NCBI RefSeq assembly: GCF_009557615.1
Contig: NZ_CP045652.1
Coordinates: forward strand, 1,240,001 to 1,304,000
Direction of reading: 5' to 3'
DNA from: Sphingobacteruim zhuxiongii
GTDB taxonomy: Bacteria > Bacteroidota > Bacteroidia > Sphingobacteriales > Sphingobacteriaceae
Length of the DNA stretch: 64,000 nucleotides
The notes under the pieces are model-generated. The model was not told the origin of the DNA and did not search any database. It worked only from the letters and a program-made list of their open reading frames with translations. Within the stretch, counting starts at the first letter, position 1, and each line of letters begins with the position of its first letter. The position numbers and the translations under genes were made by a program. Below are positions 1 through 64,000 of this stretch, piece after piece.

Positions 1-228
1 CAAGAATTGAATACGACCTTAATAATCATCAATAACAATAATCAGGTTGTTGATGAAATGGAAATCGCTTACGATGAGATAGCCGAGTCAGCAATACGTG
101 AGTTGACTCTAATTGAAAAGGACAAGCTTAGTATCGAACACTGGAATTATTTCAGTGAAGAACCAACTGTTAAAAGAAAGGTTTACAGCATTCGTGCAGA
201 TGGCAAGCTTGTGCCATTAAAAAATTAA
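1..228 (+). CDS. Hypothetical protein, possibly cut by the window edge
   Basis: The reading frame is open from the first base. The first start codon inside the window is TTG at position 7, giving 73 residues, but the true start may lie upstream. The product is small, acidic and soluble, with a hydrophobic first strand followed by an Asn run and a Glu-rich middle. I recognise no family. Its stop overlaps the stop of the convergent exporter gene by a few bases, so no terminator separates them. Confidence that it is coding is moderate: it fills the space up to its neighbour exactly and has no competing frame. Confidence 0.5.
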   Translation, partial: QELNTTLIIINNNNQVVDEMEIAYDEIAESAIRELTLIEKDKLSIEHWNYFSEEPTVKRKVYSIRADGKLVPLKN

Positions 229-1064
229 TGTTTACGACTGAATACTGTTGTTCCAATACTTGCCATAACAACACATGCGATTGAGAGCCATTGGAAGCCC
301 GTCAGGCGCTCTTGTAGGAAAATCAATCCAGATAAGGCGGCGAAGGCTGGTTGAAGGCTTGTCAATATAGAGAACGTTTTTGCGGGTAAGCGTTTTAATG
401 CGACCATATCCAAAGAAAAAGGCAGAGCAGAAGACAAGATTGCTACTCCTAGGCCCTGTGCGAACAGCAAAGGCGTAATTTTAGTCAGTTGCCCATCCCA
501 TATAGCGAAGGGGATAATAAATGCTGCTGCAATTAGCATTCCGGTTGAAACGGCATCTTTACTATCCATCACTTTGGATACTTTACCGCCCATAACAATA
601 TATAATGCCCAAAAAGCCCCTGCTAGAAAAGCAAGGAATAGACCTAAAGTATCTATTGTTCCGCTGCCCCATGGTACTATCAATAATATGCCAGCGCAGG
701 CTAACATTGCCCATAGAATATCTAATAATTTTCTCGACAATACTAAAGCTAGAAAAAGAGGACCAACAAATTCAATTGTAACACCTAATCCAAGCGGTAT
801 TTTTTGGATAGCCAGATAGAATATTAGATTCATAGCAGCAATCCCTAAGCCATATATGAAGCAATAAAGCCATTGCTTTTTTGTAAAACTGAATAAGTTA
901 GGGCGATTGATTAGGAATAGAATAATTGCTGATAGACCGATACGTAATGTACTTGTGCCGATGGCGCCTAAAGTAGGGAATAGTCGTTTTGCTAGAGAAG
1001 CTCCTCCCTGTACACATATCATAGACGCTAAAGCAGCTGGTACTGCCATGTTTTTATTCTTCAT
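225..1064 (-). CDS. EamA/DMT-superfamily exporter, RhtA-like
   Basis: Inner-membrane transporter of 279 residues with about ten hydrophobic helices arranged as two EamA halves. The segment around residues 95-130 (GLGVTIEFVGPL, then a Leu-rich helix and LLIVPWG) resembles the RhtA threonine/homoserine exporter subgroup of the drug/metabolite transporter superfamily. Family knowledge suggests efflux of amino acids or related metabolites; the actual substrate cannot be read from sequence. It is a single gene, convergent with the fragment at the window start. The Met start at 1064 begins directly before the first hydrophobic helix, as expected. Confidence 0.8.
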   Translation of the reverse strand: MKNKNMAVPAALASMICVQGGASLAKRLFPTLGAIGTSTLRIGLSAIILFLINRPNLFSFTKKQWLYCFIYGLGIAAMNLIFYLAIQKIPLGLGVTIEFVGPLFLALVLSRKLLDILWAMLACAGILLIVPWGSGTIDTLGLFLAFLAGAFWALYIVMGGKVSKVMDSKDAVSTGMLIAAAFIIPFAIWDGQLTKITPLLFAQGLGVAILSSALPFSLDMVALKRLPAKTFSILTSLQPAFAALSGLIFLQERLTGFQWLSIACVVMASIGTTVFSRKH

Positions 1065-1257
1065 AAAGGTTGTAGTTAATTAAAATCTAAAGACAAACGT
1101 TGGCTTTCATTTTTATAAGATTGATTGAATTAACTACCTGTACATGGGTTCATGGTCTTCTAATTTGAGTGCTAAAGATAAGAAATTGGAATGAGGTAGT
1201 GAGAGATTTAGGATTTAAGAATCTAAAAACATAGAGGAGCGTTCCGTATTGTATTAG

Positions 1258-1285
1258 AAAGGCGATACCGAAAGATATCGCCTTT
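1258..1285. terminator. Hairpin terminator
   Basis: Stem AAAGGCGATA / TATCGCCTTT with an 8-nt loop, followed on the + strand by T-rich sequence. It lies 5 bp beyond the stop of the small minus-strand gene at 1290-1442 and most likely ends that transcript. The remaining 1065-1257 stretch shows no gene or motif I can support. Confidence 0.6.
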
Positions 1286-1289
1286 TTAT

Positions 1290-1442
1290 TTAATGGTCGT
1301 CGACTTTATTGGGGTTCGGAGGTAATGGGTTTGTATCCTTCTCTGGCCGTTTGCCAGTGTCATGTTCAACGTCCGTTTTCGTTTCTTCTTCTTTAGGATA
1401 TTTTTTCTCTTCTTTCTCTTTTAACGTTTCTTTTTTACTCAT
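1290..1442 (-). CDS. Small, highly charged 50-residue protein
   Basis: ATG at 1442 opens a 50-codon frame rich in Lys and Glu in its first half (MSKKETLKEKEEKK) and in Pro/Asn in its second half, ending in KVDDH. An AAAGGA ribosome-binding site lies about 8 nt before the ATG, and a hairpin terminator follows the stop immediately, so the gene is a complete transcription unit. The protein is probably intrinsically disordered and cytoplasmic, with no signal peptide or Cys. I recognise no family. The gap from 1443 to the next gene at 1730 holds nothing else I can support. Confidence 0.6.
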   Translation of the reverse strand: MSKKETLKEKEEKKYPKEEETKTDVEHDTGKRPEKDTNPLPPNPNKVDDH

Positions 1443-1729
1443 CTCTGTCCTTTTTAATCTTACAACATACGAATAAGTAAAATGTTCGGTATTTCCATCA
1501 GAAACATCAATTTACGACCCCATTTTTGATTGAGAAGCATAGTCTCACTTGTGATATATTTCTCCTGTATTTCTAAGGGGAGTGAATAACAAATTATTGA
1601 ATTAAAAGCTATGGGCTAAGTAAGAATAGATTATCCTAATTAGTGCCTCCCGATCACTTAGATAGATGTTTTTCAAAACAATTCTCGTTCGATCCTGTTT
1701 CATTAACTAGAAAAACAGCCTTAATTTAT

Positions 1730-2704
1730 ATGGAAAAGCAAAAGAAATCTAATTTCTTTAAAGACAGTTTTAATATTTTGAAAAACTCTGTAATGGGGTT
1801 TATGAACGAGGACAGCTTAAAGTATAGTGCGTCGTTAGCATACTACACGATTTTTTCATTAGGGCCAATTTTGGTTCTAATGATTTCACTGGCCGGAATC
1901 TTTTTAGGTGAAGAGGCTATAAAAGGGAAAGTTTTTACAGAACTCAATGGAATCGTAGGAGCGAGCGCTGCACGTCAGATTCAAGAGGTTATCAAGAATT
2001 TAGAGCTCTCCGGAAAATCTAATATGGCTTTGATTATTAGTATAGTGACGTTAATAATTGGGGCAACAACTGTATTTGGTGATATCCAAAACTCAATAAA
2101 TAAGATTTGGCATGTACGTGCGAAACCTAAAAAAGGCTGGTTGAAAATAATTACAGACCGTCTGTTATCTTCATCTCTAGTGATTGGATTAGGGTTTTTA
2201 TTAGTTGTAACGCTTGTTGTTAATGGAGTCATTCTAACACTTACGGATAGGCTTCTTCGTTATTTTCCTGACATGACAGTGTTTGTAATGGATGCGATTA
2301 ATTTCCTATTGTCGTTTGGAATCACCTTTGTGCTTTTTGCTGTTATTTTTAAGGTATTACCTGATGTCAATATTAAATGGCGAACAGTACGTGCAGGGGC
2401 ACTATTTACCGCTATTCTATTTATTTTCGGGCGATTATTGATTGGCCTATATCTCCAGAATTCGGATACAGAAACGACATATGGCGCTGCGGGCTCTATT
2501 GTGTTAATTCTTCTGTGGGTTTATTATACGGCGGCAATCCTTTATTTTGGCGCAGTTTTTACCCGTGAATATGCGACTTATAAGGGCGTCAGTATTGAAC
2601 CATCAGAGTTTGCTGTACATGTGGAAACAAAAGAAATAGAAAGGAATGTAGATGAAATCCCCCCCGCGCCATTAACGACGGAGGAGACTGTTATTGAAAA
2701 GTAA
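1730..2704 (+). CDS. YihY/BrkB family inner-membrane protein
   Basis: Integral membrane protein of 324 residues with six predicted helices. The family signature is visible near the N-terminus (SLKYSASLAYYTIFSLGP) and in the C-terminal helices (TTYGAAGSIVLILLWVYYTAAILYFGAVFTRE is the typical end of the domain). YihY proteins were once called ribonuclease BN by mistake; their role is unknown, with proposals in envelope or lipid homeostasis. A GTG at 1643 would add 29 residues that look unlike the family, so I chose the ATG at 1730. A hydrophilic acidic tail of about 35 residues follows the last helix. It is convergent with the ATP-grasp gene, with 1 bp between the stops. Confidence 0.85.
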   Translation: MEKQKKSNFFKDSFNILKNSVMGFMNEDSLKYSASLAYYTIFSLGPILVLMISLAGIFLGEEAIKGKVFTELNGIVGASAARQIQEVIKNLELSGKSNMALIISIVTLIIGATTVFGDIQNSINKIWHVRAKPKKGWLKIITDRLLSSSLVIGLGFLLVVTLVVNGVILTLTDRLLRYFPDMTVFVMDAINFLLSFGITFVLFAVIFKVLPDVNIKWRTVRAGALFTAILFIFGRLLIGLYLQNSDTETTYGAAGSIVLILLWVYYTAAILYFGAVFTREYATYKGVSIEPSEFAVHVETKEIERNVDEIPPAPLTTEETVIEK

Positions 2705-2705
2705 C

Positions 2706-3725
2706 TTAATCAGCATCAATTGCGGCGTAGAATTGTTCAACTCGTTTTTCAAGATCCGCTATAATTGCGCCTGAAAAGTCTTTTCCACCAAGTTGTATTG
2801 CATGGTATAAGGCACCGGGACTGAATACATTAACTTCCATTATTTTGTCGCCTACAATATCTAATCCGACCAAATACATGTTGTCGTTTTTTAACTTTTG
2901 GGACACTTGTTGCGTCAGGTTAAGTATGTCATCCGTAATTTCGGCGACTTGTGCTGTTGCGCCTTGATGAATATTACTGCGGATTTCATTCTCCGGTTGT
3001 ACTCGTTTGACGGCTGCGAAAACACCATCAACAATCAACGGTTCCCCATCCAGCATGAAGAAACGTATATCTCCTTTTGGTGCTTCTGGCAAGTATTCCT
3101 GCGCGATCACATAGCCGTCGCGAGCAATGGCCTCTACTGTTTGTTTCAGATTTTGGCGCTCATCATATTTGATCATGAATACGTTTTTTCCACCCGACCC
3201 TTTCAAAGGTTTTAAAATAATCTTGTTGTTTTGTTCTTCTAGAAACCGAAGTACATCTTCATGATTTCGAGTTACCATGGTTTTAGGCCTGACGGATTTT
3301 GGGAAATTCTCTAAATAAAGCTTATTATTTGCCTGAACTAGATTGTCTGGATCATTGATCACGAATCCACCATTTTTCTTAACAAGCTGTGCGAATTGAA
3401 TTCCGCTAGCTGCTGCCCAAGGACGATTGATCATGTCTAATGTTGGATCAAATCGAAGCCATAACACTTCGACATCTGCCAAATCGATACGCTGTTTTTT
3501 GCTATCTTTTAAATACTTCATGAGTTTCTCACCAGAATCAACTCGGCTCTCAGGTTCAACAACCCGACAATGTGCCAAGACACGTTGCTCATCCTCATAA
3601 ATAAAGTCAGCCAGCCCAATATATAATACGGTATGGTTACGCTCTAACGCCTTTAATGCAAGTATAGTTGTGGTGAATTTTTCTTCTTCTTTGTGGGTTT
3701 GATTGATTAAGAATGCTATTTTCAT
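2706..3725 (-). CDS. GshB-like ATP-grasp ligase
   Basis: ATP-grasp carboxylate-amine ligase resembling prokaryotic glutathione synthetase, 339 residues from the ATG at 3725 (an upstream in-frame start at 3752 would add nine residues before the natural MKIAFLINQ start). Visible: the nucleotide-binding segment KPLKGSGGKNVF near residues 172-183, EYLPEAPKGDIRFFMLDGEP near 210-230, and the metal-binding end GLDIVGDKIMEVNVFSPG near 283-300. It is the last gene of a three-gene minus-strand operon, 19 bp after the DUF1704 metallopeptidase and preceded by an N-formylglutamate amidohydrolase homologue. True GshB joins Gly to gamma-Glu-Cys; the operon suggests another peptide-like substrate. Family confidence is high, substrate unknown. 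Confidence 0.8.
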   Translation of the reverse strand: MKIAFLINQTHKEEEKFTTTILALKALERNHTVLYIGLADFIYEDEQRVLAHCRVVEPESRVDSGEKLMKYLKDSKKQRIDLADVEVLWLRFDPTLDMINRPWAAASGIQFAQLVKKNGGFVINDPDNLVQANNKLYLENFPKSVRPKTMVTRNHEDVLRFLEEQNNKIILKPLKGSGGKNVFMIKYDERQNLKQTVEAIARDGYVIAQEYLPEAPKGDIRFFMLDGEPLIVDGVFAAVKRVQPENEIRSNIHQGATAQVAEITDDILNLTQQVSQKLKNDNMYLVGLDIVGDKIMEVNVFSPGALYHAIQLGGKDFSGAIIADLEKRVEQFYAAIDAD

Positions 3726-3744
3726 ACAAATGCTCGGGTTTATA

Positions 3745-5577
3745 TTATTCAACTAGTTTAAATATGGATCCTTTTTGGATGACTTCTCGCCAGCGCGGTT
3801 TATATTCTTCGGACATATACCGAGGTATTAGTGCCGGCGGAATAAGTACACCACGCTGCAAAAGGTCTTTAATAATTGGTAGATAGTCTTTTCGTATTTT
3901 GCCCATCATTAACAATTCAACTTCATGACCTTCCTGCAAGTAGGTTAGAAGCTCGATGATGCCTTTAAGGTAAAGCGCGTCTTTGGTTAATCCTCCTCCT
4001 CGATAAACGCGCATCGTTAGATTAAATGCTGTTTCCGGAAGAAATTGATACTGATCGACCAAAAGATCGAACGTATCTGTAAAAGTATTCCCAAGAAGCA
4101 TATGATGTACGGCAATGACTCTTGCAGCAATAATACGCAGTCGATCGTTATTGAGTCCATTGACAATATATTCAGACAATACGGCTAAACCTTCTTGTAA
4201 TTCTTCATATCCCGGTACGCCTAGACTAAATAAATTCAGCGGTTGTTGTCGTCCGTTGAAGTAGGTCACCACGTGGGTTCCAATCTCATGCTGAATCAAG
4301 GCCATGGCTCTTCCTCTAGTCAACTTATACTCTTGGCTAATGTTCAATGCGCCGCGATTAACCATGACCCCTGAGATATCCTCGCGTACTCGGACAGGGC
4401 TATTAAATTCTGCGTTTTGTTTTTGAAGATAACGTATTTCTTCGCGGGCCATCTTCGCAAAGTCGTTCGCAGAGATAATATCGTCAGACTTCTTTGCAGT
4501 TTCTTCCGGCTCTGTCATCATTAATAGGGCCAATGCTGAATTATAAAGCTTCTCTGATACGTTTCCAAAGACTTGCAAACTGCCGTGCAAGAAATCTTCC
4601 TTCCCTCGGTCCGAAAGCATCGTTATCATGGAGTCCAGTTCGGCACGTTTATCTCTGAAAATATAGGCCATTGTAGGGTCGTAAATGTCTTCGATTCGCA
4701 GATTGTAAAGCCTGCGCTTAACAAGATCAGGATCTACATGCATAGGTCTGTACAGAAACTTTGGAGCCTTCCAGTATTTATCTTTTTTAAATTGAAGCCA
4801 AGCTTCATGCGAATTCAATGGCGTCACCATCAATAAGAAATCAAACTTCTTTGTTTCCTGCGCTAAAGCTTGATCAATTTCGACCATCATTGGAGTAAGC
4901 TCCTGATGTACGTTTATACGTTGTGCCGTAGCATTTAGATGAGTGTAAACTCGAAGGAATTCAAAAAATAATCGAGAGAGTGACTTTGCTAGCGATTCGC
5001 GGTATATTCGCATGAGAATTGGGAGGATATTCTCATTCTCGTCCATGTAGTTCCGTTTGATTGACAGACCGAGCAATAGAATTTGCTTGTTCTGTAGCTC
5101 TTTTTTAGAGAAAAGCTCATTTGTTTCCGGAGGATGCGGAATATGCTGATCCTTTTCTATTCCTACACTTATTTCAAGCGTCTCCATGCGAATGTTTTTC
5201 TCGAGATACTCAGCTAAGGGGAGGAGGTCTTTTTGCGCGACATGGATCTCTATATCGTCGCGCTGTCCATCCTCAGCGGTCCATACCTCGATTAGTAAAC
5301 AGGCTCCAAAATCCGCTGCCAATTTCTGAGCGATTGGACGTATCCATTCTTCTAAGGGAAAGTCCGAGCTCTTATATACCATACTGGCGTTCTCGGTCTT
5401 TGCTAAATCAACTAACATTTTATCTCTTTTTCCTGATTCTGGAACCCGATAGATAAAAATGTAGGGTACAATCTTATTGAATATGAATTTTCCAACATTC
5501 GGAATCTGATAATGAATCGCCGATCGCTTATTGATCGCATCTAGGATGCTCTGTAATGGTTTATTCTTTTCGATCAT
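3745..5577 (-). CDS. DUF1704 / 'QEGLA motif' metallopeptidase
   Basis: Protein of 610 residues with the two hallmarks of the DUF1704 family (often labelled flavohemoglobin expression-modulating QEGLA motif protein): HEIGTH at about residues 430-435 and QEGLA at 461-465. The two His plus the Glu of QEGLA are the expected zinc ligands; eukaryotic relatives include tubulin C-terminal tyrosine carboxypeptidases. The N-terminal 250 residues are a separate, less conserved alpha/beta region. There is no signal peptide, so it acts in the cytoplasm. I chose the ATG at 5577 over a TTG two codons upstream. The gene overlaps the amidohydrolase gene by 17 bp and precedes the ATP-grasp gene by 19 bp, so the three are almost surely co-translated. 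Confidence 0.85.
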   Translation of the reverse strand: MIEKNKPLQSILDAINKRSAIHYQIPNVGKFIFNKIVPYIFIYRVPESGKRDKMLVDLAKTENASMVYKSSDFPLEEWIRPIAQKLAADFGACLLIEVWTAEDGQRDDIEIHVAQKDLLPLAEYLEKNIRMETLEISVGIEKDQHIPHPPETNELFSKKELQNKQILLLGLSIKRNYMDENENILPILMRIYRESLAKSLSRLFFEFLRVYTHLNATAQRINVHQELTPMMVEIDQALAQETKKFDFLLMVTPLNSHEAWLQFKKDKYWKAPKFLYRPMHVDPDLVKRRLYNLRIEDIYDPTMAYIFRDKRAELDSMITMLSDRGKEDFLHGSLQVFGNVSEKLYNSALALLMMTEPEETAKKSDDIISANDFAKMAREEIRYLQKQNAEFNSPVRVREDISGVMVNRGALNISQEYKLTRGRAMALIQHEIGTHVVTYFNGRQQPLNLFSLGVPGYEELQEGLAVLSEYIVNGLNNDRLRIIAARVIAVHHMLLGNTFTDTFDLLVDQYQFLPETAFNLTMRVYRGGGLTKDALYLKGIIELLTYLQEGHEVELLMMGKIRKDYLPIIKDLLQRGVLIPPALIPRYMSEEYKPRWREVIQKGSIFKLVE

Positions 5578-6346
5578 TGTCAAAATAATTCGTTAGAACT
5601 TTTAGCGAATTCAATAGCAATTGCTTGTTTGCCGTAATTTTGCTCGGGTCGGGAGCTCCGGTCCATTCATCCATGAAGTCCTTGCGGAATTCGATTGAAA
5701 CCACACAGCCCGATTCGCCGTATGTTGAATTCAGATACCGATTGAGGTATCCTCCTTTAAATTTAACGTTTTCTCGAATATCGATTGGCTCTCCGTCCAT
5801 TGTTTCTTGTTGCCAGCAAGTCATAAATGTGGATACGAGCTCACGCCATTTAGGTTGCACATAGGCCGTGCCTAAATTTATCTGAGGGTTTGCTTGCTTA
5901 TCGATTAATTCGTGAGGCCCTTCTCTCTTAGAATTGTAACTATGTATATCGAAGACAAAAAAATAGCCGTGTTGTTCTATCGTATGTTTAATCAGCGAAT
6001 CAATTTCTTGATATACGCTAGCATACTCCTTTTGCAAGATGGCGATTCGAGCCTCAGGCAGCTTATTCCATACCTTTAGACCCCATGCTTGAGCCGGAGC
6101 AAGATATATTGCATTTTCTAAATCTCGATTAATGTCAAGTTGAAATCTTGATGTACCGACAATGAATTGATTGATGGGTAATTCGGCAAAGGCGGCAGTA
6201 AATGGATCCTCTTCGCGCAATCGTTCCGCATCAGAGAGCAACATATAGGGAAGAAGTTCATCTGCCAGCTGATGTCCGTCATGTAATGCAAAGGCCCAAA
6301 AAGGACTTTCAACTTGGTTGATGAAGTATTTTGTCATTTGATTCAT
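5561..6346 (-). CDS. N-formylglutamate amidohydrolase family protein
   Basis: Protein of 261 residues in the N-formylglutamate amidohydrolase (HutG-type) superfamily, zinc-dependent hydrolases of N-acylated glutamate or similar acyl-amino acids. Visible: an early HDGHQLADELLP segment, a TSRFQLDINRD segment typical of the substrate site, and FVFDIHSYNSKR in the middle, where Asp and His are probable metal or catalytic residues. No histidine-degradation genes are nearby; instead it is the first gene of an operon with a DUF1704 peptidase and an ATP-grasp ligase, so the classical Hut role is unlikely. A second ATG at 6337 is possible. The 148 bp to the divergent DoxX gene hold the promoters but I see no clear boxes. 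Confidence 0.8.
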   Translation of the reverse strand: MNQMTKYFINQVESPFWAFALHDGHQLADELLPYMLLSDAERLREEDPFTAAFAELPINQFIVGTSRFQLDINRDLENAIYLAPAQAWGLKVWNKLPEARIAILQKEYASVYQEIDSLIKHTIEQHGYFFVFDIHSYNSKREGPHELIDKQANPQINLGTAYVQPKWRELVSTFMTCWQQETMDGEPIDIRENVKFKGGYLNRYLNSTYGESGCVVSIEFRKDFMDEWTGAPDPSKITANKQLLLNSLKVLTNYFDNDRKE

Positions 6347-6494
6347 ACATGTAATTAAGAAAAGCGTGTATAGTGTAAACAGCTTTATAGACTAATAGTT
6401 TGTTCTCTTTTCTAACTAGTAAAAAAATGAAACAAAGTAATAGAACGTTTGTTTATACGTTAATTTAGTATAACCAGTTAAAAAGGAGGTTGTT

Positions 6495-6941
6495 ATGAAC
6501 CTAATCGAACGTATAGAGCATTGGGGTGATGCACATCATCCACGTTGGATTGACTTCGTCCGTATATCACTTGGACTTGTCATTTTCGCTAAAGGGGTCA
6601 GTTTTATCATGGATCGAGATTCTGTAGCTGCACTGATCGAACGTACGCATTTCCAGCTTTCCATTTGGTCTGCAGTGCATTATGTTGTTTTTGCACATAT
6701 TGTCGGAGGAATCTTCATTATTTTAGGACTTCGAACAAGACTTGCCGTTGCACTGCAAATTCCAATTCTAATCGGTGCAGTATTCTTTGTGAACATCACG
6801 CGAGGATTTAGTTTCCTTAATTCGGAATTTTGGCTTTCGCTCGTTGTGTTGATCTTATTGATTTACTTTCTCGTTGTTGGATCTGGACCGATGTCTTTAG
6901 ATAAGGAAATGGATAAGCCCGGTTATAAGCGTAGGATATAA
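6495..6941 (+). CDS. DoxX family membrane protein
   Basis: Small inner-membrane protein of 148 residues with four hydrophobic helices (about residues 20-40, 60-82, 86-104 and 112-132), matching the DoxX/SURF4-like fold. The pattern of an FVRISLGLVIFAKG first helix and a GGIFIILGLRTRLA turn is typical. DoxX relatives are linked to thiol and respiratory redox balance, but the specific job is unknown. A strong ribosome-binding site, AAGGAGG, sits 6-7 nt before the ATG and decides the start. The gene stands alone between divergent and convergent neighbours. Confidence 0.8.
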   Translation: MNLIERIEHWGDAHHPRWIDFVRISLGLVIFAKGVSFIMDRDSVAALIERTHFQLSIWSAVHYVVFAHIVGGIFIILGLRTRLAVALQIPILIGAVFFVNITRGFSFLNSEFWLSLVVLILLIYFLVVGSGPMSLDKEMDKPGYKRRI

Positions 6942-6968
6942 TAGGAGGTGAGCTTATTGAACTAGTTT

Positions 6969-7679
6969 TTAGATTAAATCAAAGGCTATTGCGAATTTTA
7001 AGAACGCCGCAAAGGTTTTGCTTTCTAATTTGTTGAGTATATTTTTTCTATGCGTATTTACCGTATGGACAGAGATATAAATGTGATCTGCAATTTCTTT
7101 GGAGGAGCAACCATTCGCAATAAAAGTGATAATCTCTTTCTCTCGCTTGGTCAGCGATGCATATTTGCGATAGTTTTGTTTGACAAAGTCATAATCATCT
7201 AGCACTTTGTTCACCTTATCGATCATATGTCCTTCCCCTTCAACTTGGGTTGAAATAATCATTAACTGATTTGAGGATTTGGAGCTTTCCGACGTCTGAA
7301 CGAGTTTACAAACGGTAAAGAACCACTTGTACTCTGGGGAATCGCGCAATCTGACTTGCTGAAAAAAAGAATATTGATGATGAGCGTCGCCTTCTAAGAC
7401 ATAATTTTGTATTCCAGCGACTGAACTTTCGACCTCTTCTTTGATGAAATATTTTTCATAATATGCAAAGCCAAGTTCGTTGATTTCTTCTGCGCAGGTA
7501 CCCAGTAGATTGCAACCAAAAGGACTCATATAGGATACTCCGACAGGAATATTCCCTTGCAATTCATGCATCATAATTGCAGCAGGAATTTGTTCGCCTA
7601 ATTCCTCAATATTAATTTTTGAATTTGACACAGCCCTTCCTAAAGAGTCAATATGTCCTGCTATCGGGTAGCTGAGCAT
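6969..7679 (-). CDS. LuxR-type regulator with N-terminal PAS-like sensor
   Basis: Transcription regulator of 236 residues. The C-terminal LuxR/GerE helix-turn-helix is clear (LTKREKEIITFIANG, then SSKEIADHIYISVHTVNTHR, about residues 174-220). The first 160 residues form an alpha/beta region that resembles a PAS-like sensor rather than a phosphoreceiver, since no receiver Asp/Lys pattern is visible. This architecture is common in Sphingobacteriaceae. It stands alone next to the copper operon, so control of copper genes is possible but not shown. There is no signal peptide or membrane segment. Confidence 0.8.
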   Translation of the reverse strand: MLSYPIAGHIDSLGRAVSNSKINIEELGEQIPAAIMMHELQGNIPVGVSYMSPFGCNLLGTCAEEINELGFAYYEKYFIKEEVESSVAGIQNYVLEGDAHHQYSFFQQVRLRDSPEYKWFFTVCKLVQTSESSKSSNQLMIISTQVEGEGHMIDKVNKVLDDYDFVKQNYRKYASLTKREKEIITFIANGCSSKEIADHIYISVHTVNTHRKNILNKLESKTFAAFLKFAIAFDLI

Positions 7680-7807
7680 AGTAGGGTAAATAATGTTAAT
7701 AATGGTTGAATAGAAGTAAATCTTTCGTAAATCTAATCTGCATTGAGGGATATGTCAATAGCTATTTTCAAAATACCTAAAATGAGGTATTAATTAGAAA
7801 TTAAACA

Positions 7808-7836
7808 AAAGAGCCGTATTGGGCGTACGGCTCTTT
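7808..7836 (-). terminator. Terminator of the multicopper oxidase gene
   Basis: Perfect 11-bp stem AAAGAGCCGTA / TACGGCTCTTT with a 7-nt loop, followed on the minus strand by TTTTGTTT. It lies 17 bp past the oxidase stop and ends the copper transcript. Confidence 0.75.
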
Positions 7837-7853
7837 GAAAGATTTGGATTATT

Positions 7854-10106
7854 TTAATAGTTAAGCGATAATCCAACACCAAATCCCATGTCGGAATCAT
7901 AGTGAGTTCGGATACCCATATGCCGCGTTAAGATATATTTTAAATCACCCATATACTCTTTATCGGAGTTAACCATAAAACCAGCTCTAATTCTTTTAGA
8001 AATAGGAATATCTTCACGCATCAACTGTAATCGTAGATTTCCATCATGATAAACTTCTGCTTGAAATCGTATTAACATAGGTAGCGTATAGGCAAATCCA
8101 ATTGACATTAAAGCGCGGTCATTTTTACTGTTTTTCTGTCCAAAGAGATTAGTTTCTGGACCATGTGTTTCCATATTTCTATACCGCCAATCAAATCCTA
8201 TAAAAGGCATAAACCATTGCATGCGATCGGTAAATCGGCCTATATGGGTTTCAACTTCATAACCATGCATAGCCTGATAGCCTAAGCGCCACTCGCTTGA
8301 TAGCTGCCATCTCGTATTCTGTAGCATGAGTTCTCCATCATTACCATTGGATGCAAAGTCATTCTGTATCATAAAATGGGGCATATTACTTTCCTGTTGA
8401 AGCATTCGGTAAGCTTTATCTTTATGGAGTAGTTTTGGATTCTCCGGCTGATCCTCAGTGCTAAACACGCGGTTCATTCCCGCCATCATGTGATAGAGTA
8501 TATGACAATGAAAAAACCAATCTCCATCAACATTCGATTCGAACTCAATCGTGTCGGTTTCCATCGGCATAATATCCAATACATTCTTTAAAGGAGCGTG
8601 ATCACCTTGTCCATTGAGTACACGAAAATCATGTCCGTGTAAGTGCATAGGATGTCGCATCATTGAATTGTTGTAAAGAACAATACGTAGCGCTTCCCCT
8701 TTTTTGATTTTTATCTTATCAACTTCAGAAAGAACCTTGTTATCCATGCTCCATACATATCGATTCATGTTACCCGTTAATTCGAATTTTAGTTCCCGAA
8801 CCGTAGTTCCTTCTGGGAATTTTGTCGAAGTAGGAGAACGGAGCATACCATAATTTAGCGTGACAATTTTAGGACTGATGTTATCAGATTGGTTATGTGT
8901 ATCGCTGTGCATCTCTCCGTGTTTTGCAGAGGTCCTGTGATCTTTATGCCCGCTTGCCGATTCTACAGTTTCTGGATACATGACGGTATTCATATCCATC
9001 TTTTGCAAAGACATCTTCATACCCATATCATCTAGGTCGCCGTTCATCTTCATCATTGCATTCATCATCTTCATCCCCTCGAAATATTTTAATTTAGGGA
9101 GAGGAGCGACAAGCTGTTTGATGCCATCGCCTAAGTAAATTGATGTGTTTTTTGTGCGATCTTCCGGGGTTGCCATAAACTCATATGCGAATCCATTCTC
9201 TGGTATTTCAACAACAACATCGTAAGTTTCTGAAACAGCAATCAACAGGCGGTCTACTTTTACGGGTTCTACATCGTTTCCGTCGTTAGCAACAACAGTT
9301 ATCTTTCCACCAGCATAGGTCAACCAAAAATAGGAAGATGCGCCTGCATTGATTACGCGTAGACGAACTTTGTCGCCAGCTTTAAAATCCTTAAAGGATT
9401 GCTCGCTCTGACCGTTGATAAGGAATCGGTCGTAGTACACATCACTGACGTCCATCGCTAACATACGTTTCCATTCATTGGCGACTTTTGTTTTGAAATG
9501 ACCCGCTTTTATGGCCTCAGCATAACTCTGTGTTGCATTCTTTTTAATGGCAAACCAATCATTCGCGTTGTGCAACATTCTATGCACATTGTCAGGATTT
9601 AGATCTGTCCATTCACTCAGAACAATAGGGATGGTCGGTAAGTCGTCAATACCCTTCCTGTTTGTTTTATCTTCGTCTTTTTTCTTCAAGACTAAGGCTC
9701 CATACATTCCAATTTGCTCTTGCATTCCAGTATGGCTGTGGTACCAATGCGTTCCGTTTTGAATTATAGGAAAGCGATAGATATAGGTACTTCGAGGCTT
9801 AATCGGCATCTGCGTTAGAAAGGGAACACCATCTTCAGGATTGGGGAGGTAGATTCCATGCCAATGTAGGGAAGTAGGTTCGTCCATTTCGTTGTGAACA
9901 TGTATCTCCGCCGTATCTCCTTCGGTAAATGTAAGGGTTGGCATCGGAATCATACCATTGACCGCGATAGCGCGTTTTGTTTTATTTCCATAGTTGACTA
10001 GCGTGTCCTTAACATACAAGTCGTACTTAACAACCATTTGTCCAAATAATGAAAGGCTGAAAAGCAGTAGCACGCTAAGTATCGAAGAGGTTCTTAGCTT
10101 TTTCAT
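7854..10106 (-). CDS. Multicopper oxidase (CopA-type) fused to a CopB-like barrel
   Basis: Exported protein of 750 residues with a Sec signal peptide (about residues 1-22). All four copper-ligand clusters are present: HWHG near 81, HWYHSH near 122, HPMHLHGHDF near 489 and HCHILYHMMAGM near 533. A Met-rich stretch (about 342-375, repeated MxM) and a His-rich stretch (about 385-410) should bind Cu(I)/Cu(II) before oxidation. After about residue 600 the sequence changes to alternating aromatic/polar strands ending in GVGLSLNY, like the outer-membrane barrel of CopB copper-resistance proteins. A usual CopA ends near 600, so this is a CopA-CopB fusion that would anchor the oxidase to the outer membrane. 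It sits 42 bp downstream of the HMA-DUF3347 gene. Likely role: periplasmic copper detoxification. Confidence 0.85.
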   Translation of the reverse strand: MKKLRTSSILSVLLLFSLSLFGQMVVKYDLYVKDTLVNYGNKTKRAIAVNGMIPMPTLTFTEGDTAEIHVHNEMDEPTSLHWHGIYLPNPEDGVPFLTQMPIKPRSTYIYRFPIIQNGTHWYHSHTGMQEQIGMYGALVLKKKDEDKTNRKGIDDLPTIPIVLSEWTDLNPDNVHRMLHNANDWFAIKKNATQSYAEAIKAGHFKTKVANEWKRMLAMDVSDVYYDRFLINGQSEQSFKDFKAGDKVRLRVINAGASSYFWLTYAGGKITVVANDGNDVEPVKVDRLLIAVSETYDVVVEIPENGFAYEFMATPEDRTKNTSIYLGDGIKQLVAPLPKLKYFEGMKMMNAMMKMNGDLDDMGMKMSLQKMDMNTVMYPETVESASGHKDHRTSAKHGEMHSDTHNQSDNISPKIVTLNYGMLRSPTSTKFPEGTTVRELKFELTGNMNRYVWSMDNKVLSEVDKIKIKKGEALRIVLYNNSMMRHPMHLHGHDFRVLNGQGDHAPLKNVLDIMPMETDTIEFESNVDGDWFFHCHILYHMMAGMNRVFSTEDQPENPKLLHKDKAYRMLQQESNMPHFMIQNDFASNGNDGELMLQNTRWQLSSEWRLGYQAMHGYEVETHIGRFTDRMQWFMPFIGFDWRYRNMETHGPETNLFGQKNSKNDRALMSIGFAYTLPMLIRFQAEVYHDGNLRLQLMREDIPISKRIRAGFMVNSDKEYMGDLKYILTRHMGIRTHYDSDMGFGVGLSLNY

Positions 10107-10148
10107 AATTTTCCTTAAGGAATAAATAGAATGTCTGTGAGTTTAGTT

Positions 10149-11036
10149 TTAGATTTTTTCTTTTACTTCACCACAGGTCATCATTTTTGAACCGTAATAA
10201 GGATTTTTAATCTCTTCTTCTAAACTCAACCAATGAGCACCTTTGCCAGCGTTTGCCATCGGACAAAATTGTAAATATAAGGGGATTGTAGTTTTCGAAA
10301 CCTTTGCTAGCGAATAGATCTGGTTCGATAGGTTCATGAAGCTATTTCTTTGCTTGGTCAGATCTGTCGCCTTTTCAATTGCAGTAGTTTCATTTTCTAA
10401 ACTTCTTATAACCTTCATCCATAGCTCATGAACCGAAGTGTTAAGCGTTGACATATCGATCGAAGTGATGCTCTTTTTCAAGGTCTGTGCGGCACTTTGA
10501 GCTGATTTACTGTCAGATGCAAGCAATGCGTTTTTAAGGTTGATATAGCTCTTAAAAACAGGGTCTAATTGATTGTTTGATTCAGATGATTGTGTTTGTT
10601 GATTTTGAACGGTATTATTTTGATTGTTGCTCGCATCTTGATGATGCTGGTGCCCGGTCTGATCGTGTACAATAGGATCGTCTGTTGCTATCGTATGAGC
10701 ACGGTCATAGCGACAACATTCATGCAATTTCGCATATACATCGTCGGGAGCTCGGAAAGACTGGTTATCATATCCGGCTTGGGCAATCTTCTTCAAAATT
10801 GCTTCTTCCGATGTTTTGTTAGCGTCAAACGTCAAAACGGCCATATGGGTATCTTCATCCCATTCTGCTTTGGCTATCTTGGGTTCATAAGCTGCGGTTT
10901 CTATTGTCTTTTTACACATCCCACAATTACCATTGATTTCAACGGTACTCGTTACTGCATTCTTAATTTGCGCTTGGGAAGAAATCGTGAACAACACGAT
11001 AAAGGTAGAGGCGATTAATGCCTTTAAATTTTTCAT
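10149..11036 (-). CDS. HMA + DUF3347 exported copper-associated protein
   Basis: Exported protein of 295 residues with a Sec signal peptide. Residues 28-95 form a heavy-metal-associated domain whose metal site is GNCGMCKKT (CxxC). A segment LHECCRYDR follows, then a low-complexity His/Gln/Asn linker (about 120-155). The C-terminal 140 residues are DUF3347 (FKSYINLKNALLASD, SIDMSTLNTSVHELWMK, LQFCPMANAGKGAHWLS). DUF3347 proteins recur beside Cus/Cop genes in Bacteroidota and probably bind or pass on periplasmic copper. Its location between the multicopper oxidase and a Cys/His-rich protein supports a copper-chaperone role. Confidence 0.85.
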   Translation of the reverse strand: MKNLKALIASTFIVLFTISSQAQIKNAVTSTVEINGNCGMCKKTIETAAYEPKIAKAEWDEDTHMAVLTFDANKTSEEAILKKIAQAGYDNQSFRAPDDVYAKLHECCRYDRAHTIATDDPIVHDQTGHQHHQDASNNQNNTVQNQQTQSSESNNQLDPVFKSYINLKNALLASDSKSAQSAAQTLKKSITSIDMSTLNTSVHELWMKVIRSLENETTAIEKATDLTKQRNSFMNLSNQIYSLAKVSKTTIPLYLQFCPMANAGKGAHWLSLEEEIKNPYYGSKMMTCGEVKEKI

Positions 11037-11114
11037 TTCAAATATTTTTAAATAATCAAACTATCAAGCGTTTACGGGCTTGATTTCCAAATAATAAATC
11101 GAACGAGGAATTGA

Positions 11115-11495
11115 TTATCCGATTTTAGGCGGAATAAAAATACTTGAGAATCCATTCGATACAGTGAATTGCTGAAATTCTGTATTTAAGGATTTGATTG
11201 TATAGGAGGGAACGTCAAACTCGAATGAAAAGTTGTTGATTTGCAGGTGCGACAGCATAGGAATTATGCAGCAACAAGGACTATTTCCCTGACAACCACT
11301 GGAACCATCCGTAGATTTTTCGATAGGTTTACTGTCTTTGTCACAGCAATGATGCCTCTTTTCGTTTTTATCTTCGTTTGTTGTATGTTCACATTTTTCA
11401 GTTTCTTGTTGTTCATGATGCATAGCACAAGCTACACTCTGCTTGGGAAGCAGGAATGACAACAAAAGAAAACCTATGAGAACAATGTATTTCAT
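11115..11495 (-). CDS. Small exported Cys/His-rich protein, putative metal binder
   Basis: Protein of 126 residues with a Sec signal peptide (cleavage near residue 22, VACAMHHE). Residues 22-80 are rich in Cys, His, Glu and Lys (CEHT, RHHCCDKD, GCQGNSPCCC), an array of potential copper or zinc ligands. The C-terminus is the motif SIFIPPKIG, which I associate with small proteins in Bacteroidota copper loci. It lies 78 bp upstream of the DUF3347 gene on the same strand. A weak 6-bp hairpin at 11064-11083 lies between them. Likely a periplasmic metal buffer; the specific function is inference. Confidence 0.65.
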   Translation of the reverse strand: MKYIVLIGFLLLSFLLPKQSVACAMHHEQQETEKCEHTTNEDKNEKRHHCCDKDSKPIEKSTDGSSGCQGNSPCCCIIPMLSHLQINNFSFEFDVPSYTIKSLNTEFQQFTVSNGFSSIFIPPKIG

Positions 11496-11543
11496 CTGAA
11501 CAATAAACGTTTTTTAAGGCAAAATGTTATGATGACGTATGCT

Positions 11544-12152
11544 TTAATGTTTCTGCAAGTTAATAAATAATTCAGATCCAGCGCGCGGTTTAATGCTATT
11601 ATAGCTCTCCTCCATCTTGTGGATATCAAAATATGCGGAAAAAGCAGGATGATATTCAGCGATATGTCCGCCGAAAGGAGGTCCTTCTTTCTCAAAGTCG
11701 GTGTTAAAAAGCAAACCAACTAATCGTCCTTGTGGTACTAGTAGGCTAGCCATCTTCTGGATGTACTGTGGTCGTAAACTTGGATCGATCGCACAGAAGA
11801 ATGTTTGCTCTATAATTAGATCAAATTGAGCCTCGAGTTCGAAAAAATCACCTTCTATAATAGAGACCTCCGGATGATCTTTAAACTTGTTTCGCGCATT
11901 TAAAACGGCAATGGGAGCAATATCTATCAACGTAACGTTTGTAAACCCTTTTTCCAGGAGATAAGATGCTTCATAAGCATTTCCGCAACCTGGAATGAGA
12001 ATCTTAATATTTTTATCAGTAATGCTATCGATGTATTTGGAAATAGCGGGAGCGGCATAGCCTATATCCCAACCAGTCTGCTTATTCTCCCAGCGCGTAT
12101 TCCAAAAGGATTGGGTAGATTCAGGATTCAATAGTGTCTTATTTCGTTCCAT
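11544..12152 (-). CDS. TPMT-family SAM-dependent methyltransferase
   Basis: Class I methyltransferase of 202 residues in the thiopurine S-methyltransferase family. Visible are the TPMT lead-in FWNTRWENKQTGWDIGY (about residues 15-31), the SAM-binding loop ILIPGCGNAYEASYLLEKG (about 50-68) and the conserved IIEQTFFCAIDPSLRPQY (about 112-130). Bacterial TPMT-like enzymes methylate small thiols or inorganic selenium/tellurium species, hence a possible detoxification role. I prefer the ATG at 12152 to one seven codons upstream because the family begins close to there. It is 48 bp upstream of the Cys/His-rich gene and may share its transcript. Confidence 0.8.
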   Translation of the reverse strand: MERNKTLLNPESTQSFWNTRWENKQTGWDIGYAAPAISKYIDSITDKNIKILIPGCGNAYEASYLLEKGFTNVTLIDIAPIAVLNARNKFKDHPEVSIIEGDFFELEAQFDLIIEQTFFCAIDPSLRPQYIQKMASLLVPQGRLVGLLFNTDFEKEGPPFGGHIAEYHPAFSAYFDIHKMEESYNSIKPRAGSELFINLQKH

Positions 12153-12239
12153 GTTATGCGATCTTGATACCAAATTATTAATATTTTATGGTAATCGATT
12201 TGACCTTATGTCATAAATTGAACATAATAAAATAGACGT

Positions 12240-13454
12240 TTAATTTTTCTTGAAAAGCATTACTGTGTGTTCGTCTCCATCTGTATACGGGACAATCGAA
12301 GTGTTCACTAGCTTAAAATCCCTTTGTTTGAGCATTTCTATCAAGCTTTTTTGACGATGGTAATAAAACTTTACTGAACCTAATGGATTGGTTTTGACCT
12401 CAGGTTTGGAAGGTTCGCCTTCTACAAAGGACACATAAAACAAACCGTATTTTGAAAGCTTATCAGCGACATCGTCAAAGAATTGCTGAGTTTCCATTTC
12501 GTTCAGATAGGGGATACAAAAGCCTGCAATGACCGCATCGAATTTGCCATCTATCAATCCAATAGCGCGGGCATCTAATAGATGAAAATCTCCCTCAGGT
12601 ACATTTTTACGAGCAAGCTCCAACATATTTTCAGCAATATCGACGCCTAGCAATTTGATATTCGGGTTATGCTGATGTATAAACCGAGAAATATTTCCCG
12701 GACCGCATCCGATGTCTAAGATGCGATTATGACTAAGTACGAGATGATCCAATAGGTTTTTGTAGGTCTCATCGTAAATCGTCAGATCCATGAACTTATT
12801 TTCATAGAGCTCCGCTATATTATTCCATGTATTAAAGGTTTCACTTTTATCTTCAGGTTCTTCCTTTTCTCGGAGGATATAACAGCCTGCTTCACTCGGA
12901 TGATCTAGTACAAGGCTTTCAGGATCTTCTTTACGAATCAGGTCAATAATCATCGCATCGCCAATTGCAACGAGCTTAAAAATTATTGCGAGCGCAAGGA
13001 GGGTTGGATTACCAATTGCTATAGCGATAATAGCAGGTATCACGCCTAAGATAATGCCGGGCATTGCACCGCCGATGATATAATGTTTTAGTTTCAGGGG
13101 TTCTTTACAATGGCAGTAGGGGGTCAACATTTTTGCTAATATTCCATATTTCATCGATTTGTGTCCTCCCTTAGCATATATACTCCAAGTAAGTCCATGT
13201 ATCAATTCATGAACAATAACTCCAACAAATAGAATTAAGAGGAAACCAAAGCCTTTTAAAATTGATGCACCCGATGCAATCGACTTCGCGGTCTCTTTCA
13301 TCGAATCCAGGGTAAATTGATCGGACCAAATTAGAAAATAGGGAATCAAGTATATGATGGCAATTGGAATAATTGCCAAGCAGCCAAGCGTATTGGCTTT
13401 TACTAAATCAATTGTCAGTTGTTTCTTATGGTAGTTTGATAGGTCAATGTCCAT
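12240..13454 (-). CDS. DUF3267 membrane zincin fused to a methyltransferase
   Basis: Two-domain protein of 404 residues. Residues 1-195 are a DUF3267 membrane zinc metallopeptidase-like domain: four hydrophobic helices, the zinc motif HELIHG at 82-87, the family TPYCHCKEPL segment (111-120) and a GD pair at 165-166 that may give the third ligand; it ends in DHPSEAGCYIL as stand-alone members do. Residues 205-404 are a class I SAM-dependent methyltransferase with ILDIGCGPGN (245-254) and a downstream FDAVIAGFCIPYL. Normally these are separate proteins. The start overlaps the GNAT gene by 11 bp, so the two are translationally coupled. The methyl acceptor and protease substrate are unknown; the cytoplasmic methyltransferase would be tethered to the inner membrane. 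Confidence 0.8.
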   Translation of the reverse strand: MDIDLSNYHKKQLTIDLVKANTLGCLAIIPIAIIYLIPYFLIWSDQFTLDSMKETAKSIASGASILKGFGFLLILFVGVIVHELIHGLTWSIYAKGGHKSMKYGILAKMLTPYCHCKEPLKLKHYIIGGAMPGIILGVIPAIIAIAIGNPTLLALAIIFKLVAIGDAMIIDLIRKEDPESLVLDHPSEAGCYILREKEEPEDKSETFNTWNNIAELYENKFMDLTIYDETYKNLLDHLVLSHNRILDIGCGPGNISRFIHQHNPNIKLLGVDIAENMLELARKNVPEGDFHLLDARAIGLIDGKFDAVIAGFCIPYLNEMETQQFFDDVADKLSKYGLFYVSFVEGEPSKPEVKTNPLGSVKFYYHRQKSLIEMLKQRDFKLVNTSIVPYTDGDEHTVMLFKKN

Positions 13455-13908
13455 TATTTACTTTTTTATCCTTATATGTCATGTAAATCATATCGATGCC
13501 AGGAGCCCAATAGTCTTTGTGTGTTTCAATGGCAACAAAACCGTTTTTCTCATAGAATTTAAATGCGAATTGAGAGGTTCGCACAATGATTCTTTCGACG
13601 GTTTTATTGGATTTGATTATTTCTAAACGATGAGATAATAGCTGCTTTCCAATTCCTAATCCCTGAAGTGAGGCGTCGACAAAGTCCCAACTGATATATG
13701 CATCATTGCCTTTATAGTTGATTCCTCCAGCTCCAACGAGATGAGTATCTTGTTCGATTACAAAATATTCCTCACGTTCATTATTTAGGTATTCGATTAA
13801 GTCATTGCGTTCTTCTTCTGCAAAATAGCTCGGTACGTTCGTATTAAACAAACGCAAGACCAATTCATAGTCATCGACTTGATAGGGTCTAATATTCAAT
13901 TCTTTCAT
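13444..13908 (-). CDS. GNAT-family N-acetyltransferase
   Basis: Protein of 154 residues with the GNAT fold. The acetyl-CoA loop is seen as LQGLGIGKQLLSHRLE (about residues 84-99), a variant of the usual Q/RxxGxG/A motif, and the C-terminal FAFKFYEKNGF strand-helix (about 114-124) is typical. There is no signal peptide. It overlaps the following DUF3267-methyltransferase gene by 11 bp and starts 9 bp after the DUF695-like gene ends, so these three may form one operon. The substrate cannot be inferred. Confidence 0.8.
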   Translation of the reverse strand: MKELNIRPYQVDDYELVLRLFNTNVPSYFAEEERNDLIEYLNNEREEYFVIEQDTHLVGAGGINYKGNDAYISWDFVDASLQGLGIGKQLLSHRLEIIKSNKTVERIIVRTSQFAFKFYEKNGFVAIETHKDYWAPGIDMIYMTYKDKKVNNGH

Positions 13909-13917
13909 TCAACTGTG

Positions 13918-15021
13918 CTATTCCTTGAATTTATCGAAACTATGCCAATACTTGTCTTTGTATATATCGAATTCTACTTTAAAGTTATTCGCATATTTCT
14001 TGACGATTTCCGTCATCACTCGTGAGGGTGTTCGGAAGTCTCGGCAGACCATGTTTATTTCACGGAGCCCATTGCCTGTTTCTCGGAGTATGTTGAGGTA
14101 TCCCTCTGTCTCGGGAAGCCTGTTGCTAACATCATCCTCTAATCTATCCATCAACTCGTATGTTGCATCATCGGGTAACCCATTCTCTGGTATTCCATCA
14201 TAATGAATCATGATAAGTAAAACCCAAGGGTGCGAAGCTTTATAATCCCAATCCAACAAAGTCTTATTTACGATGGCGAAAATCGGCAGACCATCTTCAA
14301 GTTCGCCTTCAAAAGAGGAGTACACATCGTCCTGACTATTATGTGTTATCTTATCGTATTTCTCAACAAATTCTTTCTCGCGCCATGTAAGGTAAGCATT
14401 TAATTTTTCTAAGGGAATAAGATCGGGATGTTCTTGATCTGGACCCACTACTGATACGTTGTCGATACTCGTTATGGACTTCAACTCGCCGAGTGCATTG
14501 TCTAAAAATATGCAAACACCATTATAAATTTCCTCATGAAGATTAGCGTCATAAAGCTCATAAACAAGAACCAAATCGATTTGATCGGGAAAGGCCGGAT
14601 GTTCAATAGGATAGAATTTTAGATTATCACTGCTGTAATTCCTATTATTCATTTTAATACCAAAATCCTTGATGTCGCTCGCTTCTTTTAACGCAATAAA
14701 GCGCCAAGAGTCTAAAGAAGGGGCTTCTTTTACAAGATCTTCGATAAATGCAATATTTCTTACAATTGCATCAGGCGTGAGTGTTAGTTCAGCAACTTTT
14801 GTTTCCTTATGAATTCCTACAAGAAAATAAATACGCTCATGTAGTTTCGATAGCTGCTCCGCTAGAGGGACAAAGAATTGACCTTCTATGTTCTTTCCGT
14901 CTTGAACTGCTTTGTAGAATTCTTTTTCATGATCATTGAACCATTTCCAGAAATCTACAATAGATTGAATTTCGCTTACTCGCTCAGAATTACCTTTAAA
15001 AAGCTTATTAAATATGCTCAT
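13918..15021 (-). CDS. DUF695-like conserved protein
   Basis: Cytoplasmic protein of 367 residues from the ATG at 15021 (MSIFNKLFKG), chosen over an ATG ten codons upstream. The C-terminal part, including DWDYKASHPWVLLIMIHYDG and the final DIYKDKYWHSFDKF, resembles the DUF695 domain found in uncharacterised bacterial proteins. The N-terminal 150 residues are a distinct domain starting with FWKWFNDHEKEFYKAVQ. No catalytic motif, membrane helix or signal peptide is visible. It is first in a run with GNAT and DUF3267-methyltransferase genes. Function unknown. Confidence 0.6.
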   Translation of the reverse strand: MSIFNKLFKGNSERVSEIQSIVDFWKWFNDHEKEFYKAVQDGKNIEGQFFVPLAEQLSKLHERIYFLVGIHKETKVAELTLTPDAIVRNIAFIEDLVKEAPSLDSWRFIALKEASDIKDFGIKMNNRNYSSDNLKFYPIEHPAFPDQIDLVLVYELYDANLHEEIYNGVCIFLDNALGELKSITSIDNVSVVGPDQEHPDLIPLEKLNAYLTWREKEFVEKYDKITHNSQDDVYSSFEGELEDGLPIFAIVNKTLLDWDYKASHPWVLLIMIHYDGIPENGLPDDATYELMDRLEDDVSNRLPETEGYLNILRETGNGLREINMVCRDFRTPSRVMTEIVKKYANNFKVEFDIYKDKYWHSFDKFKE

Positions 15022-15099
15022 CGCATGAAGTTTATCGCTGTGAGCTATCAATTTAGTAAGAAATGCTGAAATAATGAACTAGGACGGGGGATAATAAAA

Positions 15100-15125
15100 A
15101 AAAGCACCTCATTCGAAGTGCTTTT
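15100..15125. terminator. Bidirectional-looking hairpin terminator
   Basis: Stem AAAAGCAC / GTGCTTTT with a 10-nt loop, flanked by A-rich sequence before and T-rich sequence after. It lies between the end of the DUF5606 gene (15141) and the start of the next minus-strand gene (15021), ending the cyclophilin-DUF5606 transcript. Confidence 0.6.
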
Positions 15126-15140
15126 CTTATTTTAATATTC

Positions 15141-15545
15141 TTATGCTAAAGGAGCGGGTGCTTCTTCTTCAAATAATGGTAATTCTTTGATGATATTGTA
15201 CCAAGAAATTATTTTTTTAATATCAGAAGAATATACTCTTTGTTCGTCATGACCTGGAGCAACTTCTCTGAAGAAATTTCTCAAAGTATCTCCATCAGCT
15301 TTTACTTCCGGTGTATTGCCTTCATTTCCTTTGATTGCTTCGAATACATCAATCAAACGAATTTCATCGTCTTCACCGTATATTGTGATATCTTCCAAAG
15401 TTGCCATCTTAGTCGTTGACAGATTGACAACAGATTTAATCTTCGCCTTGTCTAAGCTTTCTAAAATGAAACCACCTTTGTTTTGTCCAATTAACTTGAA
15501 TAAACCTGGCTTACCAGTTACTGAAACTAATCCTCTTAAATTCAT
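15141..15545 (-). CDS. DUF5606 domain protein
   Basis: Protein of 134 residues, nearly all of it the Bacteroidota-specific DUF5606 domain (begins MNLRGLVSVTGKPGLFKLIGQ; contains GFILESLDKAKIKSVVNLS). It has a small beta-rich N-terminal half, a helical middle (IDVFEAIKG, LRNFFREVAPGHDEQRVY) and a short acidic/Pro-Ala tail. Cytoplasmic, function unknown. It starts 12 bp after the cyclophilin gene ends and is surely co-transcribed with it, a hint of a link to protein folding or only to a shared promoter. Confidence 0.8.
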   Translation of the reverse strand: MNLRGLVSVTGKPGLFKLIGQNKGGFILESLDKAKIKSVVNLSTTKMATLEDITIYGEDDEIRLIDVFEAIKGNEGNTPEVKADGDTLRNFFREVAPGHDEQRVYSSDIKKIISWYNIIKELPLFEEEAPAPLA

Positions 15546-15557
15546 TTTTCTTAATTC

Positions 15558-16016
15558 TTAATCTTCAATAATTTCTACTGCAAGAATACGATCACCTTGA
15601 CGGATATCATCAACTACATCTACATTCTCAATTACTTTACCGAAACAAGTGTGATTTCTGTCTAAGTGAGCAGTATTATTGCGACTATGGCATACAAAAA
15701 ATTGTGATCCACCAGTATTACGACCAGCATGAGCCATTGACAATACGCCACGATCGTGGTGTTGGTTGCCACCTTCTAGTTCACAATCGATTTTATATCC
15801 TGGACCACCAGTACCTGGCATACCTGTTGCACCTTCACGTGTATTTGGACATCCGCCTTGAATAACGAAGTCTGGAATTACACGGTGAAAAGTTAAACCA
15901 TCATAATATCCTGATTTAGCCAATTTAATAAAGTTCGCTACTGTATTTGGTGCATCTTCTGTGTAAAATTGCACAGTCATATCACCTTTTTCTGTTTTGA
16001 TAATTGCTTTACTCAT
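15558..16016 (-). CDS. Cyclophilin-type peptidyl-prolyl cis-trans isomerase
   Basis: Cytoplasmic cyclophilin of 152 residues, no signal peptide. Conserved elements are visible in order: [14 protein letters not shown] (catalytic Arg in FHR, about residues 43-56), the [12 protein letters not shown] loop, [18 protein letters not shown] (about 92-109) and [22 protein letters not shown]. The usual Trp before the catalytic region is absent, as in many short bacterial forms. It catalyses isomerisation of Xaa-Pro bonds during protein folding. First gene of a two-gene operon with DUF5606, driven by a promoter box at 16045-16052. Confidence 0.92.
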
Positions 16017-16044
16017 AAGTTCAATTCATTCGAAAAATATTTAC

Positions 16045-16052
16045 AAAGATAA
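16045..16052 (-). promoter_or_regulatory. Promoter -7 box for the cyclophilin operon
   Basis: On the minus strand this reads TATCTTTG, a perfect match to the Bacteroidota TAnnTTTG element. It would give a leader of roughly 20-25 nt before the ATG at 16016. No clear upstream TTG was found. Confidence 0.5.
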
Positions 16053-16166
16053 GGTTTTAGCCTAGAATAGGAAGTTATGTCTGTAAGTTATTGATTTTGA
16101 ATGATTTTATCTCTTCTGAATTCCGTATATTTAATGGGAATCGATTGTTAATCAAATAGATATCGT

Positions 16167-16862
16167 ATGATTCATAAAATGGTTATTCGCGAGTGGGCAG
16201 AAGCAGATCGACCAAGAGAAAAACTCAAGGAACGCGGGCGACGCGCATTAACAGATGCAGAATTACTGGCGATTATAATTGGGTCTGGTTCGCGAACAGA
16301 ATCCGCTGTAGAACTATGCATGCGACTGCTCTCCGGGGTTAACCAAAATCTGCTACAGCTTGCAAAACTTGAAGTACACGATTTATGCCAGTACAAAGGG
16401 ATAGGTGAAGCAAAAGCAATCAGCATTATTGCGGCCTTAGAATTAGGAAGACGGAGACAAGACTGTCTGCAGGAGGAGGTTCCTATTCTAAATTCAAGTA
16501 AACGGGTTTATGAATATTTTCGTTCGAAGTTGCAAGATTTACCCAATGAAGAGTTCTGGGCGATCTATCTAAACACCGCTTGTAAGGTTCTTGATACCCA
16601 ATTGATAGGGAGGGGAGGAAACGATTTTACGCCTGTCGATATTCGCACAATTTTTCGCTTCGCATTATTGAATAGATCACATTCTATTATATTAGCTCAT
16701 AACCATCCCTCCGGAACGCTGAAAGCTAGCGACATGGATATACGGATTACCAAGAAGATTACCCAAGCGGCTGATTTGCTCGAGATACGCATTCACGACC
16801 ATCTAATTTTCACTGACTGTGCATATTTAAGTTTTCGAGACGAAGGGTTATTATCCTGTTGA
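16167..16862 (+). CDS. radC: RadC family JAB-domain protein
   Basis: Protein of 231 residues, the usual RadC length. Residues 1-100 contain the helix-hairpin-helix-like UPF0758 N-terminal domain (ADRPREKLKERGRRALTDAELLAIIIGSG). The C-terminal JAB/MPN metalloprotease-like domain has the zinc motif HNHPSG at about 177-182 followed by the downstream Asp (ASDMDIRIT). RadC was originally linked to DNA repair, but the real role is unresolved. This is the housekeeping chromosomal form with the N-terminal domain, not the short plasmid type. It is divergent from the cyclophilin operon. Confidence 0.9.
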   Translation: MIHKMVIREWAEADRPREKLKERGRRALTDAELLAIIIGSGSRTESAVELCMRLLSGVNQNLLQLAKLEVHDLCQYKGIGEAKAISIIAALELGRRRQDCLQEEVPILNSSKRVYEYFRSKLQDLPNEEFWAIYLNTACKVLDTQLIGRGGNDFTPVDIRTIFRFALLNRSHSIILAHNHPSGTLKASDMDIRITKKITQAADLLEIRIHDHLIFTDCAYLSFRDEGLLSC

Positions 16863-16938
16863 TCGTTCTTATCCTAGATCAATGTGAGTAAAAACCCTTT
16901 GCTGGATATTTGCGTTATTAAATTAGAAAGTAGAAATT

Positions 16939-17655
16939 ATGGCAAAATATTTTTATCACGAAGCGGACAGTAGAGGCGATGCAAATCATGGATGGTTGCA
17001 TTCTAAACATACTTTTAGTTTTGCAGGGTACATGAATGCGGAACGGATGAATTTTGGAGTTCTCCGTGTATTAAATGATGACTTTGTAAGTCCGGATATG
17101 GGCTTCGGTAGACATCCCCACAGTAATATGGAGATTATCTCTATTCCGCTTGAAGGAGAATTAGCGCATAGCGATAGTATGGGTACAGGTTCTGTCATAA
17201 AAGCAGGGGATATTCAAGTCATGAGTGCGGGTACTGGGATTGAACATAGCGAGTACAATCACTCCAAAGTAGATCCAGTGAAGTTTTTACAAATCTGGAT
17301 CATCCCAAACAAGCAAAATGTTGACCCTAGATATGAGCAACAAACAATCGATAAGGAAAAAACACATAATAATTTCTTACAAATATTATCGCCAAATGCC
17401 GATGACGAGGGCGTTTGGATACATCAGAACGCTTGGTTTCATCTTGCTTCCTTCGATGCGGGGTACAATCGGGAATATGTACTAAAAGACCCTAATAATG
17501 GATTATATGTTTTTGTATTAAAGGGAGACGTTGAAGTTGGGAATCAACTCATGCATACGCGCGATGGATTAGGCATTGTAGGGGAGGAACATGTGTCGAT
17601 CAAGGCGACAACAAATGCTGAATTCTTGTTGATGGAAGTGCCAGTTGTGTTTTAA
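16939..17655 (+). CDS. Pirin family (quercetinase-like) cupin
   Basis: Bicupin of 238 residues of the pirin/YhhW type. The N-terminal cupin carries the metal-binding cluster GFGRHPHSNMEIISIPLEGELAHSDSMG with His residues near positions 59, 61 and about 75, then GTGIEHSEYN near 98-107, where His and Glu complete the site. YhhW-like relatives show quercetin 2,3-dioxygenase activity in vitro; the natural role is unclear. The start begins with the standard RGDANHGWLHSKHTFSF lead-in. Single gene with its own terminator at 17750-17807. Confidence 0.88.
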   Translation: MAKYFYHEADSRGDANHGWLHSKHTFSFAGYMNAERMNFGVLRVLNDDFVSPDMGFGRHPHSNMEIISIPLEGELAHSDSMGTGSVIKAGDIQVMSAGTGIEHSEYNHSKVDPVKFLQIWIIPNKQNVDPRYEQQTIDKEKTHNNFLQILSPNADDEGVWIHQNAWFHLASFDAGYNREYVLKDPNNGLYVFVLKGDVEVGNQLMHTRDGLGIVGEEHVSIKATTNAEFLLMEVPVVF

Positions 17656-17749
17656 GGAACTGCTATTTTCCAAGGATTAACATCCTTATAGTTGTGGGGG
17701 GAATCTTTGCAATTAAGCAAATAAAGGAATAGGCATTGGTTTAAATTGG

Positions 17750-17807
17750 AAGACCTATTTTCATATCAGTTGAATTAATCGTTAATACTGATATGAAAAT
17801 AGGTCTT
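17750..17807. terminator. Long perfect inverted repeat, probable terminator
   Basis: Two perfect 21-bp arms (17750-17770 and 17787-17807) with a 16-nt AT-rich loop; the right arm ends in CTT followed by TTTAG. It lies about 95 bp after the pirin gene and 96 bp beyond the end of the convergent alkaline phosphatase gene, so it can serve both directions. The arms are longer than other terminators in this window. Confidence 0.65.
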
Positions 17808-17902
17808 TTAGTATTCTTGCTCAGGCTTTTCAGCCACTTGCGAACTTAATGTTAATCCAATATGTTGAGATCAATGTTTAAGTTAGGATTATGATAGCTT
17901 CC

Positions 17903-19312
17903 TTAGAATTGCCAGCCTGCAATTTTCGCAACTGTTCTTGGAATATCTACGTTATCCATTTTATGGCTAAAGTTTTCTGCTCCAACACCAATTGCAAATA
18001 CAGGGATGAATGCTGCTGAGTGATTTCCAGAAGCCCAACCAAGAGATGATGCTTTATTTAGTGCATTTACAGCTAGTGAAGCAATTTTATTGTTGTTTGC
18101 GTACAGACTCTTCGCTGTTTCATTTTGGTGATTAACGAAGCTTTTCTCATATGCAGCCTTAATTTCACTTTCTTCTTTTTCTCCAACTTTAACTTCTGTC
18201 CATAAACCTGTTTGCTCACTTAAAAGCGTTTTCACTTGCTCCCAAGTCGCATTTCCGTTTTTCTCACGAAGTTCATTAATTTTCGCAGAAAGTGCTTCTT
18301 GTGAGATCTTTTGGTTTTTGATATTGTTTATACGTAACGTAGAGCTACCATTACCCACAGCTAAACCACCAGTTTCATGGTCGGCAGTCACAACGATTAA
18401 CGTTTCTTCAGGATGTTTCTTGTAAAATTCGTAGGCTTTTTGCACGGATTTATTGAAGTCTAAAACCTCTTTAATTGCAGCAGCCCCATCATTTGAATGA
18501 CATGCCCAGTCGATTTTCCCACCTTCAACCATTAAGAAAAATCCTTGATTACCTTGACTAAGTGTTTTGATTGCTGCTTCAGTAATATTAGCAAGGTTCA
18601 TATCATTTGGTTGTTGGTCAATAGCAAATTTTAATGCGGAAGGAGATGTTCCCTTATCATTCATTAAAATCAGTTTATTGGTACCGCTTTTTACTTTATT
18701 GAAATCGTTCATTCCATAAACAACAGTATAACCAGCTTTTTCTAATTGAGGGATTAACGGGGTAGCTTTTTCTCCCTTAGCATTTGTCTCTGGTTTTAAG
18801 AAACCAGCTCCACCAAAAAAGTCGAAATTTGATTTGATGATGTCTTGACCAATTTCATAATACATATCGCGATCTTTTTGGTTCGCGTAGAATGAAGCAG
18901 GGGTTGCGTGGTCGATGCTGACACTAGTCGTTATACCAACTTTCATACCTTTTTTCTTTGCTTTCTTTGCAATGCTTTCATATGCGGTCGTTCCAGTACT
19001 GTCCATACCAATAACACCGTTTTTAGTTTTGTATCCTACAGCTAAAGCAGTACCACCTGCTCCTGAGTCTGTAACACCATGTGAAAGGGAATGCGAAGTT
19101 GCGTGTGTAGCATGGGGAAAGGTGCTGAATACCATCGGAACGATACTGTTTTTGTTTTCTTGACTTGCCAAAAATAGTTCCGCTGCGTGTACTTGGTTAA
19201 GGCCCATTCCGTCACCGATAAGAAAGAAAATGTACTTAGGTTGTTTTTGTCCAAAGCTTAGTCCTACGCATAATACGAAGGCGAAGAAAAAGCTTATGCT
19301 TTTTTTAATCAT
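17903..19312 (-). CDS. Alkaline phosphatase (PhoA superfamily)
   Basis: Exported enzyme of 469 residues with a Sec signal peptide (about residues 1-21, ending SFGQ). The alkaline phosphatase core is clear: metal Asp in FFLIGDGMG (about 30-38), the phosphorylated Ser in HGVTDSGAGGTALAVG (about 78-93), SIDHATPASFYANQ (about 137-150), EGGKIDWACHSND (about 262-274) and the C-terminal metal motif TADHETGG. It hydrolyses phosphomonoesters in the periplasm, freeing phosphate. A -7 box at 19336-19343 supplies the promoter; no Pho-box-like direct repeat is obvious there. Single-gene unit. Confidence 0.9.
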   Translation of the reverse strand: MIKKSISFFFAFVLCVGLSFGQKQPKYIFFLIGDGMGLNQVHAAELFLASQENKNSIVPMVFSTFPHATHATSHSLSHGVTDSGAGGTALAVGYKTKNGVIGMDSTGTTAYESIAKKAKKKGMKVGITTSVSIDHATPASFYANQKDRDMYYEIGQDIIKSNFDFFGGAGFLKPETNAKGEKATPLIPQLEKAGYTVVYGMNDFNKVKSGTNKLILMNDKGTSPSALKFAIDQQPNDMNLANITEAAIKTLSQGNQGFFLMVEGGKIDWACHSNDGAAAIKEVLDFNKSVQKAYEFYKKHPEETLIVVTADHETGGLAVGNGSSTLRINNIKNQKISQEALSAKINELREKNGNATWEQVKTLLSEQTGLWTEVKVGEKEESEIKAAYEKSFVNHQNETAKSLYANNNKIASLAVNALNKASSLGWASGNHSAAFIPVFAIGVGAENFSHKMDNVDIPRTVAKIAGWQF

Positions 19313-19335
19313 GAGTGATAATATTTGATTTGTGT

Positions 19336-19343
19336 CAAAAATA
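19336..19343 (-). promoter_or_regulatory. Promoter -7 box for the alkaline phosphatase gene
   Basis: Reads TATTTTTG on the minus strand, matching TAnnTTTG. The expected leader is about 18-20 nt to the ATG at 19312. No convincing -33 TTG at the right distance. Confidence 0.45.
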
Positions 19344-19442
19344 CGGTTAGGATGTTAAGTTACCATTAATTTAATAATGTCTCTGTATGCAAACAAAAAT
19401 ATTACACTGCTTGTTTAACCCGTATATCAATATATAGACAGT

Positions 19443-20783
19443 ATGGAAAATAGTTTATTAACTACCGCTCGATCATACTTTAATGATCAGGTATTCGACA
19501 ATCTTGCGGCTAAGCATGGCGAAAGTGCAGATAATGTCCGTAAAGGCTTAGATGCCGTAATTCCTTCTTTATTTCTTGGATTACAAAGTAAGTCGCCAAG
19601 CGACCAAAGTGGGATAATTGATGTTTTAAAACAATACTTTTCTCAAATAAATTTCTCTGATTTGGGTTCCTTGTGGAACAGCGGAGATCAGGATCCGGCG
19701 GATTCTGAAAAAAGCTCTCATCTAATTTCATCTATTTTTGGTGGTGGACTTGATCAAGTGATCGCAACGGTTTCTGGATTTCTCCATACCAGTGGCGGTT
19801 CGGTAATGCAACTATTGAAAACGGCTCTTCCAGGAGTGGTAGGTGCTTTAACTCAAAATGGAACCGACTGGGATAGCAGCCGAATTGCAGGCTTGTTAGA
19901 TAATAACAAATCTGACTTTTTAGCCGCATTGCCGTCTGGATTAAATTTAGGCGCTTTGGGCTCATCGCTTCTATCGCAACCTAACGTTGTTGAAGGAAGA
20001 CCTGTTATACCAGTAACAGATCCGGAACCGATAATTGATCCTGTAAAAGATGTGATCGTAGATGATCCAATTATTCCGCCAGTGACGAGAACAGCAAATA
20101 GAGTAGAGGATCGTCCTGTCGCCCATGTGCCGGAAGAACGTAAAAAAGGAGGAGGCTTATGGTGGCTACTTATCCCGCTGTTGTTACTTTTACTTTGGTT
20201 CCTATTCGGAAAAGGCTGTAGCCGTGAGAACGAAACAGCAGCAACTGATACCATCCCATCAACAGTAGCGCCTGTGGATACTGTGGAAGAAATCATAACA
20301 GAGACCCCAGTTCGTGAATCGATCATGGTAACTCTACCAGACAACAGTACAATTAATGCTTATAAAGGTGGTATTGAAGATCAATTGGTTGCATTCTTAA
20401 ACAGCGACTACAAACAGATCTCTGATGATGACTTGAAAAATCGCTGGTTCGATTTTGATAACTTGAATTTTGAAACAGGAACATCGAAAATTACTGCAGA
20501 GAGTCAAACACAACTACAAAATCTAGCGGCAATCTTGAAGGTATTCCCGGATGTTAAAGTTAAAATAGGTGGATATACGGATAAGACAGGCGATGAGGCT
20601 TTCAATAAAAAGCTATCTGGCGAACGTGCTGATGCGGTAAAAGCAGCATTAACCAATATGAGTGTTGGGGATCGCGTAGTTGAGACAGAAGGATATGGTT
20701 CTTCATTAGCGAAGTTTGAAGCGAACGCTCCTGAATCTGATCGTATTAAAGACAGAAGAGTATCAATTAGTGTAAGAAAATAA
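19443..20783 (+). CDS. DUF937-OmpA fusion, inner-membrane peptidoglycan binder
   Basis: Protein of 446 residues with no signal peptide. Residues 1-185 are a DUF937 domain (DNVRKGLDAVIPSLFLGL, then Gly-rich repeats such as IFGGGLDQV). A Pro/Val-rich linker leads to a single strong membrane helix at about 236-256 (WWLLIPLLLLLLWFLF). The C-terminal domain from about 335 is OmpA-like peptidoglycan binding, with the NFETGTSKITAESQTQL entry, the GYTDKTGDEAFNKKLSGERA core and the final ESDRIKDRRVSI. The topology implies DUF937 in the cytoplasm and the OmpA domain in the periplasm. Likely links the inner membrane to the cell wall; function unknown. Confidence 0.8.
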   Translation: MENSLLTTARSYFNDQVFDNLAAKHGESADNVRKGLDAVIPSLFLGLQSKSPSDQSGIIDVLKQYFSQINFSDLGSLWNSGDQDPADSEKSSHLISSIFGGGLDQVIATVSGFLHTSGGSVMQLLKTALPGVVGALTQNGTDWDSSRIAGLLDNNKSDFLAALPSGLNLGALGSSLLSQPNVVEGRPVIPVTDPEPIIDPVKDVIVDDPIIPPVTRTANRVEDRPVAHVPEERKKGGGLWWLLIPLLLLLLWFLFGKGCSRENETAATDTIPSTVAPVDTVEEIITETPVRESIMVTLPDNSTINAYKGGIEDQLVAFLNSDYKQISDDDLKNRWFDFDNLNFETGTSKITAESQTQLQNLAAILKVFPDVKVKIGGYTDKTGDEAFNKKLSGERADAVKAALTNMSVGDRVVETEGYGSSLAKFEANAPESDRIKDRRVSISVRK

Positions 20784-20863
20784 ACGAAGAATTTTTCTAG
20801 ATTATCTTTTCGGCGTGTTATCTCTTTCTTGAAAGAATAATGCGCCGATTTATTTTTGGAATT

Positions 20864-20892
20864 TTGAAAAGTATCGGCAATGTTTATTTTTG
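20864..20892 (+). promoter_or_regulatory. Promoter (TTG-N18-TATTTTTG) 4 bp before an ATG
   Basis: TTG at 20864-20866 and TATTTTTG at 20885-20892, spaced 18 bp, match the Bacteroidota promoter. Only 4 bp separate the box from the ATG at 20897, so the transcript would begin at or next to the start codon. Confidence 0.55.
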
Positions 20893-20896
20893 TGAA

Positions 20897-21208
20897 ATGT
20901 TAACAGCTACGCAAACCAACATGATTCAAGGGGATTTCGAGAAATTCCTTACTTTTTTACGTTCTCAAAAAAGGGGGCTGGACTTCGATGTGTTCGGTGA
21001 TTATGCGGGTTCGGTGTTAAACTTCTATATGGGAAGTTCTCTAATTATTCCGGCGGATAAGCTAGAAGCTGCCAAAGAATTGACAAACTTGTTTAATGCG
21101 GGGCTTAAAAATATTATTTCGAAAGAGGATGTTCTCGAAATCGCTGAAAGCATCGCGCAAGATACCAGCCTTGACTACAGTATCTTACAACCCATATTTA
21201 TGGGGTAG
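20897..21208 (+). CDS. Conserved-looking small protein of unknown function
   Basis: Acidic cytoplasmic protein of 103 residues from the ATG at 20897. A frame extension back to 20840 would read through the promoter, so I rejected the extra 19 residues. The sequence is mixed alpha/beta (FEKFLTFLRSQKRGLDFDVFGDYAG; ADKLEAAKELTNLF; EDVLEIAESIAQD). No Cys, signal peptide or known motif. It follows the DUF937-OmpA gene by 113 bp but has its own promoter. The space after it, 21209-21370, holds nothing I can support. Confidence 0.6.
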   Translation: MLTATQTNMIQGDFEKFLTFLRSQKRGLDFDVFGDYAGSVLNFYMGSSLIIPADKLEAAKELTNLFNAGLKNIISKEDVLEIAESIAQDTSLDYSILQPIFMG

Positions 21209-21370
21209 ATGTGAAGATTAGATGATTATTTAAAATAAGTAGACTTGAACTTCCGGTTCGCCGGTCTCCCCATGATCTCCTGACGCTGAAAAGTGAATAT
21301 TAATATTTTCTAAAGGCTAAAAACGAGATTGAGTTACCTTTTCTTTAAATCGTCGTATTCCTAATTTCAT

Positions 21371-21904
21371 TTATTCCTGAACCGTCCATACTAATTTGGA
21401 AATATCGTATCCACTTGCTTCTGCGTAGTTTAAATAGGCTTCCTTCCGTTCTTTTGACATGGTTTTTGAGCGAGAGAGGAACCATATATAATCCAGATTG
21501 TCACCGAAAACAAGGGCATCTTGATAATTTTCATCCAATTTAACAATGTTATACCCCGAATAGAATGGGCCAAAGAAGGATACTTTCAATGCACCACGGT
21601 TCTGTTCGTCTACAAATTTTGCTTTGCCTAAAGACTGTTTATGTTTTCCAGAAGTCTGATCAATACCTTGATTATTTACTAAGACAGTACCATCTTCATT
21701 AAGCGAATAATCTGCCGTTACATTCTTTAGATTTTTCTCCCAACGGAAGTCAAAACGCGCAATTTCATACCATTTCCCGAGATATTTTGCTAATTGAAAA
21801 GGTTCTACGACCTCAACTTTTGAACGAATAGGGCGTAATAGATTATAAGCTACAGTTCCTAACGCAACGACCGATAGTGCTATAAGTGATTTCTTTTTGT
21901 CCAT
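21371..21904 (-). CDS. Bacterial lipocalin (Blc-like)
   Basis: Lipocalin of 177 residues starting at the ATG 21904 (MDKKKSLIALSVVALGTVAYN), whose hydrophobic N-terminus is a membrane anchor or uncleaved signal without a lipobox Cys. The lipocalin signature is clear: KYLGKWYEIARFDFRWEKNL (about residues 43-62; GxW motif), VTADYSLNEDGTV, KGALKVSFFGPF-like strand, and DYIWFLSRSKTMSKE near the C-terminus (the R of the third conserved region). Blc-type proteins bind fatty acids or lysophospholipids at the envelope. The open frame extends upstream to 22174 but overlaps the divergent gene, so that extension is not real. Confidence 0.85.
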   Translation of the reverse strand: MDKKKSLIALSVVALGTVAYNLLRPIRSKVEVVEPFQLAKYLGKWYEIARFDFRWEKNLKNVTADYSLNEDGTVLVNNQGIDQTSGKHKQSLGKAKFVDEQNRGALKVSFFGPFYSGYNIVKLDENYQDALVFGDNLDYIWFLSRSKTMSKERKEAYLNYAEASGYDISKLVWTVQE

Positions 21905-21957
21905 AGTTAAATTTACGAAGAAAACACTTAGCAGACATAAAAGTTTAAATAGATTAC

Positions 21958-21965
21958 TAGTTTTG
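21958..21965 (+). promoter_or_regulatory. Promoter -7 box for the DUF4268 gene
   Basis: TAGTTTTG matches TAnnTTTG. It predicts a start of transcription near 21971, about 12 nt before the TTG start codon at 21983. It lies in the 78-bp divergent gap with the lipocalin gene. Confidence 0.45.
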
Positions 21966-21982
21966 CAGAAAAATAAAAGATA

Positions 21983-22444
21983 TTGTATTCCAGAGACGAA
22001 GCAAAAAGTATTAGAGAGTCCTTTTGGACGAGTTTCGGTCAGTACATGACCCCGATTTTGGGTGCAGAGGGACAAAAGGTGAACTGGGTGAATTATAAAA
22101 CCGGAGTGAAGCATCTTTTCTTTCGTATGGATGTCGACAATAAGAAAGCTTTTATTGCTATTGAGATGGCACATCCAGATGCTGGAATTAGAAGCTTAAT
22201 GTTTGAACAGTTTTTACAGTACAAGATGGTCTTGGAGTCGGAACTCGCCGAAGAATGGGTATGGCATGAGCAGTGTTATGATAATTATGGCAAAGAAACT
22301 GCGCGAATTTATATGGAATTATCAGATGTAAGTATATTTCGAAGAGACGACTGGCCAAGCTTAATTTCATTTTTTAAACCTCGCATTATCGCATTAGACA
22401 GTTTCTGGTCAGATGCACAATATGGATTTGAACTTTTTAAATAG
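21983..22444 (+). CDS. DUF4268 family protein, TTG start
   Basis: Protein of 153 residues in the DUF4268 family (MYSRDEAKSIRESFWTSFGQYM is the typical beginning; later HLFFRMDVDNKKAFIAIE and LYKMVLESELAEEW-like region). The only plausible start is TTG at 21983: a stop codon lies three codons upstream in the same frame and the conserved family start coincides with the TTG. Related domains occur in nuclease-like proteins, but stand-alone short members in Bacteroidota are uncharacterised. No signal peptide. Six bases separate it from the S1/P1 nuclease gene, so the two are co-transcribed. Confidence 0.75.
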   Translation: MYSRDEAKSIRESFWTSFGQYMTPILGAEGQKVNWVNYKTGVKHLFFRMDVDNKKAFIAIEMAHPDAGIRSLMFEQFLQYKMVLESELAEEWVWHEQCYDNYGKETARIYMELSDVSIFRRDDWPSLISFFKPRIIALDSFWSDAQYGFELFK

Positions 22445-22450
22445 ATTATA

Positions 22451-23242
22451 ATGAAAACAGTAGCAAAGATTGTGTTGTTTTTTATGTTGTTGACGTCAAG
22501 CCAACAGTTATTTGCTTGGGGAACAACAGGCCACCGTGTTATTTCGGAAATCGCGGAGAAGCATCTTTCAAGAAAAGCAAAACGTAATATTGAATCCTTG
22601 ATTGGAAAGCAAAAGATTGCATATTGGTCGAATTGGGCGGATTTTATTAAATCTTCTCCTGATCCTTTACTAAACAGCACCGGATCATGGCACTTTTTGA
22701 ACACCGCAGGAAACTTGAATTTTCAAGATTTTAATACTGCCTTACAGAATTCACCTGATCAAAATTTATACAAAGCATATGCTCGTGTGAAAGCACAATT
22801 GGCAGACAAAAAGCTTAGTGTAGAAGAAAGACGTCAGGCATTGTATTATGTTATTCACCTGTTAGGGGATGCGCATCAGCCGATGCATGTTAGCCGCGCG
22901 GAAGACTTAGGCGGTAATAAAATAGATATTACATTCTTTGGTCGTCCTGGGAATATCCATCGTGTATGGGATAGTGATTTAGTAGATAACGAGAAGTATT
23001 CTTTTATAGAGTATGCAGCCGTTTTAGACTACGATAAATCATTTTTCAAAAAGTATACACAATCTTCATTTGAGCAGTGGCTATATGAATCCCATCAGTT
23101 AGCGAATGTAATTTATGACGATGTCGTTAAGCAGAATAAATTGTCTTACGACTATATATACCGTTTTAAATATCCGATGGAAGAGTGTTTGTTAAAGGCG
23201 GGACTTCGCTTAGCAAAAGAACTAAATGAGATCTTTGGATAG
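22451..23242 (+). CDS. Secreted S1/P1-type zinc nuclease
   Basis: Exported protein of 263 residues with a Sec signal peptide (about 1-22, ending LFAWG). Mature proteins of this family begin with Trp, which is a zinc ligand; here cleavage before W23 (WGTTGHRV) gives exactly that. Further ligands are visible: HFLNTAG, YVIHLLGDAHQPMHVS (about 134-149), DLGGNKIDI and HRVWDSDL (about 179-186). S1/P1 enzymes cleave single-stranded DNA/RNA and 3'-phosphates outside the cytoplasm, so it may serve phosphate or nucleotide scavenging, in keeping with the alkaline phosphatase nearby. Ends at a strong bidirectional terminator. Confidence 0.9.
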   Translation: MKTVAKIVLFFMLLTSSQQLFAWGTTGHRVISEIAEKHLSRKAKRNIESLIGKQKIAYWSNWADFIKSSPDPLLNSTGSWHFLNTAGNLNFQDFNTALQNSPDQNLYKAYARVKAQLADKKLSVEERRQALYYVIHLLGDAHQPMHVSRAEDLGGNKIDITFFGRPGNIHRVWDSDLVDNEKYSFIEYAAVLDYDKSFFKKYTQSSFEQWLYESHQLANVIYDDVVKQNKLSYDYIYRFKYPMEECLLKAGLRLAKELNEIFG

Positions 23243-23250
23243 TATTATTC

Positions 23251-23291
23251 AAAAACAAGAAAGCCGCTTCATTAGCGGCTTTCTTGTTTTT
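23251..23291. terminator. Strong bidirectional terminator
   Basis: Perfect 17-bp stem (23251-23267 and 23275-23291) with core GAAAGCCGC and a 7-nt loop, A-run before and T-run after. It lies between the convergent nuclease gene and the hypothetical gene at 23293. Confidence 0.85.
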
Positions 23292-23292
23292 G

Positions 23293-23658
23293 TTATTGAA
23301 TGGTCCAATTAAAATAGCACCCATCTGCCTGAAATAAAGCATTCAAATAGCTAAATTTCATATCTACATAGTCATTGGAACAGCTGTTAGAGTCGCTACA
23401 ACAAAAATGGCGATCAATGTCGAAACTTAATCGAAAACTACCCTTCGAGTCCTGAGGTGAATATTTAAACTGAGTTATCTTGAATCCATCGGCCTGAGGA
23501 CTCCCGTCTTTATCTTGCAGTTGATCAAAGATGTAAGAACGAAACGAATCCCATTGATCCGCGGGTACTAGTTTTAATAAAAGCGATGCATCGATAATTA
23601 GCTTATCCCAATCGTGCTTTTCTATCCTAAACGTAAACTCAAAAGACTTGCTATCCAT
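23293..23658 (-). CDS. Hypothetical protein with a Cys cluster
   Basis: Cytoplasmic protein of 121 residues, no signal peptide. It begins with a beta-rich half (FEFTFRIEKHDWDKLIID), has a helix (ADQWDSFRSYIFDQLQD) and ends with a strand pattern; a cluster HFCCSDSNSC at about residues 84-93 could bind a metal. I recognise no family. It overlaps the upstream YgjP-like gene by 8 bp, so the two are translationally coupled and probably work together. Confidence 0.6.
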   Translation of the reverse strand: MDSKSFEFTFRIEKHDWDKLIIDASLLLKLVPADQWDSFRSYIFDQLQDKDGSPQADGFKITQFKYSPQDSKGSFRLSFDIDRHFCCSDSNSCSNDYVDMKFSYLNALFQADGCYFNWTIQ

Positions 23659-24289
23659 GATTAAAATGATTTATAATTTTTTCGAAATCGGGAAAGTATT
23701 GACGAATTAATTCAATCTCGTGAATCGAGTTCAATAGTGGTAATATGGCTGAGAAGACGAAATAGTCTATGGTGCGTAAGGGAAAATCTTTAATCTGTTT
23801 ATTAAATGTGATGTTTCGATTAGTACAATTTGTTTTAAAGGGACTCGCCTTTAACACCCGAAAAGTGATGTTGTTAGTCAAAATATTCAATTGTTCTTCC
23901 CAATGGCCAACGCGTTGAAGTATATATTGTTCAAAAAGTTGTTGTCTTAGATTTTCCGCAAATTTCTCTTGCTGAATATCTGTATTAGCTTTTGCACTGC
24001 AATGAACGAGATCAGCCTTAATAAAGGGCTTGAATTCCTCATTACGAACAATCTTAACAGGGTATTTTTTTCCAAACAATGCAATCCGAAAAAACTCTAA
24101 CATGGATTCCGCTTGCGGATAGATAGAAAGATCTTGTTGAAATTGACGGATGTATGCCGCGACTTCATCAATGCTGTGTTGCGCATGCGCAAACACCGTT
24201 GGCGTCTCTTCTTGATGATGAGCAATACGAATCTCTTTTTTTTCCGTTGTTAACAGCTTATATTCCTTTTCGTCGACTTTTATCAGCAT
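23651..24289 (-). CDS. YgjP/DUF45-like protein lacking the HExxH motif
   Basis: Protein of 212 residues that follows the whole layout of YgjP-type (DUF45) zinc peptidases: an N-terminal beta region, SIDEVAAYIRQF helix (39-50), LFGKKYPVKIV (71-81), a charged helix, and the C-terminal core where family members read RWGSC..GNI..N..L...P...IDYVVVHELAH. Here that core is KTNC at 152-155, RNITFNKQI at 158-166, TIDYFVF at 173-179, and then SAILPL (180-185) in place of HELxHL. The third-ligand His may remain (H190). It therefore looks like a catalytically dead member. The assignment rests on pattern matching, not a search. It overlaps the next gene by 8 bp. Confidence 0.6.
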   Translation of the reverse strand: MLIKVDEKEYKLLTTEKKEIRIAHHQEETPTVFAHAQHSIDEVAAYIRQFQQDLSIYPQAESMLEFFRIALFGKKYPVKIVRNEEFKPFIKADLVHCSAKANTDIQQEKFAENLRQQLFEQYILQRVGHWEEQLNILTNNITFRVLKASPFKTNCTNRNITFNKQIKDFPLRTIDYFVFSAILPLLNSIHEIELIRQYFPDFEKIINHFNHG

Positions 24290-24379
24290 ATCGATACAAA
24301 ATAACGTATTTCCTTTTTAAAAAGGCGTTAGATTCCGAATATAAAGGAATAGTTACTTTAAGTTTGTTTTTAGATTAAC

Positions 24380-24387
24380 TATGTTTG
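24380..24387 (+). promoter_or_regulatory. Promoter -7 box for the M13 peptidase gene
   Basis: TATGTTTG matches TAnnTTTG and predicts a leader of about 32 nt before the ATG at 24425. A TTTG lies upstream but only 13 bp away, so the -33 element is uncertain. Confidence 0.4.
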
Positions 24388-24424
24388 CAGTAACAAAAAA
24401 CACCTTTTAGAATAAATGGTTATT

Positions 24425-26428
24425 ATGAAAAAATACGTATTGATTGCTGCATTGATGACTGGTTCGGCCTTAGGCTTCGCTCAAGACCACCAAGCTATCA
24501 ATGTGTCCTACATGGACAAAAATGTTCGTCCGCAGGATGACTTTTATAATTATGTCAATGGAAACTGGATGAAAACCGTACAAATTCCTTCCGACAAAGC
24601 GCGTTGGGGATCATTTGATGCCTTAGCAGAGAACACGGATGAAAACAGCTTAAAACTTCTTAAAACATCCTTAGATCAAAAATTTGAAAAAGGATCTGAT
24701 GGACAAAAGATTGCCGATTTATACCGTTCATTTGTTGACTTTGATTCGCGTAATAAATTAGGCTTGGCGCCAATTCAACAACAGTTGAAGGATATCGATG
24801 CGGTTAAGGATTTGAAGGGACTATATAGCTATTTCTTGAAATACGCTGAAATTGGTGGTAACCCATTCTTTGGGGCTTATGTCTATGCACATATGAAAAA
24901 CAGTAATATGAATGCTGTTTATCTAGGTGGTGGAGGTTTAGGTCTTGGACGCAGCTACTATCAAAAAGTTGATGAAAAGAATACTGAAACGTTAGGAAAC
25001 TACCAAAGCTACATCAACACTTTATATTCAAAGGTTGATCAAAAAACTAAAGACTTAAAAGGTCCTAAAATTGTAGAATTTGAAAAGCTGATCGCCTCTA
25101 AATTGAAAACAGTAGAGGAGCAACGCGATGCCCAAAAGCGTTATAATCCGATTGCTGTTAATGATTTAGGTAAACTCGTGAAAAATATGGATGTTGCAAA
25201 ATACATTCGTAGTGTAGGTTTCACAGCAGATACCGTTATTATTGGGGAGTTAAAATACTACCAAGAGTTAGATCAAATTGTAAATCAAGCGAATCTTCCT
25301 GTTATCAAAGAATACTTAAAATTCCATGTAATGGATGATGCGACAGGGTACTTAACAAAGGAGCTTGATGATTTATCGTTTGAGTTCTACGGTAAGAAAT
25401 TAAGAGGACAAAAAGAACAACGTGCATTAGATAAGCGCGGTTTGGCATTTGTGAACAGTAATGTAGGTGAGCTTTTAGGTAAGTTATATGTAAAAGAACA
25501 TTTTCCAGCAGAAGCAAAGCAGACATGTGAAGAAATGGTACAATACCTCGTTAAGTCATTCAATCAACATATTAAAGACTTAGCTTGGATGTCTCCAGCG
25601 ACAAAGGAAAAGGCTTTAGAGAAACTCTCTAAGTTCAATGTGAAGATCGGTTATCCAGACAAATGGAAAGACTATTCAAATCTTAGTGTTGGTACCAGCT
25701 TGATCGAGAATGTACGCAACATGAATCGTTGGTCTTTCAAAGAGAATCTAGCAAAGCAAGGGAAACCTGTTGATAAATCAGAATGGGGTATGTATCCTCA
25801 AATGGTAAATGCATATTACAGTCCACTATTTAATGAGATTGTTTTTCCAGCGGCAATTCTTCAACCTCCATTCTACGATTACAAAGCGGATCCAGCAGTT
25901 AACTTTGGTGGTATTGGTGCAGTGATCGGTCATGAACTGTCTCACGGTTTTGATGACTCAGGTTCACAATATGATGGTAATGGTAACTTGAACAACTGGT
26001 GGACAGATGACGATAGAGCGAAGTTTGAAAAAGCTGCGGATGCTCTAGTGGCTCAGTTTGAATCGTATGAACCTGTACCGGGAGTATTTGTTAACGGTCG
26101 TTTTACATTAGGTGAAAACATCGGTGACTTGGGTGGTTCTTCTGTTGCTTTCGATGCCTTAAAAATGTATTTGAAAGACAAAGGAAATCCAGGCTTAATT
26201 GATGGATTTACACAAGAACAGCGTTTCTTCTTATCATGGGCTACCATCTGGCGTTCTAAAACAACAGATGAATTTGTTGTTAACCAAGTGAAAACAGATC
26301 CACACTCTCCAGCACAATTTCGTGCATTTGGACCAATCATCAACTTAGATGGTTTCCATGATGCATTCCAAACGAAAGAAGGTGATAAATTATTCGTGCC
26401 AAAAGGCAAACGTATTGTTATTTGGTAA
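24425..26428 (+). CDS. M13 (neprilysin-like) zinc metallopeptidase
   Basis: Exported peptidase of 667 residues from the ATG 24425 (MKKYVLIAALM), preferred over an ATG three codons upstream. A Sec signal peptide ends near residue 20 (GFAQ). Residues 35-400 are the M13 N-terminal domain (RPQDDFYNYVNGNW lead-in). The catalytic domain has VNAYYSP, the zinc motif HELSH at about 503-507, ENIGD at about 564-568 (third ligand Glu and Asp) and the C-terminal FGPIINLDGFHDAF typical of PepO/neprilysin proteins. It degrades small peptides in the periplasm. Single gene ending at a terminator. Confidence 0.92.
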   Translation: MKKYVLIAALMTGSALGFAQDHQAINVSYMDKNVRPQDDFYNYVNGNWMKTVQIPSDKARWGSFDALAENTDENSLKLLKTSLDQKFEKGSDGQKIADLYRSFVDFDSRNKLGLAPIQQQLKDIDAVKDLKGLYSYFLKYAEIGGNPFFGAYVYAHMKNSNMNAVYLGGGGLGLGRSYYQKVDEKNTETLGNYQSYINTLYSKVDQKTKDLKGPKIVEFEKLIASKLKTVEEQRDAQKRYNPIAVNDLGKLVKNMDVAKYIRSVGFTADTVIIGELKYYQELDQIVNQANLPVIKEYLKFHVMDDATGYLTKELDDLSFEFYGKKLRGQKEQRALDKRGLAFVNSNVGELLGKLYVKEHFPAEAKQTCEEMVQYLVKSFNQHIKDLAWMSPATKEKALEKLSKFNVKIGYPDKWKDYSNLSVGTSLIENVRNMNRWSFKENLAKQGKPVDKSEWGMYPQMVNAYYSPLFNEIVFPAAILQPPFYDYKADPAVNFGGIGAVIGHELSHGFDDSGSQYDGNGNLNNWWTDDDRAKFEKAADALVAQFESYEPVPGVFVNGRFTLGENIGDLGGSSVAFDALKMYLKDKGNPGLIDGFTQEQRFFLSWATIWRSKTTDEFVVNQVKTDPHSPAQFRAFGPIINLDGFHDAFQTKEGDKLFVPKGKRIVIW

Positions 26429-26450
26429 TCGTCTAAAATATAGATAAATA

Positions 26451-26475
26451 AAAAGCCCCGAATTTCGGGGCTTTT
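26451..26475. terminator. Terminator after the M13 peptidase gene
   Basis: 12-bp arms AAAAGCCCCGAA / TTCGGGGCTTTT meeting at a single base, followed by T-rich sequence. It can also stop the convergent YegP transcript. Confidence 0.8.
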
Positions 26476-26500
26476 TATTTATTTCTTATTGGAATTTAAC

Positions 26501-26833
26501 CTAGCTAGTTAAATCTTCAGTCGCTGCTTCAGGTGCATTTTCCTGAACCGACTTTATTCCATTTGCACGTCCAGACTCACTCGCATACATTTCACTAGTG
26601 CCGATAATTTGTCCATTACCTGCTTTTAGATTGAAATAGAACTTTCCATTCTTTGCAGTTAACTTCTCAAATTTGCCGCTGTCAGCAGCATTTTTTTTAA
26701 CGGAAGAAATACCATTTTCACAGGCTGATTTCGTTGTATATCCTTCGCTTGTCAAAATAACCTGCCCGTTAGAAGCTTTTAGATTAAATTGAAATTCTCC
26801 GTTCTTTCGGGTAGACATTACAAATTTTCCCAT
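26501..26833 (-). CDS. YegP family protein (two DUF1508 repeats)
   Basis: Protein of 110 residues made of two tandem DUF1508 units: residues 3-52 (FVMSTRKNGEFQFNLKASNGQVILTSEGY) and 54-103 (FEKLTAKNGKFYFNLKAGNGQIIGTSEMY), the standard YegP arrangement. Each unit is a beta-sheet with one helix (CENGISSVKKNA; RANGIKSVQENA). Cytoplasmic, highly expressed in some bacteria, function unknown. Single gene. Confidence 0.9.
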   Translation of the reverse strand: MGKFVMSTRKNGEFQFNLKASNGQVILTSEGYTTKSACENGISSVKKNAADSGKFEKLTAKNGKFYFNLKAGNGQIIGTSEMYASESGRANGIKSVQENAPEAATEDLTS

Positions 26834-26903
26834 AGTTTTAATATTTAAAATTGATATACTAATCTAATAAATTTCAATTAACATATCATATTTTACTAAA
26901 AAC

Positions 26904-27284
26904 TTAGGCTTTCATTTTTCCATCATAATAATACCAAACGCCGTTAAGCTGCTTAAAGGTCGATTTTTCATGATGTATGTGGAGTTCTCCCTGCATATCA
27001 ATGTAATAAGCCTTGAATTCGACTGTTGAGTTTGTAGACTTGATAAGCTCGAGCTCTTGCCAATTATTCTCTTTCGCCCAAATTTCAATTTCTGCTTTTT
27101 TCTGAAATCTGCGCGTCTGTGGATGAAATGTTTGATACAAAAAATCAATAAGCTCCAAACAGAAGGCGGAGTAACGAGCGCGCATCAATTGCTCAGCACT
27201 CTCTGCTTGGCTGAGGTCTTCATGAATTTGATTGCAACAATTTTGATAGGAAAGGGTAGAACCGCAAGGACAAAGTTGTTTCAT
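26904..27284 (-). CDS. YchJ family protein with SEC-C zinc motif
   Basis: Protein of 126 residues from the ATG 27284, where the family start MKQLCPCGSTLSYQNCC lies; upstream in-frame codons add a non-family stretch. The Cys cluster CPCGS...CC at residues 5-17 is a SEC-C zinc-binding motif, followed by the YchJ core (AEQLMRARYSAFCLELIDFLYQTFH, WAKENNWQELELI). YchJ (UPF0225) has no settled function. Lies 71 bp upstream of YegP on the same strand, probably in a separate unit. Confidence 0.85.
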   Translation of the reverse strand: MKQLCPCGSTLSYQNCCNQIHEDLSQAESAEQLMRARYSAFCLELIDFLYQTFHPQTRRFQKKAEIEIWAKENNWQELELIKSTNSTVEFKAYYIDMQGELHIHHEKSTFKQLNGVWYYYDGKMKA

Positions 27285-27445
27285 ACACGTTTTTATTTGT
27301 ATTTTAGAAGATAGACCAATATTGGCGATCTTTTTCAAGTTGCGAATATACTTATCATCTTTGTGTCATAGAAGAAATGATAAGGATAATGTTACAAACT
27401 AATCCTCGAAAAACGTCGTTATACAAGCAAAACAGTAAACCTGAA

Positions 27446-27976
27446 ATGACAACGATAAAAAACGAACTAATCGGGACTTGGACCCTTTTATCCTATATTG
27501 AAATACCTACAAACGGCGCTGATAGTACATTTCCGATGGGCAAAAGCCCTGTTGGAACCATTATGTATGGCGCTGACGGCTATATGTCTGTGCAGATATC
27601 AAATCCAGCACGGCAGAAATTCAACTCGAATGATCGATATGTCGCTGATGCTGCAGAAATGGAAGCCTGTGTGAAGGGCTTCATCGCATTCTCGGGCAGT
27701 TACCATATCGATAATAAACAAGCGGTCGTAAAATACCATATCAACAATTCATCCTATCCAAACTGGGAGGGGGAGATTCAAGAGCGAAAGGTCGATTTTG
27801 AAGGTGACATCTTATATTTGAAATCTGTAGAACCGATTCTTTCGGGTGGTTTCTATGTGCATAGTTACATGACTTGGCGAAGAATCGAAAAACAGGAGTT
27901 GATTTCGAGGCGTGATCGCTTTCTAGAAATCAACGCTAACAAGCAGAAATACACATCTTTAGAAGACTTAGATTAA
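27446..27976 (+). CDS. Lipocalin_5-like domain protein
   Basis: Protein of 176 residues from the ATG at 27446 (MTTIKNELIGTWTLLSYIE). The domain resembles the Lipocalin_5 family: GTWxLxS near the start, PVGTIMYGADGYMSVQI (about 37-53), then ACVKGFIAFSGSYHID and YLKSVEPI strands. An upstream ATG at 27377 would add 23 residues that do not look like a signal peptide. It is a predicted cytoplasmic beta-barrel that may bind a small hydrophobic molecule; ligand unknown. Precedes the PurF-like gene by 84 bp. Confidence 0.7.
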   Translation: MTTIKNELIGTWTLLSYIEIPTNGADSTFPMGKSPVGTIMYGADGYMSVQISNPARQKFNSNDRYVADAAEMEACVKGFIAFSGSYHIDNKQAVVKYHINNSSYPNWEGEIQERKVDFEGDILYLKSVEPILSGGFYVHSYMTWRRIEKQELISRRDRFLEINANKQKYTSLEDLD

Positions 27977-28035
27977 TAGTGTCTTTTCGGTGCAATTTTT
28001 CTGTTGAAGCCTACGGAGTTTTTTTTAAAAAAGCG

Positions 28036-28043
28036 TACCTTTG
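28036..28043 (+). promoter_or_regulatory. Promoter -7 box for the PurF-like gene
   Basis: TACCTTTG matches TAnnTTTG. It predicts transcription from about 28049, a leader of about 12 nt before the ATG at 28061, and supports that ATG over the earlier in-frame start at 28004. Confidence 0.5.
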
Positions 28044-28060
28044 TGCCATCAATTCAAGCT

Positions 28061-29971
28061 ATGAGTGACGCTATAAAACACGAGTGCGGTATAGCACTTA
28101 TTCGATTGTTAAAACCCCTATCTTATTATCAAGAAAAATACGGTACGCCCTACTATGGGATCAACAAGTTGTACCTGCTTATGGAGAAGCAGCACAACCG
28201 TGGTCAGGATGGCGCTGGTATTGCGACGATAAAATTCGACGTAAAACCAGGTAACCGTTATATCTCTCGTTATAGAGCAATGGGTTCATCAGCAGTCGCG
28301 GAAATTTTTGAATACGTTCAAAAGAAGTTCGCAGCAGTACAGAAAGCATTTCCTGAAGAAGCTAAAGATACCCAATGGCTGAAAGAAAATGTAAGTTTTA
28401 CCGGAGAGGTGCTTTTGGGACACCTACGCTATGGTACCCATGGTAAAAACAGTATCGAGAGCTGCCATCCATTCTTGCGCCAGAATAACTGGATGTCGAG
28501 AAATTTGGTCGTTGCTGGAAACTTTAATATGACCAACGTAGATGAGCTATTGCAGCAACTTTACGATTTAGGTCAGCACCCTAAGGAACAAGCGGATACT
28601 GTTACGGTATTAGAGAAGATTGGACATTTCTTAGATGAGGAAAATCAAAAACTGTTTGACTCCTTTAAGAAAGATGGTCTTTCAAACATCGAAATCTCTG
28701 CACAAATCGCAAAAAATATTGATGTATCGAAGATATTAACTCGTTCTGCGAAGACTTGGGATGGTGGATATACGATTGCAGGTATCTTCGGACATGGTGA
28801 CGCCTTTGTTATGCGTGACCCTGCAGGTATTCGTCCAGCATTCTACTACCAAGACGATGAAGTTTTAGTGGTAGCATCTGAGCGCCCTGTTATTCAAACA
28901 GCGTTTAATGTTCCTTTAGATTCGGTAAAAGAAATCAAACCAGGACATGCACTGATTGCTAAAAAAGACGGAACAATTTCTCAAGAGATGTTTAGAGAGC
29001 CTGTTGAGCAAAAGTCTTGTTCTTTCGAACGTATCTACTTTTCTCGCGGGTCAGATGCCGATATTTACAAAGAGCGTAAATCTTTAGGTAGCTTATTATG
29101 TCCTCAAGTCCTTCAAAGTATAGATGGTGATATAAAGAATACGGTATTTTCTTTTATTCCTAATACGGCCGAAGTTTCCTACTACGGGATGATGGAAGGA
29201 ATTCGCGAACACGTTAGAAAAGTACAAAAGGATGTTCTTTTAAATCGTACCGATAAAATCACGGATCAAGAACTAGAAGAAGTTTTAAATATGTCTCCGC
29301 GTTTTGAAAAATTGAACGTGAAAGACGCAAAACTACGTACGTTTATCACGCAGGATGCCGATCGTCAAGATATGGTTCAACACGTGTATGATACAACTTA
29401 CGGAATTGTTCGTGATCATGAAGATACAATTGTAGCTATCGATGACTCGATCGTACGTGGTACAACGTTAAAACAAAGTATTCTAACGATTTTAGATCGT
29501 TTAAATCCAAAGAAAATTGTCATTGTATCCTCGGCGCCTCAAATTCGTTATCCAGACTGTTACGGTATTGATATGTCCAGAATGGGCGAGTTTGTAGCTT
29601 TCGAAGCAGCTATCTCTTTATTACGTAAGAATGGCTTAGCGCACATTATTGATGAGGTTTATCAAAAATGTGTGGCATCTGTTACAATGCCTAAAGATCA
29701 AGTTGAAAACTACGTGAAGGCGATATATGAGCCATTTACAGACGTGCAGATTTCTGAAGAAATTGGTCGCATTGTAAAACCACATAGCTTAAAGGCTGAG
29801 CTGGAGGTAATCTTCCAAACGCTAGATAATTTACATGTCGCTTGCCCGAGTCATAAAGGGGACTGGTATTTCTCTGGAAATTATCCTACTCCTGGAGGCA
29901 ACAAGGTTGTTAACCGTGCTTTCATGAACTGGATGGAAGGTAAAAATGTAAGAGCTTATTTCAGTAGTTAA
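28061..29971 (+). CDS. Long PurF-like amidophosphoribosyltransferase
   Basis: Protein of 636 residues. The N-terminal class II glutamine amidotransferase domain has its nucleophile Cys at residue 9 (MSDAIKHECGIAL), after a short propeptide-like stretch, then QHNRGQDGAGIAT and LGHLRYGTHG. The C-terminal phosphoribosyltransferase domain has the PRPP loop AIDDSIVRGTTLKQS (about residues 463-477). Canonical PurF is about 500 residues; this form has extra segments within the amidotransferase half and a longer C-terminus. Such long paralogues are common in Bacteroidota alongside a normal PurF. It may catalyse the first step of purine synthesis or a related amidation. No purine genes are adjacent. 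Confidence 0.82.
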   Translation: MSDAIKHECGIALIRLLKPLSYYQEKYGTPYYGINKLYLLMEKQHNRGQDGAGIATIKFDVKPGNRYISRYRAMGSSAVAEIFEYVQKKFAAVQKAFPEEAKDTQWLKENVSFTGEVLLGHLRYGTHGKNSIESCHPFLRQNNWMSRNLVVAGNFNMTNVDELLQQLYDLGQHPKEQADTVTVLEKIGHFLDEENQKLFDSFKKDGLSNIEISAQIAKNIDVSKILTRSAKTWDGGYTIAGIFGHGDAFVMRDPAGIRPAFYYQDDEVLVVASERPVIQTAFNVPLDSVKEIKPGHALIAKKDGTISQEMFREPVEQKSCSFERIYFSRGSDADIYKERKSLGSLLCPQVLQSIDGDIKNTVFSFIPNTAEVSYYGMMEGIREHVRKVQKDVLLNRTDKITDQELEEVLNMSPRFEKLNVKDAKLRTFITQDADRQDMVQHVYDTTYGIVRDHEDTIVAIDDSIVRGTTLKQSILTILDRLNPKKIVIVSSAPQIRYPDCYGIDMSRMGEFVAFEAAISLLRKNGLAHIIDEVYQKCVASVTMPKDQVENYVKAIYEPFTDVQISEEIGRIVKPHSLKAELEVIFQTLDNLHVACPSHKGDWYFSGNYPTPGGNKVVNRAFMNWMEGKNVRAYFSS

Positions 29972-29992
29972 GCAATACAAAATAGTATACAT

Positions 29993-30027
29993 AAAAAAGG
30001 CTGTGCACATCGTGCACAGCCTTTTTT
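29993..30027. terminator. Strong bidirectional terminator
   Basis: 16-bp arms built on GGCTGTGCAC / GTGCACAGCC with a 3-nt centre, A-run before and T-run after. It separates the convergent PurF-like and L,D-transpeptidase genes. Confidence 0.85.
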
Positions 30028-30041
30028 TATATGTTTTAAAT

Positions 30042-30830
30042 TTAATTTAAAACTGCTTTGCTGTCTTTTTCTATCTCATCCGAATGCTCGGCGATCATCG
30101 TCGGATTTGGAAGGATAGGATTTGATTTTATCAATCTCGTACTAGCTAAGTAATCCTTGTTTCCTGCGTAGATGAACATCAATGAGCCGTTTTTAATGGT
30201 GTTGATGATCGGTTTACTCAATTCACGAGGTAATGCTGGACATCCATAGCTTCTGCCGAGTCTTCCTGTCGAGTTGATCACATTCTGGCTGCAATAATCC
30301 GCACCATGAACAACAATAGCTCGCGCTAATGCTTGATCATTGATTCCTTTCTCTAGGCCATTCAATCGTAATGAATAACCGTTACCACCTTGATAGGTTC
30401 CTTCTGTATAATAAAAACCTAAAGAACTCTGGTAGGAGCCATGTTTATTCGAAAACGTAGTCGCGAATTTCTCACCGCTATTTCTTCCATGTGAAACTAT
30501 ATTATGATATAATAGTTTCTTGTTCTTTAAATCGATTACATACATCCGTTTCTGCGTCGATGATAATGTAAAATCAATAATCGTGATTATATCCCTGTTC
30601 TTAGGATTTAACTTCCCGTAACCTTGCATGGCTTGCTCAAAGGCATCCCATTTTAAAATCTTGGAAAGCTTCAACTCTTCGTAGAGACTTCTTGTTGGAT
30701 CAATATGTTCTGTCTCGATTGTCTTGTTTTCTTTGTGGATTGTTTTAGCATTGCTGCTGTTTTGGTCTACCGGTAGTAAAGACGTAGCTACTGCCCACAA
30801 TGAAAAAAACATTAGTTTATTCATAAGCAC
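30042..30830 (-). CDS. Murein L,D-transpeptidase-like protein (YkuD_2 type)
   Basis: Exported protein of 262 residues with an N-terminal hydrophobic signal (about 1-20). It matches the murein L,D-transpeptidase catalytic family seen in Bacteroidota: FTLSSTQKRMYVIDLKNKKLLYHNIVSHG (about 87-115), SSLGFYYTEGTYQGGNGYSLRLNGLE, IVVHGADYC and the catalytic GRSYGCPAL (about 194-202) with nucleophile Cys. These enzymes may form 3-3 cross-links or attach proteins to peptidoglycan in the periplasm. It sits next to a second, different L,D-transpeptidase on the same strand, 63 bp away, each with its own promoter box. Confidence 0.85.
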   Translation of the reverse strand: MLMNKLMFFSLWAVATSLLPVDQNSSNAKTIHKENKTIETEHIDPTRSLYEELKLSKILKWDAFEQAMQGYGKLNPKNRDIITIIDFTLSSTQKRMYVIDLKNKKLLYHNIVSHGRNSGEKFATTFSNKHGSYQSSLGFYYTEGTYQGGNGYSLRLNGLEKGINDQALARAIVVHGADYCSQNVINSTGRLGRSYGCPALPRELSKPIINTIKNGSLMFIYAGNKDYLASTRLIKSNPILPNPTMIAEHSDEIEKDSKAVLN

Positions 30831-30851
30831 TTTTCCCTTTGTTTACTAATA

Positions 30852-30859
30852 CAAAGCTA
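30852..30859 (-). promoter_or_regulatory. Promoter -7 box for the YkuD_2 gene
   Basis: Reads TAGCTTTG on the minus strand. A CAA (TTG on the minus strand) at 30876-30878 gives a 16-bp spacer, slightly short. Predicted leader about 17 nt. Confidence 0.45.
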
Positions 30860-30893
30860 ATAAAAATGTGACAATCAAAGTGTTAAAAAACCT

Positions 30894-31925
30894 TTAATCA
30901 ATCACAACGACAAGGGATTTGAAGGGTTTTGACGTGTCGTAAACAAATTTAGCATGTGATGACGCATTTCTGACACACATGTGTGAGCGAGGCGTGGTAC
31001 CAAGGGACCAACTGTATTCAACAATTTTACCTTTTGGGTTGTTAACTGGAATACCATGAATATAGCCTCCATTGGTGAATCGGGACGCCCAGGGCGCAAA
31101 TCCTTCAATAGTTGTTGTTCCATCTCCGTAGTAAAACATCTTGGATTTTTGCTCTTGTACCATGAAGATTCCAACTGGGGTTTCCATCTGATGTGGAGGT
31201 CGGTGGAGGCCTGATGTAGCCGGATTCATACTGCGAATTTTCCACTCATCTTCGCCTGTTCGTTCGACTGTTAAAATATTTTGATTTGTAACATCGACAA
31301 AGTTAACATGCGTAATATTTAAAGAATCACCAATTGATTTAACATAGCGTTTAGGGACAAACCAGCTTCCTTCAAAGGAAATTCCATTCACTTTAACCAT
31401 CTTCAGGGTGTCACTGCTCTCTAAACTCACTAAGGAACCATCACGACCATAAATCGCGGGTTTGTCGCTATCTTCTGCAGGATAAAGCGGTGCAGACTGA
31501 TAACGCTCAGTTCCTAGCGTGTCGGAAACTCGTTTATATGCATTTCTAACGAAGTGTTCTACTACTGGAGATTCACCATTGCGGTTCTTGTAGTTCTGTA
31601 AGACAGCATAATTATGCGGTGCTCTTTGGAAATTTTCTATAAACGCGAGTTTTTCTTTTATCTTTTCTAACTGAAACTGTCGCGTGGTATCCTTGTAGGG
31701 GTATGTTTCTTCGAGCGAATGTTGATCATAGGTAAGTTCTTTCTCTAACTTAATATCTGCAGCCGTACGCGGTTTTGCTTTCGCTTCTTCTTCTGCTTTT
31801 TTTACGCGTTCTAAAGAATCATTCTTTCTTTGAATAGTGGGATCAATCGTTTTTTCTGATGAGTTGGTGCACGACGAAACCGCAATGATAGCGAGTAACA
31901 TTAAAAACAAAGAATATCTTCTCAT
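30894..31925 (-). CDS. L,D-transpeptidase lipoprotein (YkuD domain)
   Basis: Lipoprotein of 343 residues: a short hydrophobic signal followed by a lipobox-type Cys at about 19 (AVSSCTNSS). Residues 25-75 are charged and coil-like. The YkuD domain occupies the C-terminal half, with MVQEQKSKMFYYGDG, GGYIHGIPVNNP (catalytic His) and PRSHMCVRNASSHAKF (catalytic Cys). The usual SHGCxR has Met in place of Gly here, which alters the loop just before the nucleophile. It is probably anchored in the inner or outer membrane and acts on peptidoglycan tetrapeptides. Confidence 0.82.
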   Translation of the reverse strand: MRRYSLFLMLLAIIAVSSCTNSSEKTIDPTIQRKNDSLERVKKAEEEAKAKPRTAADIKLEKELTYDQHSLEETYPYKDTTRQFQLEKIKEKLAFIENFQRAPHNYAVLQNYKNRNGESPVVEHFVRNAYKRVSDTLGTERYQSAPLYPAEDSDKPAIYGRDGSLVSLESSDTLKMVKVNGISFEGSWFVPKRYVKSIGDSLNITHVNFVDVTNQNILTVERTGEDEWKIRSMNPATSGLHRPPHQMETPVGIFMVQEQKSKMFYYGDGTTTIEGFAPWASRFTNGGYIHGIPVNNPKGKIVEYSWSLGTTPRSHMCVRNASSHAKFVYDTSKPFKSLVVVID

Positions 31926-31966
31926 TGGTTCGATAGGTATTGTAAAATAGTAAGTTAAAAATTGCC

Positions 31967-31992
31967 CAAAGATATAAAATACTTTATATCAA
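31967..31992 (-). promoter_or_regulatory. Candidate promoter for the L,D-transpeptidase lipoprotein
   Basis: On the minus strand TTG (31990-31992) and TATCTTTG (31967-31974) are separated by 15 bp, shorter than the usual spacing. The -7 box alone is a perfect match; predicted leader about 36 nt. Confidence 0.4.
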
Positions 31993-32042
31993 TCTGTAGA
32001 GTACTAAAAATCGTTCCATTATTTAGATAATATCGAAAAAGT

Positions 32043-32050
32043 TAACTTTG
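32043..32050 (+). promoter_or_regulatory. Promoter -7 box 5 bp before the NUDIX ATG
   Basis: TAACTTTG matches TAnnTTTG, with only ACCCT between it and the ATG at 32056. The transcript would start at or within a base or two of the start codon. Confidence 0.5.
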
Positions 32051-32055
32051 ACCCT

Positions 32056-32466
32056 ATGAATGAAGCGAAAATACTACAAATAGCTGTAGCGATTATAATA
32101 GACTCGAAGAATAGGTTATTGGTTGTTCAAAAACATTCTTCAACGTACTATCAGCTTCCGGGCGGGAAAATTGAAACTGATGAATCTCCACAATGGGCAC
32201 TACAAAGGGAATTGTTGGAGGAGTTGGATTTGCAGATCACCGAGGAGCAGATTCAAGCCATTGGGATTCATGAAGCAAAGGCGGTCAACGAAGTTGGGAT
32301 GACGGTCAGAGGGCATGTCTTTCAAGTGAAGCTAACGACAGCTCAAGAGCATGTTCGTCCGCATGCGGAGCTAAAAGCGATACATTGGTTAACTGTTGAT
32401 GAAGTCGCTGATTTTAAACTTGCCAACTTACTCAAAGAGTTTGCATTACCCATTTGGTTGGGATAA
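32056..32466 (+). CDS. NUDIX hydrolase
   Basis: Cytoplasmic NUDIX hydrolase of 136 residues. The Nudix box is at about residues 36-58 (GGKIETDESPQWALQRELLEEL), with the REXXEE glutamates that bind Mg2+ or Mn2+. It is a short, MutT-like form that hydrolyses a nucleoside diphosphate linked to another group; the substrate cannot be inferred. Appears leaderless, with no ribosome-binding site. Single gene with its own terminator, divergent from the L,D-transpeptidase. Confidence 0.88.
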   Translation: MNEAKILQIAVAIIIDSKNRLLVVQKHSSTYYQLPGGKIETDESPQWALQRELLEELDLQITEEQIQAIGIHEAKAVNEVGMTVRGHVFQVKLTTAQEHVRPHAELKAIHWLTVDEVADFKLANLLKEFALPIWLG

Positions 32467-32480
32467 GGAGAATAAGAAAA

Positions 32481-32499
32481 GGTCGCCAAAATGGCGACC
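32481..32499 (+). terminator. Terminator after the NUDIX gene
   Basis: 8-bp stem GGTCGCCA / TGGCGACC with a 3-nt loop, preceded by AAAA and followed by CTTTC. It is 15 bp past the stop. Confidence 0.6.
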
Positions 32500-32555
32500 C
32501 TTTCAAATCATTTAACATATTACGTTTTTGATGTCAATTATTTGACATCGGGATA

Positions 32556-33149
32556 TTAAAAGTGGAATTGTACACCTAAAGATGGCGCTAAAGAATTAGC
32601 ATCTAAACCATAGCTGCTTGTAGTCACTTTGTTATCAGTTATTTCGTTTTTAGCAGTACCATTGTTGTAGTACAAACCTCTAACTTTTAACTCGATACCA
32701 ATGTTGCTAGTAGGGAAGTAAGCGATACCTGGCGCTAATTCTACACCGTAGTTTGCAGTAGTACCTACTTTATCACCGTTCACTTTGTTTGTACCCCATG
32801 ACATTGGAACTGAAACTTGTCCGAAGAATTTAACAGGTCCGTCATTTTTGCTGTACATTCTACCGTAAGGAGAAACTACAAATGCAGCGTTAGTTGCATC
32901 ATTATCTTTATCAGTTTCTTGTTTGTTCCAAGAGTAACCTACACCTGTACCAATAGCGATGTTATCTGCTACGAAATAGCCTACTTGTGGGATGATGTTG
33001 AAACCAGTAGTTTTTACATCTGTATCTTTAATTGATGTACCAGCGAAACCAACTTGTCCACCTAAAACAATTTTACCTTTTTCAGTTTGAGCATTAGCAG
33101 CGAAAGTGATTGCTGAAATAGCAGTTAATGTAAGTAATAATTTTTTCAT
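32556..33149 (-). CDS. Outer-membrane beta-barrel protein (OmpX/porin-like)
   Basis: Protein of 197 residues with a clean Sec signal peptide (1-20, TFAANAQ) and a body of alternating beta-strands rich in Gly, Asn, Thr and Tyr (GFNIIPQVGYFVADNIAIGTG; VSPYGRMYSK), ending in aromatic Phe (GVQFHF) as needed for Bam-dependent insertion. This is an eight-stranded barrel of the outer membrane beta-barrel family, role unknown. The 5' flank holds a 6-bp inverted repeat ACTGAC...GTCAGT at about 33164-33192. Confidence 0.88.
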   Translation of the reverse strand: MKKLLLTLTAISAITFAANAQTEKGKIVLGGQVGFAGTSIKDTDVKTTGFNIIPQVGYFVADNIAIGTGVGYSWNKQETDKDNDATNAAFVVSPYGRMYSKNDGPVKFFGQVSVPMSWGTNKVNGDKVGTTANYGVELAPGIAYFPTSNIGIELKVRGLYYNNGTAKNEITDNKVTTSSYGLDANSLAPSLGVQFHF

Positions 33150-33658
33150 GTTTTTGTTTTTTTAATTACTGACTATTATGTCGTATATGGTCAGTTATTC
33201 AAACCAAGTGCCAAAGTGTAAAGACGAAAATGAAAAAAAGTATAAAATTCGGCTAGCTTGGCGATAACAGCTTAGTTTATAGTGTTATAGTTTTTGATTA
33301 AAAAATATAACGAAAACTTTAATGACATAAAATAAACAAAACTCAGACGAAAAGTTGAGACTTGTAAATTTGAACATTACACGAAATAAGTCAGTATGAC
33401 AGGTGTCAGGTACAGTTTGGCATGACATGTCTGCAATGTCGCGTTTGAACCAGCATCATTTAATAGCATTTGGATTCATTTGATTTGTACTTTTAACTTA
33501 GCATAAGCGATCAATTGTGTGTTTAATGGGTTAAGGTATGCTTGAGCAAGGCTTCAGGTAGGGCTTATCTGTAACTTATTGTTTATGATCAGCGTAAAAC
33601 TTTCAACTTTTCAAGAAGTTTGATAGCTTAGCCACGTTTTTGATTTTCACACAGCACT
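33150..33658. other. 509-bp intergenic region without a gene
   Basis: No open frame with coding character lies between the barrel gene and the MFS gene. Visible structure: the interrupted palindrome TGACAGGTGTCA at 33397-33408, the 8-bp palindrome GACATGTC at 33424-33431, and the block of 11-bp repeats at 33527-33570. The region is long for this compact genome and probably carries regulatory sites for one or both divergent genes. Confidence 0.5.
33527..33570. repeat. Four degenerate 11-bp tandem units
   Basis: The region divides into TGGGTTAAGGT, ATGCTTGAGCA, AGGCTTCAGGT and AGGGCTTATCT. All share a purine-G-G/C-T core and a roughly AGGCTTAAGGT consensus. It ends 88 bp before the MFS start codon. 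A very similar block lies at 55775-55818; the two share the exact 14-mer TAAGGTATGCTTGA. Confidence 0.5.
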
Positions 33659-34840
33659 ATGAATTCCATCAATTCGAAACTTTCATCGACCGTACTTTGG
33701 CTCATGACGATTTTTTCCGCGCTAATTGTCGCTAATATCTATTACAATCAGCCATTGTTGGGAAAGATTGCCGAAGAATTCGGTGTTTCAGAAGCTGCTG
33801 TTAGTAAAATTACAGTGCTTACGCAGTTGGGTTATGCTTTTGGTTTACTGTTAATTATTCCTTTAGGAGATAAAATGATGCGGAAGCGCTTGATTTTAAT
33901 CGATTTGGTTTTTGTATTCATCGTTCTTATTTGGATGGCCGTAGCGAGTCAATTGTGGATGTTATTTGTTGCTTCATTTTTGTTGGGGGTAACTTCAGTC
34001 GTTCCCCAGCTGTTTATTCCTATGGCTGCAGATCTCTCCACGCCGGAAAATCGCTCTAAAAATCTCGGTTTGATTATGTCGGGATTATTATTGGGAATCC
34101 TATTATCTCGTTTTGTTGGGGGTATTGTTGGTGACTTGTGGGGTTGGCGCAGTATATATTGGACAGCATCTATTCTAATGATCTTTTCTTGGATTTGTAT
34201 CTATCGGTTGTTCCCGGAAATAAAACCCAACTTTAAGGGGAACTATTTGTCTTTGATGCGTTCGGTTTGGGAACTTGCGAAAACACAACCTGTATTACGC
34301 CTTGCGGCGTTTAGAGGCGCAATGGGCTTTGGATCTTTGTGTGGAATCTTCACGACTTTGGCATTCCATTTAGAACAAGCGCCTTTTCATGCCGGTCCCT
34401 CCGTTGCAGGAAGCTTCGGACTTGTTGGGGCTGCAGGTGCATTGTCGGCTGCCTTTGTTGGAAGGTTGACAAAGCGACTCGAAGTAAATCGTATTATTCT
34501 AATCTCCTTATGTGTTTTGCTTGGGAGCTGGCTGTTCACTTATTTTGGGGGATATACCTATATCGGTTTAATTATTGGAATAGTGCTGATAGATTTAGGA
34601 TTACAGTCCACGCATATCATGAATCAATCCGATTTCTTTGCCATTAAAACAACAGCAACAAGTCGATTAAACACGGTTTATATGGTAAGTTATTTTATCG
34701 GTGGATCGTTGGGATCCTGGTTTGCCGCCTATGCTTGGGAATTCGCAGGTTGGACAGGCGTCTGTATCGTAGGTTTTACATTCGCTTTATTGGCATTGAC
34801 AGCACATTTACTTTTCGCCAATCGATTGAAGCGTGGGTAA
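33659..34840 (+). CDS. MFS transporter (12 helices)
   Basis: Inner-membrane major facilitator of 393 residues with twelve hydrophobic helices. The loop 2-3 motif appears as GDKMMRKRLI (about 73-82), and helix 1 has ANIYYNQPLLGKIAEEFG, typical of the YnfM/arabinose-efflux-like drug:proton antiporter subgroup in Bacteroidota. Substrate unknown, probably efflux. No ribosome-binding site is obvious. A block of 11-bp repeats about 90-130 bp upstream may bind a regulator. Ends at a long hairpin shared with the convergent P-type ATPase gene. Confidence 0.85.
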   Translation: MNSINSKLSSTVLWLMTIFSALIVANIYYNQPLLGKIAEEFGVSEAAVSKITVLTQLGYAFGLLLIIPLGDKMMRKRLILIDLVFVFIVLIWMAVASQLWMLFVASFLLGVTSVVPQLFIPMAADLSTPENRSKNLGLIMSGLLLGILLSRFVGGIVGDLWGWRSIYWTASILMIFSWICIYRLFPEIKPNFKGNYLSLMRSVWELAKTQPVLRLAAFRGAMGFGSLCGIFTTLAFHLEQAPFHAGPSVAGSFGLVGAAGALSAAFVGRLTKRLEVNRIILISLCVLLGSWLFTYFGGYTYIGLIIGIVLIDLGLQSTHIMNQSDFFAIKTTATSRLNTVYMVSYFIGGSLGSWFAAYAWEFAGWTGVCIVGFTFALLALTAHLLFANRLKRG

Positions 34841-34845
34841 TAAAA

Positions 34846-34900
34846 GAATTCGTTCATCGGCCAATCACAAATAATTGCGGATTGACTGATGAACGAATTC
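34846..34900. terminator. Long imperfect hairpin between convergent genes
   Basis: 21-bp arms (34846-34866 and 34880-34900) with one G-T wobble and one mismatch around the GAATTCGTTCATC core, 13-nt loop, and an A-run afterwards (a T-run for the minus-strand ATPase transcript reads the other way). It can serve both genes. Confidence 0.65.
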
Positions 34901-34919
34901 ACAAAAAAAACTAGTCCTA

Positions 34920-37877
34920 TTAATCTAACGTGGTTCTGTTTAACCGTAATGAGTTAACAATAACCGATACCGAACTTAGACTCATTGCTGCCGCTGCAAT
35001 CATCGGAGACATCAATATCCCAAAGCTAGGGTATAGAATTCCGGCAGCAATCGGAATCCCGATTACATTATAAAAGAAAGCGAACCCTAAGTTTTGCTTG
35101 ATATTTCTTAGCATCATATTACTTAAGGTATAGGCTTTATGCACACCTCTTAAGTCGCCTTTCACAAGCGTAATTTCTGAACTTTGTATGGCGACATCTG
35201 TACCGGTCCCCATAGCAATTCCAATATCCGCTTGGGTTAGGGCAGGAGCATCGTTTATGCCGTCACCAACCATTATCACTTTCTTCCCTTCCGCTTGAAG
35301 TTTCTTAATGCCGTTAAGCTTGTCTTCGGGTAATAAGTTGGCTTGGACATGCTTAATACCCGCCTGTTTCGCGACAATTTCCGCGGTATTTTTGTTGTCC
35401 CCAGTAAACATGTAGACTTCTATACCTTGATTTTGAAATTTCTTGATGGCATCAATGCTGCTATCACGTAACGTATCAAATGCAGCGACGATGCCGGCAT
35501 ATGCGCCATCGATTGCCAAAATGGATACTGAATTTCCTTGTTTTTGCAATTCTTCAATCTGAAGACGCTGTGTTTCGTCTAATTTGATCTGTTGTTCATC
35601 CATCAATCGAGCCGTGCCTAATAAGACAGACATGTGATGAATTTTGCCTTTGACGCCCTTGCCACTTATATTTTCAAATTGAATGACATCTAATAGTTGG
35701 GTGTTTTCCGCTTTGGCTTTATCAATCATCGCCTGCGCTAAAGGATGCGTACTGTTCTTGTTTACCGACGCGGCGATTTGCAAAATATCTTTTGCTTGAA
35801 ATTTATTGTTTCCTGAGATCACTTCCGAGACGGATGGTTTTCCAGAAGTAATTGTTCCTGTTTTATCGACGATAAGCACGTTGGCTTTGGCGAGGTTCTC
35901 CAGTGCCTCCGAATTTTTTATCAGGATACCGTTTTTAGCGCCTTTTCCTATTCCTACCATGACTGACATAGGAGTGGCTAGTCCGAGCGCACAAGGACAG
36001 GCGACGATTAATACGGCTAATAAATTAGAGAATGCCATGGCGGTACTATTCGGTACCGATGATAAAGACCAGGCGATAAAAGTTATTATTGCAATGATAA
36101 TAACTGTAGGAACAAAAATCTTGGATACTTTATCCGTTAGTTTTTGAATAGGGGGTTGGCTACGACTCGCTGTATTTACTAATTCTATAATTTGGGAAAG
36201 CAATGTTTCGCTTCCTATGCGTTCCGCTCTGATAAGCACTTCATGGTTTCCATTAATGGTTCCACCGATGACGCTATCTTCCGGCGCTTTTTCAACAGGG
36301 ATAGGCTCTCCAGTTATCATCGATTCGTCAATAGCGGTATTCCCTTCTTGTATACGCCCGTCGACAGGGACTTTATCTCCAGCTCGAACACGTAAGATAT
36401 CTCCAACTTTTACATCATGAATAGATATTTTTTTATCCTTTCCATCTACAACAATAATAGCCTCTGCCGGACTTAGTTTAATCAATTCTTTGATCGCACT
36501 ATTGGTCTTCGAATGGGCTTTTGCCTCCATCACCTGTCCTAATAGAACGAGTGTTAAGATTACAGTTGCGGACTCAAAATAAAGATGTACTTCGCCATGA
36601 TGTCCTTTTAATTCTGCTGGGAATAGCTGTGGAAAGAATAACGCTAGCAAACTGAAGATAAACGCCGCCGCTGCGCCTAAACCAATTAAACTAAACATAT
36701 TTAGATTCCATGTTTTAAATGAAGTCCATGCACGTTCAAAAAACATCCAGCAGGTATAAAATACAACAGGGATTGCTAATATAAGTTGAATCCAAGCATT
36801 GATCTGATAAGGTATTATCTTGCTAATCGGTTGTCCAGGAAGCATATCACCCATAGATAAAATGAATATCGGAACGGTACAAGCTACAGATATCCAGAAT
36901 TTCTTGAGTAAATCTCGGTAATGTTTGTCCTCTTCCTCTGTGACTTGGTTGGGTACTAAATCCATTCCACAGATTGGACAGTTTCCAGGGTGATCTTGTA
37001 CAATTTGAGGATGCATTGGACAGGTATATTCGACTTTAATCGTCGTGTCTGGAATCTTTTCAAGGTTCATTCCGCATACAGGACAAGAGCCGAATTTATC
37101 ATATACTTTATCACCTTCACACATCATTGGGCAATAATACTTTCCCGCATTTTGGGAATTACTTTGGGCTTTTTGATGTCCGTGCATATGTCCTTGCATA
37201 GGAATATGTCCGTGTTGATGCGCGTTATTCGGATTCGGTTTTTCTACTTTTTCAATGGGTCTCAAAAACATGCCACAGACAGGACAGCGCCCAGGTTCAT
37301 GGTAAATTTTGTCCTCGCCCTCGCAAAACATCGGACAGATATATTGTCCGCTTGGCGAGATTTCCTCACTTCTTTGGATCGGTTCACTTTGTGCTTTTTT
37401 TTCGTCGCTAATCTGATAAGAAGTGCCTAACTCATTCAATTTTTCTTGAAGTGAATCTGTGCTGGGAATAGTATTAGAAGTGATTTCCGCTTCACCCTTT
37501 GCTAAATCAACCTTTGCATTGATGCCGGGTATTTCATTTAGTTTTTTTTCGACATTTGTTCTACAGCCATTGCAGGTCATTCCTGTAATGCTGTAAGTCC
37601 TTGTCGTTTCGGTGTTTTTAGCTACATGATCGTGATGATGCGATGTGTGTTGATTGACTGGTTTTGCTTCATGAATGCTATAGCCTCCAGCAAGTTCATC
37701 TAATTTGTTTTGTAACGCTGCAATATCGAGGGGCTGTTCTGTTGATATCTCAACCTCAGCGGTTTCTAGGTTCACAGCGGCTTTAACGCCAGGGATCTCA
37801 TTGAGTTTATTTTCTACATTGGTTCTGCAACCATTACAGGTCATCCCCGAAATCTTATAGGTATTTGTTGTACTCAT
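34920..37877 (-). CDS. Copper-type P1B ATPase with five metal-binding modules
   Basis: Heavy-metal efflux ATPase of 985 residues from the ATG 37877, chosen because the HMA domain starts right there. In order: HMA domain 1 with GMTCNGC at about 11-17, HMA domain 2 with the same motif near 98-104, then three Cys-rich heavy-metal-binding modules of the CPM...CPxCGM type at about 177-205, 244-270 and 280-305, with His-rich linkers. The P-type core follows: eight membrane helices, the ion site CPC near 626, the phosphorylated Asp in DKTGT near 671, HP near 700 and GDGINDAP near 868. The CPC site and HMA domains indicate Cu(I) export to the periplasm, where the multicopper oxidase could act on it. 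Inverted repeats lie upstream. Confidence 0.9.
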   Translation of the reverse strand: MSTTNTYKISGMTCNGCRTNVENKLNEIPGVKAAVNLETAEVEISTEQPLDIAALQNKLDELAGGYSIHEAKPVNQHTSHHHDHVAKNTETTRTYSITGMTCNGCRTNVEKKLNEIPGINAKVDLAKGEAEITSNTIPSTDSLQEKLNELGTSYQISDEKKAQSEPIQRSEEISPSGQYICPMFCEGEDKIYHEPGRCPVCGMFLRPIEKVEKPNPNNAHQHGHIPMQGHMHGHQKAQSNSQNAGKYYCPMMCEGDKVYDKFGSCPVCGMNLEKIPDTTIKVEYTCPMHPQIVQDHPGNCPICGMDLVPNQVTEEEDKHYRDLLKKFWISVACTVPIFILSMGDMLPGQPISKIIPYQINAWIQLILAIPVVFYTCWMFFERAWTSFKTWNLNMFSLIGLGAAAAFIFSLLALFFPQLFPAELKGHHGEVHLYFESATVILTLVLLGQVMEAKAHSKTNSAIKELIKLSPAEAIIVVDGKDKKISIHDVKVGDILRVRAGDKVPVDGRIQEGNTAIDESMITGEPIPVEKAPEDSVIGGTINGNHEVLIRAERIGSETLLSQIIELVNTASRSQPPIQKLTDKVSKIFVPTVIIIAIITFIAWSLSSVPNSTAMAFSNLLAVLIVACPCALGLATPMSVMVGIGKGAKNGILIKNSEALENLAKANVLIVDKTGTITSGKPSVSEVISGNNKFQAKDILQIAASVNKNSTHPLAQAMIDKAKAENTQLLDVIQFENISGKGVKGKIHHMSVLLGTARLMDEQQIKLDETQRLQIEELQKQGNSVSILAIDGAYAGIVAAFDTLRDSSIDAIKKFQNQGIEVYMFTGDNKNTAEIVAKQAGIKHVQANLLPEDKLNGIKKLQAEGKKVIMVGDGINDAPALTQADIGIAMGTGTDVAIQSSEITLVKGDLRGVHKAYTLSNMMLRNIKQNLGFAFFYNVIGIPIAAGILYPSFGILMSPMIAAAAMSLSSVSVIVNSLRLNRTTLD

Positions 37878-37930
37878 GTCGTCTACTTTCTTGATAAACA
37901 AAAATCGGGAATATATGATTGCCGTTGTTA

Positions 37931-37961
37931 CATAATTCTGATAATAAGTTATATAATTATG
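37931..37961. promoter_or_regulatory. Candidate operator upstream of the copper ATPase
   Basis: 7-bp arms CATAATT (37931-37937) and AATTATG (37955-37961) separated by 17 bp, about 55-85 bp before the ATPase ATG. A second palindrome, CTAACG-AG-CGTTAG, lies at 38007-38020. Both could be metal-sensor sites, but AT-rich sequence makes chance repeats likely. Confidence 0.25.
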
Positions 37962-38038
37962 CAATTCTTGCTTAGAAGTCTGCAGAGAGAAAAGGTGAAA
38001 TTAGCGCTAACGAGCGTTAGAATATTTGAAAGTGTGTT

Positions 38039-38644
38039 TTAAATACTAGGAAACAAGTTTGTTTTAGGTTTTTCCACGACCTGATTTTGAAGATCAGAAA
38101 AAAAGCGATTATTTAATGGGCTGTCTTCCAGTAAATAAGGAATGTAAATTGAGCCTTTTGCTAATTGAAGCTCGTAATACCCAAAAAGAACACCATTGTT
38201 TTTCTGTACAGATTGCACGGTTTTGATATGCTGCACGTCGGTTTGTAGGTTAAAACGAACTTGACTGCCACTGAGCCATTCAACAACGACTTCATGTGTT
38301 TGTGGGTGATACCAAATCTGTTGCTCACGAACATACTTCAGGTGGTTATTCAAGAGGAATAGATGGCTAATTAAGTAGAAGCTGATTGGGAGTAAGAATA
38401 AAAGAATTTTGATCTTTATGGCAAGCACCAATGTGATAATTAACAATACGACGCCGATAGCGACACTATAGGTCGTTGCTTTTATAGCTTTGCTTAGCAC
38501 CTTAGCGCCAGCATCTAAAATATAATAACCCTGCTTAGTGCTGCGCTGTATATCAGTAGATGAATTGGTTTTCATCATGATTTTACGTGATAGGTAGTAA
38601 ATTATTACGCCTACCAGACCAACAATAAGCAGGATCTTGTACAT
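38039..38644 (-). CDS. Membrane protein of unknown function
   Basis: Protein of 201 residues with an N-terminal membrane helix (about 2-20) and two more (about 60-80 and 82-97), then a soluble C-terminal half of beta character (QIWYHPQTHEVVVEWLSGSQVRF; GYYELQLAKGSIYIPYLL). No known motif. It starts 1 bp after the panB stop and is surely co-transcribed with panB, though no functional link is apparent. The architecture is that of a small PH-like/YdbS-like membrane protein, which I mention only as a possibility. Confidence 0.6.
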   Translation of the reverse strand: MYKILLIVGLVGVIIYYLSRKIMMKTNSSTDIQRSTKQGYYILDAGAKVLSKAIKATTYSVAIGVVLLIITLVLAIKIKILLFLLPISFYLISHLFLLNNHLKYVREQQIWYHPQTHEVVVEWLSGSQVRFNLQTDVQHIKTVQSVQKNNGVLFGYYELQLAKGSIYIPYLLEDSPLNNRFFSDLQNQVVEKPKTNLFPSI

Positions 38645-38645
38645 T

Positions 38646-39461
38646 TTAGTATTGTTCTGATTCGTTAGGGAAGGTTCCAGCTTTTACATCCGCAATGTAA
38701 TTGCTTGCCGCTTTCGTAATTTCTTCTTGAAGGTCAGCGTAAAGGCGAAGGAATTTTGGTTTAAATTCTTTGTTCAAGCCCAGCATATCATTTACTACTA
38801 ATACTTGACCATCACAGCCATTACCTGCACCAATGCCAATCGTCGGGATATCCAATGAATCGGAAACTTCTTTTGCTAAAGCAGCAGGGATCTTTTCTAA
38901 TACAAGCATAAAGCAGCCTGCTTCTTGAAGTGCAAGTGCGTCAGCTTTTAACCTGTTTGCCTCGGCTTCTTCTTTAGCACGCACAGAGAAGTCTCCAAAC
39001 TTATAGATTGATTGTGGGGTTAAACCTAAATGTCCACAAACTGGGATTCCAGAATTTACTATTTTTTTGATGTTGTCGATGATTTCCTCACCGCCTTCCA
39101 GCTTTAAAGCATGCGCGCCAGATTCTTTCATCATGCGTACCGCTGCTTTGTATGCATCTTCGACCGAGCCTTGGTATTCACCAAAAGGTAAGTCTGCAAG
39201 TACCATTGCACGTTTTGACGCTCTAGCGACTGCGGAAGCGTGGTAAATCATATGGTCAAGAGTGATCGGTAGTGTCGTTTCATATCCCGCGAATACATTG
39301 GCAGCAGAATCGCCTACCAATAGTACCTCCACACCTGCAGCATCTAGGATGCGTGCCGTCGAGAAGTCATAGGAAGTTAGCATCGAGATCTTTTCGCCTC
39401 TGGTTTTCATTTCACGTAGGGCAGAAGTAGTCACTCTTTTTATTACTTTGTGTACTGACAT
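38646..39461 (-). CDS. panB: 3-methyl-2-oxobutanoate hydroxymethyltransferase
   Basis: PanB, 271 residues, the first committed step of pantothenate (coenzyme A) synthesis: ketoisovalerate plus 5,10-methylene-tetrahydrofolate to ketopantoate. Conserved features: MLTSYDFSTARILDAAGVEVLLVGDSAANVF (Mg2+-binding Asp), VLADLPFGEYQGS, ALKLEGGEE, GHLGLTPQS and the active-site Glu in LVLEKIPAAL. I start at the ATG 39461 (MSVHKVIKRV) rather than seven codons upstream; a -7 box at 39480-39487 agrees. No other pan genes are nearby. Confidence 0.95.
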   Translation of the reverse strand: MSVHKVIKRVTTSALREMKTRGEKISMLTSYDFSTARILDAAGVEVLLVGDSAANVFAGYETTLPITLDHMIYHASAVARASKRAMVLADLPFGEYQGSVEDAYKAAVRMMKESGAHALKLEGGEEIIDNIKKIVNSGIPVCGHLGLTPQSIYKFGDFSVRAKEEAEANRLKADALALQEAGCFMLVLEKIPAALAKEVSDSLDIPTIGIGAGNGCDGQVLVVNDMLGLNKEFKPKFLRLYADLQEEITKAASNYIADVKAGTFPNESEQY

Positions 39462-39479
39462 AGCGTTAAGATTGATTTG

Positions 39480-39487
39480 CAAACTTA
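39480..39487 (-). promoter_or_regulatory. Promoter -7 box for panB
   Basis: Reads TAAGTTTG on the minus strand, a match to TAnnTTTG. Predicted leader about 13 nt to the ATG at 39461. No matching -33 TTG seen. Confidence 0.45.
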
Positions 39488-39569
39488 ATTATTTTTAGCG
39501 GAATTCATTCCTAATCTTACGCTTGGCTTTTAAGAAGGCTGTACAATAGAAAATTAACCTATTATTTGC

Positions 39570-39577
39570 TACTTTTG
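39570..39577 (+). promoter_or_regulatory. Promoter -7 box 4 bp before the pseudouridine synthase ATG
   Basis: TACTTTTG matches TAnnTTTG and only CAGG separates it from the ATG at 39582, so a leaderless mRNA is likely. No ribosome-binding site could fit. Confidence 0.5.
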
Positions 39578-39581
39578 CAGG

Positions 39582-40325
39582 ATGGAAATCAAAGAGCAGA
39601 ATCAGTTTAAATTCCCGAAGTTTCAAGACTTAATTATTCATGAAGATGATAATCTTATTGTAATCAATAAACCACCGTTTATTGCTTCTTTAGATGCGCG
39701 TGAGGGGGGAGAAGTCAATATTCTTCGTCTGGCAAAGAAATATCATCCAGATGCGCAAGTATGCCATCGCTTGGATAAAGATACTTCCGGTGTGCTCTTA
39801 ATTGCTAAGAATCCAGAAACGTATCGTTCGATGTCAATTGAGTTTGAAAAAAGACGTGTAAATAAAATATATCATGCTATTATTGGTGGGACACACGTTT
39901 TCGAGAACCTGACTGTTGATTTACCAATCTTAAATCAAGGAAATAAGAGTGTATCGATCGACCGTTACAACGGTAAGCCTTCAGAAACGATATTCAATAG
40001 TATTCGCTTCTATAAGAATTTCACTTTAGTTGAGTGCAAGCCTATTACTGGCCGTATGCATCAGATTCGGATTCACTTGGCGACACAACATGCTGCCATT
40101 GTAGGCGATCTAATGTATAAAGGAAAGCCTGTTTATCTTTCACAGATTAAAAAGCGCGGATATACATTATCAAAAGATCAAGAAGAGCAGCCTATTATGA
40201 AGCGATTTGCATTGCATTCGAAGTCGGTTAGCTTTAAATTGAATGATAAGGAGTATAGCTTTGAAGCTGAATATCCGAAGGACTTTGCCACTCTATTGAA
40301 GCAATTGGAGAAATTCGATGCTTAG
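39582..40325 (+). CDS. RluA-family pseudouridine synthase
   Basis: Protein of 247 residues. The RluA catalytic motif HRLDKDTSG at about residues 66-74 contains the Asp nucleophile, followed by the typical KRRVNKIYHAIIGG and the GRMHQIRIHLATQHAAIVGDLMYKG segment (about 154-178) that closes the active site. It converts uridine to pseudouridine in rRNA or tRNA; the exact site is not predictable. No S4 domain is visible at the N-terminus, which is short. Followed 51 bp later by pyrF on the same strand. Confidence 0.9.
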   Translation: MEIKEQNQFKFPKFQDLIIHEDDNLIVINKPPFIASLDAREGGEVNILRLAKKYHPDAQVCHRLDKDTSGVLLIAKNPETYRSMSIEFEKRRVNKIYHAIIGGTHVFENLTVDLPILNQGNKSVSIDRYNGKPSETIFNSIRFYKNFTLVECKPITGRMHQIRIHLATQHAAIVGDLMYKGKPVYLSQIKKRGYTLSKDQEEQPIMKRFALHSKSVSFKLNDKEYSFEAEYPKDFATLLKQLEKFDA

Positions 40326-40376
40326 TATTAATTTATAACAATCATTTTCACTTACCATAATTTAGCTATATAACAA

Positions 40377-41210
40377 ATGAATAAGCAAGAGCTCATTAAT
40401 CAGATTAAAAGCAAGAGAAGCTTTTTATGTGTTGGATTAGATACGGACTTGACTAAAATTCCAGAACATCTTTTGGATGAAGAAGACCCAATCTTTACCT
40501 TCAATAAAGCGATTATTGAAGCGACCGCTGATCTATGTGTTGCTTATAAGCCGAATATTGCATTTTATGAGAGTTACGGCGTAAAAGGATGGGAATCCTT
40601 ACGTAAGACTAGTGAGATTCTTCCGAAGGATTGCTTCTCGATCGCAGATGCAAAACGTGGGGATATTGGCAATACATCCAAAATGTATGCACAAGCTTTT
40701 TTTAATCCTGAAGTATCTGGATTGAACTTCGATTCGATTACTATTGCACCGTATATGGGTGAGGATTCGGTGACACCGTTTTTAGATTTTGACGGTAAGT
40801 GGGCGATCGTTCTTGCTTTGACATCGAATCAAGGTAGTTTAGATTTTCAAAACTTCAAAAATTCGACTGGCAAGCAGTTGTTCGAAGAGGTCATCGATAA
40901 AGTTAATACCTGGGGTACTGATGAGAACATTATGTATGTTGTGGGTGCGACACGCGGGGAAGCGTTTGTGAAAATTCGCGAACATGCGCCCGATCATTTT
41001 TTATTGGTGCCGGGTGTTGGTGCTCAGGGCGGTTCGCTTGCTGATGTTTGCCAATATGGGATGAACAAAGATTGCGGATTGCTTGTCAATAGTACACGTG
41101 GAATCATCTATGCTTCGAAAGGTAAAGATTTCGCTGATCGCGCTCGCGAAGAAGCGTTGATTCTTCAAAAGGAGATGGAAGAGCAATTAAGTTTACACGG
41201 GGTACTGTAA
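40377..41210 (+). CDS. pyrF: Orotidine 5'-phosphate decarboxylase (type 2)
   Basis: PyrF of 277 residues in the longer type-2 group. Substrate-binding and catalytic motifs: [10 protein letters not shown] near residue 16, [11 protein letters not shown] near 59, the Asp-Lys-Asp core [19 protein letters not shown] at about 85-103, and a C-terminal phosphate-binding [11 protein letters not shown] near 208 and [11 protein letters not shown] near 237. It decarboxylates OMP to UMP, the last step of pyrimidine synthesis. Other pyr genes are not nearby. Confidence 0.95.
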
Positions 41211-41290
41211 AAGCTATTTATTTCTTACTTTTTGTTAAAACTGTCGTTTTTGGCATAATAATTTAGGTGCTTGCAAGGTTAATGTTATTT

Positions 41291-42040
41291 ATGAAACAAC
41301 TTCAATCGAGCTTGCTCTTAGGGGCTATAGCGTTTATCACAATCCTATTTACGGGATGTAGCTCCGTTTATTTGCCGAACGTGCCGGCCACACCGATGTT
41401 TACCAATGCAGGTGAGGGGTATTTGGGCGCACATGTGAATGTTAAGGGAAACGTTTCTGGTACTGCGGGTGTCGCTTTTACTGAAAACCTAGCCATTATT
41501 GCAAATGGTTCCTATATTGATAATAAAACTACCAATCAAGACTTTAAACAGCATTTAATTGAAGGCGGCTTGGGCTATTATACAGTTCTTGGTCATTCCG
41601 GGCGTAGTGTTTTGGAGTTCTATGGTGGATATGGGATTGGATCAACGCGCGATGTTGATAAACGAGCTTCTACTTCAGGAACTGATCCGGTAGAGATTCG
41701 TGATCTTGATTTCAATAAGATATTTGTTCAAGCAAACTTCTCCTCCACACGAAAAAACAAATTACGTTTATTTGGAAAGCAACGCACATTAAACTATGGG
41801 ACGGCAATTCGTCTAAGTAGAATAAAGATGGACAGATTTGATTTGAATAATGCACCCGCTGCATTAGAAGAAAATCTTTACATAGAACCGGTCTTTTTTA
41901 CCCGTATGGAATTGAATAAGGGTTTCCAACTTCAATATACCAATGGTTGGAACATAGGTTTGATGAAAAATGAATACCTTAAAGCGGGGAATGCTGTATT
42001 CACATTAGGATTGATTTATAATTTTGGTAAAAAGAAATAA
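41291..42040 (+). CDS. Outer-membrane lipoprotein, unknown function
   Basis: Protein of 249 residues from ATG 41291 (MKQLQSSLLLG), with a lipobox FTGC giving a lipidated Cys near 24. The mature part is beta-rich with repeated amphipathic strands (GYLGAHVNVKGNVSGTAGVAF; VLEFYGGYGIGS; FQLQYTNGWNIGLM) and ends in FTLGLIYNFGKKK, like a barrel or porin-type beta-protein. Two ATGs upstream (41267, 41282) are possible. Followed by another lipoprotein gene 4 bp later, so the two form an operon. No family name recognised. Confidence 0.65.
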   Translation: MKQLQSSLLLGAIAFITILFTGCSSVYLPNVPATPMFTNAGEGYLGAHVNVKGNVSGTAGVAFTENLAIIANGSYIDNKTTNQDFKQHLIEGGLGYYTVLGHSGRSVLEFYGGYGIGSTRDVDKRASTSGTDPVEIRDLDFNKIFVQANFSSTRKNKLRLFGKQRTLNYGTAIRLSRIKMDRFDLNNAPAALEENLYIEPVFFTRMELNKGFQLQYTNGWNIGLMKNEYLKAGNAVFTLGLIYNFGKKK

Positions 42041-42044
42041 GTAT

Positions 42045-42644
42045 ATGAAAAAGTTAGTTGGGATTTTAGGAGTAATGACTTTGTTGTTCCTTTCGGGTTG
42101 TCAGGTAAATAAAAAAGCGCAGTTGCAGGCATTAGCTGATTGTAAGTACGATGTAGAGTCCGTTGATCAGGTTAAGTTTAATGGGAAAACATTAAATTCT
42201 TACAAGGGAGCAGATGGCAATTACAGTATGTCGTCAATTGCGAATATTGCGGTTGCTTTATTTAGTAAGGAACTTCCACTGGAGGGAAAGATAAATTTGA
42301 AGATTACGAATCCGGAAGCTAAAAAAGCTGCGGTTAATTCGTTTAAATATATGATCGAGATTCAAGGCTCTCCATTGTTTGAGGGAACTGTTGACCAGAA
42401 TGTAAATTTAACGCAAGGAGAAAGTGCAATCGTTCCTTTGACATTTAAAGCCAATATTTTTAATAAGGCAAAGGAAAAAGGTTTTGATAAGTTCTTTGAT
42501 GAGATTTTCAACAAGAAATCGGAAGGATTCCTTGTGTTAAAAATCAAACCTTCTTTTAAAGTTGCTGGACAAAATATTTATTATCCATCGTACATTACAG
42601 TAGATAAAAACTTTGGTCAGAAAATCTTTAAGCTTTTCAAATAG
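42045..42644 (+). CDS. Lipoprotein with LEA-2-like fold
   Basis: Lipoprotein of 199 residues from ATG 42045 (MKKLVGILGVMTLLFLSGCQV), lipid-attached Cys at 19. The body resembles a late-embryogenesis-abundant type 2 (LEA-2/WHy) beta-sandwich: a stretch of strands such as KINLKITNPEAKKAAVNSFKYMIEIQG and FEGTVDQNVNLTQGESAIVPLTFK. It is partner to the preceding lipoprotein gene (4 bp apart). Function unknown; a role at the outer membrane is inferred. Confidence 0.65.
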   Translation: MKKLVGILGVMTLLFLSGCQVNKKAQLQALADCKYDVESVDQVKFNGKTLNSYKGADGNYSMSSIANIAVALFSKELPLEGKINLKITNPEAKKAAVNSFKYMIEIQGSPLFEGTVDQNVNLTQGESAIVPLTFKANIFNKAKEKGFDKFFDEIFNKKSEGFLVLKIKPSFKVAGQNIYYPSYITVDKNFGQKIFKLFK

Positions 42645-42655
42645 ATTTTAAACTG

Positions 42656-42678
42656 CTTATAGCAAGATTTGCTATAAG
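42656..42678 (+). terminator. First hairpin after the lipoprotein operon
   Basis: 10-bp stem CTTATAGCAA / TTGCTATAAG with a 3-nt loop, 11 bp past the stop. No long T-run follows, so it may be an RNA-stabilising end rather than the main stop. Confidence 0.45.
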
Positions 42679-42689
42679 TTGAATAAGCT

Positions 42690-42743
42690 AGAAGCCCTTA
42701 TTTAATTGGATGAATGTGGTTCGCCAATTTAATAAGGGCTTCT
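42690..42743 (+). terminator. Second hairpin, terminator
   Basis: 20-bp arms (42690-42709 and 42724-42743) with one T-T mismatch around AGAAGCCCTTATT, 14-nt loop and T-rich tail ACTTTTTG. It follows the first hairpin by 11 bp. Confidence 0.65.
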
Positions 42744-42810
42744 ACTTTTTGATTCAGTTAAAGCACTGAACGTAGTTTCTTACTCTGTGTAAAATATCGA
42801 AATTTCTTTA

Positions 42811-43938
42811 CTAGCGGTTGAACGTATATCCGACTGTCCATTCTATGAAGTCAGCCTTACCCATATGTGCTTTTATGGAAACTCCTGCATTGATATTTTT
42901 GTAAACATAATATCTAGCTCCGGCGCGTAGAAAGTATTTTCTAATCTCTCCATTAAAGCTTTGGTTGTGAATATAATAACCGATATTTCCATTTAATACC
43001 AATCGTTCGTTGAGAATATGAGCAATATAGAAAGATGGACCTCCAGATAGTTTGGATGATAGTTCTCCCGACTTATCTCCCGCAATCTCTGTATCATTTC
43101 CGGAAGATGAGTAGAATAAATCAAATCCTCCACCTAAACGCCATTTATAGGATACATGACGGCTAGCATAAACGCTAAAAGTACTCTTCAAGAAACGCTG
43201 ATCTAAATCATTACGTAATTGTTTTAATCCAACACCGTAATTAACGTGGTACATTATTTTTTTACTATAGGGCTCTAAAATGGAATCTCTTTTGATTTTT
43301 AAATCTGGATTGATTTGATATGCAGCCGATAGTGTTAATGGAACAAGGTTTACGCCCTTATTTGGAAGTGCTAATGCTCCATTCGAGAAATGATGGAATG
43401 CGAATCCGGCTCCGAGTTTCCAATGTGGATCGACCTGATATTGCGCCCGAATTCCCAAGTCAATGAATACATTATTTTTAGATCCAATAACTAAGTTTAA
43501 TGGGTTTTCATGCTCATTGTAAGGTTTGAAGTTACCAGATAGACCTAATCCTATGCGGTAGTCATAACTCCATTTAGAGTCTTCTTTAGGTGAAATAGGT
43601 GTTTGTACGAAGCCGTATACAGCGTAGGGGCTTCCAATAATATCGGAGTGGAAAGTACTTGAATAGATGCCTATGCCATAAATTGGATAATTGTAAATCT
43701 GATAGTACTGATCTTTTTTTGCACGTTGCTTAAATCCAATCTTGAAATTCAATCCATTATAGTATGCACCTTCATAAGTGGTTTCTTTAAGTCCTGATTG
43801 CTGAAGTATTCCTCCGTTTTCGACTTCTAATTCGAAAACTAATGGGCTTCGCTTTATTTTTTTAGCTATACTATCGATTTGTGCCGATGCAAAAAAAGGG
43901 AGGATAAGGGAAAATATGATGACTAAGACTCTGTTCAC
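42811..43938 (-). CDS. PagL-like (acyloxyacyl hydrolase type) outer-membrane protein
   Basis: Exported barrel of 375 residues with a GTG start at 43938 and a Sec signal peptide (about 1-19, FFASAQ). The PagL lipid A 3-O-deacylase-type motif is at about 182-197 (HHFSN, then PNKGVN): His183 and Ser185 match the catalytic pair, but the position of the catalytic Glu in PagL is Asn197. Strands rich in Tyr/Gly fill the protein and it ends in VGYTFNR. If active it would remove a fatty acid chain from lipid A; the changed Glu makes this uncertain. Has its own promoter at 43974-44002. Confidence 0.65.
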   Translation of the reverse strand: MNRVLVIIFSLILPFFASAQIDSIAKKIKRSPLVFELEVENGGILQQSGLKETTYEGAYYNGLNFKIGFKQRAKKDQYYQIYNYPIYGIGIYSSTFHSDIIGSPYAVYGFVQTPISPKEDSKWSYDYRIGLGLSGNFKPYNEHENPLNLVIGSKNNVFIDLGIRAQYQVDPHWKLGAGFAFHHFSNGALALPNKGVNLVPLTLSAAYQINPDLKIKRDSILEPYSKKIMYHVNYGVGLKQLRNDLDQRFLKSTFSVYASRHVSYKWRLGGGFDLFYSSSGNDTEIAGDKSGELSSKLSGGPSFYIAHILNERLVLNGNIGYYIHNQSFNGEIRKYFLRAGARYYVYKNINAGVSIKAHMGKADFIEWTVGYTFNR

Positions 43939-43973
43939 TAGCTAAAGAATTTTGCGGTTTTTTAGACGAGGAA

Positions 43974-44002
43974 CAAAAATAGTAATAACTTTGTCAGGTC
44001 AA
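43974..44002 (-). promoter_or_regulatory. Promoter of the PagL-like gene
   Basis: On the minus strand TTTG (from 44003; TTG at 44000-44002) and TATTTTTG (43974-43981) are separated by 18 bp, a good fit to the Bacteroidota promoter. Predicted leader about 30 nt to the GTG at 43938. Confidence 0.55.
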
Positions 44003-44051
44003 ACGGGCCCTCTGTCATTTTTTAATGATACAGGGTGAAAAACATTAACAA

Positions 44052-44966
44052 GTGTCGAATTTTATCCTCATTGTTTTCTGCTTAGCCGCTGGTGTGCTTA
44101 GCCGAAAGATGAATTGGGTTGCAAAGGATGGCTTTCGAGCCTTGAATGCCTGGGTGTTATATTTTGGATTGCCCGCAATCTCTTTCTATTACCTGCCTAA
44201 ATTAACCTGGGACAATAGTCTAATCTTTACTCTAGCAGGCCCTATTCTTGTTTTGATAGGATCGGTTTTGTTTTTTTATGTACTTGGGAAAATATTAGCT
44301 TTATCCAAGCGTACTTCCCATACCTTGATGTTAGTAGCAGGTCTTAGCAATACCTCCTTTGTCGGCTTCCCCTTGATTACTGCGTATTTTGGAGCGGAAC
44401 GCTTGCCAATTGGTATCGTTGCTGATCAAATGACTTTCTTTCTGCTTTCTTCAGTTGGTGTTTTGATTGCAACTAAAGGAAGTCTGAATACGAATAAGAA
44501 GATTAATTTAGCGTTTATTGCTAAACGGGTTTTTACTTTTCCACCACTCATCGGTTGTCTGCTTGCGTTGATTACGACGCAATTTATTGACTTAACTTCT
44601 TTAGATGAATTCTTCCATATGATTGCTGGAACTGTATCGCCTATCGCGTTATTCTCCATCGGTCTTCAACTAAATTTTACAATAGTAAAAAGTGAGGTTC
44701 CTAATATTATTTATGCGATGCTCTATAAATTAATATTAGCTCCCTTGGCTGTATTCCTAATTGCCTACTATTTTGGCTTTCGAGGACCTATCGTTGAGAT
44801 CTCTATTTTTGAGATGGCAATGCCCAGTTTAGTGGCAACCAGTATAGTTATTAGCCAATTTAAACTAAATAGTAAACTAGGAAATAGTGTTATTGGATTA
44901 AGTATTCCTTTAGGATTATTAACTACCTACCTGTGGTATCAAATTTTGAATATTTTCATAATGTAA
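44052..44966 (+). CDS. AEC family transporter (auxin-efflux-carrier type)
   Basis: Inner-membrane carrier of 304 residues with about ten helices, beginning at a GTG (44052; MSNFILIVFCLAAG). Typical features: LNAWVLYFGLPAISFYYL near the N-terminus, GLSNTSFVGFPLITAYFG (about 98-115, the Asn/Phe-rich kink of the AEC family) and EMAMPSLVATSIVISQF in the C-terminal half. AEC proteins move organic acids such as malate or auxin-like compounds; the substrate here is unknown. Stands alone before the sugar oxidation cluster. Confidence 0.82.
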   Translation: MSNFILIVFCLAAGVLSRKMNWVAKDGFRALNAWVLYFGLPAISFYYLPKLTWDNSLIFTLAGPILVLIGSVLFFYVLGKILALSKRTSHTLMLVAGLSNTSFVGFPLITAYFGAERLPIGIVADQMTFFLLSSVGVLIATKGSLNTNKKINLAFIAKRVFTFPPLIGCLLALITTQFIDLTSLDEFFHMIAGTVSPIALFSIGLQLNFTIVKSEVPNIIYAMLYKLILAPLAVFLIAYYFGFRGPIVEISIFEMAMPSLVATSIVISQFKLNSKLGNSVIGLSIPLGLLTTYLWYQILNIFIM

Positions 44967-45068
44967 CTGAAATGTTATCAATATAGGCGAGCTTTTTTTT
45001 ATCTTTATCAATCGTGTAGTTGATACACTGATAATAACATAATTTATAAGCTTAGTTTTCAGATTAAT

Positions 45069-46034
45069 ATGAAGAAATTAATTTTCTTTGCCTTATTAGC
45101 TAGTTCTTTCCATTCCTCCGCGCAACAGAATCATGAGCGTTACATTCAAAAAATAAACGGTACAAGTTTAGAATTCAGTATGGAAGCAATTCCTGCAGGG
45201 GAGTTTTCAATGGGAAGTGCAAAGTCAGGCAATGAGGATGAGAAACCTGTTCATCAAGTCAAATTAGATGCTTTTTGGATGGGTACCTATGAAGTAACTT
45301 GGAACTTATTTGAACCTTTTCTCTACAAAGACTACGAGGTTACTAAATCTACTGATGGGAAAGTTCCTACTGAAGTTGATGCTGTTACAAGACCAACAAA
45401 ACCTTATTTAGATATGACCTTTGGTTATGGTAAAGACGGGCAACCAGCTTTGGCCATGACTCACTATAATGCCATACAATTCTGTAAATGGCTATATGTA
45501 AGAACTGGTGTTTTCTATCGTCTTCCAACGGAAGCAGAATGGGAGTATGCTTGTCGCGCTGGTTCTAGCAGCGAGTACTTCTTTGGCGATGATGCTACTA
45601 AACTAGCTGAATATGCTTCATTTAAAGATAATAGCGGCGGCCAAACAGTAAAAGTAGGTACTAAGAAGGCAAATCCTTGGGGTTTATTCGATATGCTTGG
45701 GAATGTTGCAGAGTGGACGTACGATCAATATGATGCAAACTTCTATGCTACCTTTAAAGGTAAAGTAGCAGAGAATCCTGAGAATGTTCCAACTACTTTG
45801 TATCCGCATGTTGTCCGTGGTGGATCTTTCGAAAGTGAAGCTATCGATTTACGCTCTGCAGCACGTGGTGCTTCAGATGCTATTTGGAAACAATTAGATC
45901 CTCAAATTCCAAAGTCAAACTGGTGGTTCCCAGAAGCGCCTTTCGTAGGTATGCGTCTTGTACGTCCAGTAAAGCAACCAAGTCATGCTGAGATCATGGA
46001 TTACTATGACAAAGCGCCAATTAAAGACTTTTAA
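45069..46034 (+). CDS. Formylglycine-generating-enzyme-like protein without the Cys pair
   Basis: Exported protein of 321 residues, Sec signal 1-18. The FGE-sulfatase domain is plain: MEAIPAGEFSMGSAKSGNEDEKPVHQVKLD, YEVTWNLFEPF, YRLPTEAEWEYACRAG, NPWGLFDMLGNVAEWTYD and RGGSFESEAIDLRSAARG. True formylglycine-generating enzymes have two Cys in the final motif (GGSFxCHxxYCxRYR); here both are replaced (GGSFESEAIDLRSAAR). So it should not make formylglycine, and no sulfatase is nearby. It may bind a ligand or act as a nonheme-type relative. First gene of the eight-gene oxidation cluster, 35 bp before the next. Confidence 0.8.
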   Translation: MKKLIFFALLASSFHSSAQQNHERYIQKINGTSLEFSMEAIPAGEFSMGSAKSGNEDEKPVHQVKLDAFWMGTYEVTWNLFEPFLYKDYEVTKSTDGKVPTEVDAVTRPTKPYLDMTFGYGKDGQPALAMTHYNAIQFCKWLYVRTGVFYRLPTEAEWEYACRAGSSSEYFFGDDATKLAEYASFKDNSGGQTVKVGTKKANPWGLFDMLGNVAEWTYDQYDANFYATFKGKVAENPENVPTTLYPHVVRGGSFESEAIDLRSAARGASDAIWKQLDPQIPKSNWWFPEAPFVGMRLVRPVKQPSHAEIMDYYDKAPIKDF

Positions 46035-46069
46035 TCAGAATCAATTACTAAAACAATACATTATAAACC

Positions 46070-47383
46070 ATGGAAAATCTAAATCGTCGAGGATTTATTA
46101 AATCTTCATCAGGCCTTGTTGGTGCTGCAGCATTGACGAGTGGTGTAGTCGGAAAAGTATTCGCAGGTGGGAGCGATGTGATCAAGATTGCCTTGATCGG
46201 TTGTGGTGGCCGCGGCACAGGAGCAACTTTTGATGCTTTTGCTTCAGGGCAAAACATTCAATTGGTAGCGATGGCTGATGCTTTTAAAGATAATTTAGAT
46301 CAAACGTACAAAACTTTAAAGGAGAAATTTGGGGATAAAATTAATGTGCCAGATAGCCGTAAATACGTAGGATTTGATGCTTATAAAGCTGCGATTGCAG
46401 ACGCTGATGTTGTTTTATTAACAACGCCTCCAGGATTCCGTCCATTACATTTTGCTGAAGCAGTTCGCGCAGGTAAGCATGTATTTATGGAAAAGGCGGT
46501 AGCAACTGATATTCCAGGTGTTCGCAGTGTGTTGGAGACAGCAAAAGAAGCAAGACGTAAGAAATTAAACGTTGTTGTTGGTTTGCAACGCCGTTATCAA
46601 AATAACTACCGTGAGGCAATTAAGCGTATTCACGATGGTGCAATTGGCGATGTAGTTGCGGGTCAAGTATATTGGAATAGTGGTGGTGTTTGGGTTCGTC
46701 CGCGTAAACCAGGACAAACAGAAATGGAGTATCAAATGCGTAACTGGTATTATTTTAACTGGTTATGTGGTGATCATATCGTAGAACAACACGTTCATAA
46801 TATTGATATTGCAAACTGGGTTAAAGGTAAATATCCTGTTTCTATTCAAGGTACAGGTTCTAGAGCACACAGAACAGGCAAAGAATACGGTGAGATTTAC
46901 GATAACTTCGCGTTAGAGATGACTTACGATGATGGGTCAGTTGTATACAGCCAATGTCGTCACTTTGAGGGAATCTCAAACCGTGTTGATGAGACTTTCC
47001 AAGCTACTAAAGGTCGTGTTTATCTTTCGGCAAGTAATCAAGCGATATTATGGGACGCGCAAGGAAAAGAAATCTATAGACACAATACAAAAGGTAACCC
47101 TAACCCTTATCAGCAAGAACACAAAGAATTGTTCGAAGCGATTGCAAAGGGTGAGTATAAATTTGACAATGCAGAATACGGTGCTTACAGTAGTTTAGCT
47201 GGTATTATCGGTCGTATTGCAGTTTACACAGGTAAAGTAATTAAGTGGGATGAAGCAATGAAATCAAATATTGATTTAATGCCAGATCGTCTTGCATGGG
47301 ATGCTATGCCAAAGGTTGTTCCTAATGCTGATGGATTCTATCCAGTAGCTGTACCAGGACATGACGTTGAGAAATTTATTTAA
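46070..47383 (+). CDS. Gfo/Idh/MocA oxidoreductase, twin-arginine signal
   Basis: NAD(P)-type oxidoreductase of 437 residues with a twin-arginine signal (NRRGFIKSSSGLVGAAALTSG, residues 5-25), so it is exported folded with its cofactor. The Rossmann start IALIGCGGRGTGATFDAF is at about 42-58; the catalytic Lys region is VFMEKAVATD (about 142-151), where EKP reads EKA. A conserved GDHIVEQHVHNIDIANW in the second domain gives the His/Asp active site. Family members act on sugars, inositols and 3-keto-sugars, sometimes with bound NAD. Its stop is 5 bp before the ApbE start. Confidence 0.88.
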   Translation: MENLNRRGFIKSSSGLVGAAALTSGVVGKVFAGGSDVIKIALIGCGGRGTGATFDAFASGQNIQLVAMADAFKDNLDQTYKTLKEKFGDKINVPDSRKYVGFDAYKAAIADADVVLLTTPPGFRPLHFAEAVRAGKHVFMEKAVATDIPGVRSVLETAKEARRKKLNVVVGLQRRYQNNYREAIKRIHDGAIGDVVAGQVYWNSGGVWVRPRKPGQTEMEYQMRNWYYFNWLCGDHIVEQHVHNIDIANWVKGKYPVSIQGTGSRAHRTGKEYGEIYDNFALEMTYDDGSVVYSQCRHFEGISNRVDETFQATKGRVYLSASNQAILWDAQGKEIYRHNTKGNPNPYQQEHKELFEAIAKGEYKFDNAEYGAYSSLAGIIGRIAVYTGKVIKWDEAMKSNIDLMPDRLAWDAMPKVVPNADGFYPVAVPGHDVEKFI

Positions 47384-47388
47384 TAGCC

Positions 47389-48396
47389 GTGATTAACTGG
47401 CTTAATCTATTCGGTATAATGGGAATTGGTTGTTGTGCTTATGCGCAACAACCAATTTCTAATTTACAGCGCTATAATATTGAAGGTACCGCACAAGGGA
47501 CAACCTATGCGGTAAGCTATTATGCCGAAGATGAGGAGGTAAATAAAATACAGCTAGATAGTATCTTCAATGTGATCGATGAGTCGATGTCGCTATATCG
47601 CCCGAATTCATTAATCAGCAAGTTTAACAACAATGTTGTTAGCGAGTTGGAAATGGATCAACATATGAAAATTGTCATGAAGAAATCATTTGAAATCAAT
47701 AAGAAATCAAAAGGTATCTTCGATATTACCGTGAAACCTTTAGTTTCTTTATGGGGATTCGGTCCTGAGAAAGTGACAGGCATTCCTGACTCCAATGTTG
47801 TTCAGTCGACGTTAGCATACATAGGTATGGATAAGTTGCGGATGAAGGGGAATAAGCTGTTGAAGAAAGATAAACGCGTCGCTATTGATCTTAATGGAAT
47901 TGCTCAAGGCTATACGGTCGATGTTCTTTATGATTTCCTGCTTTCAAAAAAGATTACTTCGTTTTTGGTTGAGGTAGGAGGAGAGATTAGAACACACGGT
48001 TATAAGCCCAAGAATGAGACCTATAAAATATTAATACAACGACCAGATGAAGCCAAGGAACAAAGAAACCATGTGATATCCCTTCATAATAAGGCTGTCA
48101 CAACTTCTGGAAGTTATGAGAAATATCGTACTGTCAATAACTACCGTTTTTCACATCATATGGATGCGAAGACTGGCTATCCATTAAAATCAACCATTAT
48201 CACCGTTACGGTGATTGCTGATAAGGCAATGGATGCGGATGGCTTAGATAACGTATTTATGGCTATGAAGCCAGCAGAGGCGGTCGCATTTGCGAATGCC
48301 AAAAATAAAATTGATATTTATTTGCTGTATTTGGACCAAGGAATTGTCAAAGAAGCCTATTCCAAAGGTTTTAACAAATATATTTTAACCAACTAG
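47389..48396 (+). CDS. apbE: ApbE-type FAD:protein FMN transferase
   Basis: Exported protein of 335 residues with a GTG start at 47389, 5 bp after the previous stop, and a signal (MINWLNLFGIMGIGCCAYA). ApbE features: YRPNSLISKFN near residue 66, FDITVKPLVSLWGFG (about 111-125), AIDLNGIAQGYTVD near 164-177, VEVGGEIRTHG near 197, SHHMDAKTGYP near 255 and the Mg2+-binding DADGLDNVFMAM near 281. It attaches FMN covalently to Ser/Thr of periplasmic proteins. I see no [S/T]GAT-type target motif in the neighbouring proteins. Confidence 0.9.
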   Translation: MINWLNLFGIMGIGCCAYAQQPISNLQRYNIEGTAQGTTYAVSYYAEDEEVNKIQLDSIFNVIDESMSLYRPNSLISKFNNNVVSELEMDQHMKIVMKKSFEINKKSKGIFDITVKPLVSLWGFGPEKVTGIPDSNVVQSTLAYIGMDKLRMKGNKLLKKDKRVAIDLNGIAQGYTVDVLYDFLLSKKITSFLVEVGGEIRTHGYKPKNETYKILIQRPDEAKEQRNHVISLHNKAVTTSGSYEKYRTVNNYRFSHHMDAKTGYPLKSTIITVTVIADKAMDADGLDNVFMAMKPAEAVAFANAKNKIDIYLLYLDQGIVKEAYSKGFNKYILTN

Positions 48397-48431
48397 CACG
48401 CAGGTGCAGTAAAACTTAAACTTAATCCTAC

Positions 48432-49355
48432 ATGAAAAGATCAGAATTCTTAAAGAACAGTTCCATGCTTGTTGGTGGCACTTTATTAGGTGGTACAGCT
48501 GTAGCGGGCTCTGCGTCAAATGAGCAGAATGCTAAAGTTGCTAATCAGACATTCAAACTAGACTATGCACCTCACCAGGGGATGTTTAGTGCAACTGCAG
48601 GAAAGAACTTTTTGGATGAAATTAAATATATGCACGATCTAGGATTCCGTAGTATTGAAGACAACGGAATGCCATCTAGAACGGCTGATGAACAAAAGAA
48701 AATTGGTGATTTACTAGCCAAACTTGGCATGCGCATGGGTGTATTCGTTGTCCCTAAAGGTGGCAATGGCGCGAATTCATTGGCAGCAGGTAAGCAAGAG
48801 TTTATTGATATCTTTTTAAAAGGATGTAAAGAATCGGTAGAGATTGCAAAGCGTTGTAATGCAAAGTGGGCAACTGTTGTACCTGGCGACTATGCGAGAA
48901 AGCTTCCTATAGGAGTACAGACTGCAAATGTAGTGGAAGCGTTGAAACGTGGAGCAGAGATTTTTGAACCACATGGCCTAACGATGGTATTGGAACCTTT
49001 GAGCGATACTCCAGATTTATTCTTACGCTTCACAGATCAAACTTATGAGATTTGTAAAGCAGTAGGTAGCCCGTCTGTAAAGATCCTTTACGATGCATAT
49101 CATCAACAAAAGAACGAAGGAAACCTCATCAATTTAATGGATTTATGTTGGAGTGAGATTGCTTATATCCAAGTCGGAGACAATCCTGGACGTAAAGAAC
49201 CAACAACTGGCGAGGTTAACTATAAAAATGTATTTAAGTGGTTGCACGAAAAAGGATATAAAGGCGTTGTAGGTATGGAACATGGAATGTCAAAATCAGG
49301 AAAAGAAGGGGAATTAGCCCTTGTGAAGGCCTATAGAGAAGTTGATTCTTTCTAG
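48432..49355 (+). CDS. Xylose-isomerase-like TIM-barrel protein
   Basis: TIM-barrel sugar isomerase/epimerase of 307 residues, hydroxypyruvate-isomerase type. Metal ligands can be placed: E in MVLEPLSDTPDLF (about 188), D and H in ILYDAYHQQKNEG (about 218-223), and E in GVVGMEHGMSK (about 283). The N-terminus MKRSEFLKNSSMLVGGTLLGG is a twin-arginine-like signal whose second Arg is Ser (RSEFLK), so export by Tat is uncertain though a Tat-type hydrophobic stretch is present. In the cluster it may isomerise or lyse the oxidised sugar. Precedes a 103-bp gap that may hold an internal promoter. Confidence 0.82.
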   Translation: MKRSEFLKNSSMLVGGTLLGGTAVAGSASNEQNAKVANQTFKLDYAPHQGMFSATAGKNFLDEIKYMHDLGFRSIEDNGMPSRTADEQKKIGDLLAKLGMRMGVFVVPKGGNGANSLAAGKQEFIDIFLKGCKESVEIAKRCNAKWATVVPGDYARKLPIGVQTANVVEALKRGAEIFEPHGLTMVLEPLSDTPDLFLRFTDQTYEICKAVGSPSVKILYDAYHQQKNEGNLINLMDLCWSEIAYIQVGDNPGRKEPTTGEVNYKNVFKWLHEKGYKGVVGMEHGMSKSGKEGELALVKAYREVDSF

Positions 49356-49458
49356 TGCTAAACCTTTTTAGTGTATCTAACAAATTTGTTATCCTATTTT
49401 ATAAACCGTTAATAATATCTATATTTAGTACCGTTAAATTTAAATAAGCCTATATTAC

Positions 49459-50721
49459 ATGTCATCATCTATCAAATTTAAATTATCCTTCATGATGTTC
49501 TTAGAGTTCTTTATATGGGGCTCTTGGTTCGTGACGTTGGGTCGCTATTTGCCGAAAAACTTAAATGCTTCAGGCTTTGAAATCGCCAATGTATTCTCTA
49601 CTCAATCTTGGGGAGCTATTATCGCCCCGTTTATTGTAGGTATGATTGCCGATCGGTTCTTTAACGCGGAACGCGTATTAGGGACTTTACATATCATTGG
49701 TGCCGTATTGTTGTTTCAAATGTACAATGCCACGGATATCGCTGCATTTTTCCCGTATGTATTAGGATATATGATTCTTTACATGCCAACTTTAGCATTA
49801 GTGAACTCCATCTCTTTCAGACAGCTTTCTAACCCAGAAAGCCAGTTCTCTAATATTCGAATCTTCGGAACAATTGGATGGATCATTGCTGGACTTTCCA
49901 TTTCATATTTATTTAAATGGGATAGTACCCAAGGTATTGAAGATGGATTATTGAGAAATACATTCTTAATGGCTTCGATAGCTTCGTTATTATTGGGAGT
50001 ATTCAGCTTTTTATTACCGAAAACACCTCCAGTAAAAGATGATGGAAAAGAAAAACCTTCAGTAGCCTCCATCATTGGATTGGATGCAATCAAATTGTTA
50101 AAGGATAGAAACTTCTTTGTATTCTTCCTTTCATCAGTATTAATCTGTATTCCATTAGCCTTCTATTACCAGAACGCGAATGACTTCCTTGGCGATGTAG
50201 GGATGGAAGAGGTGACTGGTAAAATGACCATCGGACAGATTTCAGAAGCTTTATGTTTATTATTACTTCCGGTCTTCTTTGCACGCTTCGGCTTCAAAAA
50301 CACCATCTTGGTGGGTATGTTAGCTTGGGCAATTCGTTATGGTCTATTTGCCTACGGAAACACAGATACGAATACCTATATGCTTTATATCGGTATTGCT
50401 TTACACGGTATTTGTTATGACTTCTTCTTTGTATCGGGACAAATCTATACTGATTTCAAAGCGGGAGATAAATATAAGAGTGCTGCGCAGGGTTTAATTA
50501 CCTTAGCAACCTACGGTGTGGGGCAGCTTATTGGCTTCCAAGTGGCGGCTTATGTAGGAGAATTATACAAAGATTATAAAGCAGATAATATCCACGAATT
50601 TTGGCAACATGTATGGTTAGTACCAGCAGGAATTGCTATTGTGGTCATGTTGTTATTCCTTCTTTTATTCAAAAACGAACGGGTTGCAACAGTTAAATTA
50701 AATCAATCAGAAACTAATTAA
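49459..50721 (+). CDS. MFS symporter, nucleoside:H+ (NupG-like) family
   Basis: Inner-membrane transporter of 420 residues with twelve helices. The start (LSFMMFLEFFIWGSWFVTLGRYL) and the SNIRIFGTIGWIIAGLSISYLF segment (about 128-152) match the nucleoside:H+ symporter family that in Bacteroidota is often found in sugar oxidation clusters. It probably carries the periplasmic product, or the sugar itself, into the cell with a proton. Eleven bases separate it from the GMC gene. A preceding 103-bp gap contains AT-rich DNA without a perfect promoter box. Confidence 0.85.
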   Translation: MSSSIKFKLSFMMFLEFFIWGSWFVTLGRYLPKNLNASGFEIANVFSTQSWGAIIAPFIVGMIADRFFNAERVLGTLHIIGAVLLFQMYNATDIAAFFPYVLGYMILYMPTLALVNSISFRQLSNPESQFSNIRIFGTIGWIIAGLSISYLFKWDSTQGIEDGLLRNTFLMASIASLLLGVFSFLLPKTPPVKDDGKEKPSVASIIGLDAIKLLKDRNFFVFFLSSVLICIPLAFYYQNANDFLGDVGMEEVTGKMTIGQISEALCLLLLPVFFARFGFKNTILVGMLAWAIRYGLFAYGNTDTNTYMLYIGIALHGICYDFFFVSGQIYTDFKAGDKYKSAAQGLITLATYGVGQLIGFQVAAYVGELYKDYKADNIHEFWQHVWLVPAGIAIVVMLLFLLLFKNERVATVKLNQSETN

Positions 50722-50732
50722 ATAGAAAAGTA

Positions 50733-52418
50733 ATGGTAGAGAATAATGTTTATGATGCCATTGTAATCGGATCTGGTATTAGCGGCGGATGGGCAGCTAA
50801 AGAACTAACTGAAAAAGGTCTGAAGACAATCATGTTAGAGCGTGGTCGCAATGTCGAGCACGTGAAAGATTACCATGCAAATAAGGATAGTTGGGAATAC
50901 CCTCATCGTGGTGGTAGAACCAAGCAAATGGAAGCTGACTATCCAGTGCTAAAGCGTGACTATGCGTTAAATGAGAAGAACTTGGATTTTTGGGTTGACG
51001 AAAAAGAAAGCCCATATGTAGAGAAGAAACGCTTTGACTGGTTTAGAGGATACCATGTTGGTGGTCGTTCATTAATGTGGGGGCGTCAGAGTTACCGTTT
51101 TGGTGATTTAGACTTCGAAGCCAATGCTAAAGATGGTCATGGAGTAGATTGGCCGATTCGTTATAAAGATATTGCGCCTTGGTATAGCTATGCTGAGAAA
51201 TGGGCAGGTATTTCTGGAAACCGTGACGGCTTAGATGTGCTGCCTGATGGAGATTTTCTTCCAGCAATGGAATTCAACTTCGTGGAGCGTGATTTAGCTG
51301 ATCGTTTGAAAAAACAATATGGTGGTAATCGTCATTTCATTATGGGACGTACCGCAAATATTACTAAACCACATACTGGACGTATCAACTGTCAATTTCA
51401 AAATCAATGTTGGTTAGGCTGTAACTTTGGAGGATACTTCTCTACACAGTCATCAACCTTGCCTCCAGCAATGAAAACAGGTAATCTAACATTACGTCCA
51501 TTCTCGATTGTGACGAAGATTATCTATGATAAAAACACTAAAAAAGCAAAAGGAGTAGAGATAATCGATGCGGAAACAAATCAAACTTATGAGTTTTTCG
51601 CTAAGGTAATCTTTGTTTGTGCTTCGGCATTTAACTCCACTTGGGTCTTAATGAACTCCGCAACTGATGTATGGGAAGGTGGTTTAGGAAGTAGCTCAGG
51701 CGAACTTGGTCACAATGCCATGGATCACCATTTCCGTTTAGGAGCGAGTGGTCGTGTGGAGGGTTACGAAGATAAATATATGTTCGGTCGTCGTCCGACT
51801 GGCTTATACGTGCCTCGTTTTGTGAATGTTGCATCTGACACCAAAAAACGTGACTATGTTCGCGGATTTGGTTACCAAGGCTCTGCAGGCCGCGGACGTT
51901 GGTCAGGTGAGATTGCTGAAATGGCAGTAGGTGGCGCTTGGAAAGATGCGTTATGTGAACCAGGAGACTGGTCAGCAGGCTTTACTGCGTTTGGAGAGAT
52001 TCTTCCATACCATGATAATCGCATTTTCCTTGATAAAGAAGTGAAGGATAAATGGGGATTACCAGTGTTAGCAATGGATATGGAGTTGAAGGATAACGAA
52101 CATAAGATGCGTAAAGACATGACCGAAGAGATGAAGAATATGTTAGAGTCAATCGGTTTAAAAGATGTGAACACTTATGATGGTGGTTATAACTTCGGGA
52201 TGGGTATCCATGAGATGGGAACAGCACGTATGGGCTTAGATCCAAAGACATCGGTACTGAATAAACACAATCAAGTTTGGGATGCAACGAACGTTTACGT
52301 AACGGATGGTGCAGCAATGACTTCAGCAGGATGTGTGAATCCATCACTTACCTATATGGCATTAACAGCAAGAGCAGTTGATCATGCAGTGAGTGAGCTT
52401 AAAAAAGGTAATATCTAA
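50733..52418 (+). CDS. GMC-family FAD oxidoreductase (glycoside/sugar dehydrogenase)
   Basis: Flavoprotein of 561 residues. The FAD-binding start AIVIGSGISGGWAAKELTEKG (about 9-29) and the GGRSLMWGRQSYRF loop (about 108-121) are clear. The C-terminal GMC part has FGMGIHEMGTARMG (catalytic His near 494) and TDGAAMTSAGCVNPSLT (Asn near 539). No export signal of its own; such large subunits are exported piggyback with a Tat-bearing small subunit, here the gene at 53877. By family analogy it oxidises a sugar hydroxyl (for example C3 of glucosides) and passes electrons to the respiratory chain through a cytochrome. Forms a complex with the subunit-3 protein. Confidence 0.88.
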   Translation: MVENNVYDAIVIGSGISGGWAAKELTEKGLKTIMLERGRNVEHVKDYHANKDSWEYPHRGGRTKQMEADYPVLKRDYALNEKNLDFWVDEKESPYVEKKRFDWFRGYHVGGRSLMWGRQSYRFGDLDFEANAKDGHGVDWPIRYKDIAPWYSYAEKWAGISGNRDGLDVLPDGDFLPAMEFNFVERDLADRLKKQYGGNRHFIMGRTANITKPHTGRINCQFQNQCWLGCNFGGYFSTQSSTLPPAMKTGNLTLRPFSIVTKIIYDKNTKKAKGVEIIDAETNQTYEFFAKVIFVCASAFNSTWVLMNSATDVWEGGLGSSSGELGHNAMDHHFRLGASGRVEGYEDKYMFGRRPTGLYVPRFVNVASDTKKRDYVRGFGYQGSAGRGRWSGEIAEMAVGGAWKDALCEPGDWSAGFTAFGEILPYHDNRIFLDKEVKDKWGLPVLAMDMELKDNEHKMRKDMTEEMKNMLESIGLKDVNTYDGGYNFGMGIHEMGTARMGLDPKTSVLNKHNQVWDATNVYVTDGAAMTSAGCVNPSLTYMALTARAVDHAVSELKKGNI

Positions 52419-52437
52419 TTGAACTAAACCGAACATT

Positions 52438-53862
52438 ATGAGTAATAATAATTCAAGAAGGGAATTTCTAAAGAACTCAGCAATCGCTGCAGCAGGATTT
52501 AGTATTGTTCCACGTCACGTCTTAGGCGGATCAGGATTCTTAGCGCCAAGTGATCGTTTAATTGTTGCCGGTATAGGTGTAGGTGGAAAAGGAGAGAGCG
52601 ACATTAAAGCGTTTGCCGATAGCGGAAAAGCGGAAGTAGCCTATTTATGTGACGTCGATGAGCGTCGTGCTGCAAATTCTGTAAAAAGATTTCCTAAAGC
52701 AAAATTTTACAAAGACTATAGAGAGATGTTAGATAAGGAACATAAGCATATCGATGCGGTTTCTGTTTCATCTCCCGATCATAACCATGCGATTCAAGCA
52801 TTAGCGGCAATGCAATTAGGCAAACACGTTTATGTTCAAAAACCTTTAACCCACGATATTTGGGAAGCAAGAGTTTTAACGCATGCAGCAAAAAAATATA
52901 AAGTCGTTACGCAGATGGGTAACCAAGGAGCGTCAAACGATGGTCCTCGTGAAATCCGCGAATGGTATGAAGCAGGCTTAATTGGCGATGTACATACCGT
53001 TTACTGTTGGACCGATAGACCAGTATGGCCTCAAGGAATTCAATGGCCTAGTCAAAAAGCTCAGGTTCCAAAAGAACTAGACTGGGATTTATGGTTAGGT
53101 ACTGCACCTCAAAAAGACTATATCGACAAATTAGTGCCATTTAACTGGCGCGGATGGTGGGATTATGGAACCGGTGCATTAGGCGATATGGGATGCCACT
53201 TGTTAGAAGTGCCTTTTAGCGTCTTAGGTTTATCGTACTTACAAGATGTACAAGCATCAGTAGGATCGGTCTATGTAGATGAGTTCAAACGCGGATATTT
53301 CCCTGAAAGCTGTCCGCCATCGAGTCACGCAACAATGACTTTCCCTAAAGCGTTAAGAACAAATGGTCCAGTAACCTTACATTGGATGGATGGTGGTATT
53401 CAACCTGCACGTCCAGTAGAGCTTGAACCAAATGAAATCTTTGGTGATGGTGGTAATGGTATCTTAATGATTGGTACGAAAGGTAAAGTTTTAGCTGATA
53501 CGTACGGTGACAATGCTCGTTTATTGCCGACTACGCGCAAAGAGAACGTAGCCATGAAATATGCTCGTGTAGCGGGTAAAGCAAGCGGACACTATGGACA
53601 ATGGGTGGAGGCATGTATTGCCGGATATGGTAAGAAAGAAGTAAGTGCTCCTTTCGAAATTTCAGGTCCATTAACCGAAGCATTGTTGATGGCGAATTTA
53701 GCAATCCGTGGTGCTGACATGAGAATCGATGGTAAGTATCCAGGGCGTAATTTGAAGCTACTATGGGATAATGACAATATGAAAGTGACTAACTTTGATA
53801 TGGTAAACCAATTCGTTAAGCGTCAATATCGCAAAGGATGGGAAATTAATTATTCATTTTAA
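52438..53862 (+). CDS. Second Gfo/Idh/MocA oxidoreductase, twin-arginine signal
   Basis: Protein of 474 residues with a Tat signal (NSRREFLKNSAIAAAGFSIVP, residues 5-25). Rossmann motif VAGIGVGGKGESDIKAF near residues 41-57, the catalytic segment VYVQKPLTHD (EKP reads QKP) near 132-141, and GALGDMGCHLLEVPF near 249-263 with the active His. It is a different subfamily from the first (longer, QKP type). Enzymes of this type in Bacteroidota act on 3-keto-glycosides or related oxidised sugars with bound NAD. Lies 19 bp after the GMC gene and 14 bp before the subunit-3 gene. Confidence 0.87.
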   Translation: MSNNNSRREFLKNSAIAAAGFSIVPRHVLGGSGFLAPSDRLIVAGIGVGGKGESDIKAFADSGKAEVAYLCDVDERRAANSVKRFPKAKFYKDYREMLDKEHKHIDAVSVSSPDHNHAIQALAAMQLGKHVYVQKPLTHDIWEARVLTHAAKKYKVVTQMGNQGASNDGPREIREWYEAGLIGDVHTVYCWTDRPVWPQGIQWPSQKAQVPKELDWDLWLGTAPQKDYIDKLVPFNWRGWWDYGTGALGDMGCHLLEVPFSVLGLSYLQDVQASVGSVYVDEFKRGYFPESCPPSSHATMTFPKALRTNGPVTLHWMDGGIQPARPVELEPNEIFGDGGNGILMIGTKGKVLADTYGDNARLLPTTRKENVAMKYARVAGKASGHYGQWVEACIAGYGKKEVSAPFEISGPLTEALLMANLAIRGADMRIDGKYPGRNLKLLWDNDNMKVTNFDMVNQFVKRQYRKGWEINYSF

Positions 53863-53876
53863 GAAGGTATAAGAAG

Positions 53877-54449
53877 ATGATGAATAGAAGAGAAGCGTTA
53901 AAGCGCGTAGCCTTTATCATGGGTGGTACTGTTATCGGTGCTAATCTATTTTTGGAGGGATGTACTCGTCCCGCATCGAAAGATGTAGCTACGTTATTTG
54001 AAGCGAAAACAACAGATTATTTAGGAGAATTGGCAGAAGCAATTCTTCCAAAAACTTCGACTCCTGGTGCTAAAGAAGCAGGAGTAGGCGAATTTATCCC
54101 AGTGATGATCCGTGATTGTTACGATGAGAAGGATCAGAAATCATTCTTAGATGGTTTAAATGGCGTTGAAGATCGTGCGAAAAAAGATTTCAAAAAGGGA
54201 TTCTTAGAATTGACTCCTGAAGAGAAACTTAAATTCGTAAATACATACGATAAAGAAGCAAAGGAATATCAAACAAACAAAAAAGAAGAAGAACCGAATC
54301 ATTTCTTTACCATGTTGAAGCAATTGACTTTGACAGGTTTCTTCACTTCAGAAGTTGGTATGAAAAAGGCCTTACGCTACGTTAAAATCCCTGGAAAATA
54401 TGATGGAAACTATCCATATAAAAAGGGAGACAAAGCTTGGGCGTTATAG
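53877..54449 (+). CDS. Gluconate 2-dehydrogenase subunit 3 family protein
   Basis: Small subunit of 190 residues with a Tat signal (MNRREALKRVAFIMGGTVIG) followed by a possible lipobox Cys (FLEGC, about 29), so it may be exported folded and lipid-anchored. The body matches the gluconate_2-dh3 domain: TTDYLGELAEAILPKTSTPGAKEAGVGEFI (about 47-76) and the helical C-terminus. In known GMC dehydrogenases this subunit carries the large subunit through the Tat system and stabilises it. Last gene of the cluster, followed immediately by a terminator. Confidence 0.88.
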   Translation: MMNRREALKRVAFIMGGTVIGANLFLEGCTRPASKDVATLFEAKTTDYLGELAEAILPKTSTPGAKEAGVGEFIPVMIRDCYDEKDQKSFLDGLNGVEDRAKKDFKKGFLELTPEEKLKFVNTYDKEAKEYQTNKKEEEPNHFFTMLKQLTLTGFFTSEVGMKKALRYVKIPGKYDGNYPYKKGDKAWAL

Positions 54450-54452
54450 TAT

Positions 54453-54487
54453 AAAAAAAGCCTTCCGTCAATCGGAAGGCTTTTTTT
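54453..54487. terminator. Terminator of the oxidation cluster
   Basis: 15-bp arms around AGCCTTCCG / CGGAAGGCT with a 5-nt loop, A-run before and T-run after. It also ends the convergent thioesterase transcript, whose stop codon overlaps its tail. Confidence 0.85.
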
Positions 54488-55228
54488 TTATGCTTTTTTT
54501 GTTAGTTGCATCAAGAAGTGCGGTCGCTCTCCTCGAGTAATGCTATAAATCGCATTTTGATCATCGATTCTGGCTTCGTTAATCGCGACTTGATTCCCAT
54601 AAGACAATTCCCTTAGAAAGTTCATCTCGACGGTTTTAATTTTGCCGGATAATACTTCTTTCGGATCTAATGCATCGAAGCACCAGTCCATATATTTAAC
54701 ATTGTTCGCATGATTGACAATATCCAAATCGGATAAGACAACCTGATAATCTCTAATTTTGTTAAAAGCAACATTCCCATCGATTCGTTCAGCAGTTCTT
54801 GAAGTCATGATACGATCGGGATGGGGAATGACATGATCTGTACTCGCGATTAGCGTTTCAGCACGTCGTGCCTCAATGTTGAAGACTGCCCATAAGCTCG
54901 TTGCAGCAACAAGTCTACGTTGTCCAAAAAGCACTTCGAAATTACGTGTTGAGCGCGATCCGGAGAAGTCTTGAATCCATGTTCTAACGGTAATCGTCTG
55001 TTCAAAAATCGGAAGCTTTTCTATTTCGATGAGCATTCGGCTGAGTACCCAAGATTGTTTCGTGCGTAAAATGGCTTTGGTGCCAAAACCTAAGATATCA
55101 GCATGCTCGCTTGCGGAAACTTGCAATATATTATCGAGTTCACTGTATTTAAGCTGTCCGTTTGGATAACATTGTGTGAAGTTGAGTTTCCATTCTTTTT
55201 CAAAGATACCTTCTTCCATTTTATTCAT
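54488..55228 (-). CDS. Acyl-ACP thioesterase (FatA/FatB-like)
   Basis: Cytoplasmic protein of 246 residues made of two hot-dog folds, as in plant and bacterial acyl-ACP thioesterases. Family segments: NGQLKYSELDNILQVSASEHADILGFG near the N-terminus, SWVLSRMLIEIEKLP (about 58-72) and DIVNHANNVKYMDWCFDAL (about 167-185), where Asp/His/Asn/Asn form the probable catalytic and binding set. It releases free fatty acid from acyl-ACP. ATG at 55228; a second Met three codons on is possible. Single gene. Confidence 0.88.
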   Translation of the reverse strand: MNKMEEGIFEKEWKLNFTQCYPNGQLKYSELDNILQVSASEHADILGFGTKAILRTKQSWVLSRMLIEIEKLPIFEQTITVRTWIQDFSGSRSTRNFEVLFGQRRLVAATSLWAVFNIEARRAETLIASTDHVIPHPDRIMTSRTAERIDGNVAFNKIRDYQVVLSDLDIVNHANNVKYMDWCFDALDPKEVLSGKIKTVEMNFLRELSYGNQVAINEARIDDQNAIYSITRGERPHFLMQLTKKA

Positions 55229-55329
55229 ATTTCATGCGAATGTAACTAATTTAATATTCTAAAATAAAACACTTGTCATTTTATATATAAATCCCTAATT
55301 TGACGTTAACCTAATAAACAAGAGTAAGT

Positions 55330-55602
55330 ATGAGCATGATTGGAACATTAATAGAAAAAGAGCAAGTTGATAAATTCAAAATCATTCCTGCCGAGATTGA
55401 TAATTCAGAGAAGTTTATGTCGAGGTTACAAAGTGCTTTACGCTTAGGGAATGAGTTTAAGTCAAAAACAGACATTGTATTTAATACCGAAGAAGGACCG
55501 ATGCGTATTGAAACTACGGTATGGTCGTTAACCGATAAATATTTACAAATCAAACACGGAATTTTAATCCCATTGCGATCATTAATTGCAGTGGAATACT
55601 AA
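55330..55602 (+). CDS. Small conserved-type protein, unknown function
   Basis: Cytoplasmic protein of 90 residues with an N-terminal acidic/alpha part (IEKEQVDKFKIIPAEIDNSEKFMSRLQSALRLG) and a C-terminal beta part (IVFNTEEGPMRIETTVWSLTDKYLQIKHGILIPLRSL). No motif recognised; small proteins of this kind are common in Sphingobacteriaceae. A possible promoter upstream is TTG (55273-55275)-N20-TAATTTG (55296-55302), one base off consensus. Its own terminator follows. Confidence 0.65.
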   Translation: MSMIGTLIEKEQVDKFKIIPAEIDNSEKFMSRLQSALRLGNEFKSKTDIVFNTEEGPMRIETTVWSLTDKYLQIKHGILIPLRSLIAVEY

Positions 55603-55605
55603 GAG

Positions 55606-55632
55606 AAAGGGCATCAGATTTTGATGCCCTTT
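55606..55632 (+). terminator. Terminator after the 90-residue gene
   Basis: 11-bp stem AAAGGGCATCA / TGATGCCCTTT with a 5-nt loop and a T-run. It is 3 bp past the stop. Confidence 0.85.
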
Positions 55633-55774
55633 TTTTGTTTCCCGAATAGCCTAAATCCTAGCTAAGAAGCCACCATATATTTTCATCCAATATCAGTTTT
55701 CATCATAGACGTAGTTTTCAAAAGTAAGTTGTACGCGGCTCAAGTTTAGCTTAGGCCTTTTTTATTAACTTATA

Positions 55775-55818
55775 AGGGCTCATGTAGGCCTAAGGTATGC
55801 TTGAAGTAGGCTAAACGT
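55775..55818. repeat. Four degenerate 11-bp tandem units
   Basis: The block divides into AGGGCTCATGT, AGGCCTAAGGT, ATGCTTGAAGT and AGGCTAAACGT. It ends 109 bp before the S9 peptidase start and shares TAAGGTATGCTTGA with the block at 33527-33570. Apart from this and the terminator above, the 325-bp gap 55603-55927 holds no gene. Confidence 0.5.
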
Positions 55819-55927
55819 CCAAACAAAACCTGTTTTGAAAATAATTTTCGAGCGCGGATAAAAAAAATAAAATAATTTGTAACAATATCCAATTTATGTC
55901 GACTGATAGGGAAACATAAATTGAATA

Positions 55928-58195
55928 ATGAAACAACCGATTTTTACCCTGGTATTTGTACTTTTGAGCATGTTAACAGCCAAAGCGCAAATTACTGGCG
56001 ATTGGAAAGGAACCTTAGAAGTTCAAGGAACCAAGATGGACCTAATTTTCCATATCAGCCAAGACGGAGAAGCTTACAAAGCAACTTTAGACATTCCTGC
56101 ACAAGGCGCTTCTGGCCTTGCAATGACGGAGACAAAATTTGAAAATAACAAACTTACTGTTGCTATGGCGCAGGCAGGTTTCTCTTATGAAGGTGAGCTG
56201 AAAGGCGAACTCGTAGAAGGTGTTTTCAAACAAGGCGGAGCAGAATTCCCATTAAAACTAAGCAAGACAAAAGTTTCTAAACCTGGAGACACGACTTTGG
56301 TTTCTTCAAGAGCCGAATTAGATCAGTTAATCGCTTTAGACAAGGGAGATTTCAAATACGAAGTGAAAGATTATTTTGCAAAACCTAATTCTTCACAATT
56401 TGCATTATCTCCAAATGGTAAATATATCTCTTACCGTGAAAAAGATGCGAATAATAAGCGTCATGTGATGATTAAGGAAGTCGCTACAGGAAAGGTAGTT
56501 CGTGCAATCGAAGAGAAGAATGAACTTATTCGTGGTATCGGCTGGGTAAATGATGAACGTTTGGTTTATGTAATGGATCAAGGTGGTAACGAAAATTATC
56601 ACTTATATGCCGTTAACATTGATGGAACGAACAATATCGATTTAACTCCGTTTCCTGATGTACAAGCGGGTATTTTAAATATGTTGAAAGAGCAAAAAGA
56701 CTTTATCATTATTCAAATGAATAAAGATAATAAACAAGTTTTCGAGCCTTATAAAGTGAATATTCATACAGGTGCTATGGAGAAATTGTTCACAAATACC
56801 GATCCTGAGAATGCTGTCGTTGGTTATGATTTTGATAAAGAAGGTAACTTAAGAGGTTACTCGAAAATGTTCAACGGAATAAATACACAATACTACTATA
56901 AAGTAAAAGGAAAGACTGATTTTGAACTGTTTGGAACAGGGAAATGGGATGATAGCTTCTCGATTCTTTCGTTCAACTACGCCTCTAAAAATCCGGATGA
57001 AGCTTACGTCTTGACGAACTTGGATTCAGATAAAGCGCGTATCATTCTTTATGATTTTGCGACGAAGAAAATTGTTAAGGAAATTTACTCCAACAAAGAT
57101 TATGATGCAACAATTCTAGCCTTATCACGTAAACGTAACTGGGAAATCGATTATGTTGGTTTCGAGGGTGAGCGTGTAGAAATTAAACCCGTAAGTAAAA
57201 CTTTCAAAAAACTATACGATAAATTTAGTAAGGAATTCCCGGGCTATGAGTATTCGATCGTTGGTAAAACGGATAACGAAGATCAGTATCTCGTGATGGT
57301 ACAAAGCGATAAGTTGTACGGTCGTTATTATCATTTAGATGCGAAATCAGGGAAGACAACATTGTTGTACGATTTGATGCCGCAATTGAAAGAAGCGGAT
57401 ATGGCAGAGATGCGTCCGATAACTTTTAAATCACGTGATGGATTGACAATTCATGGATACATTACTTTACCGAAAGAGGCATTAAATGGCAAAAAAGTGC
57501 CATTGATTGTAAATCCACATGGAGGTCCTCAAGGTGTACGCGATAGCTGGGGATTTAATCCAGAGACGCAGTTATTCGCAAGTCGCGGATACGCAACCTT
57601 ACAAGTAAATTTCCGTATTTCTGGAGGTTATGGTAAAGAGTTTTTACGCGCCGGATTTAATCAGGTTGGTCGTAAAGCTATGGATGACGTAGAAGACGGT
57701 ATACAGTATGTGGTTGATCAAGGATGGGCAGATAAAAATAATGTGGCAATCTATGGAGCTAGTCATGGTGGATATGCGGTGTTAAGAGGCTTGACGAAAA
57801 CCCCTGATTTGTATAAAGCAGGTGTTGATTATGTTGGAGTTTCAAACATCTTTACGTTATTAAATTCAATTCCAGAATACTGGAAACCTTATAAAGAAAT
57901 GCTTTATCAAATTTGGTACAACCCAGATAAAGAAGATGAGGCAGCTATTGCAAAAGAAGTATCACCATTATTTCATGTTGATAAAATTAAAACGCCTTTA
58001 TTCGTAGTACAAGGGGCAAATGATCCGCGTGTTAAAATTGCCGAAGCGGACCAAATTGTAAAAGCGTTACGTGCAAAAGGTGTTGATGTTCCTTATATGG
58101 TAAAATATGATGAGGGACATGGTTTCCATAAAGAAGAAAACCAAATCGAATTTTATAAAGCGATGATGGGATTCTTCCGTAAAACTTTAAATTAA
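55928..58195 (+). CDS. S9 family peptidase (prolyl oligopeptidase type)
   Basis: Exported serine peptidase of 755 residues with a Sec signal (1-20, LTAKAQ). Residues 21-115 form an extra beta-rich domain (GDWKGTLEVQGTKMDLIFHISQDG). A beta-propeller-like region follows to about 480. The catalytic alpha/beta-hydrolase domain has HGGPQGVRDSWGF (about 534), the nucleophile Ser in GASHGGYA (about 612), Asp in QGANDPRVK (about 699) and His in DEGHGF (about 730). It cleaves peptides after Pro or small residues in the periplasm. A pair of 11-bp repeat blocks lies upstream. Single gene. Confidence 0.88.
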   Translation: MKQPIFTLVFVLLSMLTAKAQITGDWKGTLEVQGTKMDLIFHISQDGEAYKATLDIPAQGASGLAMTETKFENNKLTVAMAQAGFSYEGELKGELVEGVFKQGGAEFPLKLSKTKVSKPGDTTLVSSRAELDQLIALDKGDFKYEVKDYFAKPNSSQFALSPNGKYISYREKDANNKRHVMIKEVATGKVVRAIEEKNELIRGIGWVNDERLVYVMDQGGNENYHLYAVNIDGTNNIDLTPFPDVQAGILNMLKEQKDFIIIQMNKDNKQVFEPYKVNIHTGAMEKLFTNTDPENAVVGYDFDKEGNLRGYSKMFNGINTQYYYKVKGKTDFELFGTGKWDDSFSILSFNYASKNPDEAYVLTNLDSDKARIILYDFATKKIVKEIYSNKDYDATILALSRKRNWEIDYVGFEGERVEIKPVSKTFKKLYDKFSKEFPGYEYSIVGKTDNEDQYLVMVQSDKLYGRYYHLDAKSGKTTLLYDLMPQLKEADMAEMRPITFKSRDGLTIHGYITLPKEALNGKKVPLIVNPHGGPQGVRDSWGFNPETQLFASRGYATLQVNFRISGGYGKEFLRAGFNQVGRKAMDDVEDGIQYVVDQGWADKNNVAIYGASHGGYAVLRGLTKTPDLYKAGVDYVGVSNIFTLLNSIPEYWKPYKEMLYQIWYNPDKEDEAAIAKEVSPLFHVDKIKTPLFVVQGANDPRVKIAEADQIVKALRAKGVDVPYMVKYDEGHGFHKEENQIEFYKAMMGFFRKTLN

Positions 58196-58212
58196 ACTGT
58201 TGTTAATTATGC

Positions 58213-58240
58213 GTAAAGCCCCTAAATTTAGGGGCTTTAC
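58213..58240 (+). terminator. 28-nt perfect palindrome, terminator
   Basis: GTAAAGCCCCTAAA followed directly by its reverse complement, then CTTTTT. It is 17 bp past the S9 stop and 18 bp before the next ATG. Confidence 0.75.
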
Positions 58241-58258
58241 CTTTTTATAGATACCCCG

Positions 58259-59770
58259 ATGAAAATCCTTAACCCAAAGCAATTAAAATTAGTCGACGAA
58301 GAAACTGTGATTACTCAGCATATAAGCTCATGGGACTTGATGGAGCGTGCCTCTTCGGTATTTGTTGAGCAACTATTAGTTGATTTTCCGAAGCTGCTTT
58401 CTAGCCCTGTTTTCGTCGTTTGTGGCAAAGGAAATAATGGGGGTGACGGATTAGCAATCGCCCGGATCTTGAAGGCCAGAGCTGGACAGATAGAGGTCTT
58501 TTTGCTAAAATCGGAGCGATACAGTCAGGATAATGTGATTAATCAAGAAAAGTTAGGGCTGGCGAATATTCATTTCTTTACATTGAGCGATCAGATTGAC
58601 TTTGCTAACGATGCAGTAATTATCGATTGTCTCTTTGGTTATGGCCTAGAAACAGCTTTAAGCGCAGAGTGGCAAAATATCATAGGGCAGATTAATGGGG
58701 GTGACTGCCTTCGAATTTCGGTCGATATGCCATCTGGACTTTCCTGCGAGACACATATTGCCAAGGGATCACCAATTATACATGCTGATATCGTTTATAC
58801 TTTTCAAGTTCCCAAATTAAACTTATTGTTGCCCGAATATGCTCCTTACGTGGAGAAATTTAGTGTATTGGATATTGGTTTGGATAACGAGATCATACAA
58901 GAACAGGAGAGTAGCAACGAATATGTAAAGGAAGATCTGTTGATGCCCTTAATGCCGAAACGTAAGAAGTTTTCACACAAAGGAACTTATGGGCATGCGC
59001 TGGTTATAGGGGGGAGTTATGGCAAGCTAGGGGCGGTATTACTTGCTGCAAAAGCAGCTCTACGTTCGGGTTGTGGATTGATTTCAGCAGGCATTCCAAA
59101 TTGTGGTCATAACGTTTTACAAACTGCATTTCCAGAAGCTATGTTATTTACCGACGATTCAGATCGGGAGCTTCGTAAATTCGATTTTCCAACGAATCTT
59201 TCTGCTATCGGAATTGGTGTCGGTATGGGTACTGAAGAGCAAACGTTTCAAGGCTTTTCTAGCTATCTTCAATCGCTTCCTAAAAATGCCAAATTGGTAT
59301 TGGATGCCGATGCTCTGAATATACTTGCACTGCATCAAAATTTATTAACTTATTTGCCTGCCGATACGATCTGTTCTCCGCATCCGAAAGAATTGAGCCG
59401 ACTGATAGGTGCATGGGAGAGTGATTATGAGAAACTTTCAAAAGCAAAAGCATTCGCCGCGAAGCATCAAATTTATTTGATAGTGAAAGGCGCAAATTCA
59501 GTGTTATTGTGTCCTGATGGAGCTTTGTTTTTTAACTCAACAGGGAATCCTGGAATGGCTACTGGAGGATCTGGCGATGTATTGACAGGAATTTTGACCA
59601 GCTTGCGCGCACAAGGATATCATGCTAAAGAAGCGGCCATACTTGGAATGTATATTCATGGATTAGCAGGAGATTTAGCATCTGCTAAAATTGGAGAGGC
59701 GAGTTTAATTGCTTCAGATATTATTCAGTACCTACCAGCTGCGTTTAATCAATTGGTAGGCAGATCATAG
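58259..59770 (+). CDS. nnr: Bifunctional NAD(P)H-hydrate repair enzyme
   Basis: Fusion of the NAD(P)H-hydrate epimerase (NnrE) and ADP-dependent dehydratase (NnrD) domains, 503 residues, as in many bacteria. The N-terminal epimerase has VVCGKGNNGGDGLAIARIL (about 57-75) and SVDMPSGLSC near 159-168. The dehydratase domain has HKGTYGHALVIGGSYGKLGAV near 239-260, the Asp-rich LVLDADALNIL, CSPHPKEL, and STGNPGMATGGSGDVLTGIL near 425-444. It repairs damaged NAD(P)H hydrates. Convergent with rnhA, with a 1-bp gap. Confidence 0.93.
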   Translation: MKILNPKQLKLVDEETVITQHISSWDLMERASSVFVEQLLVDFPKLLSSPVFVVCGKGNNGGDGLAIARILKARAGQIEVFLLKSERYSQDNVINQEKLGLANIHFFTLSDQIDFANDAVIIDCLFGYGLETALSAEWQNIIGQINGGDCLRISVDMPSGLSCETHIAKGSPIIHADIVYTFQVPKLNLLLPEYAPYVEKFSVLDIGLDNEIIQEQESSNEYVKEDLLMPLMPKRKKFSHKGTYGHALVIGGSYGKLGAVLLAAKAALRSGCGLISAGIPNCGHNVLQTAFPEAMLFTDDSDRELRKFDFPTNLSAIGIGVGMGTEEQTFQGFSSYLQSLPKNAKLVLDADALNILALHQNLLTYLPADTICSPHPKELSRLIGAWESDYEKLSKAKAFAAKHQIYLIVKGANSVLLCPDGALFFNSTGNPGMATGGSGDVLTGILTSLRAQGYHAKEAAILGMYIHGLAGDLASAKIGEASLIASDIIQYLPAAFNQLVGRS

Positions 59771-59771
59771 T

Positions 59772-60278
59772 TTAGATATCCATTCCTTTTTGCATTTCTA
59801 CTTCAAAGACGGAGTCTATTTTCCAATTGGCTTTATCTTTTGAAGCTTTTACAGCTAGTTGATCACATCGCTCATTCAAAGGATGTCCGGCATGTCCTTT
59901 CACCCAAACAAGTTTGACTTTATGGAGCTTATGTAGCGACATAAGTCGCATCCATAGATCTTTGTTTTTCTTACCTTGGAAGCCTTTTTGAATCCAACCG
60001 AATACCCACTTCTTATCGATCGCGTCAATTACATATTTGGAATCAGAAAAGATTGTGACCTGCTGATTGATGCTTTTCAACGCTTCTAGACCAATAATCA
60101 CCGCGAGCAATTCCATTCTATTATTGGTTGTTTTACGAAAACCTCCTGAAAACTCTTTTTCAATTAGTTTGCCTTGATATGCAGGATTTGTTCCGGTATA
60201 GATGGTTCGTAGTATTGTTCCATAGCCTCCAGGCCCTGGGTTTCCGCTCGATGCACCATCAGTATAAAGTTCAATCAT
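59772..60278 (-). CDS. rnhA: Ribonuclease HI
   Basis: RNase HI of 168 residues. Catalytic residues are visible: Asp in MIELYTDGASSGNPGPGGYG (residue 7), Glu in TTNNRMELLAVI (about 56), Asp in TIFSDSKYVIDAI (about 79), His in KGHAGHPLNERCD (about 128) and the last Asp (ERCDQLA, about 138). It has a C-terminal extension of about 15 residues beyond the E. coli protein. It removes RNA from RNA/DNA hybrids. Lies 15 bp after the FUSC gene and is likely co-transcribed with it. Confidence 0.95.
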   Translation of the reverse strand: MIELYTDGASSGNPGPGGYGTILRTIYTGTNPAYQGKLIEKEFSGGFRKTTNNRMELLAVIIGLEALKSINQQVTIFSDSKYVIDAIDKKWVFGWIQKGFQGKKNKDLWMRLMSLHKLHKVKLVWVKGHAGHPLNERCDQLAVKASKDKANWKIDSVFEVEMQKGMDI

Positions 60279-60293
60279 TACCGCAAAAATAAA

Positions 60294-60839
60294 CTAATTT
60301 CCCGAATTCGGAGCCTCCGAGTCGGCTAAGTATTTATCGATCAAGTAATGCTTTAGTCCTGAGGTGATAATAACTATAACCAAACCGATGATACAACCAA
60401 GCCCTGTAGATACCGCACGATAAATCGGTGTATAGGCAATTTGAGTATGATGTGGTTCAATCATTATTATTAGTAATGCGACGATAGCCACTCGCGCCAT
60501 ATTCATGATATTGAATACGCGACAACAGATAATCGTGAGTATTATCCCTGCGGCAATTGAATAGACAGATTGTGGTAATACCCAGACACAAATCATCGCT
60601 ACACTAGACCCGATACAGTTTGATTTGAAGCGCTCTATTGATAGTCGCTTGGAATCTTTCTCTTCGGGAGAAATAACTAGAATAATCGAGAGCAAGGCCC
60701 AAAAAATCTCAAACTCCCTGTATTTATTATAGAGTAAATAGCCAATCAGGAATCCTAATAGGCAACGGAGTGTATAGATTAATAGAGGAGATGTAACTAA
60801 TTTTCGAACAATTTGCTTTGTAACGCTGTCGCCTTTCAT
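60294..60839 (-). CDS. Small FUSC/aromatic-acid-exporter-like membrane protein
   Basis: Integral membrane protein of 181 residues with about five to six helices (about 18-36, 43-57, 79-95, 98-112, 116-128, 143-163), resembling one transmembrane half of a FUSC/ArAE exporter (FEIFWALLSIILVISPEEKD is the family's conserved region). Full-length members are two to four times longer and have a soluble domain, so this may form a dimer of halves. Substrate unknown. A -7 box lies 5 bp before its ATG. Upstream of rnhA in the same unit. Confidence 0.7.
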   Translation of the reverse strand: MKGDSVTKQIVRKLVTSPLLIYTLRCLLGFLIGYLLYNKYREFEIFWALLSIILVISPEEKDSKRLSIERFKSNCIGSSVAMICVWVLPQSVYSIAAGIILTIICCRVFNIMNMARVAIVALLIIMIEPHHTQIAYTPIYRAVSTGLGCIIGLVIVIITSGLKHYLIDKYLADSEAPNSGN

Positions 60840-60844
60840 CGCTA

Positions 60845-60852
60845 CAAAAGTA
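60845..60852 (-). promoter_or_regulatory. Promoter -7 box 5 bp before the FUSC ATG
   Basis: Reads TACTTTTG on the minus strand, a match to TAnnTTTG, with 5 bp before the ATG at 60839. A leaderless mRNA is likely. Confidence 0.5.
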
Positions 60853-60877
60853 AGGCTTGTGATTCAGTATAAAAAGG

Positions 60878-60907
60878 AAAAGCCATTTGATTAATCAAAT
60901 GGCTTTT
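60878..60907. terminator. 30-nt perfect palindrome, terminator
   Basis: AAAAGCCATTTGATT followed by its reverse complement, with T-rich flanks in both directions. It lies 23 bp past the lon stop codon and just upstream of the FUSC promoter. Confidence 0.7.
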
Positions 60908-60930
60908 CTTTTTGTTAAGATATAAGTCAC

Positions 60931-63396
60931 TTATTTCGTTACTTCACGTACAAGTTTTTTTGCGTTTTTCACTTTACTATCTAATAAAGCGAGTTTTACT
61001 ACTTCTTTCATGTCGGTCACATAGTGGAATTTTAAATCTTTTACGTAGTCTTCTTTTATTTCCAAAATGTCTTTTTGATTCGACTTGCAAAGGATAATCT
61101 CTTTGATATTAGCTCGTTTTGCCGCAAGAATTTTTTCTTTAATACCTCCAACAGGAAGTACTTTTCCACGAAGCGTAATTTCTCCGGTCATGGCTAATTT
61201 TTCTTTAACTTTACGTTGGGTAAATAGCGACGCTAAGGCAGTCAACATAGTAATCCCTGCAGAAGGACCGTCTTTAGGTGTTGCACCCGCAGGAACATGG
61301 ATGTTGACATCCCACTGATCGAAAACAGTGTAGTCAATCCCAAAGTCTTCGGCATGCGAACGAAGGTATGCCATGGCAATAGCCGCAGATTCTTTCATAA
61401 CATCACCTAAATTTCCTGTGAGACTTAATTTTCCTTTCCCCGGACTTAAGCTTGATTCAATAAATAAAATATCACCGCCTACAGAAGTCCAAGCTAAGCC
61501 TGTCACAACACCAGCGATATCATTGTTTTCATATAAATCTTTATCAAAGATTGGTGCGCCTAATATTTCTTCAATATCCGAAACACCAAGGTTTGGTTCA
61601 TACGGTTTTTCCATTACTATCCGGGTGGCAACACCGCGAACAACAGAACCAATCTTTTTCTCTAATCCACGGACACCAGATTCGCGTGTATATTCTTCAA
61701 TAATCTTTTCGATCATCTTTGGTTTCAAGCTAATGTCTTTGGCTTGTATCCCATGCATTTCACGTTGTTTCGGTAACAAGTGCTTTTTAGCAATCTCAAT
61801 TTTCTCCTCGATGGTATATCCATTGACCTCTATAATCTCCATACGGTCTAATAAAGCAGGCTGAATACCGCTTAGCGAGTTTGCTGTCGCTATAAACATC
61901 ACTTTGGATAGATCATACTCCATTTCTACATAATGATCGTAGAAATTGGTGTTTTGTTCTGGATCTAATACTTCTAATAAAGCTGAAGATGGGTCTCCTT
62001 TGAAATCAGAACCAATCTTATCGATTTCATCCAATACGAATACAGGATTCGAAGCACCTGCCTTTTTTAAAGATTGAATGATTCGACCAGGCATGGCACC
62101 TATATATGTTTTACGGTGTCCACGTATTTCGGCTTCATCGCGAATACCACCTAAAGCCATACGCGTATATTTTCTGCCCAACGCACGAGCGATAGATTTT
62201 CCTAAGGATGTCTTACCTACTCCTGGAGGGCCAACAAGACATAGAATAGGTGCTTTCATATCATTCTTTAACTTTAATACCGCTAAATATTCGATGATAC
62301 GTTGTTTTACCTTTTCTAATCCGTAATGATCTTTGTCTAATATTTTTTCAGCACGTCGTAAGTCGAAGTTATCCTTGGTATATTCTGCCCAAGGTAAGTC
62401 TAACAACAATTCTAAATAGTTCAATTGCACTGAATAATCTGCCGCAGCAGGATTTATACGCGCTAATTTCTCTGTCTCTTTATTAAAATGCTTTGCAACA
62501 TCCTCTGGCCATTTTTTGCTTTTCGAACGTTTCTTTAACTCTTCAAGCTCCAAATCAGGGGTATTACCACCCAATTCTTCTTGAATTGTTTTTAGTTGCT
62601 GGCTCAAGAAGTAATCGCGTTGTTGCTTATCTAGATCGACACGAACTTTATTTTGAATCTGATTTTTCAATTCCAACATTTGAATTTCAGTCGTCAGATA
62701 TTCCAACAATTGTTTTGCGCGCTTAACAAAGTCCTTTGTTTCCAATAGGTCTTGTTTATCTTCTAATTCAAGCGAAAGATTGGATGCAATAAAATTGACA
62801 AGGAATGTAGGGCTTTCGATGTTTTTAATAGCAATTCCAGCCTCGCTAGGTAAATTTGGAGACAATTGTATAATCTGCAATGCTAGTTCCTTCACTGAAG
62901 AAATTAACGCTTTAAACTCCTTGCTATTTGTTTTTGGTTTCTCTTCAGGGAACTTATCGACCTTCGCAGTCATATAAGGCTCCGACTGAACCAGTTCCAC
63001 CAATTTAAAACGTTGTTTGCCTTGAATAATAACTGTCGTATTTCCATCAGGCATTTGAAGAATTTTGATAATGTGGGCTACCGTTCCGACTTTATGTAGT
63101 TGTTCGAAAGTAGGGTCCTCGACAATCATATCTTTTTGGGATACGACACCAATGGTTCGATTTCCTTTATAGGCATCTTTAACCAACTTGATCGACTTAT
63201 CTCTACCAACAGTAATTGGAATTACAACACCAGGAAATAATACGGTATTGCGTAAAGGGAGAATCGGTAATACCTCAGGAATCTCCGCATCGCGCATTTC
63301 GTCTTCATCTTGTTGGGTTAACAGTGGGAAGAATTCTGTTTCCTCGTTTATGATAGGTAATGTTTGTTCAAAGTTGAATGCGTTGAATTTACTCAT
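60931..63396 (-). CDS. lon: ATP-dependent protease Lon
   Basis: Lon of 821 residues, close to the usual length. N-terminal LON substrate-binding domain ([22 protein letters not shown], about 38-59), a coiled region, then the AAA+ module: Walker [10 protein letters not shown] near 387, Walker [13 protein letters not shown] near 450, sensor and arginine-finger regions. The C-terminal protease domain has the Ser-Lys dyad: GPSAGITM near 711 and [13 protein letters not shown] near 750. It degrades misfolded and regulatory proteins. Housekeeping; the upstream 63397-63738 region holds no clear heat-shock promoter I can name. Confidence 0.96.
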
Positions 63397-63738
63397 ATTT
63401 TCATATATCGTTATGCCGACATCTTGTCATTAAAATCAGCGATAAATATCTTTTTACAGTTGATTACATATAATGCAACAGCAATGCCAAGGGTAAATTT
63501 TTGGTATTATTTATGCTAATGAAGAGTAAAACTGTTAAATCGTCAGTATTTTGCTGTTCATTGACAGCGTTTTAATTTAGCGCAAAGGTAAGTCAATTAT
63601 CGTAAAATGTGGAAATGTTTATAACTATTGATTGTGGTCTTAAACTATTTAACAGATTTTTACTCTATGGAGTAGTGGACTGCTCTAACAGGCAATGAAA
63701 AACAATTAGAAATGAATATTAATAAAATCAATACACAG
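63397..63738. other. 342-bp divergent promoter region
   Basis: No gene is visible between lon and the TPR gene. The DNA is AT-rich and should carry both divergent promoters, but I found no perfect TAnnTTTG box well placed for either, so I mark no site. An in-frame ATG at 63712 could extend the TPR protein by nine residues into this stretch. Confidence 0.4.
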
Positions 63739-64000
63739 ATGAAGTCTTTAAAAATTGGATTAGCAACGGTAGCATTAGCATTGAGTACAGTAGCTGTACA
63801 AGCGCAAGAGAAGCAACATAGTGACCCAAATGTACGTGCTGGGGAGAAAGCATTATTGGATGGAGATTTTAAAACTGCTGCAGCGCAATTTGAAAAAGCA
63901 CTTCCGACTTCAGGGACAGATCCTGATGTGGTTTATTTATTAGGATATTCACAATTTCAGAACGGTGAATACAAGAAATCGATCGGGTCATTCAATAAAG
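63739..64000 (+). CDS. Exported TPR-repeat protein, 3' end beyond the window
   Basis: Partial gene: the frame stays open to the last base. From the ATG 63739 the product starts with a Sec signal (MKSLKIGLATVALALSTVAVQAQ) and continues with RAGEKALLDGDFKTAAAQFEKAL and DVVYLLGYSQFQNGEYKKSIGSF, two clear tetratricopeptide repeats. An ATG nine codons upstream at 63712 is possible but gives a poorer signal peptide. Tetratricopeptide proteins mediate protein contacts; as an exported one it may work in the periplasm. Length, full domain set and function cannot be judged here. Confidence 0.8.
   Translation, partial: MKSLKIGLATVALALSTVAVQAQEKQHSDPNVRAGEKALLDGDFKTAAAQFEKALPTSGTDPDVVYLLGYSQFQNGEYKKSIGSFNK

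Follow-up and report, generated by a model that had tools for sequence, protein, structure and literature searches.

The genes for an N-formylglutamate amidohydrolase-like metallohydrolase (FGase), a QEGLA/DUF1704 metallopeptidase of the MATCAP family and a GshB-like ATP-grasp ligase, which lie side by side in the window (the whole analyzed stretch of 64,000 nucleotides from Sphingobacteruim zhuxiongii), form a genuine conserved module. The ligase of this trio is probably not a plain glutathione synthetase. A ligase combined with two hydrolases is most naturally read as a make-and-trim system. On balance, we consider the trio a dedicated cytoplasmic module for the synthesis and trimming of a small product other than glutathione, probably either a non-ribosomal peptide of the Glu/Asp type or an acyl-amino acid.

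Organization and Distribution of the Module

All three genes are located on the minus strand, with the FGase at positions 5561–6346 (261 amino acids), the QEGLA metallopeptidase at 3745–5577 (610 amino acids) and the ligase at 2706–3725 (339 amino acids). Starting from the ATG at 5577, the QEGLA gene overlaps the FGase gene by 17 bp, and with the ATG at 3725 the ligase gene begins 19 bp past the QEGLA stop codon, so that the layout given in the initial annotation is borne out. The mechanically predicted open reading frames open at upstream TTG codons (612 amino acids for the QEGLA protein from the TTG at 5583); the majority of homologues, however, align from the ATGs. Scans for a sigma-70 promoter and a terminator gave nothing above shuffled controls.

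The order FGase-QEGLA-ligase was found in 76 loci, and it recurs across 13 phyla. Among 395 Bacteroidota genomes the ligase is present in 18 of the 19 QEGLA carriers in comparison to 3 of the 376 genomes without QEGLA (Fisher p ~4e-27, where genomes are treated as independent despite their relatedness), far more than chance would give. Across the loci as a whole, the ligase is the most faithful partner, accompanying 115 of 118 non-solo QEGLA genes. The earlier view that the trio recurs in other bacteria is correct, wide and tight as the association is, but it applies to only one half of the QEGLA family. In a tree built with a quick method the QEGLA proteins fall into two clades, an operon-linked one and a stand-alone one; the latter comes mostly from Proteobacteria, with one member from Bacteroidota, and has neither FGase nor ligase partners. 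Additional ligase copies occur at six loci (L053, L054, L112, L114, L138, and L145), which would suit a stepwise assembly. In rhizobia the trio is located on large replicons, as in the laboratory model Sinorhizobium meliloti 2011, where it lies on pSymB.

Among the open papers searched, none with an earlier account of the trio was found. The survey of Iyer et al. 2009 probably predicted the co-occurrence and reportedly deals with systems of this general class, in which an ATP-grasp amide ligase is combined with linked peptidases; it may list GshB-like/DUF1704/FGase neighborhoods, but is not known to include the dead FGase domain described below.

The Two Hydrolases and a Degenerate FGase Domain

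The FGase matches the Pfam profile PF05013 with 65.8 bits (E 8e-18; cut-off 28.9) and its active-site residues are intact, H22, E45, E46, D133, H135, and E219 being invariant in 38 homologues. The AlphaFold model (pLDDT 95.8) has the FGase structure 2q7s as its top PDB match (TM 0.70). Fold and active-site residues are like those of the N-formylglutamate amidohydrolase HutG (PF05013; 2q7s, 2odf). In contrast to HutG, the FGase of the trio is tied to the ligase and the QEGLA protein and is not linked with genes of histidine degradation, and an identity as HutG was rejected, since TIGR02017 gave 21.7 bits against an equivalog cut-off of 278.75. At no fewer than two points, in one Bacteroidota clade and at locus L207, an AstE/aspartoacylase protein (PF24827) takes the place of the FGase. 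AstE/aspartoacylase is a family of hydrolases for N-acylated acidic amino acids.

The QEGLA protein belongs to the MATCAP/DUF1704 family (PF08014, 298.9 bits, cut-off 27), and its profile retrieves the structure of human MATCAP1 (7z5g, E 1.1e-12). The equivalog cut-off of TIGR02421 (338.65 bits) is missed by the protein of the window (330.7 bits); QEGLA proteins of the stand-alone clade and the Photobacterium fusion pass it. The catalytic domain (3808–4875) is spanned by TIGR02421 at residues 237–592. Within it, the HEIGTH zinc-binding motif (4273–4290) has its H, E, and H invariant in 15 diverse members and in 93+ long QEGLA proteins. In the QEGLA motif (4183–4197) QEG is invariant in the alignment of diverse members; this motif, whose Glu is the presumed third metal ligand, corresponds in the alignment to EEG in human MATCAP1. 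For the human enzymes, an HExxxH metal motif has been described, and they alone in the family have a demonstrated carboxypeptidase activity (PMC10499314). The trio protein thus shares catalytic domain family, HExxxH and a downstream EG-containing motif with the tubulin metallocarboxypeptidases (MATCAP/TMCP, PF08014; human KIAA0895L, 7z5g), but it is encoded in bacteria, which here have no tubulin, within an operon that also holds the ligase and FGase genes, and it carries an extra domain. A phage origin was dismissed, as the single phage match covers the catalytic domain alone.

This extra domain, the N-terminal ~230 residues of the long QEGLA proteins (4879–5577 in the window), is, as judged from profile comparisons and structural models, a degenerate FGase domain that has lost its catalytic residues. 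Its comparison with the FGase by hhalign gave a probability of 93.7 (P 2e-7; controls 0.1–0.4) and a profile comparison with the fused and short-type FGases 98.8 (P 1.1e-16). The AlphaFold model of the domain (pLDDT 90.3) was matched by Foldseek to M14 carboxypeptidases, AstE (1yw6) and FGase (2q7s). In the alignment no counterpart of the FGase blocks HDGH, REEDP, SRFEVDLNR, and DIHSYN was found. In other lineages, an FGase that retains its catalytic residues is fused to QEGLA at the very position of the dead domain; such fusions occur at L052, L200, L203–L206, and L211 as well as in Photobacterium. These fusions show that the steps of FGase and QEGLA belong together. The initial annotation overlooked this second, dead FGase-type domain, and it is the main addition to that first reading.

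Genes Adjacent to the Module

In eight flavobacterial loci a gene for a PF00375 dicarboxylate/Glu/Asp-type symporter directly precedes the ligase gene, a linkage confined to one Bacteroidota family that could reflect synteny alone. In Magnetococcales, rloA-rloB-rloC-like genes directly follow the trio, and these are the only loci where a retropepsin was found near it. No conserved candidate for a substrate protein was found in the neighborhoods of the trio. A 70-amino acid open reading frame upstream of the S. meliloti trio was considered as substrate or carrier peptide and rejected, since it is found on numerous rhizobial plasmids besides pSymB and lies far away from the trio in S. sojae. Likewise, a small substrate was not seen in the DUF413 gene that neighbors the fusion in Photobacterium; it represents a separate known family adjoining a LysR gene. 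The LysR neighbors at several proteobacterial loci were discarded as evidence, being confounded by this LysR/DUF413 locus, and glutaminyl cyclase was set aside as a linked neighbor, occurring at L136 only.

Proposed Function and Alternative Explanations

In the favored make-and-trim module, the ATP-grasp ligase would convert a carboxylate into an acyl-phosphate, to which an amino acid is then joined, as expected from the chemistry of its family. The QEGLA protein, as a zincin-type carboxypeptidase-like enzyme, may take the C-terminal residue off the ligase product, and the FGase may free an acidic amino acid of its N-acyl group or of a terminal group. The substrate would probably be small and non-ribosomal, either a peptide of the Glu/Asp type or an acyl-amino acid, and it is probably held or recognized by the dead FGase domain, unless this domain docks the active FGase. 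Nevertheless, hydrolases and ligase could also act on separate molecules.

That the ligase is an ordinary synthetase of glutathione or a similar thiol, with two hydrolases that are unrelated or degrade the thiol, is very improbable. The ligase shares the ATP-grasp fold, the overall sequence and the conserved ATP-binding core with GshB (PF02955 GSH-S_ATP, 161 bits; 1gsa, E 3e-32), NCBI names its subfamily PRK12458 glutathione synthetase, and at the short-type loci and in Photobacterium the ligases even score above the cut-off of NF003573, the GshB equivalog model. The ligase of the window, on the contrary, stays below all curated glutathione synthetase cut-offs (NF009110/PRK12458 375.7 of 408, NF003573 209 of 272, and TIGR01380 195 of 299 bits), and 97 of 100 trio ligases carry SPG near the C-terminal Mg/substrate loop, where SPT is present in E. 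coli GshB. Furthermore, it is linked to two hydrolases in a genome in which family searches detected no gshA (neither PF04262 nor PF04107); a GCS2-type PF04107 protein is present in 7 of 27 other trio hosts, but there was no match in the remaining 20. In S. meliloti, a mutant of the chromosomal gshB (SMc00419) lacks glutathione (PMC7063052) despite the trio on pSymB, which is telling only if the trio was expressed in that assay. It is the absence of a detectable gshA together with this mutant that makes a plain glutathione synthetase improbable.

Unlikely, albeit less so, is an analogue of the tubulin code or of RimK/RimB, where the ligase adds amino acids to the C-terminal end of one particular protein and QEGLA, together with the FGase, takes them off, so that the tail is reversibly modified. 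The sole characterized QEGLA relatives, tubulin carboxypeptidases and deglutamylases, do target a protein tail (PMC10499314; 7z5g match), the ATP-grasp relative RimK adds Glu to one, and the Magnetococcales trio adjoins genes like those of RloA-RloB-RloC, a system of ATP-grasp ligase and retropepsin (PMC12239564). The likeness to these systems is a functional analogy, an ATP-grasp ligase being paired with peptidases. Protein glutamylation of the RimK/RimB type involves a RimK-type ligase, a retropepsin and, as substrate, ribosomal protein S6. Yet the ligase of the trio is GshB-type and not RimK-type, RimK models scoring well under cut-off on it, and the trio has zinc hydrolases where those systems have an aspartic protease. 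The missing candidate substrate protein also speaks against a tail. Because genes for amino-acid transporters are close by and the FGase can be replaced by AstE/aspartoacylase, both of them small-molecule hydrolase families, the genomic context leans toward a small metabolite over a protein tail. The adjoining symporter or permease genes, the patchy spread (19 of 395 Bacteroidota) and the location on large replicons in rhizobia would also fit a catabolic or salvage route, in which QEGLA and FGase open imported peptides or acyl-amino acids and the ligase merely conjugates or recycles the product. This is rather improbable, as such a route has no need for an ATP-dependent ligase, which is nonetheless the most faithful partner of QEGLA.

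Implications

The ligase of the trio is routinely annotated as glutathione synthetase. In at least one transcriptome study (PMC10308900), an annotated GshB whose locus tag adjoins that of a QEGLA gene was among the top low-salinity genes and was discussed in terms of glutathione and virulence. If the trio is seen as a module in its own right, this reading would be corrected, and an undiscovered metabolite or modification common to at least 13 phyla would be indicated. Which step goes with QEGLA is shown by the dead domain, by the FGases fused to it and by the replacement of FGase by AstE. More tentatively, the trio may be a widespread bacterial pathway, hidden in databases as "glutathione synthase," which makes and trims a Glu/Asp-containing peptide metabolite, is possibly tied to the osmotic state, uses the dead FGase domain as substrate holder or dock and is a bacterial relation of those enzymes from which the tubulin carboxypeptidases arose. 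With the trio present in S. meliloti 2011, the pathway is directly testable.

Gene Arrangement and Recurrence of the Trio

The three genes described in the initial annotation are present on the minus strand of the window, and conserved ATG starts confirm their 17-bp overlap and 19-bp gap. They encode an N-formylglutamate amidohydrolase-like metallohydrolase (FGase, 5561-6346), a DUF1704/PF08014 metallopeptidase of the MATCAP family (QEGLA, 3745-5577) and a GshB-like ATP-grasp ligase (2706-3725). The closest named relative is S. humi (93% across the QEGLA catalytic domain). QEGLA and FGase are present in one copy each in this genome, and the only GSH-S_ATP match besides the ligase is a RimK-type protein. 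A YihY/BrkB-family membrane protein gene (1643-2704, plus strand) ends 1 base short of the stop codon of the ligase, so that the two genes converge closely, as they do in further Sphingobacteriaceae. Upstream of the trio (7854-11495), multicopper-oxidase-like and heavy-metal-associated-domain-like genes and a small secreted Cys/His-rich ORF look, by eye, like a putative copper-handling cluster.

Modules combining an ATP-grasp ligase with peptidases are already known, and the co-occurrence of this trio has probably been described earlier. The neighborhood comparison bears out the recurrence. Among 395 Bacteroidota genomes, QEGLA was found in 19, the ligase in 21 (E <= 1e-15) and both in 18, while 15 of the 16 genomes with a trio-type FGase also carry QEGLA (Fisher p ~4e-27 for QEGLA-ligase and ~1e-22 for QEGLA-FGase, genome relatedness ignored). 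One genome of this sample, G274, has neither QEGLA nor ligase but holds an FGase of the trio type (38% identity, E 3e-53). Such genome samples are less biased evidence than the 80 named loci, which were picked for their resemblance to an operon-type query and include many close relatives or duplicates.

At the 140 loci compared, 118 of 143 QEGLA genes have at least one partner, and 115 of these 118 have a same-strand ligase <=2.5 kb away; FGase-QEGLA-ligase is the most frequent order (76 loci). Operon-linked loci occur in 13 phyla: Bacteroidota, Balneolota, Calditrichota, Planctomycetota, Verrucomicrobiota, Kiritimatiellota, Acidobacteriota, Gemmatimonadota, Myxococcota, Thermodesulfobacteriota, Campylobacterota, Pseudomonadota and Ca. 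Poribacteria. In a quick tree, 22 solo QEGLA genes cluster by themselves, clearly set apart (SH-aLRT 100); all operon-linked genes lie in the other half, together with three short solo genes (L197, L201, L202). This separate group explains why the ligase is found at only 15 of the 40 Pseudomonadota QEGLA loci examined.

Three Planctomycetes loci (L112, L114, L122) carry double clusters (FGase-QEGLA-ligase-ligase-QEGLA-ligase) with two QEGLA types from different tree branches, whose multiple ligases would suit stepwise assembly. In Cesiribacter andamanensis (L110:9164-10227) the ligase is split into two adjoining ORFs by a frameshift or sequencing error. The sole phage record matching QEGLA, Pseudomonas phage Y1 (OQ572403.1, 63530-64588), does so only across the catalytic domain (28.5% identity).

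A Degenerate FGase Domain and Its Alternatives

Within the QEGLA protein, the curated family PF08014 accounts for no more than residues 264-592. The N-terminal domain of ~230 residues matches the stand-alone FGase in profile comparison (Prob 93.7, P 2e-7; ligase, catalytic-domain and shuffled-profile controls Prob 0.1-0.4) and, over 239 columns, the fused and short-type FGases (Prob 98.8, P 1.1e-16). Among the hits of its AlphaFold model (pLDDT 90.3) are M14 carboxypeptidases, AstE and FGase 2q7s, although related phosphorylase-type folds are hit as well; the modest TM-scores of about 0.45 fit the reduced size of the domain. The window FGase model matches 2q7s and 2odf best, followed by the same carboxypeptidases. 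The HDGH, REEDP, SRFEVDLNR and DIHSYN blocks are absent from the N-terminal domain in the alignment.

Seven loci encode fused FGase-QEGLA proteins, and in all seven the N-terminal domain profile directly matches the latter half of the FGase part (26-57 bits). Five of them retain all key FGase residues or differ by one change (at one position in L203 and L211, at one in L204), as does a Photobacterium fusion. Together with the block loss in the N-terminal domain, this makes a fusion with a kept active site and a dead fusion plus separate active FGase alternative arrangements of one relationship. The sequence of events linking them, like the role of the dead domain, is something we infer. In the fused protein L200:4998-6980, the FGase half is losing catalytic residues in the alignment (H135 to N, E45 to F, E219 to Q), apparently a decay separate from that of the long QEGLA clade.

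In one clade (L061, L062, L064, L132, L137, L138, L142, L145; support 98), FGase is absent from the locus and an AstE/aspartoacylase-family protein adjoins the ligase, mostly on the same strand; L207 is a second case. Since N-acyl acidic amino acids are substrates of both families, the chemistry of this step is narrowed. At L136:10161-11126, which has no neighboring FGase, a glutamine cyclotransferase gene (PF05096) overlaps the ligase gene end.

Genomic Context

In eight flavobacterial loci a PF00375 symporter gene lies ahead of the ligase, possibly plain synteny within one bacterial family, and amino-acid permeases lie near several further loci. In Magnetococcales (L123:7107-13323; L214, L216), retropepsin-like (PF05618), inactive transglutaminase-7TM (PF14400/PF14402) and ATP-grasp genes, an rloABC-like set, come immediately after QEGLA and ligase. 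The Pseudomonas counterparts rloA-rloB-rloC control hypo-osmotic tolerance (PMC12239564). In Photobacterium damselae, low salinity induces the consecutive tags RS17020/RS17025, annotated GshB and QEGLA, 38- and 27.5-fold (PMC10308900). In a Photobacterium relative the ligase overlaps an FGase-QEGLA fusion; in P. damselae the adjacent tags suggest the same operon, and its "GshB" is probably the trio ligase rather than a true glutathione synthetase. Taken together, these observations hint at osmotic physiology without establishing it.

Possible Function

One ligase and two hydrolases nearly always occur together, and the simplest account is that an amide ligase and two metallohydrolases, of carboxypeptidase and acyl-amino-acid type, would make and trim the same molecule class. 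Of this proposal, the tight recurrence is observed; substrate and reaction directions are inferred. As the molecule made and trimmed, a small peptide of Glu/Asp type or an acyl-amino acid is somewhat favored. Modification of a protein tail is a distinctly weaker candidate, and a salvage route appears less probable still.

Thiols are the least likely product. NCBI's subfamily model PRK12458 names trio ligases "glutathione synthetase", and the name spreads through this label. A family search found no gshA family member in the window genome, and 20 of the 27 additional trio hosts lack PF04107. On pSymB, S. meliloti 2011 has an FGase-QEGLA-ligase cluster (1122948-1126749), and disruption of its chromosomal gshB (SMc00419) left no glutathione detectable by HPLC (PMC7063052); therefore, the pSymB ligase did not stand in for GshB under the assay conditions. 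A plain glutathione synthetase is thus disfavored.

To the trio as a proposed make-and-trim module, the present analysis adds a dead FGase domain, repeated fusions, displacement of FGase by AstE and evidence against glutathione.
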